The position numbers were made by a program, and so were the translations under genes. Below, piece after piece: positions 1 through 64,000 of a stretch of DNA of 64,000 nt; the stretch's first letter is position 1; each line of letters begins with the position of its first letter. The DNA lies in assembly GCF_019443125.1 (NCBI RefSeq), contig NZ_JAHYXK010000006.1:1-64000 (forward strand), written 5' to 3'. The stretch comes from Pontibacter aydingkolensis. GTDB taxonomy: Bacteria; Bacteroidota; Bacteroidia; Cytophagales; Hymenobacteraceae. The notes under the pieces are model-generated. The model searched no databases and was not told the DNA's origin. It was given only the letters and a program-made list of their open reading frames with translations.

Positions 1-60
1 TTTCACTACTTTCACACTGTGGCAGTAGGGGCAGTTTATCTGGATAGTTATCTCGCACAT
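1..60 (-). CDS. IS1-family transposase, InsA-like N-terminus (partial)
   Basis: Twenty codons are visible, from an ATG at 60 to the window edge. They read MCEITIQINCPYCHSVKVVK, with a CPYC zinc-knuckle pair followed by VVK. This is the signature opening of IS1 InsA proteins, whose N-terminus carries a CxxC zinc finger followed by a VV(K/R)NG segment. InsA alone binds the IS1 ends; the InsAB' frameshift product is the transposase. The frame is open to the edge, so nothing can be said about the frameshift site, the catalytic DDE part or whether the copy is intact. Confidence 0.7.
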   Translation of the reverse strand, partial: MCEITIQINCPYCHSVKVVK

Positions 61-123
61 AACTTCCTGTAAACACCCTTGCTGTCATACTTATTCCAAT
101 ATCATACATTGTAGACCACAACC
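1..123 (-). mobile_element. IS1-family insertion sequence, one end only
   Basis: The start of an IS1-type zinc-finger reading frame runs off the left edge, reading leftward from 60. Beyond its start codon, positions 101-123 read, on the minus strand, as a 23-base end beginning GGT and finishing TGAT, which matches both outer ends of the E. coli IS1 terminal repeat (my hand alignment gives 12 of 23 identical). The distance from repeat tip to start codon, about 63 bases, also fits IS1. The outer boundary at 123 is an inference; the rest of the element, the other repeat and any target duplication lie outside the window. Confidence 0.55.
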
Positions 124-336
124 CTATTAACCTTCAACAACAAGCAATATTTAATTGAACTATATATTAATTTTTTTTTATAAACACTTTGCATTTTTTT
201 ACGTCAATATTATTCATCTAACTGCACTGAAATAGCTTTAGCTCTTATCTATTACTTCACCCGCCGAAATTTATTATTTAGACTCATAATCATGAAGCAT
301 AACATGATGATTCTAAAATTTCTATAAGGTGAAACT
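124..336. other. AT-rich gap between IS end and glycosidase gene
   Basis: No gene is seen. The stretch is AT-rich, with runs of T around 170-180. It must hold the promoter of the rightward gene at 337 unless transcription enters from the IS. I found no convincing TTTG/TAnnTTTG pair, terminator or repeat. Confidence 0.5.
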
Positions 337-2085
337 ATGAAAACAGGCTTACGAATAATTCTGATTCTGACTTTTGTATCAGGCATGCTTTTCTTGTTTA
401 AGATAGGAATACATTACAACAAAAGACACTTTATTTCTGATGAGTTAGCTGAAACCCCTAATCAATTGATTATTGGAAGCTATGATGACTATTGCAAACA
501 AAACTTAAACATACCAACAGGGAGTTTAAAAATATACACATTCAAGTGGCTTAATCCAGACACTATGATGATACGTGAGCAGTTGTACTCAACGCTCACG
601 AAAGGCCAAGCTGTGTTGCTGACCATAGAATTATTGGATAAGCAAGTTGAAGATGCCACTGATGCTAACGTACTGCAAGCATTACTAAATGGCGTTTATG
701 ACAATAAAATAAGAGCAATGTGCCATGCTTTGATTCAAAATCAAGATAATATATATCTACGATGGAACCCAGACATGGAAGTACCTTCAGAGCATTACTA
801 TTGGCAAAACCAAGCACCTGCGCTTTACATAAAGGCTTTCCGCTACTTTGCAAAAAAATGTAAAACTTATATACCTAATGCTAAAATTGTATGGGGGCCT
901 GCAGGATTTCCAGGAACTCTGGAATATTGGCCCGGAGCCGATGTTGTAGATTTCTCAAGCGTAACCATTAACAGCCCATCCGAAATTTCTACTCCCGTAA
1001 AATATCCTTCTGCAAACTCTAAAACAGAATTGATTAAGCGTAAACTTCATCGGCTTCGCTTTATCCAAAAACCTATAATTGTTATTCTCTCTAATCAAAT
1101 AAAAAAAGACATTTATACAGAAAAAGATGTTAAAGATGCCGCTCTGGCGATTGAAGCTTTCAATAAGGATTCTCTTATTCGGATAAAACAGGTTCAAAGC
1201 AGACAAAACATACCAGTGCGCTTTACTTCGCGCTTAACTAAAGAGCAGGAAAGTAAGGCTAACCTTAAAGTTGGGGTGTATGATCCATTGCGTGCACTAA
1301 CCGACCATAAATCTGTTTCAGTTGAGCATATTTTCACCAACTGGACAGATATTAAGAATGGGAAGTTCAGAAGACAATTTAAGGAAGCCAGCGCCAGGAA
1401 GCATGACGTAATCGTTACAATGGAGCCTTGGAGAGCTATTAGGAATGAGAAAGACCGTGCTGTTCTGGCTAAAGTTATCCAAGGCAAGTTTGATAATGAG
1501 TTGGCAGAACTGTACCGCATAATCTCGAATACAGATAGAACAGTTTATTTACGTTGGGCACACGAAATGGAAATCCCCATTGTACGTTACCCATGGCAAA
1601 GCCAGGACCCACACCTTTATATAAAATCATACCGATACTTTGTAAAGCAGAAGCCCTTTAAAACGAGCAATATTCGCTTTGTGTGGGGCCCTGCAGGAGA
1701 CCGTGGATCGCTGGAGTGGTGGCCAGGAGATGATGTAACAGACTATATCAGTATCGCTATTTATGGCCTACCTGACAAAAATATCACGGACCACCGCCTG
1801 CAAGAAACATTTGAAGCTATCTTAAATCGCAAACTGTACAGAATGCGGTTTGTAAACAAACCCATCTTTATCACAGAGTTCGGAGTTAAAGGCCCGGAAA
1901 AATATCAAATGAAATGGATGTCTGAGGCAGCCATAACTCTAAACAAGCATCCACAGGTAATAGGTATATGTTATTTTAACATGGTAGATTCACCTAAAGC
2001 ATGGGGAGAAATTGATGCTCCTAAATGGAATATTAGTACTAAGACCTTCGAGAGCTTTACAAAAACCTTAGCCAGGCCACACTGA
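337..2085 (+). CDS. Membrane-anchored tandem GH26-like glycoside hydrolase, first domain degenerate
   Basis: 582 residues. A basic N-terminus and hydrophobic stretch (about residues 5-24) predict a signal anchor, placing the rest outside the inner membrane. Two homologous modules follow, about residues 43-275 and 308-580; both contain YLRW, a WGPAG segment and a WPG segment. The second keeps what GH26 (beta-mannanase family) needs: acid/base Glu410 in RWAHEME and nucleophile Glu514 in ITEFG. In the first the matching residues are Asp146 (RWNPDME, the His replaced by Pro) and Leu251, so it is probably non-catalytic. GH26 enzymes cut beta-1,4-mannan and related glucans; the substrate here is unknown. 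The gene is convergent with the permease at 2102, has no nearby polysaccharide genes, contains none of the AAGTATA words common in its neighbours and lies beside an IS, so transfer is possible. Confidence 0.75.
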   Translation: MKTGLRIILILTFVSGMLFLFKIGIHYNKRHFISDELAETPNQLIIGSYDDYCKQNLNIPTGSLKIYTFKWLNPDTMMIREQLYSTLTKGQAVLLTIELLDKQVEDATDANVLQALLNGVYDNKIRAMCHALIQNQDNIYLRWNPDMEVPSEHYYWQNQAPALYIKAFRYFAKKCKTYIPNAKIVWGPAGFPGTLEYWPGADVVDFSSVTINSPSEISTPVKYPSANSKTELIKRKLHRLRFIQKPIIVILSNQIKKDIYTEKDVKDAALAIEAFNKDSLIRIKQVQSRQNIPVRFTSRLTKEQESKANLKVGVYDPLRALTDHKSVSVEHIFTNWTDIKNGKFRRQFKEASARKHDVIVTMEPWRAIRNEKDRAVLAKVIQGKFDNELAELYRIISNTDRTVYLRWAHEMEIPIVRYPWQSQDPHLYIKSYRYFVKQKPFKTSNIRFVWGPAGDRGSLEWWPGDDVTDYISIAIYGLPDKNITDHRLQETFEAILNRKLYRMRFVNKPIFITEFGVKGPEKYQMKWMSEAAITLNKHPQVIGICYFNMVDSPKAWGEIDAPKWNISTKTFESFTKTLARPH

Positions 2086-2101
2086 GAGTGGAACGCACCT
2101 C

Positions 2102-3343
2102 TTATTCATACCGAAGTGATTCGATAGGATCGAGTTTAGAGGCTTTAAATGCCGGGTAATACCCAGAAATCACACCTACAGCCACACAAATGGTAAGTCC
2201 TACAATTACCCATAACCATGGCACGATAAAGCCACCTTCGCCAATAAGCGAAGCTATTCCATTGCCCATCATGATACCCAAAAATATACCTACCAATCCG
2301 CCAAGTATACAAATAACGATAGCTTCTATCAAAAACTGCTGACGAATCTGCTGTGCTGTGGCTCCCAATGCCTTTCTTACACCAATTTCACGGGTTCGCT
2401 CATTTACCGACACCATCATTATATTCATTAAACCCACAGATGCGCCAAGTAATGTTATAAAGCCGATTACAAAGCCGCCAACTTTCAGGTAGCCCGAAAT
2501 CTCGTTCAGGCTTTGCAGCATGGAGTCGCTACGTCTTATTTCAAAAGACTCCTCCTGCCCAAGAGCGTCCTGGCGTACACTCCGCATAATGCCCGTTGCC
2601 TCCCCCATCACATAGTCTAGCTCTTCCGGATTAGGTATGGCAGTCTTAATGTCATATGTAAGGTCAGAGCTCCCAGGTCTGGATATCTGACGCCCGGTTT
2701 CAAGCGGAATAATAATCCTGCGGTCGTTGCCGCCACCCATACTGCTGCCCTTTGCCTCCAGTTGCCCCACCACTTTGAACCGACGACCTAAAAAAGTTAT
2801 ATGCTGGCCTATGGCATCCTTATTTTTGAAAAGATTTTGCTTTACCTCATTTCCGATAATAGCTACGTTGCTACCAAACTCATGCTCAAAGCTGGAAAAA
2901 CCTCTACCCTCTGCAAGATTCATGCTCTGGCTTTCCAGATAAAAATCGTCGCCGCCAACTACACTAATGTTTGGGTTTGTCTTTTCGGTTTCACTTTTAA
3001 CTACTGTAGCACCTGAGATAAAGGCAGATAAACTTACCCTGGCATTGTCAGACATCAGGTCTTTATACTTCATGGCCTGCACATAAGAAATTTTGGGATA
3101 TACTTTGCTTACACGCCCCTGCTGGCTGCCACGGTTGTTAAACCCCTTCCTGCGAATATCGAATGAGTTTGCACCCAGGCTTGAAAAAGTCTGCGTCAGT
3201 GAATACTTCATGCTATCCACAGCTGTTAAAATACCTACCAGCGACATAATACCGATAGACACAATCAAGCCTGTAAGAACAGTTCTCAGTAAGTTTCCAT
3301 GTATGGCCCGCAAGCCTTCACGTATATTCTCAATCAGATTCAT
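2102..3343 (-). CDS. ABC transporter permease, MacB/FtsX type
   Basis: 413 residues. An N-terminal membrane helix (about 20-42) is followed by a periplasmic MacB-type domain (about 45-270) and three C-terminal helices of the FtsX domain (about 285-405), with the family signature of [16 protein letters not shown] near residue 315. MacB-type permeases do not form a classic channel; they couple ATP hydrolysis in the cytoplasm to movements in the periplasm, in efflux, lipoprotein release or signalling. No ATP-binding partner or membrane-fusion protein is next to it, so it is an orphan here and its substrate cannot be assigned. It ends 16 bases from the converging glycosidase gene. Confidence 0.85.
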
Positions 3344-3427
3344 CCGTCAGAAAAATTTTTGTGCGCTTTTTACTGTTTTATCGTTAAGTATAAAAACAGC
3401 TGCTTAGCATCTAAGTTAGCTGCTTTC

Positions 3428-3457
3428 TTTGAAAGAAGAATCAATTTTATACATTTG
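3428..3457 (+). promoter_or_regulatory. Bacteroidota-type promoter for the 3481 gene
   Basis: TTTG at 3428-3431 and TACATTTG at 3450-3457, separated by 18 bases, match the Bacteroidota primary-sigma consensus (TTTG about 19 bases before TAnnTTTG). The predicted transcript start near 3464 leaves a short leader before the ATG at 3481. Confidence 0.6.
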
Positions 3458-3480
3458 ATAATATTTTAAAGACGAACTGC

Positions 3481-4746
3481 ATGTTTTTCCGTACCACGCT
3501 GCTATTCTTTACCCTGCTACTGTTCGCAATTTCTGCCGGGGCCAGCACCATACTTATACCCATGGATGAGTCTCAGAAAGACCACCTGAAGTCGTATGGC
3601 CTTGCATATTGGGTGCTGAGCAAAAATGTACCCGTCGACTGGCTTTTGAATTACAGAGGCGGCAGCTTTGCGTTTAAGCACGGGCAGCAGCTGGAAAACG
3701 AACTTGTTGTGCGCGGCATTAGCTATACTGTAATTTCGGATGCGCAGTACAACGTTATACTTACAGAGATCAGCAACCCCGACGCGAACATGGACATCAT
3801 GAAGCTGGAGAAGGTGCCTAAAGTGGCCGTGTATACACCAAAATCCAAAATGCCCTGGGACGATGCCGTAACACTTGTGCTAACTTATGCCGAGATACCC
3901 TACGATGTGATCTATGATGAGGAGATTGTTAAAGGCGATCTTCCAAAGTATGACTGGCTGCACTTGCACCACGAGGATTTTACAGGGCAGTACGGTAAAT
4001 TTTACGCCAGCTACCGCCATTACCCGTGGTACCAGGAACAACAGCGCGAATCGGAAGAGGCTGCTGCCAAATTAGGCTTTAAAAAAGTGACACACTTAAA
4101 ACTGGCTGTAGTAAACAAGATAAAGGACTTTTGCGCCGGCGGTGGCTTTCTGTTTGCCATGTGCTCTGCTACCGACACGTATGACATTGCCCTGGCCGCT
4201 GAGGGAGTAGACATAGTAGAAGCCATGTTTGACGGCGATGCTTCAGACCCTAATGCACAAAGTAAGCTGGACTACTCTAAAACCTTCGCCTTCAAAGACT
4301 TCAGAATATCTAAAAACCCACTGGAGTATGAGTACTCAAACATCGATATGCAGCCCCAGGAACGTCAGGTAACAGAGGCAAATGACTATTTCCAGTTATT
4401 TACTTTCTCAGCCAAATGGGACCCCATCCCAACCATGCTCACCCAGAACCACGCTAAAACTATTAAGGGTTTCATGGGGCAAACAACTGCCTTCAGAAAA
4501 AGCACTGTAAAGCCAGAAGCTGTTGTGATGGGTGAAAATAGTGAGCTTGGCGAGATACGGTACATGCACGGCACCTACGCCAAAGGCACCTGGACATTTT
4601 ACGGCGGCCACGACCCGGAAGACTACCAGCATTTGGTAGGCGAAGACCCAACCGATCTTGCCCTACACCCTAACTCGCCTGGCTACAGGCTGATACTTAA
4701 CAACATCCTCTTCCCGGCAGCCAAAAAGAAAAAGCAGAAGACGTGA
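3481..4746 (+). CDS. Conserved secreted protein, amidotransferase-like fold (often labelled asparagine synthetase B)
   Basis: 421 residues with a signal peptide ending around residue 21. I recognise it as a family common in Bacteroidota that databases often call asparagine synthetase B. It has neither the N-terminal cysteine glutaminase nor the ATP-pyrophosphatase domain of AsnB, so I do not accept that name. Visible landmarks are VDWLLNYRGGSF (about 52-63), WLHLHHEDFTG (159-169) and GGGFLFAMCSATDTYD (220-235); the last resembles the nucleophile turn of class-I amidotransferase/ThuA-like folds with Cys228, which is an inference. The C-terminus is Lys-rich. It stands alone with its own promoter and converges on miaE. 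The function is unknown. Confidence 0.7.
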   Translation: MFFRTTLLFFTLLLFAISAGASTILIPMDESQKDHLKSYGLAYWVLSKNVPVDWLLNYRGGSFAFKHGQQLENELVVRGISYTVISDAQYNVILTEISNPDANMDIMKLEKVPKVAVYTPKSKMPWDDAVTLVLTYAEIPYDVIYDEEIVKGDLPKYDWLHLHHEDFTGQYGKFYASYRHYPWYQEQQRESEEAAAKLGFKKVTHLKLAVVNKIKDFCAGGGFLFAMCSATDTYDIALAAEGVDIVEAMFDGDASDPNAQSKLDYSKTFAFKDFRISKNPLEYEYSNIDMQPQERQVTEANDYFQLFTFSAKWDPIPTMLTQNHAKTIKGFMGQTTAFRKSTVKPEAVVMGENSELGEIRYMHGTYAKGTWTFYGGHDPEDYQHLVGEDPTDLALHPNSPGYRLILNNILFPAAKKKKQKT

Positions 4747-4750
4747 TTGG

Positions 4751-4946
4751 TTTTTAGTTGTTAGTTATTGGTAAGTCGTTATTCGGGATGCAGAGATGCA
4801 ATACTTTGCGTCTGGTTTGAGACAGAGCGTTTGGTTCGTTACTGGTAGTTAGTGTTTATCTTTATTGCCGCAAAAGCTAACGATATATGGTGTTTAGTCA
4901 AGAACACTTTTTAAGATTAACCAACAACATACAACCAACAACTAAA
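4751..4946. repeat. Long-loop inverted repeat between convergent genes
   Basis: TTTAGTTGTT near 4753-4762 is complemented by AACAACTAAA ending at 4946, directly against the stop codon of miaE; a second, weaker copy (CCAACAACATACAACC, 4921-4936) lies just inside the right arm. About 170 bases separate the arms, and no T-run follows, so it is not a normal intrinsic terminator. It resembles the other gene-end repeats at 5580, 13490 and 15154. Confidence 0.5.
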
Positions 4947-5555
4947 TTAATGCATCCTATCAGGGCGTGGTTCGAGGTTCCGGATTATGTCAGACTCTAT
5001 CTGCAGTAGTTCTTTAAAGCGGGCATCTACTACCTCGGCAGGCATATATTCTTTGGCGAGCTTTACAAAACTTACGTAATGCCCTGCCTCCGAAACCATC
5101 AACTCATAGTAAAATTTCTGTAGTTCCTCGTCGGCAATATTCTTCCAAAGTAACTTAAAACGTTCACAGCTGCGCGCTTCGATCAAGGCATTTACCAGCA
5201 GATGGTCCATTAACTGGCGTTCACGTTTGTCGCCTTTACGGATGTGCTTACTCAATTGCACCACGTACTCATCGGGGCGGTTACGGCCAAGACCATAGCC
5301 ACGCTTTTTAAGCTGCTCCAGCACACGCTCAAAATGGCTCCACTCCTCTGCCACCAGATCGGTTAGCTCATCTACCAGCTTCGTTTTATCCGGATACTTT
5401 ACAATAAGCGAAATGGCAGATGTAGCAGCTTTCTGCTCGCAATAAGCATGGTCAACCAGTATTTCCTCAATGTTTTTCTCCGCGATGTTAACCCAACGAG
5501 GATCAGTTGGCAGCTCCAGGCGAAGTATGGTTTTATTTGGCTGTAGTTCAGACAT
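4947..5555 (-). CDS. miaE: tRNA-(ms2io6A)-hydroxylase
   Basis: 202 residues, the usual length. MiaE is a ferritin-like diiron monooxygenase that hydroxylates the isopentenyl group of 2-methylthio-N6-isopentenyladenosine at tRNA position 37. The carboxylate/histidine ligand motifs are visible: HAYCEQKAA (Glu40), EEWSHFE (Glu71, His74), EARSCERF (Glu126) and SEAGHY (Glu156, His159). MiaB, which makes its methylthio substrate, is encoded 8 kb away at 13697. The gene is read leftward and precedes nothing in its own direction; a repeat separates it from the porin gene upstream. Confidence 0.93.
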   Translation of the reverse strand: MSELQPNKTILRLELPTDPRWVNIAEKNIEEILVDHAYCEQKAATSAISLIVKYPDKTKLVDELTDLVAEEWSHFERVLEQLKKRGYGLGRNRPDEYVVQLSKHIRKGDKRERQLMDHLLVNALIEARSCERFKLLWKNIADEELQKFYYELMVSEAGHYVSFVKLAKEYMPAEVVDARFKELLQIESDIIRNLEPRPDRMH

Positions 5556-5579
5556 GGGGGTTTTTAATTTTGAAAAACT

Positions 5580-5709
5580 GAATGAGTGGTTGAGTGAATA
5601 TTGTTTGATTGTTAAATTGCTTAATTGTTGTTCATCTCAAATTTCATGAAGTAAGATAAATACCTCTAAACTTGATTAGATGAATTAGCATTCACTCATC
5701 CAGTCATTC
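5580..5709. repeat. Imperfect inverted repeat, 20-base arms, between porin gene and miaE
   Basis: The left arm GAATGAGTGGTTGAGTGAAT (5580-5599) is complementary to 5690-5709 at 18 of 20 positions, with a 90-base AT-rich loop. The first 18 bases of the left arm recur exactly at 13490-13507, at the end of pabB. The loop contains an AT-rich segment whose complement resembles words near 13553-13590 and 25440-25470. Confidence 0.7.
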
Positions 5710-5721
5710 ACTGATTGTATC

Positions 5722-7620
5722 TTAATCAAAGAACATCCATTTGATACCGAAGACAAAGCTACGGCGCATGCCAGGATAGTATGGTGTTGTAAAATAGCCC
5801 GGCTCCCAAAGCTCATCGTTTACATGACTCATTTTCAAGAAGATATTTAATGTCTTAATATCGGCATTTACAAAAACATCTATCACCGGGTAAGTTATAA
5901 GCTTAAGCTCATTTTGCAGATAGAACTGTTGTGTAACCGGCATATAGGCGTCTGCAAAGTAACCCGTCGGCATGTACGCCTGCACACCAAACTGTCCAAA
6001 CAAGGCTTTCTTAAAAATGAAGCCTTCATAGTATAGCTTAGAATCCAGTAACCATTCTGGTACTCTTATCCTGTTAGCTTCTTCAACATTTGTATAGGCT
6101 GCGTAGTTTTCGAAGTGCACAGGGCCAAATTTAATGCGGTGCTGTATCTCTGCCCCCCAGAAACGCTGGTTGCCACCTAACTGCTCCGGCACGGCCTGCT
6201 CGTTAAAGAAAATGTAGCGTTTGATATTGGTGTAATGTGCGCCAAGTTTAATATACTGCCTGCTGCCCAGTTTGCCTACATAGCCAACTTCTGATCTGTC
6301 GATTACAGAACTGTTAAAGTTATCGTTATCCCAACGGAAGTGGTTGCTAAGCATAAACTCCTCTACCAACGATGGCGAACGCAGCACACGCTCCTGCGAC
6401 ACTCGCAACCCGGCAAGTTTCCCCTGTGCTTTAACGCGGTAATCTGTCGAGATCTGGAACTCTCCGTCTACAAGTATTTCAGCCTTATTTTCGTAGAACA
6501 GTCGCAGCTGACCGCCTACAAAAAGCTGGTTAAAAGCAGCATCTTCGTTTCGTCTGAACTCAGACCTTAACGAGTCGTTACGCACAAAATCCAATACACT
6601 ATAGTTAACATTAGCGTGGCGATACTTCAGGTAAGCTTTATAAAAAGAGATTTTGCTGTTACCGGTAAGCCCGAACTCATTCTGCAACTCCCTATAACTG
6701 TTCCTATCTGACGTTCTAACACTAGTATAAAGTGTATCCGGGTAAAACAGGAGACTACCTGTGCCAATATCAAACGGGAAACCATCATCGCTGAACTCGT
6801 TTTTCTGGCGGTACCAGTCGGCTGTGTTATATACTTTAAGGTTTTCTCCGGCAAGCTTATAAATGCTGGTCAGGTGTAATGCGTTTCTAGACTCCTCTGA
6901 GGCAGCCTGTTGTAACCAGATACTTTCCGTTTCATAGTCGAACAATGCATCAGTAGGCGTATTCAGTGAGTCAGGACGAATGCCACCGGTTTCGATTTGC
7001 TCTACCTTCATAAAATTATAGTTGAAGAACAAATCGAAGCGTTTATTTTCAGAAGTATAATGCGAAAAGGCCTTTACGGCATTGTTGTCTATTAAACCTT
7101 CGCGGCGCTGGGCCCCGATCTGTTTGTTTGCAGAAAGTATACGATAAGCCACACCTGCATTCCAGCGTTCGGTTATGTTTCGCGCATAAATTCCTTCAAA
7201 AACCTGCTCTCCGCGCTGGCCCTGCACATAGTATAAGTGCGAGTAAGGAGAACGCGTATCATAGTAATTTATACTTTGCGGGTCGTAAGCGTAACGGTCA
7301 AAAGCGTTTTTGCCGAAGCGTATACCAATCTTTTGTGGCATTTTGAAAAACAAGGGCTTAGCCGCAGTGCCGGTATTGCCAAGGTGCTGATAATACGCCG
7401 TGTCGTTATACCAAAAACGTTCGTTATGCATATTGTTAACAGCCGTATCGATACGGCTGCGCAACAGGCGGCCTTCCAGCACATCTCTTTCATAAAGCTG
7501 CAACGTTGTTTTGGGCCCATAAATGGCTTTCGTAGAATCATCTATGATCTGAGCAGTGGCATTGCGGCCAGCCAGCAGGCATATTACAAGGAGGAATACG
7601 GCTAATAACTTACTTTTCAC
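5722..7620 (-). CDS. Putative outer-membrane porin of the Bacteroidota porin family
   Basis: 632 residues with a clear signal peptide (cleavage after NATAQ, about residue 24). The body is rich in alternating aromatic and polar strands, as expected for a large beta-barrel, and the protein ends in an aromatic residue context (GIKWMFFD) typical of outer-membrane proteins. It matches my memory of the family called putative porin in Bacteroidota. Substrate specificity cannot be read from the sequence. It lies 77 bases downstream of lpxK on the same strand, so the pair may be co-transcribed; an envelope link is plausible but not shown. Confidence 0.78.
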   Translation of the reverse strand: MKSKLLAVFLLVICLLAGRNATAQIIDDSTKAIYGPKTTLQLYERDVLEGRLLRSRIDTAVNNMHNERFWYNDTAYYQHLGNTGTAAKPLFFKMPQKIGIRFGKNAFDRYAYDPQSINYYDTRSPYSHLYYVQGQRGEQVFEGIYARNITERWNAGVAYRILSANKQIGAQRREGLIDNNAVKAFSHYTSENKRFDLFFNYNFMKVEQIETGGIRPDSLNTPTDALFDYETESIWLQQAASEESRNALHLTSIYKLAGENLKVYNTADWYRQKNEFSDDGFPFDIGTGSLLFYPDTLYTSVRTSDRNSYRELQNEFGLTGNSKISFYKAYLKYRHANVNYSVLDFVRNDSLRSEFRRNEDAAFNQLFVGGQLRLFYENKAEILVDGEFQISTDYRVKAQGKLAGLRVSQERVLRSPSLVEEFMLSNHFRWDNDNFNSSVIDRSEVGYVGKLGSRQYIKLGAHYTNIKRYIFFNEQAVPEQLGGNQRFWGAEIQHRIKFGPVHFENYAAYTNVEEANRIRVPEWLLDSKLYYEGFIFKKALFGQFGVQAYMPTGYFADAYMPVTQQFYLQNELKLITYPVIDVFVNADIKTLNIFLKMSHVNDELWEPGYFTTPYYPGMRRSFVFGIKWMFFD

Positions 7621-7697
7621 AATTCAAAATTAGTGATTTTAGTATAACTACTATGCTTTTTGCATAACCTATACGCATCAAAAGTATAAGTTAAACA

Positions 7698-8759
7698 CTA
7701 TATCTTATCAATGGCAGGCATACACTTTAGGTGTTCTGCCACAGCCAAATCAAATATGGCAGCATCTTTCAGAAAAGAAACTTCTATGGGCAGGTAAAAG
7801 ATCGGGAGTTCTTTAGTAAGTCGTGCAAGTCGGCCATCGGTTAGTTTTACAGCATCCTTACTGGTTGTTATAATACTGATGTTTTGATCTTTATACTTTT
7901 CGAATTCGCGCTTTACTTCAACAATATCTTTTAAAGTATAAGTGTGATGGTCTGGGAAAGTATATGCCTTTACGATGTTGTACCCCTGCTGCTGTAAGTA
8001 CTCCTGCAAAGGTGCCGGGTTTGCAATGCCGGTTAGTGGCAAAATGTTTTCTGCGATTGTTCTAGTATTGCCTATACTTACTGGTGTGCCATACTTAAAT
8101 GCGGAAAAGTATACTGGCGTACCTGCTGAAGTATACTTTCTGATTTGCGAAGTATATGTTACCATTTCCGAGGCGCTTAAATCCGGAGGGCACTTACTCA
8201 CAACCACCAGGTCTGCTCTTTGGGCGCCTTGCCTGCTTTCTCGCAGCAAGCCGGCCGGAAGTATAAAGTCTCTGAAAAACGGCCTGCCATAGTCTGTAAG
8301 CATGATCATCAGGGATGGTTTGATGGCGCGGTGCTGCATGGCATCGTCTAAAATAACCACCTCCACATCCGGTACCAGCTGCTTTAATTTCTGAACGCCT
8401 TCTACTCTTTTCTCACTCACAGCAACTGCCACTTCCGGAAAATCCCTGTGATACTGATAGGGCTCATCGCCAAGTTCAACGGCTGTAGAAGCGGTATCTG
8501 CAAGTATAAACCCTTTGGATTTGCGCTTATACCCTCTGCTTAAAGTAGCTAACTTATACTCCTTTAATAAACGGATAAGGTACTCTACATGAGGGGTTTT
8601 GCCAGTGCCGCCTACAGTTAAATTACCAACAGCAATAACAGGAAAATCAAACCCTGTGCTTTTTAGAATGCCTTGTTTATATAGAAAATTACGACAGCCC
8701 GTAACAGCACCGTATAGCAGCGAAAAAGGCCAAAGCAGTAATTTCAGATATTTTGCCAT
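7698..8759 (-). CDS. lpxK: Tetraacyldisaccharide 4'-kinase
   Basis: 353 residues. LpxK phosphorylates the 4' position of the lipid A disaccharide at the inner face of the inner membrane. The family P-loop is clear at residues 45-56 (GNLTVGGTGKTP), preceded by a hydrophobic N-terminal helix that anchors the enzyme; DDAMQHR, containing the conserved Asp-His pair, is near residue 138. It is divergent from the Nif3-like gene. The gene is unusually dense in the AAGTATA/TATACTT word: about ten sites in 1.06 kb. Confidence 0.94.
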   Translation of the reverse strand: MAKYLKLLLWPFSLLYGAVTGCRNFLYKQGILKSTGFDFPVIAVGNLTVGGTGKTPHVEYLIRLLKEYKLATLSRGYKRKSKGFILADTASTAVELGDEPYQYHRDFPEVAVAVSEKRVEGVQKLKQLVPDVEVVILDDAMQHRAIKPSLMIMLTDYGRPFFRDFILPAGLLRESRQGAQRADLVVVSKCPPDLSASEMVTYTSQIRKYTSAGTPVYFSAFKYGTPVSIGNTRTIAENILPLTGIANPAPLQEYLQQQGYNIVKAYTFPDHHTYTLKDIVEVKREFEKYKDQNISIITTSKDAVKLTDGRLARLTKELPIFYLPIEVSFLKDAAIFDLAVAEHLKCMPAIDKI

Positions 8760-8775
8760 ATAGTTTTAGGTAAAG

Positions 8776-8783
8776 CAAAATTA
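8776..8783 (-). promoter_or_regulatory. Candidate -7 element for lpxK
   Basis: On the minus strand these bases read TAATTTTG, a match to the Bacteroidota TAnnTTTG element, 17 bases from the lpxK start codon. I see no TTTG at the right distance upstream, so the call is weak. Confidence 0.3.
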
Positions 8784-8831
8784 GAATTAATTTTAAACCG
8801 AGACACCAGCAAACTTGAATTAATAGGAACT

Positions 8832-9935
8832 ATGATAACCAGAATTAAGGATATAACTGACCACCTGGAGCAAATTGCCCCTCTCCGCTACCAGGAAAGC
8901 TACGACAATGCCGGCCTGCTGACAGGTAACCCAAACGATGAGGTAAGAGCTGTGCTCATCTCACTGGACTGCACCGAGGAAGTAGTGGAAGATGCTATTG
9001 AAAAAGGATGCAACCTTATTGTGGCTCACCACCCCATTATATTTAAAGGTCTTAAGTCGCTTACAGGAAAAAATTATGTGGAGCGCACCATCATCAAGGC
9101 CATACAGAACAACATTGCCATTTATGCCAGCCATACCAACCTCGATAGTGTTGTAAATGGTGTAAATACCAAAATAGCCGATAAACTGGGCCTACAGGAA
9201 CAACGGATACTCGTTAATAAACCGCAAACCCTGATGCAGCTGGTAACATTTGCTCCAGTAGAAAACACAGAGCAGGTACTGGCTGCCTTACATGCTGCCG
9301 GCGCCGGAAATATCGGCGAGTACAGCAACTGTAGTTTCCAGGTGCAGGGCAAAGGCCGCTTTTTACCCTCCGAAAATGCGAACCCAACCATTGGACGCTC
9401 AGGACAACCAGAGCAGGTTCAGGAAAACAGAATAGAAGTTATTTTTCCGGCTTACCTGCAGGGAAAAATAATGGCGGCGTTAAAAGCGGCCCATCCATAC
9501 GAGGAAGTTGCTCATTACCTTTACAACCTCGAAAACCAGAACCAGGAGGTAGGAATTGGTATAATGGGGGAACTGCAGGAGCCCTTACAGGAGGAAGCTT
9601 TTTTGAGTTATCTGAAAGATAAAATGGACTTACAGGGCTTACGCTATACTTCTGTGGGAGCTAAAAGTATAAAGCGCGTAGCCGTATGTGGCGGCGCAGG
9701 CAGTTTTTTAATAAAGGATGCCTTGCGCCAGGGAGCCGACGCACTGGTGACAGGCGATGTGAAATACCATGAGTTTTTTGATGCGGAAGGCCGCATGATG
9801 ATAGCCGATATCGGTCATTATGAAAGCGAGGTATTCACAAAGGAGATTTTTTATGATACAATTTCCAAAAACTTTACTAATTTTGCAGTCTATTTAACAA
9901 ACGTAAACACAAACCCTGTCAGATACACTTTTTAA
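8832..9935 (+). CDS. Nif3-like dinuclear metal centre protein
   Basis: 367 residues, the long form of the Nif3/YbgI/YqfO family, which carries a PII/CutA-like domain (about residues 130-235) inserted between the two halves of the Nif3 fold. Metal-binding residues are visible: AHHPI (His66, His67), HTNLD (His101, Asp105) and, near the C-terminus, GHYESE. These proteins form hexameric toroids; proposed roles include a GTP cyclohydrolase-type reaction, but the cellular function is not settled. The next gene starts 3 bases after its stop, and that pairing with a zinc-ribbon coiled-coil protein is common in Bacteroidota. Confidence 0.9.
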   Translation: MITRIKDITDHLEQIAPLRYQESYDNAGLLTGNPNDEVRAVLISLDCTEEVVEDAIEKGCNLIVAHHPIIFKGLKSLTGKNYVERTIIKAIQNNIAIYASHTNLDSVVNGVNTKIADKLGLQEQRILVNKPQTLMQLVTFAPVENTEQVLAALHAAGAGNIGEYSNCSFQVQGKGRFLPSENANPTIGRSGQPEQVQENRIEVIFPAYLQGKIMAALKAAHPYEEVAHYLYNLENQNQEVGIGIMGELQEPLQEEAFLSYLKDKMDLQGLRYTSVGAKSIKRVAVCGGAGSFLIKDALRQGADALVTGDVKYHEFFDAEGRMMIADIGHYESEVFTKEIFYDTISKNFTNFAVYLTNVNTNPVRYTF

Positions 9936-9938
9936 TAC

Positions 9939-10670
9939 ATGGAAAGTACTGTAGCCAGCAAATTGGAAGCATTATTACAGCTCCAGAGCATCGATTCGCA
10001 GCTTGATGAAATTAGACGCGTAAGGGGTGACCTCCCCGAAGAGGTTCAGGACCTGGAAGATGAGATTGAAGGCTATGAAGTGAGGGTTCATAAATTTGAT
10101 GACGAGATCGCAGCGCTCAATGAATCAATCGCCCAGCGCAAGCAAGCCATCAAAGACGCTGAAGGTCTGATACGCAAGTATGAAGATCAGCAGCAGAATG
10201 TTCGCAACAACCGCGAATATGATGCCATCACAAAAGAAGTGGAACTTCAGAAACTGGAGATCCAGATCGCTGAGAAAAAAATCAAAGAAGCGCATTACCA
10301 GATCGAGCAGAAAAACAGCGATATCGAAGGCACTAAGACTCGCTTAGAAGAGCGTCGTAAAGACCTTGAAAACAAAAAGCACGAGTTGGACCAGATCGTT
10401 TCTGAAAGCGAAGAAGAAGAAAACAAGTTGGAAGAAGAGCGTAAGGCAGCATCTTCGAACATCGAAGATCGTTTACTGAGCGCCTATTCTCGTATCCGTA
10501 AAAACGTACGTAATGGCCTTGCAGTAGTAACTGTGAAGCGTGATGCATGCGGAGGTTGCTTTAACACGGTTCCACCACAGCGCCAGGCTGATATCGCAGC
10601 CCAGAAAAAAGTGATCGTTTGTGAGCATTGCGGCCGTATTCTGGCTGGTGTAGAGCAGCGTATATTTTAA
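9939..10670 (+). CDS. Coiled-coil protein with C-terminal C4 zinc ribbon
   Basis: 243 residues. Residues about 10-180 are highly charged heptad-like coiled coil rich in Glu, Lys and Arg; the C-terminus holds two CxxC pairs (Cys204/Cys207 in CGGC and Cys228/Cys231 in CEHC), a C4-type zinc ribbon. Related proteins are described as putative nucleic-acid-binding zinc-ribbon proteins, of unknown exact role. It is 3 bases behind the Nif3-like gene, so the two are almost certainly one transcript, closed by the terminator at 10708. Its codon use looks highly optimised and it has no AAGTATA words. Confidence 0.85.
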   Translation: MESTVASKLEALLQLQSIDSQLDEIRRVRGDLPEEVQDLEDEIEGYEVRVHKFDDEIAALNESIAQRKQAIKDAEGLIRKYEDQQQNVRNNREYDAITKEVELQKLEIQIAEKKIKEAHYQIEQKNSDIEGTKTRLEERRKDLENKKHELDQIVSESEEEENKLEEERKAASSNIEDRLLSAYSRIRKNVRNGLAVVTVKRDACGGCFNTVPPQRQADIAAQKKVIVCEHCGRILAGVEQRIF

Positions 10671-10707
10671 TTAAAAAATTGAGCGGATATCGCTTACATA
10701 TACTTTT

Positions 10708-10740
10708 AAAAAGGATGGCTCAACCCCATCCTTTTTTTTT
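10708..10740 (+). terminator. Strong intrinsic terminator overlapping the next gene's start codon
   Basis: AAAAAGGATGG (10708-10718), a 7-base loop and CCATCCTTTTT (10726-10736) form an 11-base perfect stem followed by more T residues. It closes the transcript of the zinc-ribbon gene. The ATG of the TPR gene (10715-10717) lies inside the left arm and the stem plus T-run encode its first residues MAQPHPFF. Confidence 0.8.
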
Positions 10741-12187
10741 GGTGCTCAGTCTACTATTGCTGAGCTCCACAGCCCTGCATGCGGTTTCTGTTTACAGCAC
10801 AACTACCTTACAGGCACACCGGGAATATCTAAAGTTAAAGATCAATACAGGTCAGCACTTTTCTAAACAGGAGCTCAAGGCAAATCCAAATAATGCCGCT
10901 GCGTTGCTTGTTGCCAACTACGGCGATTTCCTGACATTATGTGTGCAGCAGAATGTTACTACTTACGATGCCCTGTTGCAAAACCAGGAAAACCGGCTCA
11001 GCCAGATTGAAAAATTAAAAGATAAATCAGTCTGGAAAAAGTATGCACTAGCCGAAGTAAAGATGCAGCTAGGTATAAGTAAACTCTTATTTGGCAATAA
11101 GTTATCCGCAGCGTGGGATATCCGAAAGGCTTACCTGCAGTATATTTCCATCTCAAAACAACACCCCGATTTTATTCCAAATAAAAAAACGCTGGGCATG
11201 CTGCAGGTACTTATAGGCTCTGTTCCGGATAACTACAAATGGTTTTTGGGCATTATCGGGATGGAAGGAAGTATAAAATCCGGCTTAACTAATTTAAAAA
11301 CTGCCGCCACAAAAGAAAACCCATTTCAGGAGGAGGCGCTGGCCATGTATGCCATAACACTGCACCTGGTAGACCAGAAAAATGAGCAACAGTCCATGCG
11401 CATACTGGAGAACCTAACAGTACGGCAACCGGATAACCTGTTATTCCGGTTTGCCGCCATGCACCTATTAAAAAAAACAAAGCACAGCGACAAGGCACTA
11501 AAGCAGTTTATAAGCAGACCTGCCGATAGCCAGTATTTATCTTTTCCTTACCTGCAGCACATGGCGGCCGATCTATACTTGTATCGCGGCGATTTTAATG
11601 AGTCAGTTGCTCATAATCGGGCTTTCCTACAGCAGCACAAAGGAAAGCACTACCTTAAAGCGGCACATTTTAAGCTTTACCTGGCATATTACTTAAGCAA
11701 CCATCAGCCACAGGCGCTTTGGTATTACAATAAGATCAGCGAAGTAGGCAGCGAGGAGATTGAAGAGGACAAGTATGCTGCAAAGTATGTTTTAAAGCAG
11801 GACAAACCTGTAAGGCCTATACTGCTTGCAAGGCTGCAGTCGGATGGCGGTTACTACCAGGAGGCGCTTAAAACACTAAGTGCACTTGATACTACCAAGG
11901 CTACTTTACCAATACAGGCAGAGTATACTTATCGCATGGCGCGCATTTACAATGGTTTGCAGGACACTACTCAAGCAGTAAAGCTTTACAGAAATACAAT
12001 TACAATTTGCGGAGACTCCAATTTATACTTTGCCCCTAATGCAGCTTTGCAGCTGGGATACATTTACCGGGAGCGAAAAAAGGATACTTTGGCTCAGACA
12101 TACTTTAAAAAAGCTATGAGTTACAAAGACCACGAGTACAAAAACAGTATCGACGCAAAAGCCAAGCTTGCCCTCTCCACTTTATAG
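10715..12187 (+). CDS. Exported tetratricopeptide-repeat protein
   Basis: 490 residues from the ATG at 10715. I chose this start because the residues that follow (FFLVLSLLLLSSTALHA) form a signal-peptide core; the open frame begins earlier, at a TTG at 10628 inside the zinc-ribbon gene. The body is helical, with several degenerate TPR units most evident at about residues 330-480. It is probably periplasmic or surface-exposed; no enzymatic motif is seen. The start codon is buried in a terminator hairpin and the n-region has no basic residue, so a later TTG or GTG start (10739 or 10742) cannot be excluded. It runs 14 bases ahead of pabB. Confidence 0.72.
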   Translation: MAQPHPFFLVLSLLLLSSTALHAVSVYSTTTLQAHREYLKLKINTGQHFSKQELKANPNNAAALLVANYGDFLTLCVQQNVTTYDALLQNQENRLSQIEKLKDKSVWKKYALAEVKMQLGISKLLFGNKLSAAWDIRKAYLQYISISKQHPDFIPNKKTLGMLQVLIGSVPDNYKWFLGIIGMEGSIKSGLTNLKTAATKENPFQEEALAMYAITLHLVDQKNEQQSMRILENLTVRQPDNLLFRFAAMHLLKKTKHSDKALKQFISRPADSQYLSFPYLQHMAADLYLYRGDFNESVAHNRAFLQQHKGKHYLKAAHFKLYLAYYLSNHQPQALWYYNKISEVGSEEIEEDKYAAKYVLKQDKPVRPILLARLQSDGGYYQEALKTLSALDTTKATLPIQAEYTYRMARIYNGLQDTTQAVKLYRNTITICGDSNLYFAPNAALQLGYIYRERKKDTLAQTYFKKAMSYKDHEYKNSIDAKAKLALSTL

Positions 12188-12201
12188 TTTAAAATTGCCG
12201 C

Positions 12202-13503
12202 ATGTTTACCGCAACTATAAAAGCAGAAGATCTGCCTGTTCCAATTCAGGAATTTATACTTAGAGCACTGGCCTGGGCTGATCAGCATCCTTTGGTTTGT
12301 AACTATAACCACAACAATATTCCATACCCGCACAGTGGCTTCGAGCATATACTTGCCATTTCATCAGGTAAACCTGTTGATCTGGACCAGGAAAACGTGC
12401 TGGAAAGTATACGCACTAAACTAAGTGGCAACCATAACCTATGGTGCGGCTACCTGGCCTATGACCTTAAAAACCAGATCGAAAAACTAAGCAGCCAGAA
12501 TAACGATGGAATTGGTTTCCCAGTGGCCTTTTTTTTTGAGCCTGAAGTGTATTTATACTTTAGCCAGTTAAGTATAACCATCTGCAGCACAAATCAAAGT
12601 ACAAACGCTATCCTTGAATATATACTTTCTAGTGCACCCCTTGTAGCCTCCTCTCCTGCTAAAATAAACATACAGCAACGGGTTTCGCCAGACAAGTATA
12701 AAGCCAATGTTGAAAAGGTAAAAGCCCATATCCTGGAGGGTGACGTGTACGAGTTAAATTATTGCATCGAGTTCTTTGCTGAAAATGCCGATTTGCAGCC
12801 TTTACCTTTATACCTGGCGCTTAATGATGCTTCTCCTACCCCCTTCTCAGGTTACCTAAAGTATAACGACAGGTATTTGCTCAGTGCTTCGCCGGAGCGC
12901 TTTCTTAAAAAGGAAGGCAAAAAACTTATCTCACAACCTATTAAAGGCACTATCAGGCGAGGTCAAACACCGCAAGAAGATGCGCAACTTCAATACCAAT
13001 TACGGCACGACGAAAAAGAACTGGCCGAAAACATGATGATCGTAGACCTGGTGCGCAACGACTTAAGCCGCTCTTGCGCGACAGGAACCGTGCAGGTCGA
13101 AGAAATGTTCGGAATATATGGCTTCAGGCAAGTCTCGCAGATGATCTCTACCATTACCGGAGAACTTAAGCCAGGCAACGACTTAGTGGATGCATTGCAA
13201 GGCACTTTCCCGATGGGAAGTATGACCGGTGCCCCTAAAATAAGCGCTATGCAGATCATCGAGGAACTTGAAGAAACCAAGCGCGGCTTATACTCCGGGG
13301 CTTTTGGCTATATCACGTCGGAAAATGATTGTGACTTCAATGTGGTTATCCGAAGTATACAGTATAATGCCAGCACCAAATACCTCTCCTTTATGGTGGG
13401 CAGCGCCATCACCTACGACTCCGACCCGGAACGTGAGTATGAAGAATGCCTGTTAAAGGCGCAGGCGATCTTGAAAGTTTTGAATGAGCGAATGAGTGGT
13501 TGA
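12202..13503 (+). CDS. pabB: Aminodeoxychorismate synthase component I
   Basis: 433 residues of the chorismate-binding family. PabB converts chorismate to 4-amino-4-deoxychorismate using ammonia from a PabA/TrpG-type glutaminase, toward folate. The segment QPIKGTIRRG (Lys248) carries the Lys that separates aminodeoxychorismate synthases from anthranilate synthases, which have Ala there. Other conserved stretches are ILEGDVYELNY (177-187), VDLVRNDL and MGSMTGAPK. No pabA or pabC is nearby, so the amidotransferase must be encoded elsewhere. Its last four codons and stop lie within the left arm of a repeat (13490). The gene holds about eleven AAGTATA/TATACTT words. Confidence 0.9.
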   Translation: MFTATIKAEDLPVPIQEFILRALAWADQHPLVCNYNHNNIPYPHSGFEHILAISSGKPVDLDQENVLESIRTKLSGNHNLWCGYLAYDLKNQIEKLSSQNNDGIGFPVAFFFEPEVYLYFSQLSITICSTNQSTNAILEYILSSAPLVASSPAKINIQQRVSPDKYKANVEKVKAHILEGDVYELNYCIEFFAENADLQPLPLYLALNDASPTPFSGYLKYNDRYLLSASPERFLKKEGKKLISQPIKGTIRRGQTPQEDAQLQYQLRHDEKELAENMMIVDLVRNDLSRSCATGTVQVEEMFGIYGFRQVSQMISTITGELKPGNDLVDALQGTFPMGSMTGAPKISAMQIIEELEETKRGLYSGAFGYITSENDCDFNVVIRSIQYNASTKYLSFMVGSAITYDSDPEREYEECLLKAQAILKVLNERMSG

Positions 13504-13612
13504 GTGAGTGATAAATGGTTAAACGAATAACTCCTTTGAATTAATTTCTAAATTCAACAATTTAACAATCAGACCATTCAACAATTCATAATCACTCATT
13601 CACTCAATCACA
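13490..13612. repeat. Imperfect inverted repeat at the end of pabB
   Basis: The left arm starts inside the last codons of pabB (13490-13512) and is complementary to 13591-13610 at about 16 of 20 positions. Its first 18 bases, GAATGAGTGGTTGAGTGA, are identical to the arm at 5580. The loop has AACAATTTAACAATC-type words also found before rsmE. No T-run follows. Confidence 0.65.
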
Positions 13613-13669
13613 CAATCAAAATTACTTTTCTATTCCTGCCATTCTGTCACGATTTTGATGAGATTATAG

Positions 13670-13677
13670 TATATTTG
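13670..13677 (+). promoter_or_regulatory. Candidate -7 element for miaB
   Basis: TATATTTG is an exact TAnnTTTG match, 19 bases before the miaB ATG. A TTTTG occurs upstream but only 12 bases away, shorter than usual, so the -33 element is uncertain. Confidence 0.45.
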
Positions 13678-13696
13678 CAGCAGTTAAAGAATAAGC

Positions 13697-15130
13697 ATGG
13701 ATCCGATAGTAGATTTAGATTTTATAGACAGCCGCATGCCTGAAGAGGCAGCGGCTTGTGATACAACCCATATTACACAGGAAACACAGACTGGCAAAAG
13801 CCGAAAACTGTACATAGAGAGCTATGGTTGCGCTATGAATTTCTCAGATAGCGAAATCGTGTCGTCGATCATGTTTGAGAACGGCTTCGATACTACCTCC
13901 GACATTGCGCAGGCTGACCTGGTATTCCTGAATACCTGCTCTATACGTGAAAAAGCAGAGCAGACTGTTCGCAACCGCTTGGGCCAGATCAACTATTTTA
14001 AGAAGAAAAAGCCGGAGATGATGGTTGGTGTACTGGGCTGTATGGCAGAGCGTCTGAAGAAATCGCTGCTGGAAGAAGAAAAGATTGTTGACCTGGTAGT
14101 TGGGCCTGATGCATACCGCGACCTGCCAAACCTGATAAACGAGGTAGATGGAGGACAGAAAGCTGTTAACGTGCTGCTTTCCCGCGAAGAGACCTATGCC
14201 GACATCAACCCTATACGCCTGAATAGCAATGGTGTAAGTGCCTTTATCTCGATCATGCGTGGTTGCGACAACATGTGCTCATTCTGCGTGGTGCCATTTA
14301 CCCGTGGACGTGAGCGCAGCCGCGATGCACACTCTATTGTTCGCGAGGCAGAGGCATTGGTGGCACAAGGTTATAAAGAAGTAACGCTGCTTGGCCAGAA
14401 CGTAGACTCATACAAATGGGCATCCGAAGACGGAACCGAAAGCGTAAACTTTGCGCAATTGCTGGAGAAAGTAGCCTTGGTATCGCCAGACCTGCGCGTG
14501 CGTTTCTCTACGTCACATCCAAAAGATATCACAGATGAAGTGTTGTACACTATGAAAAAGTATGACAACATCTGCAAATACATACACCTGCCGGCACAAA
14601 GCGGTAATACCCGCGTGCTAGAGCTTATGAACCGCACCTACGACCGTGAGTGGTACATTAACCGCGTTGATGCTATCCGTGCTATACTTGGTGATGACTG
14701 CGGAATTTCTTCTGATATGATCGCCGGTTTCTGCACCGAAACAGAGGAAGAGCATCAGGATACGCTTTCCCTGATGGACTATGTGCAGTACGACTATTCT
14801 TATATGTTCTTTTATTCTGAGCGTCCGGGTACACTGGCAGCCAGAAAACTGGAAGACGATATTCCGTTGGAAGTTAAAAAGCGCCGCCTAGACGAGATCA
14901 TTACCAAGCAGCGAGAAACCTCGCTTAACCGCAACAAACGCGATGTAGGCAAAGTGCACAAGGTACTGGTTGAGAACTTCTCAAAAAAATCGAAAGAACA
15001 ACTTAGCGGACGCAACGACCAGAACAAAGTAGTGATCTTTGACAAAAAGCACTATAAGAAAGGTGATTACGTGAACGTGTTGGTGCACGATTGCAGCGTA
15101 GGCACCCTATTTGGCCAGGCGATAGATTAG
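13697..15130 (+). CDS. miaB: tRNA-2-methylthio-N6-dimethylallyladenosine synthase
   Basis: 477 residues. MiaB is a radical-SAM methylthiotransferase that adds a methylthio group to i6A37 in tRNA. The order of domains is standard: an N-terminal UPF0004 domain with three cluster-binding Cys (SYGCAMN, LNTCSIR, LGCMAE), a radical-SAM core with the CxxxCxxC motif in [10 protein letters not shown], and a C-terminal TRAM domain (about 405-475). The start at 13697 gives about 35 extra residues before the conserved domain, as in other Bacteroidota copies. It opens the conserved order miaB, sigma-54 activator, lptE, secG. Confidence 0.95.
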
Positions 15131-15153
15131 ATTTGGAGATAAGACAATTGGGG

Positions 15154-15244
15154 AATTTGAAGATGTGAAGATTAGATAATTGTTCATTCACACATTTTCA
15201 AATCCCTACATTTCCAAATCTTCAAATCTGCTAATCTTCAAATT
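15154..15244. repeat. Inverted repeat between miaB and the sigma-54 activator
   Basis: AATTTGAAGAT (15154-15164) pairs perfectly with ATCTTCAAATT (15234-15244), and GAAGATTAG (15167-15175) with CTAATCTTC (15231-15239), so the arms consist of overlapping repeats of the same word that can pair in more than one register. A third copy, AAATCTTCAAATC, lies at about 15216-15228. The right arm ends 6 bases before the next start codon. Confidence 0.6.
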
Positions 15245-15250
15245 AAAAAC

Positions 15251-16528
15251 ATGCGCAACATCGATATACAAAGTATAAAGCAGCGTTTTGGTATCATTGG
15301 CAACTCACCCTTGCTTAACCACGCCATACAGGTGGCTGCTCAGGTAGCACCAACTGAAATGACGGTGCTTATTACCGGTGAGAGCGGTAGTGGCAAGGAG
15401 TCCTTCTCCAAGATTATACACCATCTGAGTCCGCGCAAACATGGCCAGTTTATTGCCATTAACTGCGGTGCCATACCAGAAGGAACTATAGATTCTGAAC
15501 TGTTTGGCCACGAGAAGGGCTCTTTTACAGGCGCCACAGAAACCCGAAAAGGCTATTTTGAGGTAACAGATGGCGGTACTATATTTTTAGATGAGATTGG
15601 CGAAATGCCGCTTGGTACACAGGCAAGGTTACTGCGCGTGCTTGAAAACGGCGAGTTTATTAAAGTAGGCTCGTCTAAAGTACAGAAAACAGATGTGCGT
15701 GTAGTGGCTGCTACCAACGTTAACCTGTTAAATGCGGTTGAAAAAGGTCGTTTTCGTGAAGACTTATACTATAGACTGAACACAGTTCCTATTACAGTGC
15801 CTCCTTTGCGAGAACGAGGCGACGATGTTTACCTGCTCTTCCGTAAGTTTGCTGCCGATTTCTCTGAGAAGTATAAAGTAAAGCCAATCACACTTACTCC
15901 TGATGCCGTGCAGGAGCTGTTGGCATTCCGTTTTCCGGGTAACATACGTCAGCTAAAAAACATTGTAGAGCAGATCTCTGTGCTGGAGTACGACCGTGAG
16001 ATTGACGGCAATAAACTAAGGCATTACCTGCCACGCGACCAAGGTAATACCCTTCCGGCCCTGTTTAACAAAGAAACTGCTACAGAACAGCCTTTTTCGG
16101 AGCGTGATATACTTTATAAGGTGCTTTTTGATATGCGCCGTGATGTCTCTGAGCTAAAGAAACTCGTGTTCGATATCATGACCAATCAGCATAACGACCA
16201 GGAATTGATTAAAGAGCATGGTCACTTGTTTGATGGTATTGAAACGGTTAATGGCCGCACCACCTACCAACAGCCGGAAGCCAAACAGCATGATGCGTTT
16301 TACCTGCCAGTAAAACAGGCTCAGATGCAGGATTACGAAGATCAGAAAGTAGAGGATATTACGCACGAAACAGAAGAAGAAAGCTTATCTTTAGAGGATA
16401 AAGAAAAAGAGATGATCTTAAAGGCGCTTAAAAAGCACAACAACAAGCGCAAGTATGCTGCCCAGGATCTGGGAATATCAGAAAGAACACTTTACCGCAA
16501 ATTAAAGCAGTATGACATTGAGGATTAA
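15251..16528 (+). CDS. Sigma-54-dependent transcriptional activator without receiver domain
   Basis: 425 residues. The AAA+ domain begins almost at residue 1: Walker A GESGSGKE (43-50), the sigma-54 contact loop as GSFTGA (90-95, a Ser variant of GAFTGA) and Walker B TIFLDE (110-115). A Fis-type helix-turn-helix fills residues about 390-423. Between them is a charged linker of about 100 residues. There is no N-terminal response-regulator or sensory domain, so control must come through partner proteins, the linker or expression level. It implies that the host has RpoN. The 3' end overlaps lptE by 17 bases, indicating translational coupling to envelope genes. Confidence 0.9.
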   Translation: MRNIDIQSIKQRFGIIGNSPLLNHAIQVAAQVAPTEMTVLITGESGSGKESFSKIIHHLSPRKHGQFIAINCGAIPEGTIDSELFGHEKGSFTGATETRKGYFEVTDGGTIFLDEIGEMPLGTQARLLRVLENGEFIKVGSSKVQKTDVRVVAATNVNLLNAVEKGRFREDLYYRLNTVPITVPPLRERGDDVYLLFRKFAADFSEKYKVKPITLTPDAVQELLAFRFPGNIRQLKNIVEQISVLEYDREIDGNKLRHYLPRDQGNTLPALFNKETATEQPFSERDILYKVLFDMRRDVSELKKLVFDIMTNQHNDQELIKEHGHLFDGIETVNGRTTYQQPEAKQHDAFYLPVKQAQMQDYEDQKVEDITHETEEESLSLEDKEKEMILKALKKHNNKRKYAAQDLGISERTLYRKLKQYDIED

Positions 16529-17039
16529 CAAGAGAGTTTGGGTTTACACGCTGTTTTCGCTGCTTGCGGTTTGCAGTAGTTGCGGCATTTACTCCTTTTC
16601 AGGCTCTACCCTGCCACCTGATGTGCGTACCATCTCTATTCAAAATTTTGAGAACAGCACTGGCGAAGGACCAGCAAATCTTACACAGCTGGTAACCAAC
16701 AACTTTAAAACCTTCTACCAACGAAACTCCAACCTGAACATTGTACAGCGCGACGGAGACTTGCAATTGGAAGGACAGATTGTTAGCTTTACTTATACGC
16801 CGGCAGCTATTCAGCGCGAGGGCGTTCAGGATATAGCAGGCCTTAACAGGCTTACATTGGGCATACAGGTACGTTTTGTGAACGCCAAAGCCCCAGACAA
16901 GAACTTCGACAGACTGTTCAGCATTTCGCAGGACTTTCAGCAGGGCCGTGATGTAACGCAGCTAACTCCTGCCGAAATTGATGCGCTAACCGAGCGCCTG
17001 GTAACAGATGTTTTTAATAAAACAGTAGCAGACTGGTAG
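16512..17039 (+). CDS. lptE: LptE-family LPS-assembly lipoprotein
   Basis: 175 residues. A basic n-region and hydrophobic core lead to CSSCGIYSF, with lipidation likely at Cys24 (or Cys21). The rest matches the small LptE/LptE-like family of Bacteroidota, which plugs the LptD barrel that inserts LPS in the outer membrane; conserved stretches include IQNFENSTGEG and the LT..L...F segment. The gene starts inside the end of the sigma-54 activator gene and is followed after 35 bases by an acidic TPR protein and secG. LptD itself is not in the window. The symbol follows the family name; E. coli LptE is only remotely similar. Confidence 0.82.
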   Translation: MTLRINKRVWVYTLFSLLAVCSSCGIYSFSGSTLPPDVRTISIQNFENSTGEGPANLTQLVTNNFKTFYQRNSNLNIVQRDGDLQLEGQIVSFTYTPAAIQREGVQDIAGLNRLTLGIQVRFVNAKAPDKNFDRLFSISQDFQQGRDVTQLTPAEIDALTERLVTDVFNKTVADW

Positions 17040-17074
17040 TTACACATTACCATCCAAAGCAATACGAATACTAA

Positions 17075-18331
17075 ATGAATAAATCAGCTTTTCTTAAACT
17101 GATAAAACAGGTAGCCAACATCTCCGACCAGCAAACCGAAGAGCTGGAGAAGGTGGCCGCTACTTTCCCTTATTGCCAGACTGCCCACCTCCTACTTGCT
17201 AAATCTGCTTACGATAAAGGAAGTATGCTTTCGACGCAGCGTTTACGCAAAGCCTCGTCGTATGCCACTGATCGCCAACTGTTAAAACGCATTATTTATA
17301 CTTCTACTGTTGCAGAGCCTGTATTTGAAGAAAGTATAACAGCAACACCACAGGAAGAAACTTTACCGATTCAGGCTGAACAAACTTTAGCTACAACTGA
17401 AAGTATACCTACAGCGGAAATTATACTTGAAGAACCTACGAATACTGCTCCACCTGTAACTGAAGCTACCTCAGATGATTATGAGCCGGCTGATATAGAG
17501 GAAATATTTGAGGAGGTAAGCGAAGAAAATCAACCGGAGTTTAGCACCCAGGAAGCAGAAGAAGAATCTCCTGCAGCATTAGAGGCAGAGCAACAGCAGA
17601 TAGACTCGGAGCTGGCCATGTTGCTCACCATCAACAGTCTCAGCTCATCCTTTACAGATTTACTGGCTCAAAAACCTGATCCAGACCCTGAACCAGAATC
17701 AGAGGCACCATCCCTTGGCATAGCGGACCACCTGACAGAAACAGGAGAAGCTCTATCGGAATTAGAGGCATCAGAAAATATACCTGCCGATACTATCTAT
17801 GAAGAAGACACTCCCGCTGAATCAGGAAAGGATGCGGCAGACGCAGAGATAAACTATTCTTTTGATGAAATAGACCGCCTATATGCCGAAGATGCTCTTG
17901 GTTACTGGATGGGCTCCAGCCGTATGGGCGAGCTTCTGCAGCTAAAGGATGATTATACGCGCCAGCGCCCTCAGGCCTTTCATCCCGAGCTTATTTTAGA
18001 GTATAGCAAGACCCACGAACTGGAAAAAGCAGTGCAAACCACACAGCATTCGTTAAGCAACCAGTTAGACCTGATAGACCAGTTTTTAAAGCTTAATCCA
18101 AGGCTTAAAACGATGGCAAATTTCAAGTTGAAGCCTGAGCCTCAGGAGGATTTATCGCTTAAGAGCACCAAGATCAAAAAAGGAATGGCATCCGAAAGCC
18201 TGGCCAACATATTCGTGAAACAAGGCAAGGTGAAAAAAGCAGTTAAAATATATGAGCAACTCATTTTGAAAAATCCGGAAAAAAAGAGTTACTTTGCTGA
18301 ACAGATAGAAAAATTACAAAACTTAAGTTAA
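17075..18331 (+). CDS. Acidic cytoplasmic protein with C-terminal TPR
   Basis: 418 residues, no signal peptide. Residues 1-90 are an ordered helical region (FPYCQTAHLLLAKSAYDKGS); residues about 100-265 are strongly acidic, rich in Glu, Pro, Thr and Ala and likely disordered; residues about 375-415 form a TPR-like unit (ANIFVKQGKVKKAVKIYEQL). I do not know its function. It stands between lptE and secG with the secG start 1 base after its stop, so it is translated in step with the secretion subunit. The disordered region is the part most likely to vary between relatives. Confidence 0.75.
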   Translation: MNKSAFLKLIKQVANISDQQTEELEKVAATFPYCQTAHLLLAKSAYDKGSMLSTQRLRKASSYATDRQLLKRIIYTSTVAEPVFEESITATPQEETLPIQAEQTLATTESIPTAEIILEEPTNTAPPVTEATSDDYEPADIEEIFEEVSEENQPEFSTQEAEEESPAALEAEQQQIDSELAMLLTINSLSSSFTDLLAQKPDPDPEPESEAPSLGIADHLTETGEALSELEASENIPADTIYEEDTPAESGKDAADAEINYSFDEIDRLYAEDALGYWMGSSRMGELLQLKDDYTRQRPQAFHPELILEYSKTHELEKAVQTTQHSLSNQLDLIDQFLKLNPRLKTMANFKLKPEPQEDLSLKSTKIKKGMASESLANIFVKQGKVKKAVKIYEQLILKNPEKKSYFAEQIEKLQNLS

Positions 18332-18332
18332 T

Positions 18333-18719
18333 ATGTACATCGCCCTTATCAGTATTATTGTATTCATTTGCGTGCTGCTTATTTTGGTTGTGTTGGCTCA
18401 GAATCCTAAAGGAGGCGGACTATCAAGCCAGTTTGGCGGTAGCACCAGCCAGCTTATGGGTGTAAAGCGCACCGGTGACCTGCTGGAGAAACTAACCTGG
18501 GGCTTTGCCATAGCACTGGTTGTTCTTACACTTGGCACACACATGATGGTTGGTACTGCTAACCAGCAAGGTGCTGGCGAAAGATCGATCAATGAAGAAC
18601 GCGCTCGTCAGTCTAACTTGCCTGCTGCCCCTGCTACATTGCCAGGAGCAACAGAAGAGAACCCTGCAGCTATTCCTGATGCAGCTGAGATTCCAGCTAT
18701 GATTGACACAGCTAACTAA
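18333..18719 (+). CDS. secG: Preprotein translocase subunit SecG
   Basis: 128 residues, with two membrane helices (about 2-22 and 50-70) around the loop QNPKGGGLSSQFGG, the hallmark of SecG. The C-terminal 45 residues are an Ala/Pro/Glu-rich tail, longer than in E. coli but common in Bacteroidota. SecG assists SecYEA in pushing proteins through the inner membrane. It ends the run that starts at the sigma-54 activator and is followed by a strong terminator. Confidence 0.92.
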   Translation: MYIALISIIVFICVLLILVVLAQNPKGGGLSSQFGGSTSQLMGVKRTGDLLEKLTWGFAIALVVLTLGTHMMVGTANQQGAGERSINEERARQSNLPAAPATLPGATEENPAAIPDAAEIPAMIDTAN

Positions 18720-18741
18720 GCAACCAAGTATAAAGTATAAG

Positions 18742-18777
18742 CAAAGCCGGCCCTATAAGCCGGCTTTGTTGTTTTTT
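18742..18777 (+). terminator. Intrinsic terminator after secG
   Basis: CAAAGCCGGC (18742-18751) and GCCGGCTTTG (18759-18768) form a perfect 10-base stem with a 7-base loop, followed by TTGTTTTTT. It separates the secG transcript from groESL. Confidence 0.85.
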
Positions 18778-18790
18778 GTGCTGTCGTAAC

Positions 18791-18916
18791 CTGTCATACG
18801 TATAGTAAAAAGTTCCATCAGTCTGCCAAATATGTCAAACCTGTCAGGTAACGCAGCGTTAAAAGCTGAAAATTTGGCCTGAAATGTCAGAACAGAGGCA
18901 TTGGCACAGGAAATGA
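18791..18916 (+). promoter_or_regulatory. groESL control region: repeated TGTCA words and a sigma-54-like promoter
   Basis: CTGTCA occurs at 18791 and 18841, ATGTCA at 18832 and 18884, and CTGAAATGTCAG (18879-18890) is a short imperfect palindrome. Downstream, TGGCAC at 18902-18907 is followed at the exact sigma-54 spacing by ATGA (consensus TTGC), so GG and the -12 G are kept but the following C is A. A TATAAT-like AT-rich run at 18931-18940 is an alternative. No CIRCE element is present. Use of sigma-54 here is an inference. Confidence 0.4.
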
Positions 18917-18976
18917 TAGTACCCCATTGGTTATAATTTTTAATATCAACCATAAAACTTCATAACATAACAAACT

Positions 18977-19267
18977 ATGTCAATCAGCATTAAACCATTA
19001 GCAGACAGAGTAATTGTAGCTCCTGCTGCAGCAGAAGAAAAAACAAAGTCTGGTATCATTATTCCTGATACTGCTAAAGAGAAGCCACAGCGTGGTGAGG
19101 TAGTAGCCGTTGGCGAGGGTAAAGTATCTGAGCAGGGTTCTTTAATGAAGCCGCAGGTAAAAGTTGGCGACCAGGTATTATATGGTAAATACGCAGGTAC
19201 AGATATCTCTGTAGACGGAAACGATTACCTGATCATGCGTGAGTCAGATATTCTGGCTGTACTTTAA
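18977..19267 (+). CDS. groES: Co-chaperonin GroES
   Basis: 96 residues, full length. GroES caps the GroEL ring during ATP-driven protein folding. Family landmarks are [10 protein letters not shown] (about 5-14), the mobile loop ([20 protein letters not shown]) that binds GroEL, and LYGKYAGT near the C-terminus. It is 39 bases ahead of groEL with no terminator between, the standard operon. The codons are strongly biased and AAGTATA words are absent. Confidence 0.98.
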
Positions 19268-19282
19268 TTCAAACCATTTTAA

Positions 19283-20947
<1,665 letters not shown>

Positions 20948-20974
20948 TCAGACACATCCCATAGTATAAATAAG

Positions 20975-21007
20975 AAAGCCCCTGCGTCTGATGATGCAGG
21001 GGCTTTT
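20975..21007. terminator. Bidirectional terminator between groEL and the lipoprotein gene
   Basis: AAAGCCCCTGC (20975-20985) pairs with GCAGGGGCTTT (20996-21006), giving a strong GC stem with A and T tracts on both sides. It can end groESL from the left and the leftward lipoprotein gene (stop at 21025) from the right. Confidence 0.85.
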
Positions 21008-21024
21008 ACTTTCATAGCCTTTCA

Positions 21025-21636
21025 TTACAGAGGCCTGATCTTGATGTTGATGTCATGTGGGGCAACCTCATCGCCTCCAAAATATGGATATAATTGGTAA
21101 GCGTCTGATATGCCGCTACATCCTCTTGGTAGCTCTACCCCAATACCGTCAACCTTAAAAATATACTTTCCATCCTCGAGTATCAGTTCGCAAAGGGCTG
21201 CTTTACCCAAAGTTATACTTGTAATATACACAGACTGACGGCTCCCGCCTTTATAAGTATAAGCATGCAACTCTAGCTGGTTATTACTCCAACGCCAGCC
21301 TATGCGCGCGCTGTTTACCTGGTGGTGCGAGCCACAGTCGGATACCCCGTAAAGCTTATTGATGTCATATTGGTTCTCTGGTTTGGCAGAAGTATAAATA
21401 GCGGTGCTATCAAACGTTACTTCAAACCGCAATTTCTGTGCTTTAAGTGTTTTGAAAGAATTATTGGTAGATGTGTGAGAGCCTTTTTTGATAGTATAAA
21501 CAATAGACTCAGGCGCTGGCAGTACAGAGTTTTCCGCCACATCGGTTGCCTCTGACATTGTTTGGCAGGATGCCATAGAGGCACACAATGAAAGCAGAGC
21601 CAAAACATGGCTATACTTCCGGGTAAAAGTAAACAT
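21025..21636 (-). CDS. Lipoprotein of unknown function
   Basis: 203 residues. A signal peptide with a lipobox-like SMASC (Cys about residue 24) predicts a lipoprotein. The mature part looks like a single beta-rich domain with paired Cys (SDCGS, ALCEL, RGCSG) that may form disulfides, and segments such as NNQLELHAYTYKGG and KYIFKVDGIGVELP. I do not recognise the family. The gene stands alone between two terminators and contains six AAGTATA/TATACTT words in 0.6 kb, among the highest densities here. Confidence 0.75.
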   Translation of the reverse strand: MFTFTRKYSHVLALLSLCASMASCQTMSEATDVAENSVLPAPESIVYTIKKGSHTSTNNSFKTLKAQKLRFEVTFDSTAIYTSAKPENQYDINKLYGVSDCGSHHQVNSARIGWRWSNNQLELHAYTYKGGSRQSVYITSITLGKAALCELILEDGKYIFKVDGIGVELPRGCSGISDAYQLYPYFGGDEVAPHDINIKIRPL

Positions 21637-21744
21637 GGGTAATTAGTATAATTATAGAATAGGCAAAATGATTAATTTATAACTTATTTAATCATAGTTA
21701 AGTAGACAGGAAAAACAGAATTGCAAATCTATAAAACATTATAA

Positions 21745-21780
21745 ATAAAAAAAGCCCCCGACTCATAAAATCGAGGGCTT
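21745..21780 (-). terminator. Intrinsic terminator after the POT transporter gene
   Basis: Read on the minus strand, AAGCCCTCGA (21780-21771) pairs with TCGGGGGCTT (21761-21752), one G-T pair, followed by a run of T residues. It lies about 30 bases beyond the transporter's stop codon. Confidence 0.8.
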
Positions 21781-21808
21781 CTTCCCTAATAATTAAGCTT
21801 TATGGTTC

Positions 21809-23383
21809 TTAATGGATACCGTGCATCCACTTACGCATTAATGGAGTAAGTATAAGTGCCAGTACTGCAAATCCGAATGCTACATAACCGATTTGCTCAA
21901 AAACACCTGTGTATACCATTAACGACTGCATCCCAGATACTTCAGCTTCTCCCTCTCCACTTACTGATGTAAGCTTTGCAATTGCACCGGCAATATAGTG
22001 CGCAAATGACGAAGATAGGAACCAGATACCCATGATAAAGGATACGATCTTTTTAGGCGATAATTCTGTTACTTTTGAAAGCCCTACAGGCGAAATAAAC
22101 AACTCACCTGTTGTTATCAGCATATAACCCAGGATAAGGAACCAGATAGATACTCTGCCATCAGCATCAGCAAAATTAGCACTCCAGGCAAAAATCAAGA
22201 AACCTAAACCTAATTGGGCTATACCCAAAGCAAATTTAACCGGCGTGTATGGGTTCATGCGCATTCTGGAGAAGAACAGCCACATAGCTGAGAATGGTAG
22301 CGCAAATAACACGATAAAGAACGGGTTAATAGAGTTTGTCTGGGCAGCATTCATGAACGTAAGGTTCACGTTACGCTCAGCAAAAAGTGTTAAAGAAGAA
22401 CCAGCCTGCTCAAAGAAAGACCAGAAAACGGTGATAAAGAAAGTAAGCAGGATAACAACGAACAAGCGCTCACGCTCCTTTTTCTCTTCTTTTACTAAGC
22501 TATAGATCAGTATCAGGGCAATAACCGGCAGTAGGATATAGTTCATTACAATTCCGATCAAGCTACCGTCGAAGTTGGTCATTCCAAAACCAGGAAGGTC
22601 TAATGAGCCATGGAAAAGAAGAATGCCTAAAAAAGGTAAAGCTACAACAGACAGAATAGACACCCAGTTACCTCTCGATATACCGGCAACTTTCTCCTTA
22701 ACCAGAGCAGGGTCGGCAGGAAGTCCTCTGTCACCAAATACGCCGCTTCTGGAGCCATTCCAGAACATAAGTAAGCCTATTAACATACCTACGCCAGCTG
22801 CGCCAAAACCATAATGCCAGCCGTAGGTTACTCCTAACCATCCGCAGACAATTGGAGCCAGCATAGCACCTATGTTAATGCCCATGTAAAAAATGGTGAA
22901 GCCTGCATCTCTTCTGGCATCGCCCTGTGCATAAAGCGTACCTACCATTGTAGAAATATTTGGCTTAAAAAATCCATTTCCTACAATCAAAAGTGCGAGT
23001 GCTCCGTAGAAGAAAACCGGGTGCTCAACAGCAAGCGCAAAATGGCCAAATGCCATAAGTACGGCACCCAACATAATAGACTTTCGGTATCCCAGTAATT
23101 TATCTGCGATCATGCCACCTATTACTGGTGTGGCATAAACTAAGGCGCCATAAGCTGCGTAAATACCAAAAGCGACGTTATCGCTATATAGTAAATCGTT
23201 AACCATGTACAGAACCAACAGTGCGCGCATACCATAAAAGCTGAAGCGCTCCCATAGTTCGGCAAAGAACAGATAGAACAATCCTTTAGGGTGTCCAAAC
23301 ATTTCCGGCCCAGTCGGCTCAGCTCCCATAGGGGCAGCATGCTCCGATATCTTGTCGGTGACAGTGTGTTCTCTTAATGACAT
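21809..23383 (-). CDS. Proton-dependent oligopeptide transporter, POT family
   Basis: 524 residues, about 12-14 membrane helices. The POT signature is visible near the N-terminus as ELWERFSFYGMRALL (about 41-55), where ExxER binds the proton and the Tyr-Gly motif lies in helix 1; a second conserved stretch is FTIFYMGINIGAML (about 162-175). Members of the major facilitator superfamily in this group import di- and tripeptides with protons. Bacteroidota members are often longer than E. coli DtpA in the loop between helices 6 and 7. It is monocistronic, with its own terminator. Confidence 0.9.
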   Translation of the reverse strand: MSLREHTVTDKISEHAAPMGAEPTGPEMFGHPKGLFYLFFAELWERFSFYGMRALLVLYMVNDLLYSDNVAFGIYAAYGALVYATPVIGGMIADKLLGYRKSIMLGAVLMAFGHFALAVEHPVFFYGALALLIVGNGFFKPNISTMVGTLYAQGDARRDAGFTIFYMGINIGAMLAPIVCGWLGVTYGWHYGFGAAGVGMLIGLLMFWNGSRSGVFGDRGLPADPALVKEKVAGISRGNWVSILSVVALPFLGILLFHGSLDLPGFGMTNFDGSLIGIVMNYILLPVIALILIYSLVKEEKKERERLFVVILLTFFITVFWSFFEQAGSSLTLFAERNVNLTFMNAAQTNSINPFFIVLFALPFSAMWLFFSRMRMNPYTPVKFALGIAQLGLGFLIFAWSANFADADGRVSIWFLILGYMLITTGELFISPVGLSKVTELSPKKIVSFIMGIWFLSSSFAHYIAGAIAKLTSVSGEGEAEVSGMQSLMVYTGVFEQIGYVAFGFAVLALILTPLMRKWMHGIH

Positions 23384-23543
23384 AGATTAAAAATAGTTGA
23401 TTGTTTAGTTAGGTTATGCATACAAAGAAGGTAAATATATCAGATTAGAAGCAAACAGACAAATATTTTACACTACTCCGTAACAGTATGTGCAATCTTG
23501 CGCAATATTTGCATAACACAATATTTTGATAAACATTTTTTTA

Positions 23544-23551
23544 TACTTTTG
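23544..23551 (+). promoter_or_regulatory. Candidate -7 element for pckA
   Basis: TACTTTTG matches TAnnTTTG, 50 bases before the pckA ATG. A TTTTG at 23524-23528 lies 15 bases upstream, a little short of the usual spacing. The same TATACTTTTG context is found before the tRNA-Asp genes. Confidence 0.45.
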
Positions 23552-23601
23552 TACAGTAGTTGTGATGCAAACCGTTTAAAATCAAAACCCAAAAAATTCA
23601 A

Positions 23602-25212
23602 ATGAAAGTAACTGGATATAAATCTAAGGTTGGTCTTGAAAATCTTGGTATTAAGCAGGCTAAAGAGGTGCTTTGGAACCTTACCCCTGCTGAGCTGGTA
23701 GAAGAGGCCATTAAAAACGGCGAAGGTGTTTTAACGGATACAGGTGCGCTGATGTGCGACACAGGTAAATTCACTGGACGTTCTCCAAAGGACAGATTTG
23801 TGGTGAAGGACGCTAAAACAGAGGATACAGTTTGGTGGGGCGACATAAACATCGCTTTTGACCCTGAGAAATTCGACCAACTACATGATAAGATGGTTGA
23901 CTTCCTGAAAGACCGTAAACTTTATGTGCGCGATGCTTATGCCGGAGCACACCCTGACTACCGTTTAAATTTACGTATTGTTAACACTCAGGCATGGCAG
24001 AACCTTTTCTGCAACAACATGTTTCTGCGCTTAACACAGGATGAGATTGACAACCACACGCCAGAATTTACCATTATCTGTGCCCCTGAGTTTGAAGCTG
24101 ACCCTGCAGTTGACGGAACACGCCAGTCTAATTTTGCGATCATCAACTTTACCAAGAACATGATCCTGATAGGTGGTACAGGCTACGCCGGTGAGATGAA
24201 AAAAGGCATCTTCGGGGTACTAAACTATATCCTTCCGCAGGAGCGCAACACCTTGTCTATGCACTGCTCTGCCAACGTAGGAAAAGATGGTGACACAGCT
24301 ATCTTCTTTGGACTTTCAGGCACAGGCAAAACCACTCTTTCTGCAGACCCTAACCGTGGCCTGATCGGTGACGATGAACATGGCTGGACAAAAGACAGTG
24401 TATTTAACTTTGAAGGTGGCTGCTATGCAAAGGTTATTGACCTTACCCACGAAAAAGAGCCGCAGATATGGGATGCCATAAAATTCGGAGCTATTGTAGA
24501 GAATACACGTTTTGAAGAAGGCACACGCACAGTAGACTATACGAATAACTCTGTTACAGAAAATACACGTACGGCCTACCCTATTCACCACATCGATAAC
24601 GCCATTGAACCATCAAGAGCTGATATTCCAAAGAATATCTTCTTCCTTACAGCAGATGCGTTTGGTGTGTTGCCTCCGATCTCCAAACTAAATACCAGCC
24701 AGGCCATGTATCACTTTATTTCTGGTTACACCGCTAAGGTTGCAGGTACTGAAGTTGGAGTGACAGAGCCACAAACAACTTTCTCTGCCTGCTTTGGAGC
24801 TGCTTTCTTACCCCTGCACCCAACAAAGTATGCAGAAATGCTTGGCAAGAAAATGAGTGAGAATAATGTTAATGTGTGGCTGATCAATACAGGTTGGACA
24901 GGTGGCCCTTACGGTGTAGGTTCGCGTATGAAGCTGCCTTATACTCGTGCTATGATCACAGCAGCACTTAACGGAGAACTTGACAACGTGAAGTTTACCA
25001 AGCATCCGATATTTGGCGTTGAAATGCCGGATACTTGCCCTAATGTACCAGACGAGGTACTAAACCCACGCAATACATGGGCAAACAAAGAAGAGTACGA
25101 TGCAAAAGCTACTGACCTGGCTTCTAAGTTTGTTAGAAACTTCCAGAAGTATGCAGACTATGCTAACGATGAGATCTTAGCCGGTGCACCTAATGTTGAA
25201 GTAACAGCTTAA
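23602..25212 (+). CDS. pckA: Phosphoenolpyruvate carboxykinase (ATP)
   Basis: 536 residues, full length for the ATP-using family. It converts oxaloacetate and ATP to PEP, CO2 and ADP in gluconeogenesis, or runs in reverse in some Bacteroidota. Catalytic landmarks are present: TGRSPKDRF (about 53-61), the P-loop FGLSGTGKTTLS (about 235-246), GDDEHGW and the adenine-binding region near NTGWTGGPYGVG. Single gene with its own promoter and terminator, codon-optimised. Confidence 0.97.
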   Translation: MKVTGYKSKVGLENLGIKQAKEVLWNLTPAELVEEAIKNGEGVLTDTGALMCDTGKFTGRSPKDRFVVKDAKTEDTVWWGDINIAFDPEKFDQLHDKMVDFLKDRKLYVRDAYAGAHPDYRLNLRIVNTQAWQNLFCNNMFLRLTQDEIDNHTPEFTIICAPEFEADPAVDGTRQSNFAIINFTKNMILIGGTGYAGEMKKGIFGVLNYILPQERNTLSMHCSANVGKDGDTAIFFGLSGTGKTTLSADPNRGLIGDDEHGWTKDSVFNFEGGCYAKVIDLTHEKEPQIWDAIKFGAIVENTRFEEGTRTVDYTNNSVTENTRTAYPIHHIDNAIEPSRADIPKNIFFLTADAFGVLPPISKLNTSQAMYHFISGYTAKVAGTEVGVTEPQTTFSACFGAAFLPLHPTKYAEMLGKKMSENNVNVWLINTGWTGGPYGVGSRMKLPYTRAMITAALNGELDNVKFTKHPIFGVEMPDTCPNVPDEVLNPRNTWANKEEYDAKATDLASKFVRNFQKYADYANDEILAGAPNVEVTA

Positions 25213-25238
25213 GCTGAATTTAAGTACAACTAAAAAAA

Positions 25239-25270
25239 GCCTCTTTGCCTAGTGCAAAGAGGCTTTTTTT
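25239..25270 (+). terminator. Intrinsic terminator after pckA
   Basis: GCCTCTTTGC (25239-25248) and GCAAAGAGGC (25254-25263) form a perfect 10-base stem with a 5-base loop, followed by seven T residues and preceded by an A-run, so it could act both ways. Confidence 0.9.
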
Positions 25271-25474
25271 ATTAAGCCAGAGATGACCTCTAAAGTATAC
25301 TTTCGTATATTTAAGAAAACTAAGGGTGAGTTTTGTAGAGCTTTCATATTTAATAAAGTATGTAAGGTCTTAAAAAGCATTTTTCTGGCAAATAGTTATA
25401 GACAAAATGTATTTCATTGCTTAAGCAAAAGCCCAATTTTCAATTTAACAATCAACAATTCAACAATTAAATAA

Positions 25475-26191
25475 GTGCACCTATTTTATACCCCAGATAT
25501 TACGACCGGATTCTATACTTTACCTGAGGAAGAATCGAAGCACTGCACACGTGTGTTGCGTTTACACCATGGTGATACCATTTACCTTGTGGATGGCGTA
25601 GGTGGACTGTATACGGCAATTATTCAGGATGCAAATAACAAGAAATGCCAGCTACAGATTATAGATAAGCAGATAGAGTATGGTAAACTACCCTACTATA
25701 CGCACATTGCCGTTGCACCTACCAAGAACATGGACCGTATGGAGTGGTTTGTCGAGAAGGCCGTAGAGATTGGTGTAAGTGAAATTACGTTTTTGCTGTG
25801 TGAACACTCCGAACGCAGGCAGTTGCGCCTCGACAGGCTCGAAAAAATTGCCGTAAGTGCCATGAAACAGTCCCAGAAAGGGTATTTGCCTTTGCTTAAT
25901 GATCTGACTCCTTTCCATCGGTTTGTGCAAAAATCTCAGCCAGACGCTACCTTTATTGCCCACCTCGAAGACGATGCCACTAAAAGTATAAAGGAGCATT
26001 ATAAGTACGGTAATCCGCATTGTATCCTGATCGGTCCGGAAGGTGATTTCTCTACCGAAGAGATTTCGGCTGCTTATCAAGCCGGAATAAAGCCCGTAAC
26101 CTTAGGTAAAAGCAGACTTCGCACCGAAACCGCAGCCCTAGTTGCCTGCCACACGTTAAACGTACTACACGACATTTATGCACCGTTATAA
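25475..26191 (+). CDS. rsmE: 16S rRNA (uracil1498-N3)-methyltransferase
   Basis: 238 residues from a GTG start; the conserved HLFYTPDI opening follows at once, which fixes this start. RsmE is a SPOUT (knotted) methyltransferase that methylates U1498 of 16S rRNA. The C-terminal knot motifs are visible: LIGPEGDFSTEE and LGKSRLRTETAAL. The gap before it holds AT-rich words of the AACAATTTAACAATC type. It is 11 bases ahead of the DUF4159 gene, so the two are likely co-transcribed. Confidence 0.94.
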   Translation: MHLFYTPDITTGFYTLPEEESKHCTRVLRLHHGDTIYLVDGVGGLYTAIIQDANNKKCQLQIIDKQIEYGKLPYYTHIAVAPTKNMDRMEWFVEKAVEIGVSEITFLLCEHSERRQLRLDRLEKIAVSAMKQSQKGYLPLLNDLTPFHRFVQKSQPDATFIAHLEDDATKSIKEHYKYGNPHCILIGPEGDFSTEEISAAYQAGIKPVTLGKSRLRTETAALVACHTLNVLHDIYAPL

Positions 26192-26202
26192 GTAACCACT
26201 CA

Positions 26203-26895
26203 ATGTATAGCCACCGCATGCTGAAACGATCCATTATTGCCATATTATTAACTTTAGTTACTTGCGTTGCAGGTTTGGCGCAGAGCTATAGCTTTAAAAT
26301 TGCGAAACTAAAGTATAACGGCGGAGGCGACTGGTATGCAAACAAAACATCCCTCTCAAACCTGATTCAGTTCTGCAATCAAAACCTGAACACGAACATA
26401 GCCCCCGACGAGGCTGTAGTAGAAGTAGGCAGTCCGGAAATATTCAGCTATCCTTTTGTGCACATGACAGGCCATGGGAACGTGGTTTTTTCAGATGCAG
26501 AGGCGCTTAACCTGCGTAATTACCTGCTTAGCGGAGGCTTCCTGCACATCGACGACAACTATGGCCTGGATAAGTATGTAAGGCAGGAAATGAAGAAAGT
26601 GTTTCCGGAATATGAGTTTGTTGAGTTGCCATTCGATCACCCTATTTACAGACAGAAGTTTAATTTTACAGGTGGCCTGCCTAAGATCCATGAGCACGAC
26701 AACAAACCTCCACAAGGTTTTGGTATCGTGCACAAAGGCAGGTTAGTTTGCTTTTATACTTACGAAACCGATCTGGGTAACGGCTGGGAAGACCCTGAGA
26801 TTCATAACGACCCAGAGCATGTAAGGCAGCAGGCACTGCGCATGGGTGCAAACATAGTGACTTATGCCATTACACACGGCGACGGCCTGCAATAA
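26203..26895 (+). CDS. Exported DUF4159 protein
   Basis: 230 residues; the N-terminus is a signal peptide, and a second ATG at 26218 (MLKRSIIAILL) is an equally likely start. After cleavage near GLAQ the protein is one DUF4159 domain, with AKLKYNGGGDWYANKTSLSNL, a FVHMTGHG segment and LLSGGFLHIDDNYG, the last like the GG turn of ThuA/amidotransferase-like folds. The function of DUF4159 is not known. Short and stand-alone forms like this are common in Bacteroidota. Confidence 0.85.
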   Translation: MYSHRMLKRSIIAILLTLVTCVAGLAQSYSFKIAKLKYNGGGDWYANKTSLSNLIQFCNQNLNTNIAPDEAVVEVGSPEIFSYPFVHMTGHGNVVFSDAEALNLRNYLLSGGFLHIDDNYGLDKYVRQEMKKVFPEYEFVELPFDHPIYRQKFNFTGGLPKIHEHDNKPPQGFGIVHKGRLVCFYTYETDLGNGWEDPEIHNDPEHVRQQALRMGANIVTYAITHGDGLQ

Positions 26896-26896
26896 G

Positions 26897-26926
26897 AAAA
26901 GTATAATTCAGTTTCTTTATACTTTT
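26897..26926. repeat. Hairpin built from two opposed AAGTATA words
   Basis: AAAAGTATAA (26897-26906) is the exact complement of TTATACTTTT (26917-26926) across a 10-base loop, starting 2 bases after the DUF4159 stop codon. It could act as a weak bidirectional terminator although the stem is AT-rich. Confidence 0.6.
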
Positions 26927-27013
26927 AAAAGCTTGATTAAGCATACAGTGCGCCTAACTTAATCCAACTGAGAACATATATCCTTTGTTAAGTAACTTAA
27001 TTGTGCTTAAGTT

Positions 27014-27021
27014 TAAATTTG
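27014..27021 (+). promoter_or_regulatory. Candidate -7 element for the 27053 methyltransferase
   Basis: TAAATTTG is an exact TAnnTTTG match 31 bases before the ATG. No TTTG at the ideal distance was found. Confidence 0.35.
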
Positions 27022-27052
27022 GAATATCTTAGCTCTCACTTAATTTCTTATC

Positions 27053-27922
27053 ATGCCCACCAATGCATTGCTCAAAAAGCTATCACTTCTTACCGATAAA
27101 GGCCTTAAAAAGAGGCTTCGCAAGGAAATACTCGCATATTACAAAAATATCCCGCAAGCAGAAACAGATCCTGAAATTCAGGAGGCACTTGCATTTTTGA
27201 GTAACAATCGGTTTCATGTATTTCCCTATACTTTTACAGATGATTATTCGTCTGAGCAGGTACAGGTATATACCGATAAAAACCTGGGATTAAAGTACGT
27301 TATGCATAAGGGCAAAAAGCTATACTTTAAGCGGACATGGGGTGAGCGGAAGATCAAGCGAAATTATGTTTACTTACTTCTTGAACAGGATTTAAAGTCG
27401 CCACACCGGTACTTAGCAGATTCTTTTGTAGTAGAACGAGGTGATGTGGTAGTGGATGCCGGAGCAGCTGAAGGTAATTTTGCGCTGAGCGTAGTAGAAC
27501 AGGTAAAAAAACTATACTTATTCGAAACCGATAATGAATGGGTGGAGGCCCTGGAAGCCACTTTTGCCCCTTGGAAAGATAAAGTAGAGATCATCAATAA
27601 GTATGTAAGCAATACTAACAATGAACATTACTTAACCTTAGATAATTTTTTTGAGGGTAAGGGAGCCGTTAATTTTATAAAAGCCGATGTAGAGGGCGCA
27701 GAAGCTGATCTACTGGAAGGCAGTAAAAATATTTTACAAAACCAGCAGCTTAAAGTTGCTATAACCACCTATCATAAACAGGAAGACGAAACAGAACTAA
27801 ACGACATGCTACAGCAGTCAGGTTTTAAGACAGAGTTTTCGGATGGCTACATGCTGTTTCCGCATTACGGGCCTTTTAAGCCTCCGTACTTCAGGCGTGG
27901 TTTGATCAGGGCAATGAAATAA
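27053..27922 (+). CDS. FkbM-family methyltransferase
   Basis: 289 residues. Residues about 130-270 form a Rossmann SAM-dependent methyltransferase: motif I DVVVDAGAAEGNFALSVVEQ (about 129-148), acidic end of strand 2 in FETDNEW, and FIKADVEGAEADLLEG (about 208-223), the FkbM signature. The N-terminal 120 residues are a family-specific extension. FkbM enzymes usually O-methylate sugars or polyketides. It is single, outside the glycan cluster, between its own promoter and a strong bidirectional terminator. Confidence 0.85.
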   Translation: MPTNALLKKLSLLTDKGLKKRLRKEILAYYKNIPQAETDPEIQEALAFLSNNRFHVFPYTFTDDYSSEQVQVYTDKNLGLKYVMHKGKKLYFKRTWGERKIKRNYVYLLLEQDLKSPHRYLADSFVVERGDVVVDAGAAEGNFALSVVEQVKKLYLFETDNEWVEALEATFAPWKDKVEIINKYVSNTNNEHYLTLDNFFEGKGAVNFIKADVEGAEADLLEGSKNILQNQQLKVAITTYHKQEDETELNDMLQQSGFKTEFSDGYMLFPHYGPFKPPYFRRGLIRAMK

Positions 27923-27958
27923 ACAAAAGGGCCGGTTATTATACCGGCCCTTTTGTTT
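27921..27958. terminator. Bidirectional terminator between convergent genes
   Basis: A perfect 16-base stem: AAACAAAAGGGCCGGT (27921-27936), 6-base loop, ACCGGCCCTTTTGTTT (27943-27958). It overlaps the stop codon of the left gene and serves both converging genes. Confidence 0.9.
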
Positions 27959-27972
27959 ATAACTCGTTTGGT

Positions 27973-27998
27973 AAAGTATACTCTAGTAATTATACTTT
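27973..27998. repeat. Second hairpin made of opposed AAAGTATA words
   Basis: AAAGTATA (27973-27980) pairs with TATACTTT (27991-27998) across a 10-base loop. It straddles the last codons and stop of the leftward gene at 27983. Confidence 0.6.
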
Positions 27999-28507
27999 CT
28001 GTTGAATATTTCGGTAAGTATAAAAGCCTCTTTTACAGAAGCCGGGTTGCGCAACAGTTTGGCATAACGACTAGTTGGTGCCTCACTTTCCTGGGCATAA
28101 GCTTTAAATACAGGCTCCCTCATTTCTTTAGACCTTCTCTTAGCTTCTCTGGCATCAGCCGCATTTTCCCAGGATAGCGCTTTTTGTGTAGTGCCCTCAT
28201 AGCTTTTATACTTGGGTACTCTTTCCTCAGCAATTACTGGTGGAGTTACAATCTCCCGGACCCTTTCGCGAGCTATTTCAGCTTCTGCCCTGCCTTTATC
28301 AACTTTAGGCTGCAATTCACGCAAAATATCCTCAAAAGAAGTTACCGGCCTTTGGGGCTGCTGAGGCTCTACGCGTCTGCGTTGCGGCTTTTGCTCTTCC
28401 ATCTCCTGCTCTTTATCGCCTGGCGTATTAAAAGCCTTCCGCCATTGTGTGAAAAGAAAATAAGCCACAGCGGCCAGTATGTAAAGTATAATTTTAAAAT
28501 CGTCCAT
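27983..28507 (-). CDS. Small membrane-anchored protein with charged disordered tail
   Basis: 174 residues. A single helix near the N-terminus (about 5-21, IILYILAAVAYFLFTQW) is followed by a long Arg/Glu/Pro/Gln-rich region without clear fold, and a short conserved-looking C-terminus (LRNPASVKEAFILTEIFNRKYNY). The orientation would put the tail in the cytoplasm. I recognise the type from Bacteroidota genomes but know no function. It is divergent from smc. Confidence 0.65.
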   Translation of the reverse strand: MDDFKIILYILAAVAYFLFTQWRKAFNTPGDKEQEMEEQKPQRRRVEPQQPQRPVTSFEDILRELQPKVDKGRAEAEIARERVREIVTPPVIAEERVPKYKSYEGTTQKALSWENAADAREAKRRSKEMREPVFKAYAQESEAPTSRYAKLLRNPASVKEAFILTEIFNRKYNY

Positions 28508-28661
28508 AGCAAAAGGTAGGTAGCTTTACCAAATATAGCGTTTTTACATGGAATTAAAAATTAACGAAGCAGTTATTACACTGGCAATATACTACATTGA
28601 TAAGGCTTATTTTTATTAAGAAAGTTAAGTAAACCGGAACAGCTAATTGAGAAAAATAGCT

Positions 28662-28669
28662 TATTTTTG
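28662..28669 (+). promoter_or_regulatory. Candidate -7 element for smc
   Basis: TATTTTTG matches TAnnTTTG, 30 bases before the smc ATG at 28700. The upstream TTG is too close for a standard -33, so the call rests on the -7 box. Confidence 0.35.
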
Positions 28670-28699
28670 AAGTTAGAACAGAAGATTCCGCGAACGCGA

Positions 28700-31600
28700 A
28701 TGCAAGTATCAAGATTAGAAATTAAAGGCTTCAAAAGTTTTGGCGACCGTGTCGTTATAAATTTTGACAACGGTATAACCGGGATTGTAGGCCCAAATGG
28801 CTGCGGCAAGTCAAACATTGTAGATGCCATTCGCTGGGTACTGGGTGAGCAGAAAACCCGTAATTTGCGCTCTGACAAGATGGAGAACGTGATCTTTAAC
28901 GGCTCCAAAACCCGCAAGCCTACCCAGATGGCCGAAGTGTCTATCACCTTCGACAATAATCGTGGCGTGTTGCCCACAGAGTACTCCCAGGTAACCGTAA
29001 CTAGAAAGTACTACCGCAACGGCGACAGTGAGTATATGCTAAACGGCGTTACCTGTCGCCTGAAAGACATTAACGAACTTTTTCTGGACACCGGTATAGG
29101 TTCTGATAGTTATGCCATTATTGAGCTGAAAATGGTAGATGAGATCCTGAACGATAAGGAAAATTCGCGCCGTTTGCTTTTCGAAGAGGCTGCCGGTATC
29201 TCCAAATTCAGGGTGCGTAAAAAGCAGACGCTTAAAAAACTGGAAGAAACTGACGCTGACCTGGAACGTGTGGAAGATGTTCTTTTCGAGATCGGGAAGA
29301 ACATGAAAACGCTGGAAAGGCAAGCTAAACAAGCCATTAGGTATTTCCAGTTAAAGGACGACTATAAAAAGCACAGCCTGGAGTATGCCCGCCGAAACAT
29401 ATCGCAGTTCCAGAACACGATAGACAGGCTGCAGCAGGATGTACAACACGAAACAGAGCTGAAGGAAGGGTATGTACTTGCCGTAACCGAAGCAGAAGAT
29501 GCCGTTGCCGACCAGAAAGAAGAACTGAACCGCACACAGGAAAAACTGGCCGAAAGCCAGAAAACCATGCAGGTGCAAACAGCCAAGCTTCGCCAACTCG
29601 AAAACGACATCAAGCTTAAATCAGAACGTAGTAATTACCTGAAAGAGCGCATGCAGCAGCTGCGCCAGCAAATTGGCCAGGACACAGCAAACCTGGAGCA
29701 TACCCAGGAAAGTATACTGGAACTGCGCGACGAGTTGATAGAAGTACAGGATAAATTTGCCGAATCGGAAGAGCAGATGGCGGCTGTAAAAGAGCAACTG
29801 CAGGAAGCCAACGAGCAGAAAGCAAGCCTGCAGGAGGCGCACCAAACTATTGTAAAGCAGCACCGAGACAAACAGAACGAAGTATACCAGCTGAGCAAAT
29901 CCCTGGAGATTGGCCAGGTGCAGATACAGAACATCAACCAGGAGCTGGAACGCCTGCAACAGCAACAGCTTAATGCCGACGAAGACGGACGCATATTGCA
30001 AGAGCAGCTACAGGAAGCACAGCAGGTTCTGGAAGAGAACACGTCTGAACTGGTAAGAATTCAGGCACACGAAGAAACCCTGGCCCAAAGTATAGCAACT
30101 ACCGAAACTGCTATCGAGGAATTAAAAAGCCAACTCGTAGAGCTAAACCGAACCCTCGACTCCAGGCAAAACCAGTATAACCTTACCAAGTCACTGGTAG
30201 AAAATATGGAAGGTTTTCCGGAGGCTATCAAATTTCTGAGCAAGTCTGACAGCTGGTCTAAGCCGGCCCCTCTCCTATCTGATATACTTATTTGCGAGCC
30301 TGATTACAAGCCGCTTATAGAGAGTTACCTGGAGCAGTACATGAACTACTTTGTGGTAGATGAACTACAGGATGCCGTGGATGCCGTGAGCTTACTGAAG
30401 AGCGAAAACAAAGGCCGCGCTAACTTTATTATACTTTCGGAGATCGAAGAACTGGAGCCTACAGCCACCTTTAGCGAGGGCAACCTGAAAGCAGCGTATG
30501 AGGTCGTTTCTGCTGATAAAAAGTATAGCGGCCTGATGAAGTATATGCTCCGCAATGTATACATCAGCGACGACTCTGAAGATGAACTTTACGGCAGCGA
30601 GTACAAAACCATCATACTTAAAGATGGTAGCGCTATCCGTAAGCCGCTTAGCTTATCAGGTGGCTCGGTGGGTGTTTTCGATGGCAACCGTTTAGGTCGT
30701 AAACAGAACCTGGAGAAACTTGCCATGGAGGTTGCTGAATTACAGGAGCAGATAGAGCTGATGCAAAGCCGCATTAACACACAAAACCAGATCCTGCAGA
30801 ACCACCGCAACGAGTCAAAGAAAGAAGCAATTAAGCAACTGGAAAAAGACGTTGCCAAAATGCAGCAGGACCTGCTCACAGTGCGCATTAAGTATGAGCA
30901 GTATCAGCAAAATCTGAAGAACTTCGACCAGAAACGCGATGAACTGTACGAACGCCTGGTAGAACTGCGCGAGCAAAGTATGGAAGTATCGCCACAGGCC
31001 GAAGCTGACATGCAGAAATTACGCCGTCTGGAACAGGAAATTTCAAGCTTTGCCGCACAATTAGAGCAGCAGCAGGAACGCATCACGGTTATCTCAGGTA
31101 GCTACAACCACGAGAACATACAGTACCACCAACTTAAAAACCGCTTTACAAGTCTACAACAGGAGATCGGCTATAAGCAAAAGTCTGTTGAGACAAACCA
31201 GGAACGCATCACTGGCCTTAAGAACGAACTGGCCAAGGCTGAAGAAGAAACAACAGAATCTACTACCTTTATTGAGGAGAACGAGGCTGTAGTGGAAACC
31301 ATGATCGAAGCGCGTCGTGAATTTGGTTACGAACTGGAGGCAATCGAGAAAAAGTACTTCAGCCTGCGCGGTGAACTGGAGGAAAAAGATAAAACCATAC
31401 GTGAGCTACAGCGCAAGCGCCAGAACGCCGATGAGCTTTTAATGCGCATGCAGCAGGCCATGAACGACACCAAGATCAAGCTGGTGTCTATTCAGGAACG
31501 GCTGGCTGCAGAGTTTAACATTTCTTCAGAAGAGTTTGCTGCTGCCCCTCCTGAGACAGATGAGCTGATTCCGCTTACGGATGATGAATTAAACGGTCAT

Positions 31601-32236
31601 ATCGCTTCTGTAAAATCTGCCCTGGATAAAATGGGTCCTGTAAACGCTATGGCAGCCGAGGCTTACATAGAAATAGAGGAACGCAACAAATTCATCACTG
31701 AGCAGCGCGACGACCTTGTAAACGCCAAAAACACCCTGATCGACACGATAAACGAGATCGACACAGTGGCAAAGGAGAAGTTCATGGAGTCGTTTGAGAT
31801 GATCAAGGAAAACTTCAAGAACGTGTTCCGTAGCCTGTTTACAGAAGAAGATAACTGTGACCTGGTCGTATTAGACCCTAAGAACCCGCTGGAATCTAAA
31901 ATAGAGATCATGGCACAGCCAAAAGGCAAGCGCCCTCTTACTATTAATCAGCTGTCAGGTGGCGAGAAAACCCTTACGGCTATATCACTTTTGTTTGCGA
32001 TCTACCTGCTTAAGCCAGCGCCGTTCTGTATCTTCGATGAAGTAGATGCACCGCTGGATGATGCCAACATTGACAAGTTCAATAACATCATCCGCAAGTT
32101 TTCAGGCGAGTCGCAGTTTATTGTAGTAACGCACAACAAGCGCACCATGGCCTCAACTGATGTGATGTATGGCATAACCATGATCGAAGCCGGTATTTCA
32201 AGAGTGATTCCTGTTGATTTGAGGCAGATAGCGTAG
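28700..32236 (+). CDS. smc: Chromosome segregation ATPase SMC
   Basis: 1178 residues from the ATG at 28700, chosen because MQVSRLEIKGFKSFGDR is the normal SMC opening (the open frame begins 11 codons earlier at TTG). The N-terminal ATPase half has Walker A GPNGCGKSNIVDAIRW; coiled coils (about 170-500 and 660-1010) flank a hinge at about 515-650; the C-terminal half has the signature LSGGEKTLTA and Walker B FCIFDEVDAPLDDAN. SMC dimers with ScpAB extrude DNA loops from parS sites. ScpA/ScpB are not in the window. The gene is single and ends at a terminator. Confidence 0.98.
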   Translation: MQVSRLEIKGFKSFGDRVVINFDNGITGIVGPNGCGKSNIVDAIRWVLGEQKTRNLRSDKMENVIFNGSKTRKPTQMAEVSITFDNNRGVLPTEYSQVTVTRKYYRNGDSEYMLNGVTCRLKDINELFLDTGIGSDSYAIIELKMVDEILNDKENSRRLLFEEAAGISKFRVRKKQTLKKLEETDADLERVEDVLFEIGKNMKTLERQAKQAIRYFQLKDDYKKHSLEYARRNISQFQNTIDRLQQDVQHETELKEGYVLAVTEAEDAVADQKEELNRTQEKLAESQKTMQVQTAKLRQLENDIKLKSERSNYLKERMQQLRQQIGQDTANLEHTQESILELRDELIEVQDKFAESEEQMAAVKEQLQEANEQKASLQEAHQTIVKQHRDKQNEVYQLSKSLEIGQVQIQNINQELERLQQQQLNADEDGRILQEQLQEAQQVLEENTSELVRIQAHEETLAQSIATTETAIEELKSQLVELNRTLDSRQNQYNLTKSLVENMEGFPEAIKFLSKSDSWSKPAPLLSDILICEPDYKPLIESYLEQYMNYFVVDELQDAVDAVSLLKSENKGRANFIILSEIEELEPTATFSEGNLKAAYEVVSADKKYSGLMKYMLRNVYISDDSEDELYGSEYKTIILKDGSAIRKPLSLSGGSVGVFDGNRLGRKQNLEKLAMEVAELQEQIELMQSRINTQNQILQNHRNESKKEAIKQLEKDVAKMQQDLLTVRIKYEQYQQNLKNFDQKRDELYERLVELREQSMEVSPQAEADMQKLRRLEQEISSFAAQLEQQQERITVISGSYNHENIQYHQLKNRFTSLQQEIGYKQKSVETNQERITGLKNELAKAEEETTESTTFIEENEAVVETMIEARREFGYELEAIEKKYFSLRGELEEKDKTIRELQRKRQNADELLMRMQQAMNDTKIKLVSIQERLAAEFNISSEEFAAAPPETDELIPLTDDELNGHIASVKSALDKMGPVNAMAAEAYIEIEERNKFITEQRDDLVNAKNTLIDTINEIDTVAKEKFMESFEMIKENFKNVFRSLFTEEDNCDLVVLDPKNPLESKIEIMAQPKGKRPLTINQLSGGEKTLTAISLLFAIYLLKPAPFCIFDEVDAPLDDANIDKFNNIIRKFSGESQFIVVTHNKRTMASTDVMYGITMIEAGISRVIPVDLRQIA

Positions 32237-32258
32237 CTAATTTATACTCTATAAAAAA

Positions 32259-32292
32259 GGGAGCAGCTTTATTCTTAGCCGCTCCCTTTTTT
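32259..32292 (+). terminator. Intrinsic terminator after smc
   Basis: GGGAGCAGC (32259-32267) and GCCGCTCCC (32278-32286) form a 9-base stem with one mismatch, flanked by an A-run before and T6 after. Confidence 0.85.
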
Positions 32293-32348
32293 ATTGTCTG
32301 AACTGGGATTTCTAGGATTTTAGGATTAATGGGATTGGCCACATGCCT

Positions 32349-32710
32349 CTGCCGCGAGTTTAGCGGTAGCGTAACTTGTGGTTTGTCATGGCAGCAGTTT
32401 CCAACTGCTTTGCTTTGAAAAAGCAAAGGCTGCGATGGCCGAGGCTAAACTTTAACTATAAATCGGCTACAGTATAAAATCTGGTCAAACTATCGTTGTT
32501 TTGTAGGGACAGGTCGCGACCTGTCCGCAGATGGCCTGAGCTATACTTCATACTTTGGCTACTGTGGATTAACCTACCCCTCCCAAGAGGGGAATTCCCA
32601 GAAAGTATAAAGCAAATAAAGTGTAAATCTCAGAAAGTATACTTTTCAGCTTGCGCAGAAAGCCAGTTGCAAACTGGCCTCATGGTTAGCCATCCCGAAA
32701 GCATTCGGGA
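32349..32710. repeat. Cluster of seven different short hairpins in the gap after smc
   Basis: The 485-base gap between smc and the next gene has no reading frame I trust but holds a row of inverted repeats: 32349-32369 (CTGCCGC/GCGGTAG, one G-T), 32393-32409 (AGCAGTT/AACTGCT), 32408-32428 (CTTTGCTTT/AAAGCAAAG), 32507-32526 (a perfect 20-base palindrome, GGACAGGTCGCGACCTGTCC), 32577-32592 (CCCCT/AGGGG), 32662-32678 (GCCAGTT/AACTGGC) and 32693-32710 (TCCCGAA/TTCGGGA). Some of these words I remember as dispersed intergenic repeats in Bacteroidota. Four AAGTATA words are interspersed. Confidence 0.75.
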
Positions 32711-32721
32711 CGGCAGGGGCA

Positions 32722-33072
32722 TTATACATTTGCTTCAATTTCTTTCTGCAACTTCTTCGGAAGCTTTGCTTTAACCAAAGCATAACTCTGCTTAACATAA
32801 GTTTCCCACTGCGCATCATTCAACACATTCCACTCCTGCACATTAATCCATTTGTTACGCGCCATATAAGGGGCCGGAATAATGCCTGGTCTGGATACCA
32901 TTTCATCGAACTGTTCGGCTGTAACTTTAAAAGATACCGAATGCGGTGCATCTATGCTTGTAACGCAGAACATCTTCTCTCTGACCAGGAAACAAAGATC
33001 TGCACCCCACTTCACATCTTCCGTTACGCCCGGCAAACCCAGGCAAAACTCTCGCAATGCTTCTATATTCAC
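32722..33072 (-). CDS. MmcQ/YjbR-family protein
   Basis: 116 residues, the typical length of this double-wing DNA-binding-like family. Recognisable segments are LREFCLGLPGVTEDVKWG at the N-terminus (residues 5-22), FKVTAEQFDEM and ARNKWINVQ near the centre and LPKKLQKE at the end. The fold is related to CyaY; the role is unknown although DNA binding has been proposed. It lies just leftward of the acyltransferase gene, same strand, 31 bases apart, with the hairpin cluster beyond its 3' end. Confidence 0.85.
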   Translation of the reverse strand: MNIEALREFCLGLPGVTEDVKWGADLCFLVREKMFCVTSIDAPHSVSFKVTAEQFDEMVSRPGIIPAPYMARNKWINVQEWNVLNDAQWETYVKQSYALVKAKLPKKLQKEIEANV

Positions 33073-33103
33073 TCTCTAACTCTTTAAACTAAAACGCTCT
33101 ACC

Positions 33104-33682
33104 TTACCTTACTCCCTGCTCTGGGTATTTGGCAGTTTTAGTTCTGTAGAAATCCATGATTGCCTCAATATCGGCTTCAACGTCTCCAGTTGGGTAAAAG
33201 GCAGGGCCAACACCAGCTTCTTTTTTAGCATAGTCCAGGTAGCCAAGTATGATAGGTACACCGGCTCCAACTGCTACATGGTAAAAACCACGGCGCCAGC
33301 GAGGCTGATACTTCCGTGTTCCTTCAGGGGTTACCATCACACACATATCCCCGGGAGTCTCTTTAAAGATCCGGATCATGGCATCCACCATCTTCGTATT
33401 TCTAGATCTATCGATGGGAAGGGCACCCATGGCTTTAAGCAAACCACCAAAGGGGAAGCGCATAAACTCCTTTTTAATGGTAAACCGGATGGGCGCGTCC
33501 ATAAGGTAAAAGGCGGCGCGGGCGTAAATAAAGTCCCAGTTACTAGTATGTGGTGCTGCCACCATTACGCAACGGCGAAGCTCCGGAGCAAGTGTTCCGT
33601 TAAGTTTCCAGCCGGTGATCTTAAAGAATAGTTTCGAGATTAGTTTTCCTGTCATGTAAAAGCATGTATTTTCTGCCCACAC
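33104..33682 (-). CDS. Lysophospholipid (1-acylglycerol-3-phosphate-type) acyltransferase
   Basis: 192 residues of the PlsC-like superfamily. The catalytic HX4D box is APHTSNWD (about residues 44-51) and the substrate-binding block is VTPEGTR (about 117-123). The protein is shorter than E. coli PlsC and has one possible membrane segment at the N-terminus, like small acyltransferases annotated in Bacteroidota glycerophospholipid or lipid A metabolism. The first ATG gives MWAENTCFY; an internal start at Met10 is also reasonable. The acyl acceptor is not determinable from sequence. Confidence 0.82.
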   Translation of the reverse strand: MWAENTCFYMTGKLISKLFFKITGWKLNGTLAPELRRCVMVAAPHTSNWDFIYARAAFYLMDAPIRFTIKKEFMRFPFGGLLKAMGALPIDRSRNTKMVDAMIRIFKETPGDMCVMVTPEGTRKYQPRWRRGFYHVAVGAGVPIILGYLDYAKKEAGVGPAFYPTGDVEADIEAIMDFYRTKTAKYPEQGVR

Positions 33683-33735
33683 AAAGGTAAGGCCAATACG
33701 TTATAAAACGTATAAATACATACATTTTAGCATAT

Positions 33736-34359
33736 TTACAAAGCTCGCTTTATTACATGTGCCTTTTTACGCAATAAGTAAGCCTGTATACCCACTCCTA
33801 AAACAGGGCCTATAGCAGTATACTTTCTGTCTCCAAGCTTCTGCTGGAAATACCGCACACTTAGCATAGGCTCAATCGAAAACTTCTCATTGAAGAAGTA
33901 TGCATAGCCAATTCCTATACGACCTTCGAGCAAATTAAATTTATCTGATTTAGAAAAGTTAAGAAGACCAGGCGCAACAGAGAATTCGCCGAAAATACCA
34001 TTATCAAGGTAATAACGAACAAATGGCCCCATTAACATATAAGTGCGTTTATCCGGCAACATCTCCTCGGTTGTATCTATCTTCTTACTTCGAAAATCTA
34101 TAGTCAAATTAAGGCCTATAACGAAATCATGCATTACAAAATAGCCATTCTTAGCATTTATGGTAGCCATTATTTCTGTGGCGTTGATCGTTTGTCCCGG
34201 CGAACTGATAGCATCGGTTGTTTTGTAGAATGAAGCATCAACTGTACCTCCCAGTAAAATTGATCCTTGTTTAACTTTAGCTTTAATCAAGTAGCTTTCG
34301 TTTTCTTGGGCTACTACTAGATAAGGAAGAAGGAATAGAAGCAGTAAAGTTTTTCGCAT
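33736..34359 (-). CDS. Outer-membrane beta-barrel protein, OmpA/OmpW-like size
   Basis: 207 residues with a short signal peptide (MRKTLLLLFLLPYLVVAQ). Alternating strands with Gly and aromatics (GYFVMHDFVIGLNLTIDF, GPFVRYYLDNGIFGEFSVAP, LEGRIGIGYAYFFNEKFSIEPML) suit an 8-stranded barrel of the outer-membrane beta-barrel family. It ends with a basic tail rather than a terminal Phe. The function is unknown; it may be structural or a small pore. It stands alone, leftward. Confidence 0.72.
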   Translation of the reverse strand: MRKTLLLLFLLPYLVVAQENESYLIKAKVKQGSILLGGTVDASFYKTTDAISSPGQTINATEIMATINAKNGYFVMHDFVIGLNLTIDFRSKKIDTTEEMLPDKRTYMLMGPFVRYYLDNGIFGEFSVAPGLLNFSKSDKFNLLEGRIGIGYAYFFNEKFSIEPMLSVRYFQQKLGDRKYTAIGPVLGVGIQAYLLRKKAHVIKRAL

Positions 34360-34471
34360 AGTATATAAGAATTAAAAGGGGCTATGCCTATACTACGTAA
34401 CTTTACCTATACAAAGTTGTATATATTTAATAAAACTGCAAATTAGTGTGTAAACTTTCTTCTGTAGGTTC

Positions 34472-35236
34472 TTACTTGTTTATCAGCTGCCTTATATGCT
34501 TCTCAAGTTTCATGGTATGCTCGTAGCCAATCTCAAAAATCTCATCTGCCTTTCTGAAGTTTGTAAGCCGGTAATACTTTAGCTCTTGCGGCTCGATCAG
34601 CAAATCGCAGAGGTGCATGCGTAACTTCACATTATTGTTGATGGCCAGCAGTAAAGTCCTTTCTACCATCGACCTGATGTTGGTTATCTGCGCCTGATGG
34701 TTGATCGGATTAACATGCACTGCTATTTTGAAGTCACAGTTCGTATGCAAGGGGTCAACAGGAAGGTTGTTCAGCAGGCCGCCATCATTTAACAACTTGC
34801 CCTCGAAAAGTATAGGACGGTACAGAATAGGCACAGCTGACGAGGCAAGCAACGGCTGAATTAGTTTACCGGTAGAGAAGTATGCTGTAACACCCTCATT
34901 CATCTCTGTAGCGCTTACCACTACAGGTATCTTAAGATCCTCAAACGTTATATCAGCACCCAGGTGCCTGATGTAAAGTTTTTCTACCTCCTCCAGATGC
35001 AACAGTCCGGCTTTGCCAAAAGCAGGCCTTACAATCTTAAAAACGCTTAGCTCTTTTATCAGGCTCAGAATTTGATCAGGAGTAAAACCCGCTGCATAAA
35101 GTACGCCGGCAATGGCCCCCGAACTAACGCCAGATATCATACTGATCTTTATTCCCAGCTCATCAAACGCCTTTAGCACCCCCAGATGCGCTATTCCCCT
35201 TGCTCCTCCACCTGAAAGAGCCAGACCTATACGCAT
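34472..35236 (-). CDS. Patatin-like phospholipase
   Basis: 254 residues, one patatin domain. The oxyanion-hole motif is SGGGARGIAHLG (8-19), the nucleophile elbow GVSSG (Ser38), and the catalytic Asp of the dyad is in DGG (Asp151). Such enzymes hydrolyse acyl esters of phospholipids. There is no signal peptide, so it is cytoplasmic, resembling the RssA/YlbK group. It starts 1 base beyond the stop of the metallo-hydrolase gene, so the two are likely one transcript. Confidence 0.9.
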   Translation of the reverse strand: MRIGLALSGGGARGIAHLGVLKAFDELGIKISMISGVSSGAIAGVLYAAGFTPDQILSLIKELSVFKIVRPAFGKAGLLHLEEVEKLYIRHLGADITFEDLKIPVVVSATEMNEGVTAYFSTGKLIQPLLASSAVPILYRPILFEGKLLNDGGLLNNLPVDPLHTNCDFKIAVHVNPINHQAQITNIRSMVERTLLLAINNNVKLRMHLCDLLIEPQELKYYRLTNFRKADEIFEIGYEHTMKLEKHIRQLINK

Positions 35237-35237
35237 A

Positions 35238-36080
35238 TTAAATTTCTTTAAGAGAAAAGGTATCTTTCAGTCTAACACCTCTGTCTGTCTGCTGCACTGT
35301 ACAACACTCATGCACAGCGTCGTGCTCAAAGTATAAGATCAACTCTTCGGCGGCAGCCATTTCCAGGAACCTGGCTTTCTCTTCCATCGTCAGCAATGGC
35401 CTCGTGTCATAGCCCATCACATATGGCAAGGGAATATGGCCTGTAGACGGCAACAGGTCTGCCATAAAAGCTACTTTTTTGCCTTTGTAAGGTATGATAG
35501 GAATCATCATTTTATCGGTATGCCCATCAGCATAAAATATCTCGAATTGCGGGAAAGGAGATGGCTGCTTTGGGTCTACAAACTTAAGATGTCCGCTTTC
35601 CTGCATCGGCAATATATTCTCTTTCAGAAAAGAGGCTTGCTCTCTAGGATTAGGTTTTGTGGCCCAGTCCCAATGATCGGCATTAGACCAGTAATTAGCA
35701 TTCGGGAATACCAGTTCAAGCGCGCCATCTGTGTTTTTATACCTCACGCCGCCACCGCAATGGTCAAAGTGCAGGTGCGTCATGAAAACGTCTGTTACGT
35801 CCTCGTGCGTAAAGCCTGCATTATGTAGCGAAGATGTCAGGTTAGCGTCCCCATGCAGGTAATAATGGCTGAAGAACTTCGCATCCTGCTTATCGCCTAT
35901 GCCATTATCTATAAGTATAAGCCTGTCTCCGTCCTCTATCAGCATACAACGCATGGCCCAGGTACAGAGGTTGTTTTCATCAGCTGGGTTAGTGCGCTGC
36001 CAAAGCGTTTTAGGTACTACCCCAAACATAGCACCGCCATCTAATTTAAAAAAACCTGTGTCTATTACGTGAAGCTGCAT
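35238..36080 (-). CDS. Metallo-beta-lactamase-fold hydrolase
   Basis: 280 residues. The zinc motif THLHFDHCGG (His102, His104, Asp106, His107) and later ligands (ADGHTDKM, EHDAVHE) are intact. The overall shape resembles the quorum-quenching lactonase/AttM-like branch that takes small esters, but substrate cannot be assigned. No signal peptide. It is the first gene of a leftward pair with the patatin. Confidence 0.86.
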   Translation of the reverse strand: MQLHVIDTGFFKLDGGAMFGVVPKTLWQRTNPADENNLCTWAMRCMLIEDGDRLILIDNGIGDKQDAKFFSHYYLHGDANLTSSLHNAGFTHEDVTDVFMTHLHFDHCGGGVRYKNTDGALELVFPNANYWSNADHWDWATKPNPREQASFLKENILPMQESGHLKFVDPKQPSPFPQFEIFYADGHTDKMMIPIIPYKGKKVAFMADLLPSTGHIPLPYVMGYDTRPLLTMEEKARFLEMAAAEELILYFEHDAVHECCTVQQTDRGVRLKDTFSLKEI

Positions 36081-36450
36081 GGAGATTATTGAGTTAGAGA
36101 GTTTGGGGGTTATAAAGTTAAAAATGAATTTAGAGGTTATACTTTAACAGAGTGTTAGAGTTTAGAATTTTACTAAAATCAAAAACGTCATTTAACTAAA
36201 CTGTCATCTCGAACAGCGTGAGAGATCTATACAGAATTAATAAAGAAAGAATTCTAAAGAGATCTCTCCCTTAGGGCGAAATGATAATATTCTTGAATTG
36301 ACAGAATACCCTTAGCTCGCAATGAAAAATAACAATAGCTAAGATTATTTCTTGAAACCACTTTATCACTAGCTAAATTACTAAAACATAAAGAGGCAGC
36401 AAAGCAATTTATACTTTACTACCTCTCTAACTTTTTACTTTTCTAACTTT
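36081..36450. other. 370-base gap with repeats, no gene
   Basis: No credible reading frame. GTTAGAGAG near 36093-36101 is the complement of CTCTCTAAC at 36423-36431, and GAGTTAG (36091) of CTAACTC (36451-36457), the last lying on the stop codon of accA, so the gap is bracketed by a long-loop inverted repeat like those at 4751, 5580, 13490 and 15154. In the middle sits the element at 36202. Confidence 0.5.
36202..36286. repeat. Dispersed palindromic element, about 85 bases
   Basis: Outer arms TGTCATCTCGA (36202-36212) and GCGAAATGATA (36276-36286) pair with a few mismatches; inner arms GAGAGATCT (36220-36228) and AGATCTCTC (36260-36268) pair perfectly. I remember this type (CTGTCATCTCGA ... 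GAGAGATCT ... CTCTCCC) as an abundant intergenic repeat in Hymenobacteraceae-like genomes; only one copy is in the window, so that cannot be shown here. Confidence 0.6.
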
Positions 36451-37401
36451 CTAACTCTCCAACACTACTCCCATGCTGGAGAACTTTTCAATACGCTGCA
36501 TAATGCGGTCTTCTGAATCTATTCCTTCCAGTTCATCCAGCATCTTCACGATTTCTTTTTTCAGGCTGCGCATCATTTTATCTGGTTCGGCGTGTGCACC
36601 TCCAAGCGGTTCCTTGATGATACCATCGATAAGTTTATTCTGCAGCATATCGGTAGCTGTAAGCTTAAGCGCTTCAGCAGCCTGCTCTTTGTAATTCCAA
36701 CTTCTCCAAAGTATAGACGAGCATGACTCAGGAGAAATAACCGAGTACCAGGTGTTTTCCAGCATCATTACACGATCGCCGATGGCAATGCCAAGCGCAC
36801 CACCAGAGGCACCCTCTCCTATTATAATGCAGATCACAGGTACCTTCAGCATGAACATCTCTTTCAGGTTACGGGCAATTGCCTCGCCTTGTCCGCGCTC
36901 CTCAGCCTCTAGTCCCGGGAAAGCACCTGGTGTATCGATAAAGGTAATAATAGGCTTTCCAAACTTCTCCGCCATCTTCATCAGGCGAAGAGCCTTACGG
37001 TAGCCCTCCGGATTAGCCATACCAAAGTTGCGCATCTGGCGCTGTTTGGTGTTTCTGCCTTTCTGCTGACCGATAAACATTACGCCCCTGCCATCAATTT
37101 CGCCAAAGCCACCGATCATCGCTTTATCATCGCTTACAGTGCGGTCGCCGTGCAACTCTACAAACTTGCTGGCAATACCATTAATGTAATCCAAAGTATA
37201 CGGTCTGTCCGGGTGGCGTGAAAGCTGCACACGCTGCCAACGCGTTAAATTGGCGTATGTTTCCTTTTTAAGGGTTTTAATCTTTTCTTCAAGTGCCTTA
37301 ACTGCTTCCGATACATCAACCTGGCTCTCACTGGCCAGCTTTTTCATCTCCTGCAGTTTATTCTCTAAGGCAGCAATCGGCTGTTCGAAATCTAAAAGCA
37401 T
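36451..37401 (-). CDS. accA: Acetyl-CoA carboxylase carboxyltransferase subunit alpha
   Basis: 316 residues, full length. AccA with AccD transfers the carboxyl group from carboxybiotin to acetyl-CoA, the first step of fatty-acid synthesis. Residues 1-50 are the usual helical N-terminus; the core carries [40 protein letters not shown] (oxyanion/CoA region) and WYSVISPE. AccD is not adjacent, as is common in Bacteroidota. It reads leftward from a promoter next to the tRNA pair. Confidence 0.97.
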
Positions 37402-37423
37402 ATTCTTTCGCTGTTTACAGCTA

Positions 37424-37431
37424 CAAATTTA
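37424..37431 (-). promoter_or_regulatory. Candidate -7 element for accA
   Basis: On the minus strand these bases read TAAATTTG (TAnnTTTG), 22 bases before the accA start codon. No clear TTTG at the right distance was found. Confidence 0.4.
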
Positions 37432-37553
37432 ACAGTTATCCTATATCGACGTAGCGAAAAGTAAAATTTATACGCCTGCAGAAAATAATTTTATTGAAAA
37501 TGAAGCTTTTACAGAAAACATAAGAAAATATAGCGCTAAAAAGATGCTTAACA

Positions 37554-37585
37554 CTTGCACAATCAAAATTAAGGCTATACTTTTG
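37554..37585 (+). promoter_or_regulatory. Promoter of the tRNA-Asp pair
   Basis: CTTG (37554-37557) and TACTTTTG (37578-37585), 20 bases apart, fit the Bacteroidota primary-sigma consensus well. The transcript would start about 30 bases before the first tRNA. Confidence 0.65.
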
Positions 37586-37622
37586 TATCACTTTAACGCA
37601 CGAAGTTAAAGAAAAGAAAAAT

Positions 37623-37696
37623 GGTCTGGTAGTTCAGTTGGTTAGAATGCCGCCCTGTCACGGCGGAGGTCGCGGGTTCGAGTCCCGTCCAGACCG
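37623..37696 (+). tRNA. tRNA-Asp (anticodon GTC), copy 1
   Basis: Full cloverleaf: acceptor stem GGTCTGG/CCAGACC, D arm with AGTTCAGTTGGTTAGAAT, anticodon arm CCGCC-CTGTCAC-GGCGG with anticodon GTC, and T arm GCGGG-TTCGAGT-CCCGT. Discriminator G73 and the U-free CTGTCAC loop are as expected for Asp. The CCA end is not encoded. A hairpin (CCGCAG/CTGCGG, 37694-37714) overlaps the 3' end. Confidence 0.97.
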
Positions 37697-37753
37697 CAGA
37701 TTAAACCCCTGCGGTTAAGCACAAGAGCAAACGGCTCTAAATTTCAAGTTATT

Positions 37754-37827
37754 GGTCTGGTAGTTCAGTTGGTTAGAATGCCGCCCTGTCACGGCGGAGG
37801 TCGCGGGTTCGAGTCCCGTCCAGACCG
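37754..37827 (+). tRNA. tRNA-Asp (anticodon GTC), copy 2
   Basis: Identical in all 74 bases to copy 1, which ends 57 bases before. No promoter is evident between them, so the two are probably processed from one transcript, ending at the terminator at 37837. Confidence 0.97.
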
Positions 37828-37836
37828 CTCTTAAGG

Positions 37837-37869
37837 AGCCTGAGGATTAATTTCTTCAGGCTTTTTTTA
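37837..37869 (+). terminator. Terminator after the tRNA-Asp pair
   Basis: AGCCTGA (37837-37843) and TCAGGCT (37856-37862) pair perfectly around a 12-base loop and are followed by T7 after the stem (37862 onward). Confidence 0.75.
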
Positions 37870-37910
37870 TTTTATACTATCTTTACCCTATCAACCAAAC
37901 TTGTTTAACT

Positions 37911-38645
37911 ATGAATAGGCATTTAGAAAAAGTTTTTGAAACAAAGGAATTTATAAATGAAAATGGTGAAATAATTCCTATTCACTCTGAAACAAGTAAA
38001 GATCAGTGTGCTTTCCTTCAGCAAATAATAAAAGAAAATAAATTCTCTAAATCAATAGAAATAGGCTTTGCCTACGGATTATCTACACTAGCTATTACAG
38101 AGGAAGTTACAAATAATAACGGATCTCATCTGGTTATAGATAAGTTTCAAAACAGCTCCTGGGGAGGGAATGGCTTAAGCTTGATTGAAAAAGCTGGTTT
38201 ACGAGACCGATTAGAGTTCTATGAAAGCTATTGTTACGAAGCTTTACCTAAATTGCTTGCAGAGGGTAGAAAATTTGACTTTGCTTATGTAGATACCACT
38301 AAACAATTCGATTGGATTTTAGTGGACTTCTTTTACCTAGACAAATTATTAGAATTGAATGGTGTAATAGTATTTGATGATGCTTTTTACCCAGGTATAC
38401 GCAAAGCACTACGATATATATCTCAGTTCCCAAGCTATAAAATATATTCTCATTATCCTCAAAACCGAGAAAGCTCATTCACAAAAAAAATAGCTAGTTA
38501 TCTAAGGCATATTCCAAAAGCAAATCATCTTATAAAAGATAATTTGATACAACTTGACGAAGAATTAAGTATAAATGCATCATGTGTAGCAATCCAGAAA
38601 ATAGATAATGATATTAGGAACTGGGACTGGCATGTTGATTTCTAA
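37911..38645 (+). CDS. Class I SAM-dependent methyltransferase
   Basis: 244 residues. The SAM-binding motif is SIEIGFAYGLSTLAITE (about 48-64), followed by VIDKF (acidic end of strand 2) and FDFAYVDTTKQFDW (about 122-135), the arrangement of O-methyltransferase-like (Methyltransf_24) proteins. The substrate is unknown; its place at the border suggests a glycan, but it faces away from the cluster and has its own short upstream region. It is AT-rich like the cluster and unlike the core. Confidence 0.8.
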   Translation: MNRHLEKVFETKEFINENGEIIPIHSETSKDQCAFLQQIIKENKFSKSIEIGFAYGLSTLAITEEVTNNNGSHLVIDKFQNSSWGGNGLSLIEKAGLRDRLEFYESYCYEALPKLLAEGRKFDFAYVDTTKQFDWILVDFFYLDKLLELNGVIVFDDAFYPGIRKALRYISQFPSYKIYSHYPQNRESSFTKKIASYLRHIPKANHLIKDNLIQLDEELSINASCVAIQKIDNDIRNWDWHVDF

Positions 38646-38662
38646 AATTTAGTAAACTCCTC

Positions 38663-39406
38663 TTATTTGTATTGTATTATCTTTCTTAGGGGTTTAAGAT
38701 ATCTAGTATAGAACTTAGGTTTAAGACCATTAATTATCCAAGCTCTGTGGTCTTCATTATTTGCCTTGATCCTATTTTTAAAACTTACATTACTCTTCCC
38801 ACCAACACGCATTTTAATCAAGGTTTTAGGCAAATAGGCTGCACTAATTTTGTATTTATACAAATAGCGTAACATCAATTCATAGTCTGCTGCTGATTCA
38901 AAGCTTGTATCGTATAAGCCAAGCTTTTCATAAACCTCTCTTTTTACATAAAATGTAGGGTGTGGTGGCATCCAACCATAAATAAAGTTTTTCAAATCAT
39001 AATTACCCGCTTTCCAATACCTAATTACCTTTTCTGAATTAAAGCGGCTAACATATTCTAGATCCGCATATATACTTTCACTGTTTGATGTTTTAAAGTG
39101 ACTTACTATATCTTGTATTGCATCATTATAATAAAAAGTGTCATCAGAGTGTAAGAACCCAATAATATCTCCAGTAGCTAACTTTATTCCTTTATTAAGG
39201 GCGTCATATAATCCCCTATCTTTTTCTGAAATAAATTTACTAATACGTTCAGTATACTTTTTTACAATTTCGACTGTACCATCCATTGACAAGCCATCGA
39301 TAATGATGTATTCTATATCTTTGTAATTCTGACTTAAAACAGATTCTATTGCAGAAGCAATAGTGCTACAGTTATTATAAACAATAGTAATGATAGTTAC
39401 CTTCAC
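38663..39406 (-). CDS. Glycosyltransferase family 2
   Basis: 247 residues. N-terminal GT2 nucleotide-binding strand KVTIITIVYNNCSTI, the ESVLSQNYKDIEYIIIDG block and the metal-binding HSDDT (about residue 87). The fold and length are those of WcaA-like enzymes that add a sugar to a lipid-linked intermediate. It is the last gene of the leftward cluster, 26 bases after the WcaF-type gene, and converges on the methyltransferase. Confidence 0.88.
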   Translation of the reverse strand: MKVTIITIVYNNCSTIASAIESVLSQNYKDIEYIIIDGLSMDGTVEIVKKYTERISKFISEKDRGLYDALNKGIKLATGDIIGFLHSDDTFYYNDAIQDIVSHFKTSNSESIYADLEYVSRFNSEKVIRYWKAGNYDLKNFIYGWMPPHPTFYVKREVYEKLGLYDTSFESAADYELMLRYLYKYKISAAYLPKTLIKMRVGGKSNVSFKNRIKANNEDHRAWIINGLKPKFYTRYLKPLRKIIQYK

Positions 39407-39432
39407 ACAAAAACTTTTACAATCTTATTGAA

Positions 39433-40029
39433 CTAAATAACTTCTCCATTAATATTTCTTTTGCGTTTTGCCCTAGCTGGATTACCCTGATAAATTGTAT
39501 AAGCTTCAAGATTAGTAGTAGCTATAGATCCAACAGCCAGCACACTATGACTAAAACACGTTACATTCGGGCAAACTATAGACTTAGCCCCAATCCAAGC
39601 ACCATCTTCTATTAAAATTTCTCCTACGTCTAAATTAAAGCTGCTTTTTGTATAATCATGGCTTCCAGTTAAAAGCATTGCACCCTGAGAAATTATTACG
39701 TTATCTCTAATTTTGACTAAAGTCAGGTTATCAACCCAAACGCCCTCGCCTATCCATACATGATCACCTATTTCTAAAAACCAGGGATATTTAATATTTA
39801 CGGAAGGTTTTATGATCACATTTTTTCCAACTTTAGCCCCGAAAAGCCTAAGCAAGATTACTTTAATAAAGCTAATTGGATTAAGAGGATTTATAAAAAA
39901 AATTACACTGATAAAATACCAAAAGAAGCGTTTCAAGCTGCTTGCTTTAGTATCATACCAGTCGTTGTTGTAGCTGGAGAGTTCAACTTTACCCAGCTCT
40001 TTAACATCAACATATTTCTGGCCTGGCAT
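39433..40029 (-). CDS. WcaF-type polysaccharide O-acetyltransferase
   Basis: 198 residues from the Met at 40029; a longer frame to 40077 would overlap the preceding gene by 44 bases, and MPGQKYVDVKEL is the normal family opening. The C-terminal two thirds is a left-handed beta-helix of hexapeptide repeats (IGDHVWIGEGVWVDN, ILIEDGAWIGAKSIV), ending in YQGNPARAKRKR. WcaF-like enzymes transfer acetyl groups from acetyl-CoA to sugars of colanic-acid-type polymers. The acetylated sugar is not known. Confidence 0.85.
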   Translation of the reverse strand: MPGQKYVDVKELGKVELSSYNNDWYDTKASSLKRFFWYFISVIFFINPLNPISFIKVILLRLFGAKVGKNVIIKPSVNIKYPWFLEIGDHVWIGEGVWVDNLTLVKIRDNVIISQGAMLLTGSHDYTKSSFNLDVGEILIEDGAWIGAKSIVCPNVTCFSHSVLAVGSIATTNLEAYTIYQGNPARAKRKRNINGEVI

Positions 40030-40033
40030 AACG

Positions 40034-41200
40034 CTATCTTTTATAAACCTTAATGAGATCCGCTGTAACTTTATCAAGTGAAAAATTAACCCTTACTGCT
40101 TTTGCACCTCTAACACCCATTTCATATCTTGCTTTATAACCAGAGTTGAAAGCAAGCACTATTGTGGCAGCAACCTCTTCAACATTAAGAGAGGAAACCC
40201 AACCACAATTATTATCTATTATTAAATTAGCAAGCTTTACTCTCTCTGTGACAAGTACTGGTAAACCTAAATCCAATGCCTCTACTACTACAAGACCAAA
40301 ACTCTCTAGATAACTTGTAAGTACTAAAGCATCATATGCACCTAAAGTCTCATTACGTAATGCAGGATCAAGCTTTCCTTTAAATACTACAATTGTTGTT
40401 AATTCAAGGCGTTTTCGCAGTTGCAACAATTCATCTAAATAATTATCATCATCGTCTCCATAAATATCGACGGTGATTTTACTCTTAATATCTTCATTAA
40501 GATATGCTATAGCCTTAAAGAGCAAATCCAAACCTTTGATTCGATTTATTCTTCCAAGAAAGACTAGCTTAAACTTATTTCTTATAGTCTCACCTTCTAT
40601 TACTCTGTTGTTGCTTGCTCCGCTATCAAATTTTATTCCTATAGGGATAACCCCAGCATGATTTAACCTTTCGAATATAGCATCGTTCTGCTCACCATCA
40701 GTTGTAAATTGGATAAATTTAGCTTTTTTTAAAAATCTATCTTCATAAAAGAAACGATGGATTATTTTTAATAAATATGAGCGAGACAAAGATACTTTAT
40801 CTAGCATCCCATGCGGTGTAACGACAAATGGAATGTTAAATTTTATAGAAAATGCCATACCAGTTTTAGACATAAAGTTAAAAAGGGTATGAACATGAAT
40901 AAGATCATAATCACGAAAATTATTTAAGTATAACTCTACATCTTTACCTATAAAATATTTTTTACCTAAAGTATTTTTCCAAATAGGGAGATAGTGCACT
41001 TTTACTCCATCCACTTTTAACACAACTGGTTTATCTCTATGAGGATACAGTTCACCACTACCATTCTGATTTAGGGTAACTACTTCAACATAAACATCCT
41101 TCTCCCTTTGAAGACTTTCTGCCTGTTCTGCTATACACTTAGAAGGCCCTCCATAAAACCAGGCTGGCTTATAATATGGAGTTATGAAAAGGATTCTCAT
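40034..41200 (-). CDS. Glycosyltransferase family 4
   Basis: 388 residues, GT-B fold. N-terminal RILFITPYYKPAWFYGGPS, C-terminal nucleotide-sugar site with LVFLGRINRIKGLDLL (about 213-228) and the EX7E motif ESFGLVVVEALDLG (about 307-320). Its start overlaps the stop of the upstream gene by 4 bases (41197-41200), indicating translational coupling. Confidence 0.9.
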   Translation of the reverse strand: MRILFITPYYKPAWFYGGPSKCIAEQAESLQREKDVYVEVVTLNQNGSGELYPHRDKPVVLKVDGVKVHYLPIWKNTLGKKYFIGKDVELYLNNFRDYDLIHVHTLFNFMSKTGMAFSIKFNIPFVVTPHGMLDKVSLSRSYLLKIIHRFFYEDRFLKKAKFIQFTTDGEQNDAIFERLNHAGVIPIGIKFDSGASNNRVIEGETIRNKFKLVFLGRINRIKGLDLLFKAIAYLNEDIKSKITVDIYGDDDDNYLDELLQLRKRLELTTIVVFKGKLDPALRNETLGAYDALVLTSYLESFGLVVVEALDLGLPVLVTERVKLANLIIDNNCGWVSSLNVEEVAATIVLAFNSGYKARYEMGVRGAKAVRVNFSLDKVTADLIKVYKR

Positions 41201-42270
41201 GAAATGTTTTCAATAAAACGATCTATAAATGCTTGTTTTGAAAACTTTGATTCATAAAGTTTATAAGCATTTTCACCCCAAACGCTTAGTCTTTCCAGAT
41301 CTTCGTTTAAAAACAATAAAGTAGTAGCAAGTGTATCTGGGGAATTATCCTGTAAAAGAAGACCTGTCTTGTTATGGATAATGATTTCTTCTGCAGGTTG
41401 ATTCACTATACCAATTGAGGCTTTTTTGAAAAACATAGCTTCTAAAAAAACCAACCCAAAACCTTCGCGTGTACTTGGAAATACTAAGCCTGCAGAATTT
41501 TTATAAAAAAAAGCTAAATCATTATCGGTTACATTAGTAAAAATCTGTACCCTATCATCAAAATCATTTTTGACAATAAATTCTTGAACATGTGTTGCAT
41601 CGTCTCCTCTACCAATAATAGCCAATCTCAAATTAAAATCAGAAAATGTCTTAAGCTTTTCATAAGCCCGTAACAACTCCCAATATCCTTTATAACTATG
41701 CTTTTTCCAGAGCCTGGAAACAAAAATCAGATATGGCTTTTCTGATAAAAACCATGTGCTAAACTCTTTACTTGGAGCATCAGGCTCTATTTCAAACTTC
41801 TCAGGTACCCCACCCAGTAAACAGACTTTGGTTTTAGCTTTAAAGAAAGGGTTTTTTGATGTAAAATGATCAAAAGTGAACTGTGAATTAGTAAGTAGAA
41901 TATCAGCTTTTGTAAGAGCTGCTCTATTTCTACCTTTAATCTCGACCCAGGCCTCTTCATCATGTAGAAAAATTATAACCTTTTTCAATAAAAATTTAGG
42001 TACAAGCAAAAGTGCACTAGCTACGCCAAGATGATCAAAGATAATGATATCAAATTTTGAAAATATTATCTTCAATAATAGTCGTGTTAAAAATACAAAT
42101 CTGTTATTCCCAAAGTAATGTTCTCTTCCATTGCTCAGATTTTTGTTCCCATGAAGAGAAAAAATTAATTCATTGGGTATAGCTTGATTTATTAGATGTG
42201 CAACTCTAGAGATTCCACCCGAAGCAAGTCTATAATCAGCTGAAACTAATAAAGTTTTATTTTTTTCCAT
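41197..42270 (-). CDS. Glycosyltransferase family 4
   Basis: 357 residues. The opening LLVSADYRLASGGISRV with the Gly-Gly-Ile turn, LIFVSRLWKKHSYKGY in the middle and EGFGLVFLEAMFF (EX7E) near residue 275 define a GT4 retaining transferase. It is 86 bases downstream of the polymerase gene and coupled by a 4-base overlap to the next GT4. Confidence 0.9.
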   Translation of the reverse strand: MEKNKTLLVSADYRLASGGISRVAHLINQAIPNELIFSLHGNKNLSNGREHYFGNNRFVFLTRLLLKIIFSKFDIIIFDHLGVASALLLVPKFLLKKVIIFLHDEEAWVEIKGRNRAALTKADILLTNSQFTFDHFTSKNPFFKAKTKVCLLGGVPEKFEIEPDAPSKEFSTWFLSEKPYLIFVSRLWKKHSYKGYWELLRAYEKLKTFSDFNLRLAIIGRGDDATHVQEFIVKNDFDDRVQIFTNVTDNDLAFFYKNSAGLVFPSTREGFGLVFLEAMFFKKASIGIVNQPAEEIIIHNKTGLLLQDNSPDTLATTLLFLNEDLERLSVWGENAYKLYESKFSKQAFIDRFIENIS

Positions 42271-42356
42271 TTAACTTAACTATTACAAGTCAGGTCAAGA
42301 ACAATCTGACTAATTTTGAAAACAGATATAAGGTAATTTACTAAAGTTATACAAAG

Positions 42357-43721
42357 TTAAATTTTAACCTTAATAACATATCTACAGAACCAAAACACAA
42401 AAAATACAACCAAAGCAGACTTTACAAAATGGTTTATACCAGTACTGAAGTCATTCTCTGCTTTTACAAATTCCTGCATGAGTAAAGGCATCCAAAGAAC
42501 AATTGTGGGTGTAGTAATACTATACTTATAGATTCTAGTAATAATTAAATTTAAAGAAAAACCAAAAATTGCCATAAATACTATACCTCCCCAGAAGCTG
42601 TAATTTGCGTAAGCTTCACCTAACACACTAAGATTCATACTTACCGTGTCTGGTAAATATTGGCCAGTAAATCTTTCAAAATGAGAGTGTCCTCCTGCCT
42701 GAATCTTATCTGGCGCAAGAAACCTAGGTAGCAAGCTTCCTTTCAAAGCTGTGGATATTGTTTCACCTTCAGCATATGGTTCACCATATGGGACCCAACG
42801 CATAATAGCGGCTATAATCCAACCTTGATTTAATCGGTATAAAGCATTATCTAATACTAAAGGATTAAAAAGTAGGTCAACATTGGTGATCCTATCACTG
42901 AGCATTGTGTAAAACACTTCGGCTTTATTACTGCTTCCCCCATACCAGATATTATTCCTATAATCACTTTTGATAGACTGAAGGGCAAGAAGGAAAAAAA
43001 CAGCCAAAAACATTGCAGCAAGCTTTTGCCACATTTTGATTCTGAATTTGATAAGAATAATTATAAATAAGAAGGCTACCCAAAGTACCAGGTCATGAAA
43101 CATTCCATAGTTTATCGATTCTAACAAAAGCCACCCCATTACAAATACCAGAATAGGTATTCTGTATTTATGGTTTGAAAGCAAAAGATAATAAGCACCA
43201 ATAAATCTAAAGCTCCTTAAAATATAGAAGAGAAACGCTAGAGATGAGGGTAAAAATGAATCAATAAAAGATGCAACAACACCAACAGTTACTATCCATA
43301 TACCTACATTTGAGCTTAGTTCTATATTTAAATACTCGTTAACTCTTTTTGGTAATGAATTAAATGCTACATTACTGTCTTTAGAAATGGGAATTAATAA
43401 AAATAGAAAATATGTAAAGGTGCCTAAAAGTGCGTAGGGTAAATAAACGATCTCAGGCACAAACATCCTGTAATAGATATTAGATACTGGAAAATAATAA
43501 TTTAAAACAGGAGCAAGTAACCACTGAGCAGATGCAATTAGTAATATCAGCCCTTTAATAGAGAAATTTTTACCTAAATCGTATATAAACTTATAAGCAG
43601 CAAAAATAAAGATCGTTACACTTATAATTGCTTGAATTGTAAAAGAGGTGAAAGCAAGCAAGTATAAAAATGCAGTTAAAATAATAAGAGATGTATAGAG
43701 ATATCTATTAGAAATAACCAT
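42357..43721 (-). CDS. O-antigen/oligosaccharide repeat-unit polymerase (Wzy-like)
   Basis: 454 residues, with about 10-12 hydrophobic segments and one large soluble loop (about residues 255-350) containing LNQGWIIAAIMRWVPYGEPYAEGETI and a run of charged residues. This topology is that of Wzy polymerases, which join undecaprenyl-linked units at the outer face of the inner membrane. Sequence similarity inside this group is always low, so the call rests on topology and on context. It is the only polymerase candidate here, and suggests a Wzx/Wzy-type pathway with the flippase outside the window. Confidence 0.72.
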   Translation of the reverse strand: MVISNRYLYTSLIILTAFLYLLAFTSFTIQAIISVTIFIFAAYKFIYDLGKNFSIKGLILLIASAQWLLAPVLNYYFPVSNIYYRMFVPEIVYLPYALLGTFTYFLFLLIPISKDSNVAFNSLPKRVNEYLNIELSSNVGIWIVTVGVVASFIDSFLPSSLAFLFYILRSFRFIGAYYLLLSNHKYRIPILVFVMGWLLLESINYGMFHDLVLWVAFLFIIILIKFRIKMWQKLAAMFLAVFFLLALQSIKSDYRNNIWYGGSSNKAEVFYTMLSDRITNVDLLFNPLVLDNALYRLNQGWIIAAIMRWVPYGEPYAEGETISTALKGSLLPRFLAPDKIQAGGHSHFERFTGQYLPDTVSMNLSVLGEAYANYSFWGGIVFMAIFGFSLNLIITRIYKYSITTPTIVLWMPLLMQEFVKAENDFSTGINHFVKSALVVFFVFWFCRYVIKVKI

Positions 43722-43782
43722 TCGTTAAGTTATATACATATGTTGTATAGTAAATTATTTTGCAACACTTTAAGAACTTATA

Positions 43783-44946
43783 CTACTTGAGTAATAAACG
43801 TTCAACTGATTGACAAACAGCCTCAAAATTCCAATTATTTATCAAATCCTGAGATGCACTCCCCATCAATTTTAACTCTTCAGGATTAAGAAGAAAGTAA
43901 TTTAGTTTCTCTAACAAATCCTTGAGATTATTAGCTTCAAAAACAAAACCGTTGCTGCTATCTTTAACCAAATCTATTGCACAGCCACATTTATTACTTA
44001 CCAAAACAGCTTTAGCGCATGCCATTGCTTCATTTACGGCTAAGCCCCATGTCTCACCCGGGCCTGAAGAAGGCAATACAAATACATCAGCAAGTTCATA
44101 AACAAAAGGCATTACTGTTTGATTCTGAAAGTCAACAAAGTGTACGTTACTTACACCCTGGCACTCATTTTTTACCCTTTCCTCTAACGCTCCATTTCCA
44201 ACAAAAACTAGTTGAGTTCTTTTGCTATTTAATAATTTAAATGCTTTAGCAAGTAGAATAGGATCCTTTTTATTTTCCAACTTCCCTGCAAACAGAAATA
44301 CTATATCACTATCAACTATATTTAAGTTTGATCTACTGATTATGTTATTTCTATAGTCGTTATTACGTAGCGATCTACGAAACCTATCGTTATCAATAGC
44401 ATGCGGTGCAAAAATCAATTGTTCAGGCTTCAAACCACAACTCAAGAAGTACTCCTTGTTTTTTTGGCCCACATATAAAGCATTATCAATATGTCTATAA
44501 ATCCAAGTTAGTAACAATCTCCTTAGGTACTTTTTAAAACCCTTCTTTTCGTCAAGTAAGGTAGAATCTCCTCTAAAAAACACAGGAATTCTATTATGGA
44601 AGGATCTAATTACTTTAAGATGACTTTTAAAATTCCATCCAAATATTAAAACAGCATCAGGATTAAAAGCATTTATTTCAGTAACAAGAGATGGATTGTC
44701 TATTCCTCTAAAGTGATGTAATCCAGGTTTTGTTGCCACATTCGCAACAAATGAATAATTATAACCTTCTAATAAGGGAATATCCCAGCTTATCTCTCTT
44801 TTGAAATCATCGTCAAAAAAATTTTCCTTTGCTTGTTCCCATGTGTAAAACACCTTTATATCAACTTTTGCTCTATCTGTTAACATTTTAAAAACAGGAG
44901 CATTATATTGAATAGGGTGAGTTGTTATAATAGCTAACTTTTTCAA
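43783..44946 (-). CDS. Glycosyltransferase family 4
   Basis: 387 residues. KLAIITTHPIQYNAPVFKML at the start is typical of a GT4 group with the HPIQY segment; the C-half has VFLFAGKLENKKDPILLAKAF and ETWGLAVNEAMACAK (EX7E, about 299-313). It overlaps the next upstream gene by 4 bases. Confidence 0.9.
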   Translation of the reverse strand: MKKLAIITTHPIQYNAPVFKMLTDRAKVDIKVFYTWEQAKENFFDDDFKREISWDIPLLEGYNYSFVANVATKPGLHHFRGIDNPSLVTEINAFNPDAVLIFGWNFKSHLKVIRSFHNRIPVFFRGDSTLLDEKKGFKKYLRRLLLTWIYRHIDNALYVGQKNKEYFLSCGLKPEQLIFAPHAIDNDRFRRSLRNNDYRNNIISRSNLNIVDSDIVFLFAGKLENKKDPILLAKAFKLLNSKRTQLVFVGNGALEERVKNECQGVSNVHFVDFQNQTVMPFVYELADVFVLPSSGPGETWGLAVNEAMACAKAVLVSNKCGCAIDLVKDSSNGFVFEANNLKDLLEKLNYFLLNPEELKLMGSASQDLINNWNFEAVCQSVERLLLK

Positions 44947-46247
44947 AATGCAGATCTCCTTAAAACTCTGTCAAAAACATCCGTTTGCCTTTGCGTCATG
45001 TGTCTAGAAGTAAATTTGGAAAAGGCACTCCAGTCAATGTTCAGGTGTAAATTCGGCTTATTAATTAACTCTTGTAGATTGTGGAAAGTCGCATTAATGA
45101 GCCTTTCAGTGTCGTCATTTTTTAAGTTAAATGTTACCGTCCTGCCTGCTCGGGTGCTGGTAATTATTTCGTTCACACTGCTATTCTCATGGAAGATAGT
45201 TAGGATGTTTTTCTTTGAAAGTATATAAGGATATAATTTAGAGGCAGTATAATTTATATCAGTTGAGCCAGGGACTATAAGTAAATCTGCTTCTGAAAGA
45301 AGGAAGAGTGCTTCAAAATAGGGTATTCTGTCAGTTACTTCATTTACTATATCATTTAACTGATACTTTTCCGCCAATGGTTTAATTGTTTCTGTACCCG
45401 TCCCATTTTTTGCATAGCTTGTGCCTATAAAGTGAAGCTTTATCTTAGAGAATAACGAATTGTCTTCACTTAAACCTCTCTCTATTGCTTTAAACAATAT
45501 GTTTAATGAATAATGCAAATCGTAACCTCCACGGCCAACATACAGCAGATTTAAAATACCTTTATTTTTAGAAAAATACTTATTTATAAAGTTAATATTT
45601 TCAAGGACTTTCATATCAATTTCAGAAGCTCCAAAAGTTATAGTCTCCGATTCTGATTTTAAAGTTGAAGGGTACCTTTTATGAAAGGTATTTATGTATC
45701 CATCTGAAACAGCAATAATTCCGTCTGCATAAGGCACAGTAAAGCGCTCAAGGAAAGAATCTACCTTATATGCATATTTGAATTTAGGAGGTTGCTCATG
45801 TTTCGGTTTATCAAGATAAAAATCTTGTCTCCAAGGGTCTTGTATATCTAGAATAAATGGCTTTCTAAATAAGAACTTAAGTAACCTTCCTAACGCCATA
45901 ACGGGAAAGGCTGTTGTAGAAATATAAATTAGGTCATACTTTTCTTTCCGAAATAGAGCGTAGCATTTCAATAAAAGCTGGATAAAGGATCTAAATCCTA
46001 GATTTCCTAAACCAAACTTTCTTGTATAAGAGCTCTTAAAAGCATTTACGCTGTAGACTGTAACATCACTTGGAACCGTTAAAAGTAAATTATTATCTAT
46101 CGGTGCTTCTATAAACTCTGGCTTTACTGCAACAACAGTTGGAATCCAGCCAAATTCCTTAAAATAAGGAAGGCTCATACGAACACGCTGCATATCAGCT
46201 GTGTTAACTGGAGGAAAACAGGGTGAAACAATGAGTACTTTCTTCAT
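44943..46247 (-). CDS. GT-B glycosyltransferase, divergent
   Basis: 434 residues from the ATG at 46247; the longer frame to 46301 lies inside the neighbouring gene, and this start gives an ATGA overlap with its stop. The opening KKVLIVSPCFPPVNTADMQR and the LLYVGRGGYDLHYSLNILF stretch are GT-B-like. No clear EX7E motif is found (the region reads ADLLIVPGSTDINYTASKLYPYI), so its catalytic assignment is weaker than for its neighbours. Confidence 0.75.
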   Translation of the reverse strand: MKKVLIVSPCFPPVNTADMQRVRMSLPYFKEFGWIPTVVAVKPEFIEAPIDNNLLLTVPSDVTVYSVNAFKSSYTRKFGLGNLGFRSFIQLLLKCYALFRKEKYDLIYISTTAFPVMALGRLLKFLFRKPFILDIQDPWRQDFYLDKPKHEQPPKFKYAYKVDSFLERFTVPYADGIIAVSDGYINTFHKRYPSTLKSESETITFGASEIDMKVLENINFINKYFSKNKGILNLLYVGRGGYDLHYSLNILFKAIERGLSEDNSLFSKIKLHFIGTSYAKNGTGTETIKPLAEKYQLNDIVNEVTDRIPYFEALFLLSEADLLIVPGSTDINYTASKLYPYILSKKNILTIFHENSSVNEIITSTRAGRTVTFNLKNDDTERLINATFHNLQELINKPNLHLNIDWSAFSKFTSRHMTQRQTDVFDRVLRRSAF

Positions 46248-47473
46248 TTTGAGAGAACGGACACAACTTTGTCTATAAACTTTTCCTTTTCCTTCTCCCA
46301 ATTTAGCTCATTTAAAGCAATTTCTCTTGCATTCATACGATGGGTAACCAACAAATCAGGTTCATTAGCATACTGCCTTAATACATAAGCCAGGCTCTCG
46401 GGCTCTTCACTTCTAAATATAGAACCAACTGCAGGATAATCCTCCAAAAACTTTTTCTGTGCCTGTGTATCAGAAAGTACAAGTGCATTACCAGCTAATA
46501 AATAAGTAAATATTTTATTTGTTAAGCAGAACTCCCTGTTGAGACAACTTGGAATTTCACCTCCTACTCCAATGTCGTGTTGAGAAGCAATTTTAAAGAT
46601 TTCAGCCTCAGCAACCGGAGGGTTGAATGTTATGTAAGACGATGGGGCAGCTGCTTCATCCGCTATTTTAAGGAGGTATGATTTCATTTCAGCGGATATA
46701 TTTCCTAGGAGAGTAAGCGAAATAGAAACATCATTTAGAATGCCCATAGCTTTTATAATCGTTTCTATGCCTCTTCCCCTGCCGATAGATTGTGAAAACC
46801 AAAACAGCCTTAAAGTAGAAGAGCCATTGCTCGCTATAGGAGGATTTACTTTAGCCGAAAAAACATTGTTTATTATTAAAGGATTTAGCTCAGGGAATAT
46901 TTCAGCATAGGCTTTGCCTATTAAAGGACTGGCAACAGAAAGGTAATCTAAATGTGGAAAATACTTATTTTCAATTTGTATGGTAAGCGTTTTTTCTACC
47001 CCCGAGGAATTGAATTCTTCCCTATGAAAATCTTCTGCGTCAAATCCCACTTTAGCAGCATTTAAACGGGCAGCTTTGACTGCTGCCGGTAGTGCTGCTA
47101 AATTATGTGCGACATATAAATCTGCTTTTTGTTTTATCGCTTCTTTAAGTAGCTCCTGACCAAATAGTGCTGTACTATAATCTGCAATATTAAACTTGTC
47201 ACCTGTAATCTTATATAAAGCTACAAGAAGCTTTCTTCTAAACCTACTCCACTTATAGCTCCACCTCTGGCTTTCAATATGGTAACCTGCTTGAATAAAC
47301 TTGATGGTGGGATGGGTGCGAAATAATTCTTCATCAAATTCATCAGCCCAAGGTGATATAGGAACGTAAATAACTGTAACATTATAACCATCATCGTTTA
47401 AAGCAACAGCTTCTTTAACTAAGCGAGGGTTAGCTGATGGTTGTCCTGATGAAACTAATACAATGGATTGCAT
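46244..47473 (-). CDS. Glycosyltransferase, GT4-like
   Basis: 409 residues. The start SIVLVSSGQPSANPRLVKEA and the central LRLFWFSQSIGRGRGIETII are those of GT-B transferases; the EX7E region is degenerate (VGGEIPSCLNREFCLTNKI), but FTYLLAGNALVLSDT follows as in GT4. It overlaps the FkbM gene before it by 19 bases and the divergent GT after it by 4. Confidence 0.8.
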   Translation of the reverse strand: MQSIVLVSSGQPSANPRLVKEAVALNDDGYNVTVIYVPISPWADEFDEELFRTHPTIKFIQAGYHIESQRWSYKWSRFRRKLLVALYKITGDKFNIADYSTALFGQELLKEAIKQKADLYVAHNLAALPAAVKAARLNAAKVGFDAEDFHREEFNSSGVEKTLTIQIENKYFPHLDYLSVASPLIGKAYAEIFPELNPLIINNVFSAKVNPPIASNGSSTLRLFWFSQSIGRGRGIETIIKAMGILNDVSISLTLLGNISAEMKSYLLKIADEAAAPSSYITFNPPVAEAEIFKIASQHDIGVGGEIPSCLNREFCLTNKIFTYLLAGNALVLSDTQAQKKFLEDYPAVGSIFRSEEPESLAYVLRQYANEPDLLVTHRMNAREIALNELNWEKEKEKFIDKVVSVLSK

Positions 47474-48336
47474 TTATTTGCATTTTCTAGCAATCGTCGA
47501 TTTACTGAATTTATATTATTAACTGCAAAATAATTCTCACGACTTGCAGAATATTCAATAGGATGTACAGAATTAGAAGTAAAATTATAATTGCATAATA
47601 TGTAATTATAATTTTGGAGCTGCTCTAATAATTCTACCACACTTGTTCCTGAATTCTTTAAAGAATCATTGATTTCCAATTGTATAATATCTATCCTCTG
47701 ATGAGCTAATAGATTACGAGCACCCTCTAATACATCCTTTTCAAACCCTTCAACATCTATTTTGACGTAACTAAAATTAGATAAATTATTTTTATCTGCG
47801 TAGCTATCTAGTGTTAAAGTTTCTACAAGTATGGATTCTGATTCTTCACTTTGCGCGATATGATTTTCTCCATCTAATCCAATAGTAAAATTCATTAACC
47901 CACTTAAGTTAGACAAAGCAGTATTATTAGCTATGATCACATCATTCAAAGAATTTAATTCTATATTCTTTATCAACCTGTTATAATTCATATGATCAGG
48001 TTCGAAAGAATGTACATTGCCAGATGTTAAAAATTTAGACATCCAGATACTATAAAAACCCATATTTGTTCCTATATCAACAATTTGATCGTGAGGTCTT
48101 ACATAAGCCTTGATCAGATTAAATTCTTCCCAATCAACTATATAGTTATACATTAACCACATAGATTGAAAAGAATCATAATTAATTAAAAATACCCTGT
48201 CACCCCAGAAGTTGACTTTAATATCTTTTAATCGTGCAGCTCTTATAAATTTCCAAGTTATAAAGCGTTTGATTGCGAATATTGGATGCTTTTTATTATA
48301 TGGAGAACTTAAGAGAATACGTAATGAACTATACAT
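47455..48336 (-). CDS. FkbM-family methyltransferase
   Basis: 293 residues. Motif I is IVDIGTNMGFYSIWMSKF (about 88-105), the acidic strand-2 end is VHSFEPD, and FSYVKIDVEGFEKDVLEGA (about 191-209) is the FkbM signature. It probably O-methylates a sugar or the polymer made by the cluster. Overlaps on both sides (8 and 19 bases) show it belongs to the operon. Confidence 0.85.
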   Translation of the reverse strand: MYSSLRILLSSPYNKKHPIFAIKRFITWKFIRAARLKDIKVNFWGDRVFLINYDSFQSMWLMYNYIVDWEEFNLIKAYVRPHDQIVDIGTNMGFYSIWMSKFLTSGNVHSFEPDHMNYNRLIKNIELNSLNDVIIANNTALSNLSGLMNFTIGLDGENHIAQSEESESILVETLTLDSYADKNNLSNFSYVKIDVEGFEKDVLEGARNLLAHQRIDIIQLEINDSLKNSGTSVVELLEQLQNYNYILCNYNFTSNSVHPIEYSASRENYFAVNNINSVNRRLLENANKCNPLY

Positions 48337-49357
48337 AGCTAACTAATTTTAGATATTTTTCTGTTATAACTGAAACATCAAATCTTTCTCTTGCCCGCTT
48401 TGCACAGCCCTTTCTATCAATCTGCTCTATCTTAGCTAGCGCACCTACCATTTCTTCCTTGGTAGGGACTACATACCCTGAAATTTCATTTTCAATAACC
48501 TCAGGAACAGCTCCACAACCGAATCCAATAACAGGAGTACCACATGCCATGGATTCAGCCATCACCATACCAAATGCTTCTCTTATATCTATCGGGAAGA
48601 GCATTGCTTTAGACTGTCTTAGATAAAAGTTCTTTTCTTCATCATTTACAGTTCCAACATAAATAATTTGTTCTCCATCTATATGCGGTTCGATTTCGTT
48701 TTTAAAGTATTCGAACTCAGATGGTATAGTAGAAATATTACCTGCTATAATTAATTTATTATTTGTGCTCTTAGCAACTTCTATCGCAATATGGCAACCT
48801 TTTACTCTATCCAGACGACTTAAAAATATAAGAGGAGCATCTGGCTCAACAGAATAAGAAGGTGTATACTTAGAGAAATCTATTGCATTATATACTGTAA
48901 CCCATTTACCTGCGACACTACCTGTAGAAACGCAATCATCACTAGGAGCTGTAAACACTAAGTTTTTATGAGGCAGCTTTACTATTTTTCTAATATTACT
49001 ACTGTCAATTTCGCGACCATAGGTCATAATTTTATTAACCTTATGGTTAAGAACTGGAAGTAAAAATAATAATCTCCCAAAATTGTGTATCATATCATAA
49101 TTATTGCGGTGTTTCCAGAGAAATAGCCAAGCCTGTGGAATTGCTTTTAAAGCGTTCCATTTTTTTGGCGGGAAACCATCTTGCCCGAAGGAATAAACCA
49201 CACACCCTTCCACAGCTGAACCAGGACTTACCAACAGATCCACTTTATGGCCTAACTTTTGGTATTGCCGCGCAAACATGTAAACCAATCGCTCGTGCCC
49301 TCCATATCCTTTAGGGGGTACCGCTATGCCTGGATCCATGATAAGTAGAATTCTCAT
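48329..49357 (-). CDS. Glycosyltransferase family 4
   Basis: 342 residues. ILLIMDPGIAVPPKGYGGHERLV with the GGHE turn, LIFLSRLDRVKGCHIAI and EAFGMVMAESMACGTPVIGF (EX7E, about 262-281) match the GT4 family closely. It is coupled to the FkbM gene by an 8-base overlap; 79 bases separate it from the GT2 gene upstream, where a promoter could sit. Confidence 0.9.
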   Translation of the reverse strand: MRILLIMDPGIAVPPKGYGGHERLVYMFARQYQKLGHKVDLLVSPGSAVEGCVVYSFGQDGFPPKKWNALKAIPQAWLFLWKHRNNYDMIHNFGRLLFLLPVLNHKVNKIMTYGREIDSSNIRKIVKLPHKNLVFTAPSDDCVSTGSVAGKWVTVYNAIDFSKYTPSYSVEPDAPLIFLSRLDRVKGCHIAIEVAKSTNNKLIIAGNISTIPSEFEYFKNEIEPHIDGEQIIYVGTVNDEEKNFYLRQSKAMLFPIDIREAFGMVMAESMACGTPVIGFGCGAVPEVIENEISGYVVPTKEEMVGALAKIEQIDRKGCAKRARERFDVSVITEKYLKLVSYV

Positions 49358-49436
49358 AATAAATGGTGTCTAATGATCTGTGCAATTGGTAGAAACAATA
49401 TCACAAGGTAAACTAAACAATGCAAAACTAACAAAT

Positions 49437-50390
49437 TCACTTTCCTACTAACTTATAACAGTATTTTTTGACATCCAAAGCTGTTCTCCAGCCTAACGTA
49501 TTATCTAATATTCTTAAGAGTTTGCCTCCAGGTAAATTAACAGTTGAACTGCCTAATTCAATCGCTTTCTGCTCTGCTTCAAGAGCTAACTTAGGATGTT
49601 GTATGTAATGTCCATATGCATACTCTATATACTTGTTTGCCATTGCTAATCTTGCTCTTTCAGAGTCTTCTAAATCTAAGGTGTAGCCTTTGATAAGATC
49701 TATAGCCTTCAATGCGGAAGATGCAGCAGGTTCAGAATTATTTGCCGAAACCGAAGTATAAATACCTGATCTATAGTATACTTTTGCAGTAGAGCAATAA
49801 AGTACTTCCTCTGAATAAGTAAGAAGTCTGGAAAAAAACTCTCCATCTTGATTACGTTTAAGGCTTTCATTCCAAAGTCCGCCCTTCTCAATCAGAGGCC
49901 TAGGTGTTAACCAACAACCTGTCATAGACATTCGATCATATATAAGCCATTCTGCCGGACTAAGATCTCTTTGTATATCCTCATGAGGCTCCCATCTTAT
50001 ATCTTCACTGATTGAGTTATAAAATCTCCCCCATTGGCAATGGATTATATTTTTTAATGGAGCTCTGCTAGTCAGTAACTGTTTAATTTGGAGCTCTATT
50101 TTATCAGGCGCTAGTACATCATCTGCATCCAAGAATTGAATATAATCTCCTTTAGAAACACTAAATCCATGATTTCTAGCAGCACAGGCTCCTAAATTAG
50201 CCTGTTTAACAACTTTAAGATTATCCCCTTCAAATTTGGAAACAATATCAAGGGTATTATCAGATGATCCGTCATCAACAATTATCAATTCAATGTTACT
50301 CCACGTTTGATTCAAAACAGAATTTATAGTTTCCTCTATATATTTAGATGAATTAAACACAGGAATAATGACGGATACTGTTTCTATCAT
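49437..50390 (-). CDS. Glycosyltransferase family 2
   Basis: 317 residues. SVIIPVFNSSKYIEETINSV, ELIIVDDGSSDNTLDIV and FLDADDV (about residue 93) are the GT2 nucleotide- and metal-binding blocks, followed by an acceptor region with a W-rich stretch (MTGCWLTPRPLIEKGGLWNE). Single Asp-rich motif, inverting mechanism expected. Confidence 0.9.
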   Translation of the reverse strand: MIETVSVIIPVFNSSKYIEETINSVLNQTWSNIELIIVDDGSSDNTLDIVSKFEGDNLKVVKQANLGACAARNHGFSVSKGDYIQFLDADDVLAPDKIELQIKQLLTSRAPLKNIIHCQWGRFYNSISEDIRWEPHEDIQRDLSPAEWLIYDRMSMTGCWLTPRPLIEKGGLWNESLKRNQDGEFFSRLLTYSEEVLYCSTAKVYYRSGIYTSVSANNSEPAASSALKAIDLIKGYTLDLEDSERARLAMANKYIEYAYGHYIQHPKLALEAEQKAIELGSSTVNLPGGKLLRILDNTLGWRTALDVKKYCYKLVGK

Positions 50391-50426
50391 AGGCGAAAGA
50401 GAACTTCTAGAAATTGAGTAATTAAA

Positions 50427-51347
50427 TTAAAAAGACTTTTGGGATTCTGTTTTATTAACAATAAATTTCACCAAATCTTCGCATCTGTCATATTGATGCA
50501 CAACAGCCGATTTATAACCATTTGCATTATATATAAAATCTTCATCAAAACTGTAATCTGTTTTGCTCAGAGCAGACAGCGTTAATACATGTTCTTGTTT
50601 GGAGTGTATGTGGGGCTGTTGTATCTTATTAGTGTGGATCAAGACATTAAACAATCCTTGATCTATTCCTTTAATATCAAAAGGTAGATTATTCTCAGGT
50701 ACAGAAAGTAAAAAGGTTTTTAAAAAGCTGATTGTACTTTCATGATCACCCAATATAGTACCGGAACAAAAGATTCCTTTATTTCTTATTCTGAGGTAGT
50801 TAAGATAGCTCGTTGACAGCTTAACCCATTGATTGTTGTACCACCTATCTTTTATACATTGAGTAATGTTTTCCTGAAAAACATGTAGCCCTTTTTGACA
50901 ATTATCAAAAGGGTTAGATTGAAAAAAGACATCACGAGAATCTGTTAAAAAGACTTTACGAAACTGGTTTTTCTGCAGAATTAACAAGTAGATTGCATAA
51001 CGACCTAATTGACAATGATAAGTTCTTGCAAATTTTAGTAGCACTTCATCATCTGAAAAATTTGATCCTGATAAAGCATCTTTAATACTAATAGAAGTTC
51101 TTCTTCTGCTAAAACTAGTAAACAACTCTCTAATACTTAACTTGTATTTAATTGAATCAACTTTGAGTCCTTTGATGATAACTTGTTCTATAGAGAAACG
51201 GAAGGCTTCTAAAGGGGGAGTAATTCTATTATTTACAATGAGAAAAACGACACCATCAAACCCTGTAGCATTTAGGGAATTTAAAAAAACCTTAAGGTCT
51301 TTATACTCATAATTCAAAGCCAAGGTAATGACTGCATCTTTTTGCAT
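50427..51347 (-). CDS. Putative glycosyltransferase of unrecognised family
   Basis: 306 residues. I cannot place it in a named family. VITLALNYEYKDLKVFLNSL at the start and KVFLTDSRDVFFQSNPF (about 147-163) with its DxxD-type acidic motif, then GIFCSGTILGD and KGIDQGLFNVLI, resemble GT-A enzymes in which a DxD motif binds a metal and the GxDQG-like stretch shapes the active site. Position among GT2 genes supports a transfer role, which is an inference. Gaps of 36 and 62 bases lie on either side. Confidence 0.65.
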   Translation of the reverse strand: MQKDAVITLALNYEYKDLKVFLNSLNATGFDGVVFLIVNNRITPPLEAFRFSIEQVIIKGLKVDSIKYKLSIRELFTSFSRRRTSISIKDALSGSNFSDDEVLLKFARTYHCQLGRYAIYLLILQKNQFRKVFLTDSRDVFFQSNPFDNCQKGLHVFQENITQCIKDRWYNNQWVKLSTSYLNYLRIRNKGIFCSGTILGDHESTISFLKTFLLSVPENNLPFDIKGIDQGLFNVLIHTNKIQQPHIHSKQEHVLTLSALSKTDYSFDEDFIYNANGYKSAVVHQYDRCEDLVKFIVNKTESQKSF

Positions 51348-51409
51348 TACTGTATATATTTAGTTTGAAAGTTAATCCGTCAATATTCCAAATTTTAACT
51401 GATCATGCG

Positions 51410-52288
51410 TCAAGAATTACTAGAAAACCTAGATGAACTATGGAATATTCTAAAAAGGTTTATATTTGAACGTTTTACCAATTTTAGCCTCTGTACAAAT
51501 CCTAACCCCATAGGATTCTTGATCATCGTCACTAGCTGATTCCTTCTGATTTTATCTAAAATGAAAGCTTTGTTTTTACCTGATAAAGAACAAAGCTCTA
51601 TATACTTCTCAGCAATAAATAAATAATCCATAACATACCGACTATGGCTACTCATTTCTTGACCTTCATGTACCCTATTCCAAATAAGCCCCTGGGGCAT
51701 TAACACAATTGGGTACGAAAGTGATAGCCTATGCCATAATTCGAAATCTCCCACCATTCTCTGATTGTAAAATCCTCCTTGGGTCTCGAAAATGTCTTTC
51801 TTAATAATGGAAGACAAAGGAGCTCTATGAAAAATCGGCACATTTTTCAAGTAGTTAAATTCATAAGCTTCTTTAGGTGAAAGACAAATTGGAAAAGGTT
51901 TTTCAGAATAAGGCGCTATGGTACACAGACCAAATCCAGCTTCAGGATGCTGCTCCATCATACTCACCATTACCTCAAGGCCATGTGAATAAATGTAATC
52001 ATCAGCGTCAACATACTTTAAATATTTACCCTTTGCATAAAAAGCAGCTCTATTACGATTAGCATAATCACCAAGATTATAATCATTTAGATGAACTTTC
52101 ACACGAGTATCTCTAGCGGCATAACTTCTGGCTATCGAAAGAGTTCTATCCTTTGAGCAGTCATCAACAATAATTAGCTCAAAATCTGTTAAAGTTGAAT
52201 CAAGGACACTTTTTATTGCTTGTGCAATGTACTTCTCTCTGTTAAAAGAAGTCATTAAAACACTTACGAGAGGTTTATTCATTAGCAA
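51410..52288 (-). CDS. Glycosyltransferase family 2
   Basis: 292 residues. VSVLMTSFNREKYIAQAI, LIIVDDCSKDRTLSIA and YVDADDYIYSHG (about 91-102) are the canonical GT2 blocks. The first Met (52288) or the third codon's Met (52282) are both possible; either overlaps the preceding GT4 gene (14 or 8 bases). Confidence 0.9.
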   Translation of the reverse strand: MLMNKPLVSVLMTSFNREKYIAQAIKSVLDSTLTDFELIIVDDCSKDRTLSIARSYAARDTRVKVHLNDYNLGDYANRNRAAFYAKGKYLKYVDADDYIYSHGLEVMVSMMEQHPEAGFGLCTIAPYSEKPFPICLSPKEAYEFNYLKNVPIFHRAPLSSIIKKDIFETQGGFYNQRMVGDFELWHRLSLSYPIVLMPQGLIWNRVHEGQEMSSHSRYVMDYLFIAEKYIELCSLSGKNKAFILDKIRRNQLVTMIKNPMGLGFVQRLKLVKRSNINLFRIFHSSSRFSSNS

Positions 52289-53411
52289 TTTCTATTAATT
52301 GCGATAATAGAGTTTTATGTATATTAACATCTAAACTTTGTAATGCATGGTGGAAGGCATTATTCCCTAATAATTTCCATCTGTCCCTAATCTGCCATGC
52401 TTGCTCTAAGGCACAATCTAGAGCCTGTTCAGAAAAATCATCTACAAGAAATCCTGTTATACCATTCTTCACAAGCCTTTCATTATCCCCTACCCTTGTA
52501 GTAATAGCTGGTCTTCCAAGCAAGTTAGCCTCAATTAAGGCTAGAGGCAGGCCCTCTGCAACAGAAGGTAATATAAACATATGATTATTTGTCCAAACTT
52601 CCTTTAAATTTTCAACTTGCCCATGCATTTTAATACTTTCATCTAAACCAAGTTTTGAGATCAAATTATGAAGCGCACCAGCATCTGGTCCCTCACCGTA
52701 AAGATTAAGTTTAATATTTCTGTTCCTCCATTTACTACTATGGAGTAACTTAACTATTAAATCCTGCCGTTTAACTTTAAAGTTTATTCGCGCCACACAA
52801 GCTAAGTGATAATAGTGCTCGTGTGGCCATAAAAGCTCTTCGGTATGCAACTTTATTGGATTATTTATTATACAAGCATTTTCAATCTTTCTACCAATAG
52901 TTGCCTCTGAAGCCATTCTGTTGCGCTCTGATACGAAATAAAACCGGTGAGTCAGATTAAAAAGCGCTCTTGCTCTACGAATTACACTGTCATTCAGCTT
53001 TGCTTTATGCTCTACATGAAATTGAGAAATAAGGACAAATGGAATCTTGCTTCTGGTTAAAAAGTTATACATCATCACCTGAGAAGCAGCATCATATGTG
53101 CCTCTTTGACTAACAATAATCAAGCTTGGCCTAAAACCCTTTAATTTGATAAATGTATTTAGCCATGGAATGATGCACTTAATTTTAAAACTAAGTTTTT
53201 GTACGAAAGTAGCAGGTACATTATCTTCTCTGACATGTATATCTGCCCCTAATGCTATAAGTTCAGCCATTTTGGTGTGCCTTAGGTAAGACTTATCTGC
53301 ACTTATCAAAATTGGGATATTATTTAAAAGTGCTTCTTTTGCGGTCATGTACCATAATACCTCGCTACCTCCGTATTCACCACTTTGGGTTGCAATAAAA
53401 CAAAGCCTCAT
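52275..53411 (-). CDS. Glycosyltransferase family 4
   Basis: 378 residues. RLCFIATQSGEYGGSEVL with the GGSE turn, HLACVARINFKVKRQDLI and EGLPLALIEANLLGRP (EX7E, about 291-306) mark a GT4 enzyme. It overlaps the GT2-like gene upstream by 4 bases and the GT2 downstream. Confidence 0.9.
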   Translation of the reverse strand: MRLCFIATQSGEYGGSEVLWYMTAKEALLNNIPILISADKSYLRHTKMAELIALGADIHVREDNVPATFVQKLSFKIKCIIPWLNTFIKLKGFRPSLIIVSQRGTYDAASQVMMYNFLTRSKIPFVLISQFHVEHKAKLNDSVIRRARALFNLTHRFYFVSERNRMASEATIGRKIENACIINNPIKLHTEELLWPHEHYYHLACVARINFKVKRQDLIVKLLHSSKWRNRNIKLNLYGEGPDAGALHNLISKLGLDESIKMHGQVENLKEVWTNNHMFILPSVAEGLPLALIEANLLGRPAITTRVGDNERLVKNGITGFLVDDFSEQALDCALEQAWQIRDRWKLLGNNAFHHALQSLDVNIHKTLLSQLIEIANE

Positions 53412-54253
53412 ACTTGCCTAATTCTTATCCAGTAATACAAAGCTTTAGATTTATTTAGCATGCTAACATTCTTGTTGCTTAGTATATATTTCCACATAAG
53501 CCTAGCTCTATCTGAAAAATTATTTACATGTTTATGTAGGTGAAAAACTAACTTATAGGCGCTAATCATATAGGCATGAGAAATTATTGCTCCGTTTTTT
53601 TGGGTGCATCTGGGCAGATTCTCTCTAAAATCTTCATGTATTTCCATTGTAGCGCAAAACCATTCCCCGTTAAAACTGCCCTTAGATAAGTGGAGAGTTT
53701 TAATACCTTTCGCTACAACAATTCTTTTGGAAGTGCCAAGGTGTAGAGAATAGTACAAATCATACCCATGGTAACCGGTACGATCTGGAAATGGGTTGTC
53801 TTTCCAGATTGATTTGGTTGTAACCATTAACAAACCATCTATTACTACTACTTCTTCCCAGTCAGAATTACTATTTTCCCTTGTATCAGTAACTTCATTA
53901 ATGAGGCCTGATACATAAAACTCTTGAGGAGTATCAATCCAGGAACCTGGCAAATCCGTTTTTACGATGGCACCACAGGCACCTATAAGCCCTATATCAC
54001 TATCAGAACTAAAAATATTTTTTAGTGCAGTTCCCCAGTTGTTAGAATAGAAAAAAACGTCCTCATGCATGAAACACAGTATATCAAACTTAGCCTGGGC
54101 AGCTCCTGCATTGTATGCTGTAAAAATAGAATATTTGTTTTTACTGTTATCTATAGCAATAACTTCATGAGGGCAACCAACTGTTTTGCTTATATTAGCT
54201 TCAACTCTTTTTAAATTTGAGTTGTTAACGGAGCAAATTATAATTGAGATCAT
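53408..54253 (-). CDS. GT2-like glycosyltransferase (atypical GT-A)
   Basis: 281 residues. SIIICSVNNSNLKRVEANI and ILCFMHEDVFFYSNNW (about 58-73) show a GT-A fold in which HED stands where DxD normally is. This is the branch found in streptococcal and Bacteroidota glycan loci (Glyco_tranf_2_5-like). It is likely a transferase but catalytic competence without DxD is uncertain. Confidence 0.75.
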   Translation of the reverse strand: MISIIICSVNNSNLKRVEANISKTVGCPHEVIAIDNSKNKYSIFTAYNAGAAQAKFDILCFMHEDVFFYSNNWGTALKNIFSSDSDIGLIGACGAIVKTDLPGSWIDTPQEFYVSGLINEVTDTRENSNSDWEEVVVIDGLLMVTTKSIWKDNPFPDRTGYHGYDLYYSLHLGTSKRIVVAKGIKTLHLSKGSFNGEWFCATMEIHEDFRENLPRCTQKNGAIISHAYMISAYKLVFHLHKHVNNFSDRARLMWKYILSNKNVSMLNKSKALYYWIRIRQV

Positions 54254-54265
54254 ATGATGGCAATT

Positions 54266-55405
54266 CTAGCTCACAAGTTCCTCAAGTAAATGGACAATTT
54301 TCTCAACTTGATTTGAAACTGAGTACTCATCTAAAACACGTTTACTTGCTGTTCTCCCCATTCCATTCTTTTTTTCTAAACTATTACTCAACTCTACTAT
54401 GGCCTTAGCCATTTCAGAAGTATCAAGATCAGGAATTACGTATCCAGCATCATTTTTTATAAAAGTGGATAATCCTTCAGCACCTTCAAAGCAAACGATT
54501 GGTATTTGATATAAAGCTGCCTCCAAAGCAACAATCCCAAATGCCTCCTCCCTTGACATCAAACAAAAAACATCAAAAATAGAAAAATACTTTTCTGGAG
54601 TTGGAGTAGCACCAGTAAAAATAACCTTAGCTTCGACACCGCTAAGCTTCAGTTCCATTTCAACCTCTGCTCTTGCTTTAGCATTTAAATTGCCAACCCA
54701 TACAAGATAAAAATTTTCTGCTGCAGCACTCTTTTTTAATTGTTCTGCAAGCCTGATAAACAGATCCCAGCCTTTACGCCATTCAACTGTTCCTGCACTT
54801 CCAATTATAAAACTGTCAGTAGGTATGCTCAACTCAGCTTTAACTGCCACTCTATTAAATTCTTTACTGTTGATATGCAAGGGAAAACATTTTGTTTCCT
54901 TTACTATGGCAGGGTTAACTTTTAAAGTTTGAGTTAGATACTTTGTTACAGAAGGCGAAGAAGTAATGTAGTGGTTTGTATGCTCTTTGACTAACTCTAG
55001 ATTTTCTTCTCCTAAACTTTTGACAACATATGCTAGCTCATGCATATGTGTCACGACTTTCATGTTTAAATCCTGTAGAAATTTTAAAATGCTACCGTTA
55101 GCTGAAGTATTGGAGTATATAACATCAACATGGAGTCGTTTTATCTTCTGTTTAAGAAACCAATGATTACAATTGAAACCTCCAATTTTAATTTTATTAG
55201 CTAATCTAGCTGAGATAAAATTCAGAGACCTATCAAATAAAAAGGTAGTTCCTAAAGCTTTGAAGTCGTTAAGAAGAGGGCCTGACGCTCTTAACAGGAA
55301 AAAGAGCTCCCAGTCGGTGTTCTGTTTGAGGTATCTGCACAGACTTAACAGGTATAGAGGTGCTCCGGTCCTGGATGCATTATGTGAAATAAAGAGTACT
55401 TTCAA
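54266..55405 (-). CDS. Glycosyltransferase family 4
   Basis: 379 residues. VLFISHNASRTGAPLYLLSL (a GAP(L/I) turn common in surface-polysaccharide GT4), FIIGSAGTVEWRKGWDLF and EAFGIVALEAALYQIP (EX7E, about 286-301). The two genes flanking it (12 and 40 bases) read in the same direction. Confidence 0.9.
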   Translation of the reverse strand: MKVLFISHNASRTGAPLYLLSLCRYLKQNTDWELFFLLRASGPLLNDFKALGTTFLFDRSLNFISARLANKIKIGGFNCNHWFLKQKIKRLHVDVIYSNTSANGSILKFLQDLNMKVVTHMHELAYVVKSLGEENLELVKEHTNHYITSSPSVTKYLTQTLKVNPAIVKETKCFPLHINSKEFNRVAVKAELSIPTDSFIIGSAGTVEWRKGWDLFIRLAEQLKKSAAAENFYLVWVGNLNAKARAEVEMELKLSGVEAKVIFTGATPTPEKYFSIFDVFCLMSREEAFGIVALEAALYQIPIVCFEGAEGLSTFIKNDAGYVIPDLDTSEMAKAIVELSNSLEKKNGMGRTASKRVLDEYSVSNQVEKIVHLLEELVS

Positions 55406-55445
55406 TTTTATTTTATTACTGATGTAAATCGTTGCAGCTGCTTAA

Positions 55446-56213
55446 TCAGGTATGTAAACTGTAGCTTTTCACTTTTATCCAGAACATATGAAGCTTATAG
55501 ATTAAGAATCTATAATTGAACTCTCTGACTGGCTTTTTATAGAAATAGCGAATAAGAAACCAGTCTCGTACAGCTTTCATGTGCTTACATGAATTGGCCC
55601 AGTCAGCTGATTTGTTATTTCCATCAAAGTAAAAAGTGCCTCCAAGAAAATCCTTGTATTGGATATTTCCGAACAAATAGGCTCGAATTAAAAACCAATA
55701 ATCCATTGCATAGTGGTTATTAACAGGAAAAAGCCCGGTTTTATACTGAAGACCTTTACGGTATGCATAAGAAACTGGGTTTAGAGGAAATCTGCAGGGA
55801 TTGTAACGAAGAATTTCTTTTAAGGAGGTACTTGGTGTAGTATATATTTCTTTTCCGGAATTTATACTTAGCAAATTCATCACTAGCATATCAGTTTCTG
55901 GTGATGAGATAAAATGATTAGCTACAAAAGAAAACAGACCATGATTAAGTTCGTCATCAGCATTGAGGTAGATAATTATTTCTCCTGAGCTTTCTTTAAA
56001 ACCTTTATTCATTGCGTCAGATTGCCCTCTATCCGACTCTGACACCCATTTTAAGTGGTTATATTTTTTTAAAACTTCTACTGTGCCATCTGTACTACCA
56101 CCATCGATAACTATATGCTCCCAATTATCATAATCTTGTTTTAAAACAGAATGTATAGCTCTATCAATATACAGAACTGCGTTATAACATATCGTTATCA
56201 CACTAATTTTCAT
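55446..56213 (-). CDS. Glycosyltransferase family 2
   Basis: 255 residues. ISVITICYNAVLYIDRAI, HIVIDGGSTDGTVEVL and YLNADDELNHG (about 87-97) are classical for short WcaE/WcaA-like GT2 proteins. Only 3 bases separate its start from the DUF5672 gene's stop. Confidence 0.9.
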   Translation of the reverse strand: MKISVITICYNAVLYIDRAIHSVLKQDYDNWEHIVIDGGSTDGTVEVLKKYNHLKWVSESDRGQSDAMNKGFKESSGEIIIYLNADDELNHGLFSFVANHFISSPETDMLVMNLLSINSGKEIYTTPSTSLKEILRYNPCRFPLNPVSYAYRKGLQYKTGLFPVNNHYAMDYWFLIRAYLFGNIQYKDFLGGTFYFDGNNKSADWANSCKHMKAVRDWFLIRYFYKKPVREFNYRFLIYKLHMFWIKVKSYSLHT

Positions 56214-56216
56214 TCC

Positions 56217-57083
56217 TTAACCTTCATATTTTAATTGTGCACTATCAATAAACTTCTTCCAAAATTCAGGATCATACTTTTCCCAGGCATGGCAACCAAA
56301 TGGGAGTTCTTCATTGTTTAATTGGTAAAGATACTTAGGATTAACTTCAAAGCTAAATTTGATAGCGTCACCAACACCTGCTATATTAAATTCTTGAAAA
56401 GTAGCAGGTATGTATCTTCCCCAAAAAATATCTTCATAAGTTTCATCTGATTTGGACAGCTTGAGGATATATTTTTGATTGTTAATTCTAAAAAGCATCT
56501 TAAGTAACAACAACCTTGTTACCCATTTTAGGAACGGTAACCTATTATATAGTACGGTATTCTCACAACTTTCTAATATCGGTAATATTAACTTTAGTTT
56601 CTTTAATACCTTTATTGCAGATGAGATTTTATGAAGCGAAAAGCCACCATTACCAACACCTATTAATGTTGTAGAACTGTTATCTGTTAAGCCTTCTAAC
56701 CAGGGAGCACCAATATAATCATAGTCTTTTCTACACCAGTATTCTAGTTCATCTTTAAAAACATAGGCGTCTAACTGGTAAATCAGAAGGTGTGAGTAAG
56801 ATTTGAAATGTTCATAAAAAAAAAGAGACTTCAATAGCTTATTATAACCAGGAATATCTGCAAAATATTGGTTATCAAAAGATGCCACATTCACAGTTTT
56901 ATTAGCAGACTGATGTATAAACTTTTTAATCGATGGCCAATCAAGATTATGTGGACCTATTAAACAAATAGGATGATTAGAAAGTATCTCGCAACACTGT
57001 ATCATAGAGAGCAATTCAGTACCTAACCACATGTTAAGCTCTTTGTAAACAGGAATAATTACAATTGGAGATACTTCACGCAT
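56217..57083 (-). CDS. DUF5672 protein, probable glycosyltransferase
   Basis: 288 residues. It has the family's plan: VVIIPVYKELNMW-type opening, LLIYQLDAYVFKDELEYWC (about 97-115) with a QxDA metal-binding-like motif, DYIGAPWLEG, then GVGNGGFSLHK (about 141-151), and a C-terminal CHAWEKYDPEFW. DUF5672 is found in many bacterial glycan loci and in relatives of eukaryotic transferases; catalytic activity is inferred. Here it lies among GT2 genes. Confidence 0.78.
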   Translation of the reverse strand: MREVSPIVIIPVYKELNMWLGTELLSMIQCCEILSNHPICLIGPHNLDWPSIKKFIHQSANKTVNVASFDNQYFADIPGYNKLLKSLFFYEHFKSYSHLLIYQLDAYVFKDELEYWCRKDYDYIGAPWLEGLTDNSSTTLIGVGNGGFSLHKISSAIKVLKKLKLILPILESCENTVLYNRLPFLKWVTRLLLLKMLFRINNQKYILKLSKSDETYEDIFWGRYIPATFQEFNIAGVGDAIKFSFEVNPKYLYQLNNEELPFGCHAWEKYDPEFWKKFIDSAQLKYEG

Positions 57084-57102
57084 ACACTTACTATTTTTAA
57101 GC

Positions 57103-57936
57103 TTAAAGAAAATAGTTTTTCAGTGATATTAATTTACTTGCTATCGAATGTATACGGCTAGAGTTAATTAGTTTAAGTTTTGCCTTTAGATCATATACTT
57201 CTGCTTTATAATGTTCTATTTCTTTTAAGAAATCATAAGTAAAATCAGTATAGATCTCTTTATTCCTTGTTATTAATTGTCTTACTGTAGCTTCTTCATT
57301 ACCTCTATTTGTCAATTCTGTAGTTCTAGAAATGCTTTTCTTTCGATAAAAGAAAACTACTTCATTTAACTTAAGCACTTTAGAGCCCGGTTTTAAAAGC
57401 CTTAACCATAAATCCCAATCTTCTAAACCGTGAACCATTTCTGAAGAATATTTACCGACTAATTTAAAGTCATTTTTCCTAAAAATTGCAGAACAGTATA
57501 TAATATTCATATGAAGTAAACTAAAATAACTATAAGAAGGAAGATCCCATTTACATGTTAGATCACCAAAAAATTCAGCTTCTCCATAAACCAACTTTAG
57601 ACCTGGGTTCTCGTCAAAAGCCTTAAGAGCTAATTCTAAATAATTAGATGAAATTTTGTCGTCGGCATCAAGTGGTAAAATAAATTCGCCTTTTGCTAAA
57701 TCAATTCCACTGTTACGAGCTAAAGAAACACCTTTATTTGAGGAATAAAGATATTGGAATCTTTTATCAATAGATGTATAATGCAATGCAACCTCTTCAG
57801 TATTATCTTTAGATCCATCATTAACAATTATACATTCCCAATTTGGGTAAGTTTGTAGCAATAAGGATTCAAGAGCTTCCGTTAAAAATTGTGCTTGATT
57901 ATGACATGGGACTATAACTGATATTGATGGGGACAT
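57103..57936 (-). CDS. Glycosyltransferase family 2
   Basis: 277 residues. ISVIVPCHNQAQFLTEAL, CIIVNDGSKDNTEEVA and LPLDADDKISSNYL (about 91-104) identify GT2. The C-terminal 35 residues look like a coiled coil or an amphipathic helix (KEIEHYKAEVYDLKAKLKL) that could attach it to the membrane or a partner. It is 19 bases ahead of the DUF5672 gene. Confidence 0.9.
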   Translation of the reverse strand: MSPSISVIVPCHNQAQFLTEALESLLLQTYPNWECIIVNDGSKDNTEEVALHYTSIDKRFQYLYSSNKGVSLARNSGIDLAKGEFILPLDADDKISSNYLELALKAFDENPGLKLVYGEAEFFGDLTCKWDLPSYSYFSLLHMNIIYCSAIFRKNDFKLVGKYSSEMVHGLEDWDLWLRLLKPGSKVLKLNEVVFFYRKKSISRTTELTNRGNEEATVRQLITRNKEIYTDFTYDFLKEIEHYKAEVYDLKAKLKLINSSRIHSIASKLISLKNYFL

Positions 57937-58003
57937 AATGTAAGAACCATTTTACTAGTCAGATAAATATGAATAATGTAGATAAAATTAACTAGATATA
58001 AGA

Positions 58004-59047
58004 TCAACTAACCTCTATCTTATCTATAGTATAAAGTAATTTATCTATATCAATTGTTAAGTTGCATCCTTTTCCTTCTATAACATTATCACTATCTGGA
58101 TTACCGAATAAATAAAAGTATTTTAAACCAATACTGTCTGCGAGGTGCCAATAACATTGGTTGTGGTATATTTTATCCCTTCTAAATTCTAACACAGCGG
58201 CACCTCTTGGCATTAAAAGCATATTTACAAGGCCAGCACCATGTATAGAAACCATTATTTTAGTACTAGATGCTAAAAGGAACTGGTCGTATAGTGAAAG
58301 TTCTTCGAATCTAATTATCTCGAAGCCTCTACTCTTCAATACTCTAATAACCTCTAATTCATTTAAAACTTTACGATTGATAGCTCCCTCTCTTGTTATA
58401 TAAACTTTTTTATAAGCAGCAGCTAATTGATAATCATATTTTCTCCTAAATGCTTCACTGATATTCTGAATTATTAAATCATTTATTCTACCTGTACTAC
58501 AAGGTAGAGAAACAATTGATAATTTTTTAAACAAGAAGATTTCATCTGGTTGGATAAAAACAAAAGCTTTAGGCTTTAACTCAAGAAGATCTAATATTTG
58601 TAAGCCAACTTCACTAATGTATTGATTATTGGGTAAGATGATTTTATACTCATGGATTTTTGATTTTATTAACCAAAGTCTGGCTACAACTTCAATAAGC
58701 CAGTGATAATGATTAGAAGACCATTCATCATAAACGAGTAGATATTTGCTGTTATCTAAAATAAATTTCTTTTTTTTAGACAATAAGTCATGAATTATAG
58801 TTGAGGTTTTAGGTTTAAAAATCTCATGAACAAGAGTAGATGAGTCAAGTTTAAACAGATATTTATATACAATACCTTTGTAACTTAAACTACAGTATTG
58901 ATGAGTTTTAAATACTACATCATTTGTATCATATTCAAACTCATATTTACAAAAATCAAGTTCTCCATCAGTGTAGTTCTGTGGTTTTTTACGTTTTATT
59001 CTATACTTGTTCAACAAGCTATAATTATCTACAGAACTCATAATCAA
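58004..59047 (-). CDS. Glycosyltransferase family 61
   Basis: 347 residues. Two blocks of the GT61 (DUF563) family are clear: LVYDEWSSNHYHWLIEVVARLW (the HWL segment, about 104-125) and ISIHGAGLVNMLLMPRGAAVLEF (about 267-289). The segment ITREGAINRKVLNE lies between. In plants this family makes xylan and N-glycan side chains; in bacteria it occurs in capsule loci with little biochemistry. It stands as a single gene, with 69 bases to the FkbM gene and 67 to the GT2. Confidence 0.85.
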   Translation of the reverse strand: MIMSSVDNYSLLNKYRIKRKKPQNYTDGELDFCKYEFEYDTNDVVFKTHQYCSLSYKGIVYKYLFKLDSSTLVHEIFKPKTSTIIHDLLSKKKKFILDNSKYLLVYDEWSSNHYHWLIEVVARLWLIKSKIHEYKIILPNNQYISEVGLQILDLLELKPKAFVFIQPDEIFLFKKLSIVSLPCSTGRINDLIIQNISEAFRRKYDYQLAAAYKKVYITREGAINRKVLNELEVIRVLKSRGFEIIRFEELSLYDQFLLASSTKIMVSIHGAGLVNMLLMPRGAAVLEFRRDKIYHNQCYWHLADSIGLKYFYLFGNPDSDNVIEGKGCNLTIDIDKLLYTIDKIEVS

Positions 59048-59116
59048 ACTAAACTTATCTGTAAATTGGAATATTAGTAAAACTAGAAGAAAAAGAGTCC
59101 ATTAAAATTTAAGCGT

Positions 59117-59833
59117 TTAAAGCCTTTCATCAATGAAGTAACCATTAGCAATCAAATAGCCTATCATTTTGTAGTGTTTGTTCGTTAGATAGTTTACTAA
59201 AGGATGCTGACTGGAGCTTCCTAAGTCAAAATCATGTACTTCAACTACTATAAGCTTTGGTCTATATTTGTCTAAATCTAATGATTTTAAAACGTTAAGA
59301 TCATGTCCTTCTACATCGATTAATAGAAGGTCAACCTTTTCAACACTTGTTTCATCCAATATTTGGGTAAGTGTTTTAGTTACTACTTTATTCGATGTGT
59401 TCTTTGTCTTAAAGAACTCCTTGTTATGATTATAAAAGTCTTCATCTATAGAGTTAACTAAATCACTTTCAAATTCATAAACTGCTACTTCTCTTACAAC
59501 ATCAGAAACAGCTGAGACAACCTGTATGTCATCCTTTCGTTCAATTTTATGCAGAGAAACCAACTTTTTATTTAAATCAATTGTAATACCTCTCCAGTTC
59601 AGCAAATAGAACTTAAATGAATTTGAGTATAGTATAGGATGATTACATCCTACATCTACATAAACCCCACGATTTGTATTTAAAAACTCAAACAGAATAT
59701 GTTTAATTGCTATGTCCTCACCCAATTGAGAATAGCTTTCAGAGAAGCTAATGTTAAGAAACCTCCTGAATAAATGATATAGCCTTAATTTAACTGCTGT
59801 TTTAAAGGATAATCGCTTAGGCTTTAGGAACAT
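59117..59833 (-). CDS. FkbM-family methyltransferase
   Basis: 238 residues, a compact FkbM. GVYVDVGCNHPILYSNSFKF (about 58-77) is motif I with a variant Cys-Asn-His; VDLLLIDVEGHDLNVLKSLD (about 177-196) is the FkbM signature. SESYSQLGEDIAIKHIL precedes, as in capsule FkbM proteins. It is 20 bases beyond the GT2 at 59854's... partner in the leftward direction, so the two read in order GT2 at 59854-60648 first, then this gene. Confidence 0.82.
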   Translation of the reverse strand: MFLKPKRLSFKTAVKLRLYHLFRRFLNISFSESYSQLGEDIAIKHILFEFLNTNRGVYVDVGCNHPILYSNSFKFYLLNWRGITIDLNKKLVSLHKIERKDDIQVVSAVSDVVREVAVYEFESDLVNSIDEDFYNHNKEFFKTKNTSNKVVTKTLTQILDETSVEKVDLLLIDVEGHDLNVLKSLDLDKYRPKLIVVEVHDFDLGSSSQHPLVNYLTNKHYKMIGYLIANGYFIDERL

Positions 59834-59853
59834 AGTGAGAAACTTGTATCAAA

Positions 59854-60648
59854 CTAATTATTTAATAATTTAAAATAGCTTACAAATTGAAAAAGCTTTT
59901 TCTGAAACAGAAACAACTTAGAACTTGTAATTTTCTCTACTTCTAAAGTCACATCATGTAAATCTTTATAATCCTCAACAAATGTTGGGAAATGCAGAGA
60001 AAAAACTTCTTCACTCTCCTTGATTCTGACTGCTCTAAATTCTTCTTTTGAACTTATACCATCTAAAGTAAAATGAGAAACAATAAAAGGTACATGTTTA
60101 TAAGAACAATTAAATTTATTTATTGCAAGCAAAAAGAACTCCCAATCAGAAACAATCTTAAAGGATTCATTATAGAGCCCTATACGATTGAATAGATCTT
60201 TTTTTATAAAAGTAGCTGGATGAGGCAAGGATTCTTTTAAAAAAAACTTAAAGGTCAGCTTATCAGGATAGGACTTACGCCAGGATTTTTCATCCTCTTT
60301 TATAATTAAATCTCCGTAAATTATATCCTCACCTTTTAGTGTACTAGCTATAGTGTTAAGTGTATTTTCATTATCCAAAGTATCTCCTGAATTTAAAAAA
60401 AGAATATAATCACCTTTGGCAGCAAAAATGCCTTTATTCATTGCATTATAAATACCATTATCAGGTTCACTCTTCCAGTAGCACACATCATTCTGATACT
60501 TTCTTATTATATCTACACTTCCATCAATAGATTCACCATCTATTATAATATATTGATAATTAATACACTTTTGTGACAGAATACTTACAATCGTTTTTTC
60601 TAAACCAAGAGCATTATTATAGTTGATTGTAATAATACTTATTTTCAT
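59854..60648 (-). CDS. Glycosyltransferase family 2
   Basis: 264 residues. ISIITINYNNALGLEKTI, YIIIDGESIDGSVDII and LFLNSGDTLDNENTL (about 87-101; SGD in place of DxD) mark the WcaA/WbbL-like GT2 group. The 176-base gap upstream (60649-60824) is AT-rich and free of genes and may hold a promoter for the lower part of the cluster; I see no clear consensus there. Confidence 0.9.
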   Translation of the reverse strand: MKISIITINYNNALGLEKTIVSILSQKCINYQYIIIDGESIDGSVDIIRKYQNDVCYWKSEPDNGIYNAMNKGIFAAKGDYILFLNSGDTLDNENTLNTIASTLKGEDIIYGDLIIKEDEKSWRKSYPDKLTFKFFLKESLPHPATFIKKDLFNRIGLYNESFKIVSDWEFFLLAINKFNCSYKHVPFIVSHFTLDGISSKEEFRAVRIKESEEVFSLHFPTFVEDYKDLHDVTLEVEKITSSKLFLFQKKLFQFVSYFKLLNN

Positions 60649-60824
60649 TATGTAATATTAGATTATAACTTAATGCACCTAAACCATAAGAATAAAATTT
60701 ATGCTTCAATCAAGGTTTAAACTTAAATATTCAACTTTCTAAATTAGTGTACAATAATATAGATAGTAATGGTCGAGGCACTTTTTAAAAGAAAAGGTGG
60801 TAAAAGGCAACTCATAAAATACAG
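60649..60824. other. Intergenic gap inside the glycan cluster
   Basis: 176 AT-rich bases between the aminotransferase and a GT2 gene, the widest gap in the cluster. No gene, terminator hairpin or repeat is evident. It may divide the cluster into two transcripts. Confidence 0.4.
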
Positions 60825-61976
60825 TTAATGGACTACAGTAACCTTTTTGCTTTTGCACAAATAAGATTCTATAATATTACAAATATCGTCAATGTCATTA
60901 TTTTGGAGGTCATAGTACAAAGGCAGCCTTACCAGACAATCTGTGTACATTTCTGATTGAGGAAGAAACCTTCCATCATGCTTATCAATAAAATATGGAC
61001 TCTTCTCTAATGACAAGTAATGAAAAACAGCTTGTATACCATTTTCCTTTAGTGTCTTGATTAAACCAGACCTAAATTCTAAACATTTGCAAATAAGGTA
61101 GAACATATGTCCATTATTAGTAGCATAGTTTGGTATGAAAGGTAAATTTATATTACCATCTAACTCTAAGTTCAGCAAGTTATTATAGTATCTTTCCCAT
61201 ATTTTGATCCTTTTATTTTGTATTTGCTCTAAGTTTTCAATTTGAGCAAATAAAAATGCAGAAATAATTTCGGATGGTAAATAAGAAGATCCGATATCTA
61301 CCCAGTTATATTTATCAACTTCACCGCGAAAGAATTGAGATCTGTTTGTTCCTTTTTCTCTAATTATCTCTGCTCGTTCTACAAAACGTTCATCATTGAT
61401 AGCTAACATCCCTCCTTCACCACTTATTATATTTTTTGTTTCATGAAATGAGAAGGCAGCTAAATGTCCTATACTACCTAATGGTTTTTGATTATAATAA
61501 CTATCTACTGCTTGAGCTGCATCCTCTATTACAAATAAGTTATATTTATCCGCTAATGCCATAATCTTGTCCATATCACAGGCAATACCAGCGTAATGAA
61601 CAGGAACAATAGCTTTTGTTTTTGGCGTTATAAGTGATTCTATTAAATCTGCATCAATGTTAGGATTTAACTTATTACTATCAGCAAAAACTATTTTAGC
61701 TCCTCTCAAAACAAAAGCATTTGCTGTAGAAACAAAAGTGTAGGAAGGAACAATAACCTCATCGCCTGGTTGAATATTGATTAATATGGCTGCCATCTCT
61801 AATGCATCTGTGCAAGAGGTGGTTAAAAGTACTTTCTTAAACCCATACTTATCCTCAAAGAACTTGTGACACTGTTTTGTAAAAATTCCGTCACCTGAAA
61901 TTTTACCGGATTCAACGGCCTGCCGAATGTATTCGGTTTCTTTTCCAGAAAAGTAAGGTTTATTAAATGATATCAT
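60825..61976 (-). CDS. WecE-type sugar-nucleotide aminotransferase
   Basis: 383 residues of the DegT/DnrJ/EryC1 PLP-dependent family. The start ISFNKPYFSGKETEYI, VIVPSYTFVSTANAF, FVIEDAAQAVDSY (Asp152, PLP ring contact) and SFHETKNIISGEGG with Lys181, the Schiff-base residue, match WecE/RffA, which converts dTDP-4-keto-6-deoxyglucose to dTDP-4-amino-4,6-dideoxygalactose (Fuc4N). The HETKN context favours that subgroup; the exact sugar remains open. The NeuD/PglD-type acetyltransferase lies 9 bases upstream. Confidence 0.88.
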   Translation of the reverse strand: MISFNKPYFSGKETEYIRQAVESGKISGDGIFTKQCHKFFEDKYGFKKVLLTTSCTDALEMAAILINIQPGDEVIVPSYTFVSTANAFVLRGAKIVFADSNKLNPNIDADLIESLITPKTKAIVPVHYAGIACDMDKIMALADKYNLFVIEDAAQAVDSYYNQKPLGSIGHLAAFSFHETKNIISGEGGMLAINDERFVERAEIIREKGTNRSQFFRGEVDKYNWVDIGSSYLPSEIISAFLFAQIENLEQIQNKRIKIWERYYNNLLNLELDGNINLPFIPNYATNNGHMFYLICKCLEFRSGLIKTLKENGIQAVFHYLSLEKSPYFIDKHDGRFLPQSEMYTDCLVRLPLYYDLQNNDIDDICNIIESYLCKSKKVTVVH

Positions 61977-61985
61977 AAGATAAGA

Positions 61986-62630
61986 TTAAGTATGAACACT
62001 TTTTATTAATCTTGAAGGTACACCTACATAAACTCCTGACTCATTAATGTTTGAAATTACAACAGTACCTCCACCTGTTTGTACATTATCACATACAGTT
62101 ATATTATTAATAACTGTAGTTCCTACACCCAAAAAACAACTCTTGCCAACAGTAACAAAACCAGAAAGTTTAACTCCAGGCCCCAAAAAGCAGCCACTAT
62201 TAACTTCCGTATCGTGGGCTATAGAACAGCTAATATTTAATAAAACATTGTCTCTTATTAAAGCATTTCTATCAAACACGCATCCTGGAAACACAACAGT
62301 TCCAAAGCCTATTTCTGCAGATGGATCAACATATGCAGTTGGATGAACATAAGTTGCAAAAGGAATATCCGATGCAAATCTTTCATAAAGCTGCTGCCTT
62401 GCATTAATATTATTGTAACCAACGCCAATTAGTAGTTGGTCAAACACCTTCTTCTCAAAGTCACTATGTATATCATTAAAAGATCCTATAACAGCTCCAT
62501 AGTCTGTAGTTGTACCCTTCTGCTGTATGTCATCATAGAAACCAGCAAAAGACATATTATCATCTTGATGAAGATAATGCGCAATATGTACACCCAACGT
62601 TCCTGCTCCGATTACTGCTATTCTTTTCAT
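61986..62630 (-). CDS. NeuD/PglD-type sugar N- or O-acyltransferase
   Basis: 214 residues. An N-terminal Rossmann-like domain (KRIAVIGAGTLGVHIAHYL, residues 2-20) is followed by left-handed beta-helix repeats (about 90-210: IGFGTVVFPGCVFD, LGPGVKLSGFVTVG, LGVGTTVINNITV) that bind acetyl-CoA. Relatives acetylate 4-amino sugars made by a neighbouring aminotransferase, so it most likely completes the amino-deoxy sugar begun by the gene next to it. Confidence 0.85.
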   Translation of the reverse strand: MKRIAVIGAGTLGVHIAHYLHQDDNMSFAGFYDDIQQKGTTTDYGAVIGSFNDIHSDFEKKVFDQLLIGVGYNNINARQQLYERFASDIPFATYVHPTAYVDPSAEIGFGTVVFPGCVFDRNALIRDNVLLNISCSIAHDTEVNSGCFLGPGVKLSGFVTVGKSCFLGVGTTVINNITVCDNVQTGGGTVVISNINESGVYVGVPSRLIKSVHT

Positions 62631-62689
62631 CTTAAGGACCTTTTATGGCAGTGATACAGAAATAATTTGGTAAAGGTAATTTAGTTTGA

Positions 62690-63397
62690 TTACTCATTCT
62701 CTCTTAAAAAGCTTTTCATATACTTTGTTGCATTAGGCCCCTCATTGAAAAGTAAATCAAGTATACTTACTGCATGATCAAAGGGAGGGAATAGCTGTTT
62801 ATACACTTTGTATCCACTATAATCCATCCATGTAACATTGACTTTCTCTGTTTTAAAAATTTCCTCATTTAAATAATTCTTAGCAGCTGGACCAGAAATA
62901 TACTCACTCCCCATAGTATCTTTAACTAATCCTAATAGACGTTCACTCTTGCCCTCTCTTAGTTGAAAATTGCTAGAAAATGATATTTTAGTCTTTATAT
63001 CCAAAAGATTACAAATAAGATTTATAAATATTAAATTTATGTTAGATAGTAATTCTTCTGAAGATGCTTGTTTATAAGCCTGCTGTACTATACCACTATA
63101 GTCAGCGAAATACTTAGATTTAGAATAGTATTGTGTGATCGTCTGAAAATGCTTTACAGCCCAGTCATTTCCCTCAACTTTAGTTTCATTAATTTTTTGA
63201 AAGAATTTACCCTTTACTTCAACAGGAACTGTAAGCCATAAAGGACCATTTGAAGTTTTAATTTTGTTTCTATTCCTCCAGTCCCTTTTAGTATATTGCA
63301 TATCATCATAGATGATAAATTCGTCAACAGTATTTATAAGATCAAAATAGCCTTTCCAGGGAATGTAATTTGATTGAAGTATGGCGACTTTTTTCAT
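62690..63397 (-). CDS. WbqC-family protein
   Basis: 235 residues. The family signatures are AILQSNYIPWKGYFDLI (5-21), EFIIYDDMQYTKRDWRNRNKI (about 27-47) and the C-terminal YKVYKQLFPPFDHAVSILDLLFN. WbqC-like proteins are recurrent in O-antigen and capsule loci beside amino-sugar genes; the biochemical role is not established. It shares a 4-base overlap with the GT4 gene to its right. Confidence 0.88.
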   Translation of the reverse strand: MKKVAILQSNYIPWKGYFDLINTVDEFIIYDDMQYTKRDWRNRNKIKTSNGPLWLTVPVEVKGKFFQKINETKVEGNDWAVKHFQTITQYYSKSKYFADYSGIVQQAYKQASSEELLSNINLIFINLICNLLDIKTKISFSSNFQLREGKSERLLGLVKDTMGSEYISGPAAKNYLNEEIFKTEKVNVTWMDYSGYKVYKQLFPPFDHAVSILDLLFNEGPNATKYMKSFLRENE

Positions 63398-64000
63398 GAA
63401 ATCATATCAATTTGCTTAAGAACTTTTTCTAAAGTCACTAAAGATGCATGCTCTTGAACACTTTTTATTGCATTAGAAGAAAAAGATGCAAACGAATTAA
63501 TATCTAAATTCAAAATTTTATTCATGCCATTAGCCATTTCTTTGTAATCACCTAATGGTGCTTTGAAGCCGTTATAATTATTTATTACCATATTATAAAT
63601 AAGCCCCATTTCAAATCCTACAACAGGAGTACCACAGGCAAGAGCCTCATTAACCATCATTGGTCCAGTATCTTCTAAAGAAGAGCATACATAAACATCT
63701 GCAGCCTGATATGCTAAAGAAAGTAACCTATTGTCTTTGATAAAATCTACTGGAATAATATCAAAGGGAATCTGTTGTACAAGTTTATTTTGCTGAATAT
63801 TCATTCCTGCAATCAAAACTTTTGTATTAGTTCTTATTACAACAGGTAGTTGGTTGTACAAATCTTTCAAGCTTTCTACAAATGCTGCAACTCCTTTTCG
63901 TTTCTCATCTGTATAAGTAACTCCACTAAAAATAACTTTTGAATTCGGGGAAATACCAAAAACTTGTTTAGCTATACCTCTATTGGAATTATTGAAAACT
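63394..64000 (-). CDS. Glycosyltransferase family 4 (5' part outside the window)
   Basis: The C-terminal 201 residues of a GT4 protein; the frame stays open through the right edge, and the first complete codons read VFNNSNRGIAKQVFGIS. Visible motifs are VIFSGVTYTDEKRKGVAAFVESL, the start of the nucleotide-sugar domain, and DTGPMMVNEALACGTPVVGFE, an EX7E variant in which Asp replaces the first Glu. It continues upstream beyond 64000, so the N-terminal acceptor domain is not seen. It is the first visible gene of the leftward cluster. Confidence 0.85.
   Translation of the reverse strand, partial: VFNNSNRGIAKQVFGISPNSKVIFSGVTYTDEKRKGVAAFVESLKDLYNQLPVVIRTNTKVLIAGMNIQQNKLVQQIPFDIIPVDFIKDNRLLSLAYQAADVYVCSSLEDTGPMMVNEALACGTPVVGFEMGLIYNMVINNYNGFKAPLGDYKEMANGMNKILNLDINSFASFSSNAIKSVQEHASLVTLEKVLKQIDMIS

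Follow-up and report, generated by a model that had tools for sequence, protein, structure and literature searches.

Why would a bacterium keep, behind one membrane anchor, two copies of the same glycosidase barrel of which only one has the residues for catalysis? The question is raised by a gene near the start of the window, by which we mean the whole stretch of 64,000 nucleotides of Pontibacter aydingkolensis DNA analysed here. The gene encodes a tandem GH26-type protein (Table 1). A preliminary description, made from the DNA letters, had read it as a dead module fused to a live one and as a recent arrival in its genome. We find good grounds for the first of these statements and reject the second, and on balance we regard it as probable that the protein is an inner-membrane-anchored periplasmic accessory of a cellulose-synthase-type GT2, in which the second module would cut or re-link the exported chain and the first would hold that chain or serve in docking.

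Table 1. Features of the tandem gene and its immediate context, in window coordinates.
Feature	Position	Strand	Remarks
Insertion sequence end at contig edge (context, not part of the system)	1..123	-	
Tandem GH26-type protein, 582 aa, ATG start	337..2085	+	Intact ORF; 32 intact full-length sequences including itself
N-terminal membrane helix, residues 2-29, likely signal anchor	340..423	+	Helix in model; hydrophobic start in homologues
First module, residues 43-279: GH26-like barrel lacking the catalytic pair and a beta-8 equivalent	463..1173	+	
P145-D146, in place of GH26 His-Glu (acid/base)	769..774	+	Pro in 32/32; E in 24, D in 7, A in 1
L251, in place of nucleophile Glu	1087..1089	+	Glu in 1/32 (L037)
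Linker, low-confidence, residues 280-307	1174..1257	+	pLDDT <50 at 284-307
Second module, residues 308-580: complete GH26 barrel, lichenase-like	1258..2076	+	
H409-E410, GH26 HE motif, acid/base	1561..1566	+	32/32
E514, nucleophile	1876..1878	+	32/32
Beta-8 stretch with W556, residues 541-567, no first-module equivalent	1957..2037	+	

The YLRW, WGPAG and WPG blocks common to both halves had suggested a tandem, and this is borne out by the homology of the two halves in blastp (32% identity over 230 aa, E 2e-37) and by profile-profile comparison of the two modules (hhalign, probability 100, E 2.9e-58). Sequence profiles relate the first module to 2ddx (E 2e-10) and to the GH26 lichenase CtLic26A (E 9e-9). 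Modelled alone it reaches a mean pLDDT of 84.8 (83 for the full protein), and in fold comparison CtLic26A (2cip) ranks first with Z 14.0 over 192 residues, by a small margin over other GH26 matches (Z 11-13) and other clan enzymes (11-12). The preliminary description had named an unrelated fold of residues 43-275 as an outcome that would count against it; homology to the second module, together with the profile and fold matches, instead shows the first module to be GH26-derived by descent and predicted fold. It is not itself a GH26 enzyme by the features of that family, as it lacks both the HE motif with the Glu nucleophile and a complete barrel with beta-8 and its Trp.

The second module has the clan GH-A features, HE motif and Glu nucleophile, and its model shows the eight strands of a (beta/alpha)8 barrel in order; the HE motif is named as a defining feature of GH26 in PMC6556568. 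Its best PDB match is CtLic26A (2cip; Z 26.2, rmsd 2.7, 248 residues, 22% identity), followed by the mixed-linkage xylanase AlXyn26A (Z 22.0) and mannanases (about 20), and the sequence profile agrees (CtLic26A, E 5e-15). A modelled fold that ranks a lichenase first is no proof of lichenase specificity. The window protein matches no Pfam or NCBIfam family above cut-off: PF02156 gives no match and PF11790 gives 17.8-20.0 bits (cut-off 21). Among the 32 second (C) modules, 11 match PF02156 at E 0.01 or better. A lipobox was sought in the tandem protein and not found.

To follow the catalytic residues we aligned the 32 intact full-length sequences, the window's included, all from distinct genomes; G129, where the gene is split into two ORFs, was excluded. 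The residue placements made earlier are correct, namely D146 after P145 (RWNP-D-MEVP), L251, E410 (RWAHEME) and E514 (ITEFG), and they prove characteristic of the family (Table 1): H409, E410 and E514 are kept by every second module, the His is replaced by Pro in every first module, and the nucleophile Glu is missing from 31 of the 32 first modules, that of L037 being the exception. The reading of a membrane-anchored protein with one dead and one live module is thus backed by the 32 homologues and by both structure models.

The fate of the remaining positions is uneven. Sixty-five columns are invariant in the second module, of which 18 are kept in the first (in at least 29 of 32 sequences), 33 are variable there and four hold a different residue that is itself conserved (P for H409, V for I413, Y/F for D455 and P for R456). 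The other 10 have no first-module equivalent because the beta-8 stretch including W556 is missing in 32/32, residues G543-W564 of the second module having no counterpart in any of them. The first module has E148, D205 and W156-Q157 as invariant residues, and the equivalent of Y476 is not conserved. The first module evolves faster than the second, with a mean column identity of 46% vs 67% and an entropy of 2.03 vs 1.31 bits. Since many columns are kept or re-fixed and others are lost, the first module does not appear to be simply decaying; with sides assigned from the GH26 family, it would be the beta-4/beta-5 side that is kept and re-fixed and the -1 side that is lost.

In a module tree all first modules fall into one clade (100/100) with a long stem. 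Three Hymenobacter-type C modules are placed beside this clade, but support for the placement is weak (80/66) and the three genomes in question also have first modules of odd composition, so that the tree does not fix the time of the duplication. A single-module relative of 325 aa (L064 1462-2439, in G640) has both the HE motif and the nucleophile Glu; it lies on a long branch and possibly resembles the pre-duplication form.

The same two-module plan, which the preliminary description had suggested looking for in other genomes, is present across several Bacteroidota families. The gene occurs in 33 genomes (G129 included), 32 of which are assessable for linkage, the surroundings in L024 ending at a contig edge. 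It adjoins a cellulose-synthase-like GT2 gene in 19 of these 32, often with ORFs that overlap or touch, although L020, counted among the 19, has an acyltransferase gene in between; in the other 13, the window's own genome included, the genes are unlinked. The adjoining GT2 proteins are about 900-1260 aa long. The usual third gene at linked loci encodes a protein matching PF02836 (GH2 TIM barrel), in several cases with a lipoprotein signal. In one locus (L112, G207) the synthase and GH2_C-type genes are broken into several ORFs, and in another (L087 9432-11948, G614) a sulfatase gene stands just upstream of the tandem gene, with the synthase elsewhere in the genome.

In Pfam, NCBIfam and the PDB, the matches of the GT2 protein are to cellulose-synthase families. 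We do not claim it as a canonical cellulose synthase, its NCBIfam CelA scores being 152-184 bits against a cut-off of 699. Many of these synthases themselves carry a GH26 domain and, after it, a third domain of TIM-barrel type, which resembles GH2/GH72 barrels and in L018 matches the glucanosyltransferase family PF03198. The HE motif is found in all 20 synthase-linked GH26 sequences listed (one genome appears twice, and two are separate ORFs); a simple pattern finds no nucleophile motif in those of L023 and L109.

Linkage is accompanied by co-occurrence. Counting a GT2 as present at E 1e-80 or better, we find it in 31 of 32 genomes with the tandem gene (7/8 within the family and 24/24 outside it), the exception, G027, having an intact tandem gene and no such GT2 in the genome. 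Within the family the GT2 is present in 7/8 genomes with the gene vs 67/196 without (Fisher P 0.004), and in the order sample, which overlaps the family sample, in 11/12 vs 68/378 (Fisher P 1.3e-7), both tests ignoring shared ancestry. In G129 the tandem gene and the GT2 are each split into two ORFs, a pattern consistent with joint decay or with errors of sequencing. In the window's genus the GT2 is present in 37 of 50 genomes and the tandem gene in 2 of 50, and as 35 of the 37 GT2 genomes are without the tandem gene, it is not needed for every such synthase.

The synthases beside the tandem gene also vary in their own GH26 domain. Seven are without it, and in an eighth (G373; L111 5605-8916) about 100 aa of it are left, a possible halfway state of domain loss. 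All eight adjoin the tandem gene, in a comparison whose synthases come from genomes chosen for having that gene. On the GT2 tree this group, whose members belong to two families (f11 and f23), requires at least two changes. In genus g58, two genomes with an unlinked tandem gene (G433 and G459) keep the synthase GH26 domain. In the order sample of 390 genomes, six have GT2 open frames of 970-1112 aa, and all six have the tandem gene.

We propose that an anchor would hold the protein in the inner membrane, its two barrels lying on the outer face, and that the protein would meet the glycan chain during export by the GT2 synthase. The second module would then cut or re-link the emerging chain, and the first, a pseudo-GH26 barrel with the -1 half lost and the beta-4/beta-5 half kept, may hold or orient that chain or dock on the synthase. 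The substrate would be a beta-glucan, perhaps of mixed linkage. A binding or regulatory role for the first module, as suggested earlier, is plausible from its sequence. A more specific version, possible in our judgement but doubtful, would make the tandem protein a subunit dedicated to a Bacteroidota synthase complex for beta-glucan, perhaps of mixed linkage, where the pseudo-glycosidase barrel would take the emerging chain and pass it to the active GH26 barrel, and where the tandem could replace the synthase's own GH26.

Other explanations have to be set beside this accessory role. GH26 enzymes are mostly catabolic, and the protein might be an ordinary scavenging glycanase whose active module breaks down beta-glucan, xylan or mannan from the environment and whose dead module is a binding module tethering it to the substrate; the 13 of 32 tandem genes that lie apart from a synthase, and the absence of a synthase in G027, would be expected of such an enzyme. 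We nevertheless think this rather unlikely given the linkage and co-occurrence with the GT2 synthase and an N-terminal membrane helix instead of a lipoprotein signal, a case limited by the fact that SusC/SusD-type neighbours may still be present. A further reading, that the first module retains enzyme activity through another nucleophile or with help from a partner, appears very improbable: its acid/base position is acidic in 31 of 32 sequences and the residues E148, D205 and W156-Q157 are invariant, but the nucleophile position is Glu in one sequence of 32, His has given way to Pro in all, the Y476 equivalent is not conserved, and the W556 equivalent is absent together with beta-8.

It is also conceivable, if quite unlikely, that the active module works chiefly as a transglycosylase, cyclising, branching or re-linking what the GT2 makes. 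No sequence feature here tells hydrolysis from transfer, and CtLic26A is described as a lichenase, a hydrolase; speaking for transfer are the glucanosyltransferase match of the third domain in the L018 synthase and the plan of a GT2 fused to a GH barrel, which is that of the Orphan/NdvB GT2-GH17 protein, whose GH17 is proposed to act in such a way (PMC10237404).

Returning to the accessory role, the nearest known systems each share a part of it. The Clostridium thermocellum lichenase CtLic26A (PDB 2cip, 2bv9) is like the C module in fold, with the catalytic Glu pair aligned. It is a catabolic enzyme, however, for which no membrane anchor, dead copy or synthase partner is known to us. BcsZ, the GH8 endoglucanase of cellulose operons, resembles the tandem protein as a periplasmic hydrolase encoded with a GT2 synthase, but belongs to another fold family and has a single module. 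The pseudomonad Orphan BcsA-like/NdvB protein likewise has a cellulose-synthase-like GT2 with a GH barrel on the periplasmic side, and is a precedent for linking such a barrel to a GT2 of the BcsA kind; it is another system, however, a single protein with GH17 and no separate dead/live tandem (PMC10237404). In Bacteroidota, clan GH-A enzymes of GH113 clade 5 occur near GT2 genes, and their authors propose building or remodelling of the cell's own polysaccharide; they differ from our protein in being GH113 with no dead/live tandem (PMC9032380).

GH26 enzymes, GT2 synthases and synthase-linked hydrolases are known kinds; among the matches listed in open PMC text we found no paper on a GT2-GH26 synthase or a live/dead GH26 tandem. 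The roles of glycosidases in synthase operons, BcsZ being one, have been hard to explain, and a conserved live/dead pair together with synthases that carry, lose or are without the same domain offers a natural series for testing what the enzyme does in chain export. Some Bacteroidota GH26 proteins would then perhaps be builders, not scavengers, which would change genome annotation.

In the window's own genome the tandem gene is found by itself at the beginning of its contig (C41), with a MacB-type permease as neighbour, 213 bases from the insertion sequence end that breaks the assembly. We take this element to be the start of an IS1-like zinc-ribbon protein on the minus strand; it has eight further copies at 98% or higher in the same genome, several of them at contig starts. 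The genome's GT2, of 618 aa and without GH domains, has BcsA cellulose synthases as its PDB relatives by sequence (E 3e-39) and is found on another contig (C34) with a divergent, lipoprotein-like PF02836 (GH2_C) gene beside it, and therefore the tandem protein, if it serves that synthase, acts in trans.

The lone position beside an insertion sequence and the lack of AAGTATA words had been taken as signs of recent arrival. The insertion sequence is real, the gene is far from its likely partner, and AAGTATA/TATACTT is indeed absent from it, but at the rate of the window no more than 2.9 occurrences would be expected, and zero then has a Poisson P of about 0.05. The GC of the gene (0.394) and its GC3 are mid-range among the window's 39 ORFs of at least 250 aa. 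We reject recent arrival on this ordinary composition and on the spread of the two-module plan; within Bacteroidota the tandem family is old. In the window's genus the gene has likely been gained or lost, because only 2 of the 50 genomes there have it. Farther along the window, from 36001 to 64000, GC drops to 0.30-0.37 from 0.42-0.46 (4-36 kb) and the GC skew becomes more negative.
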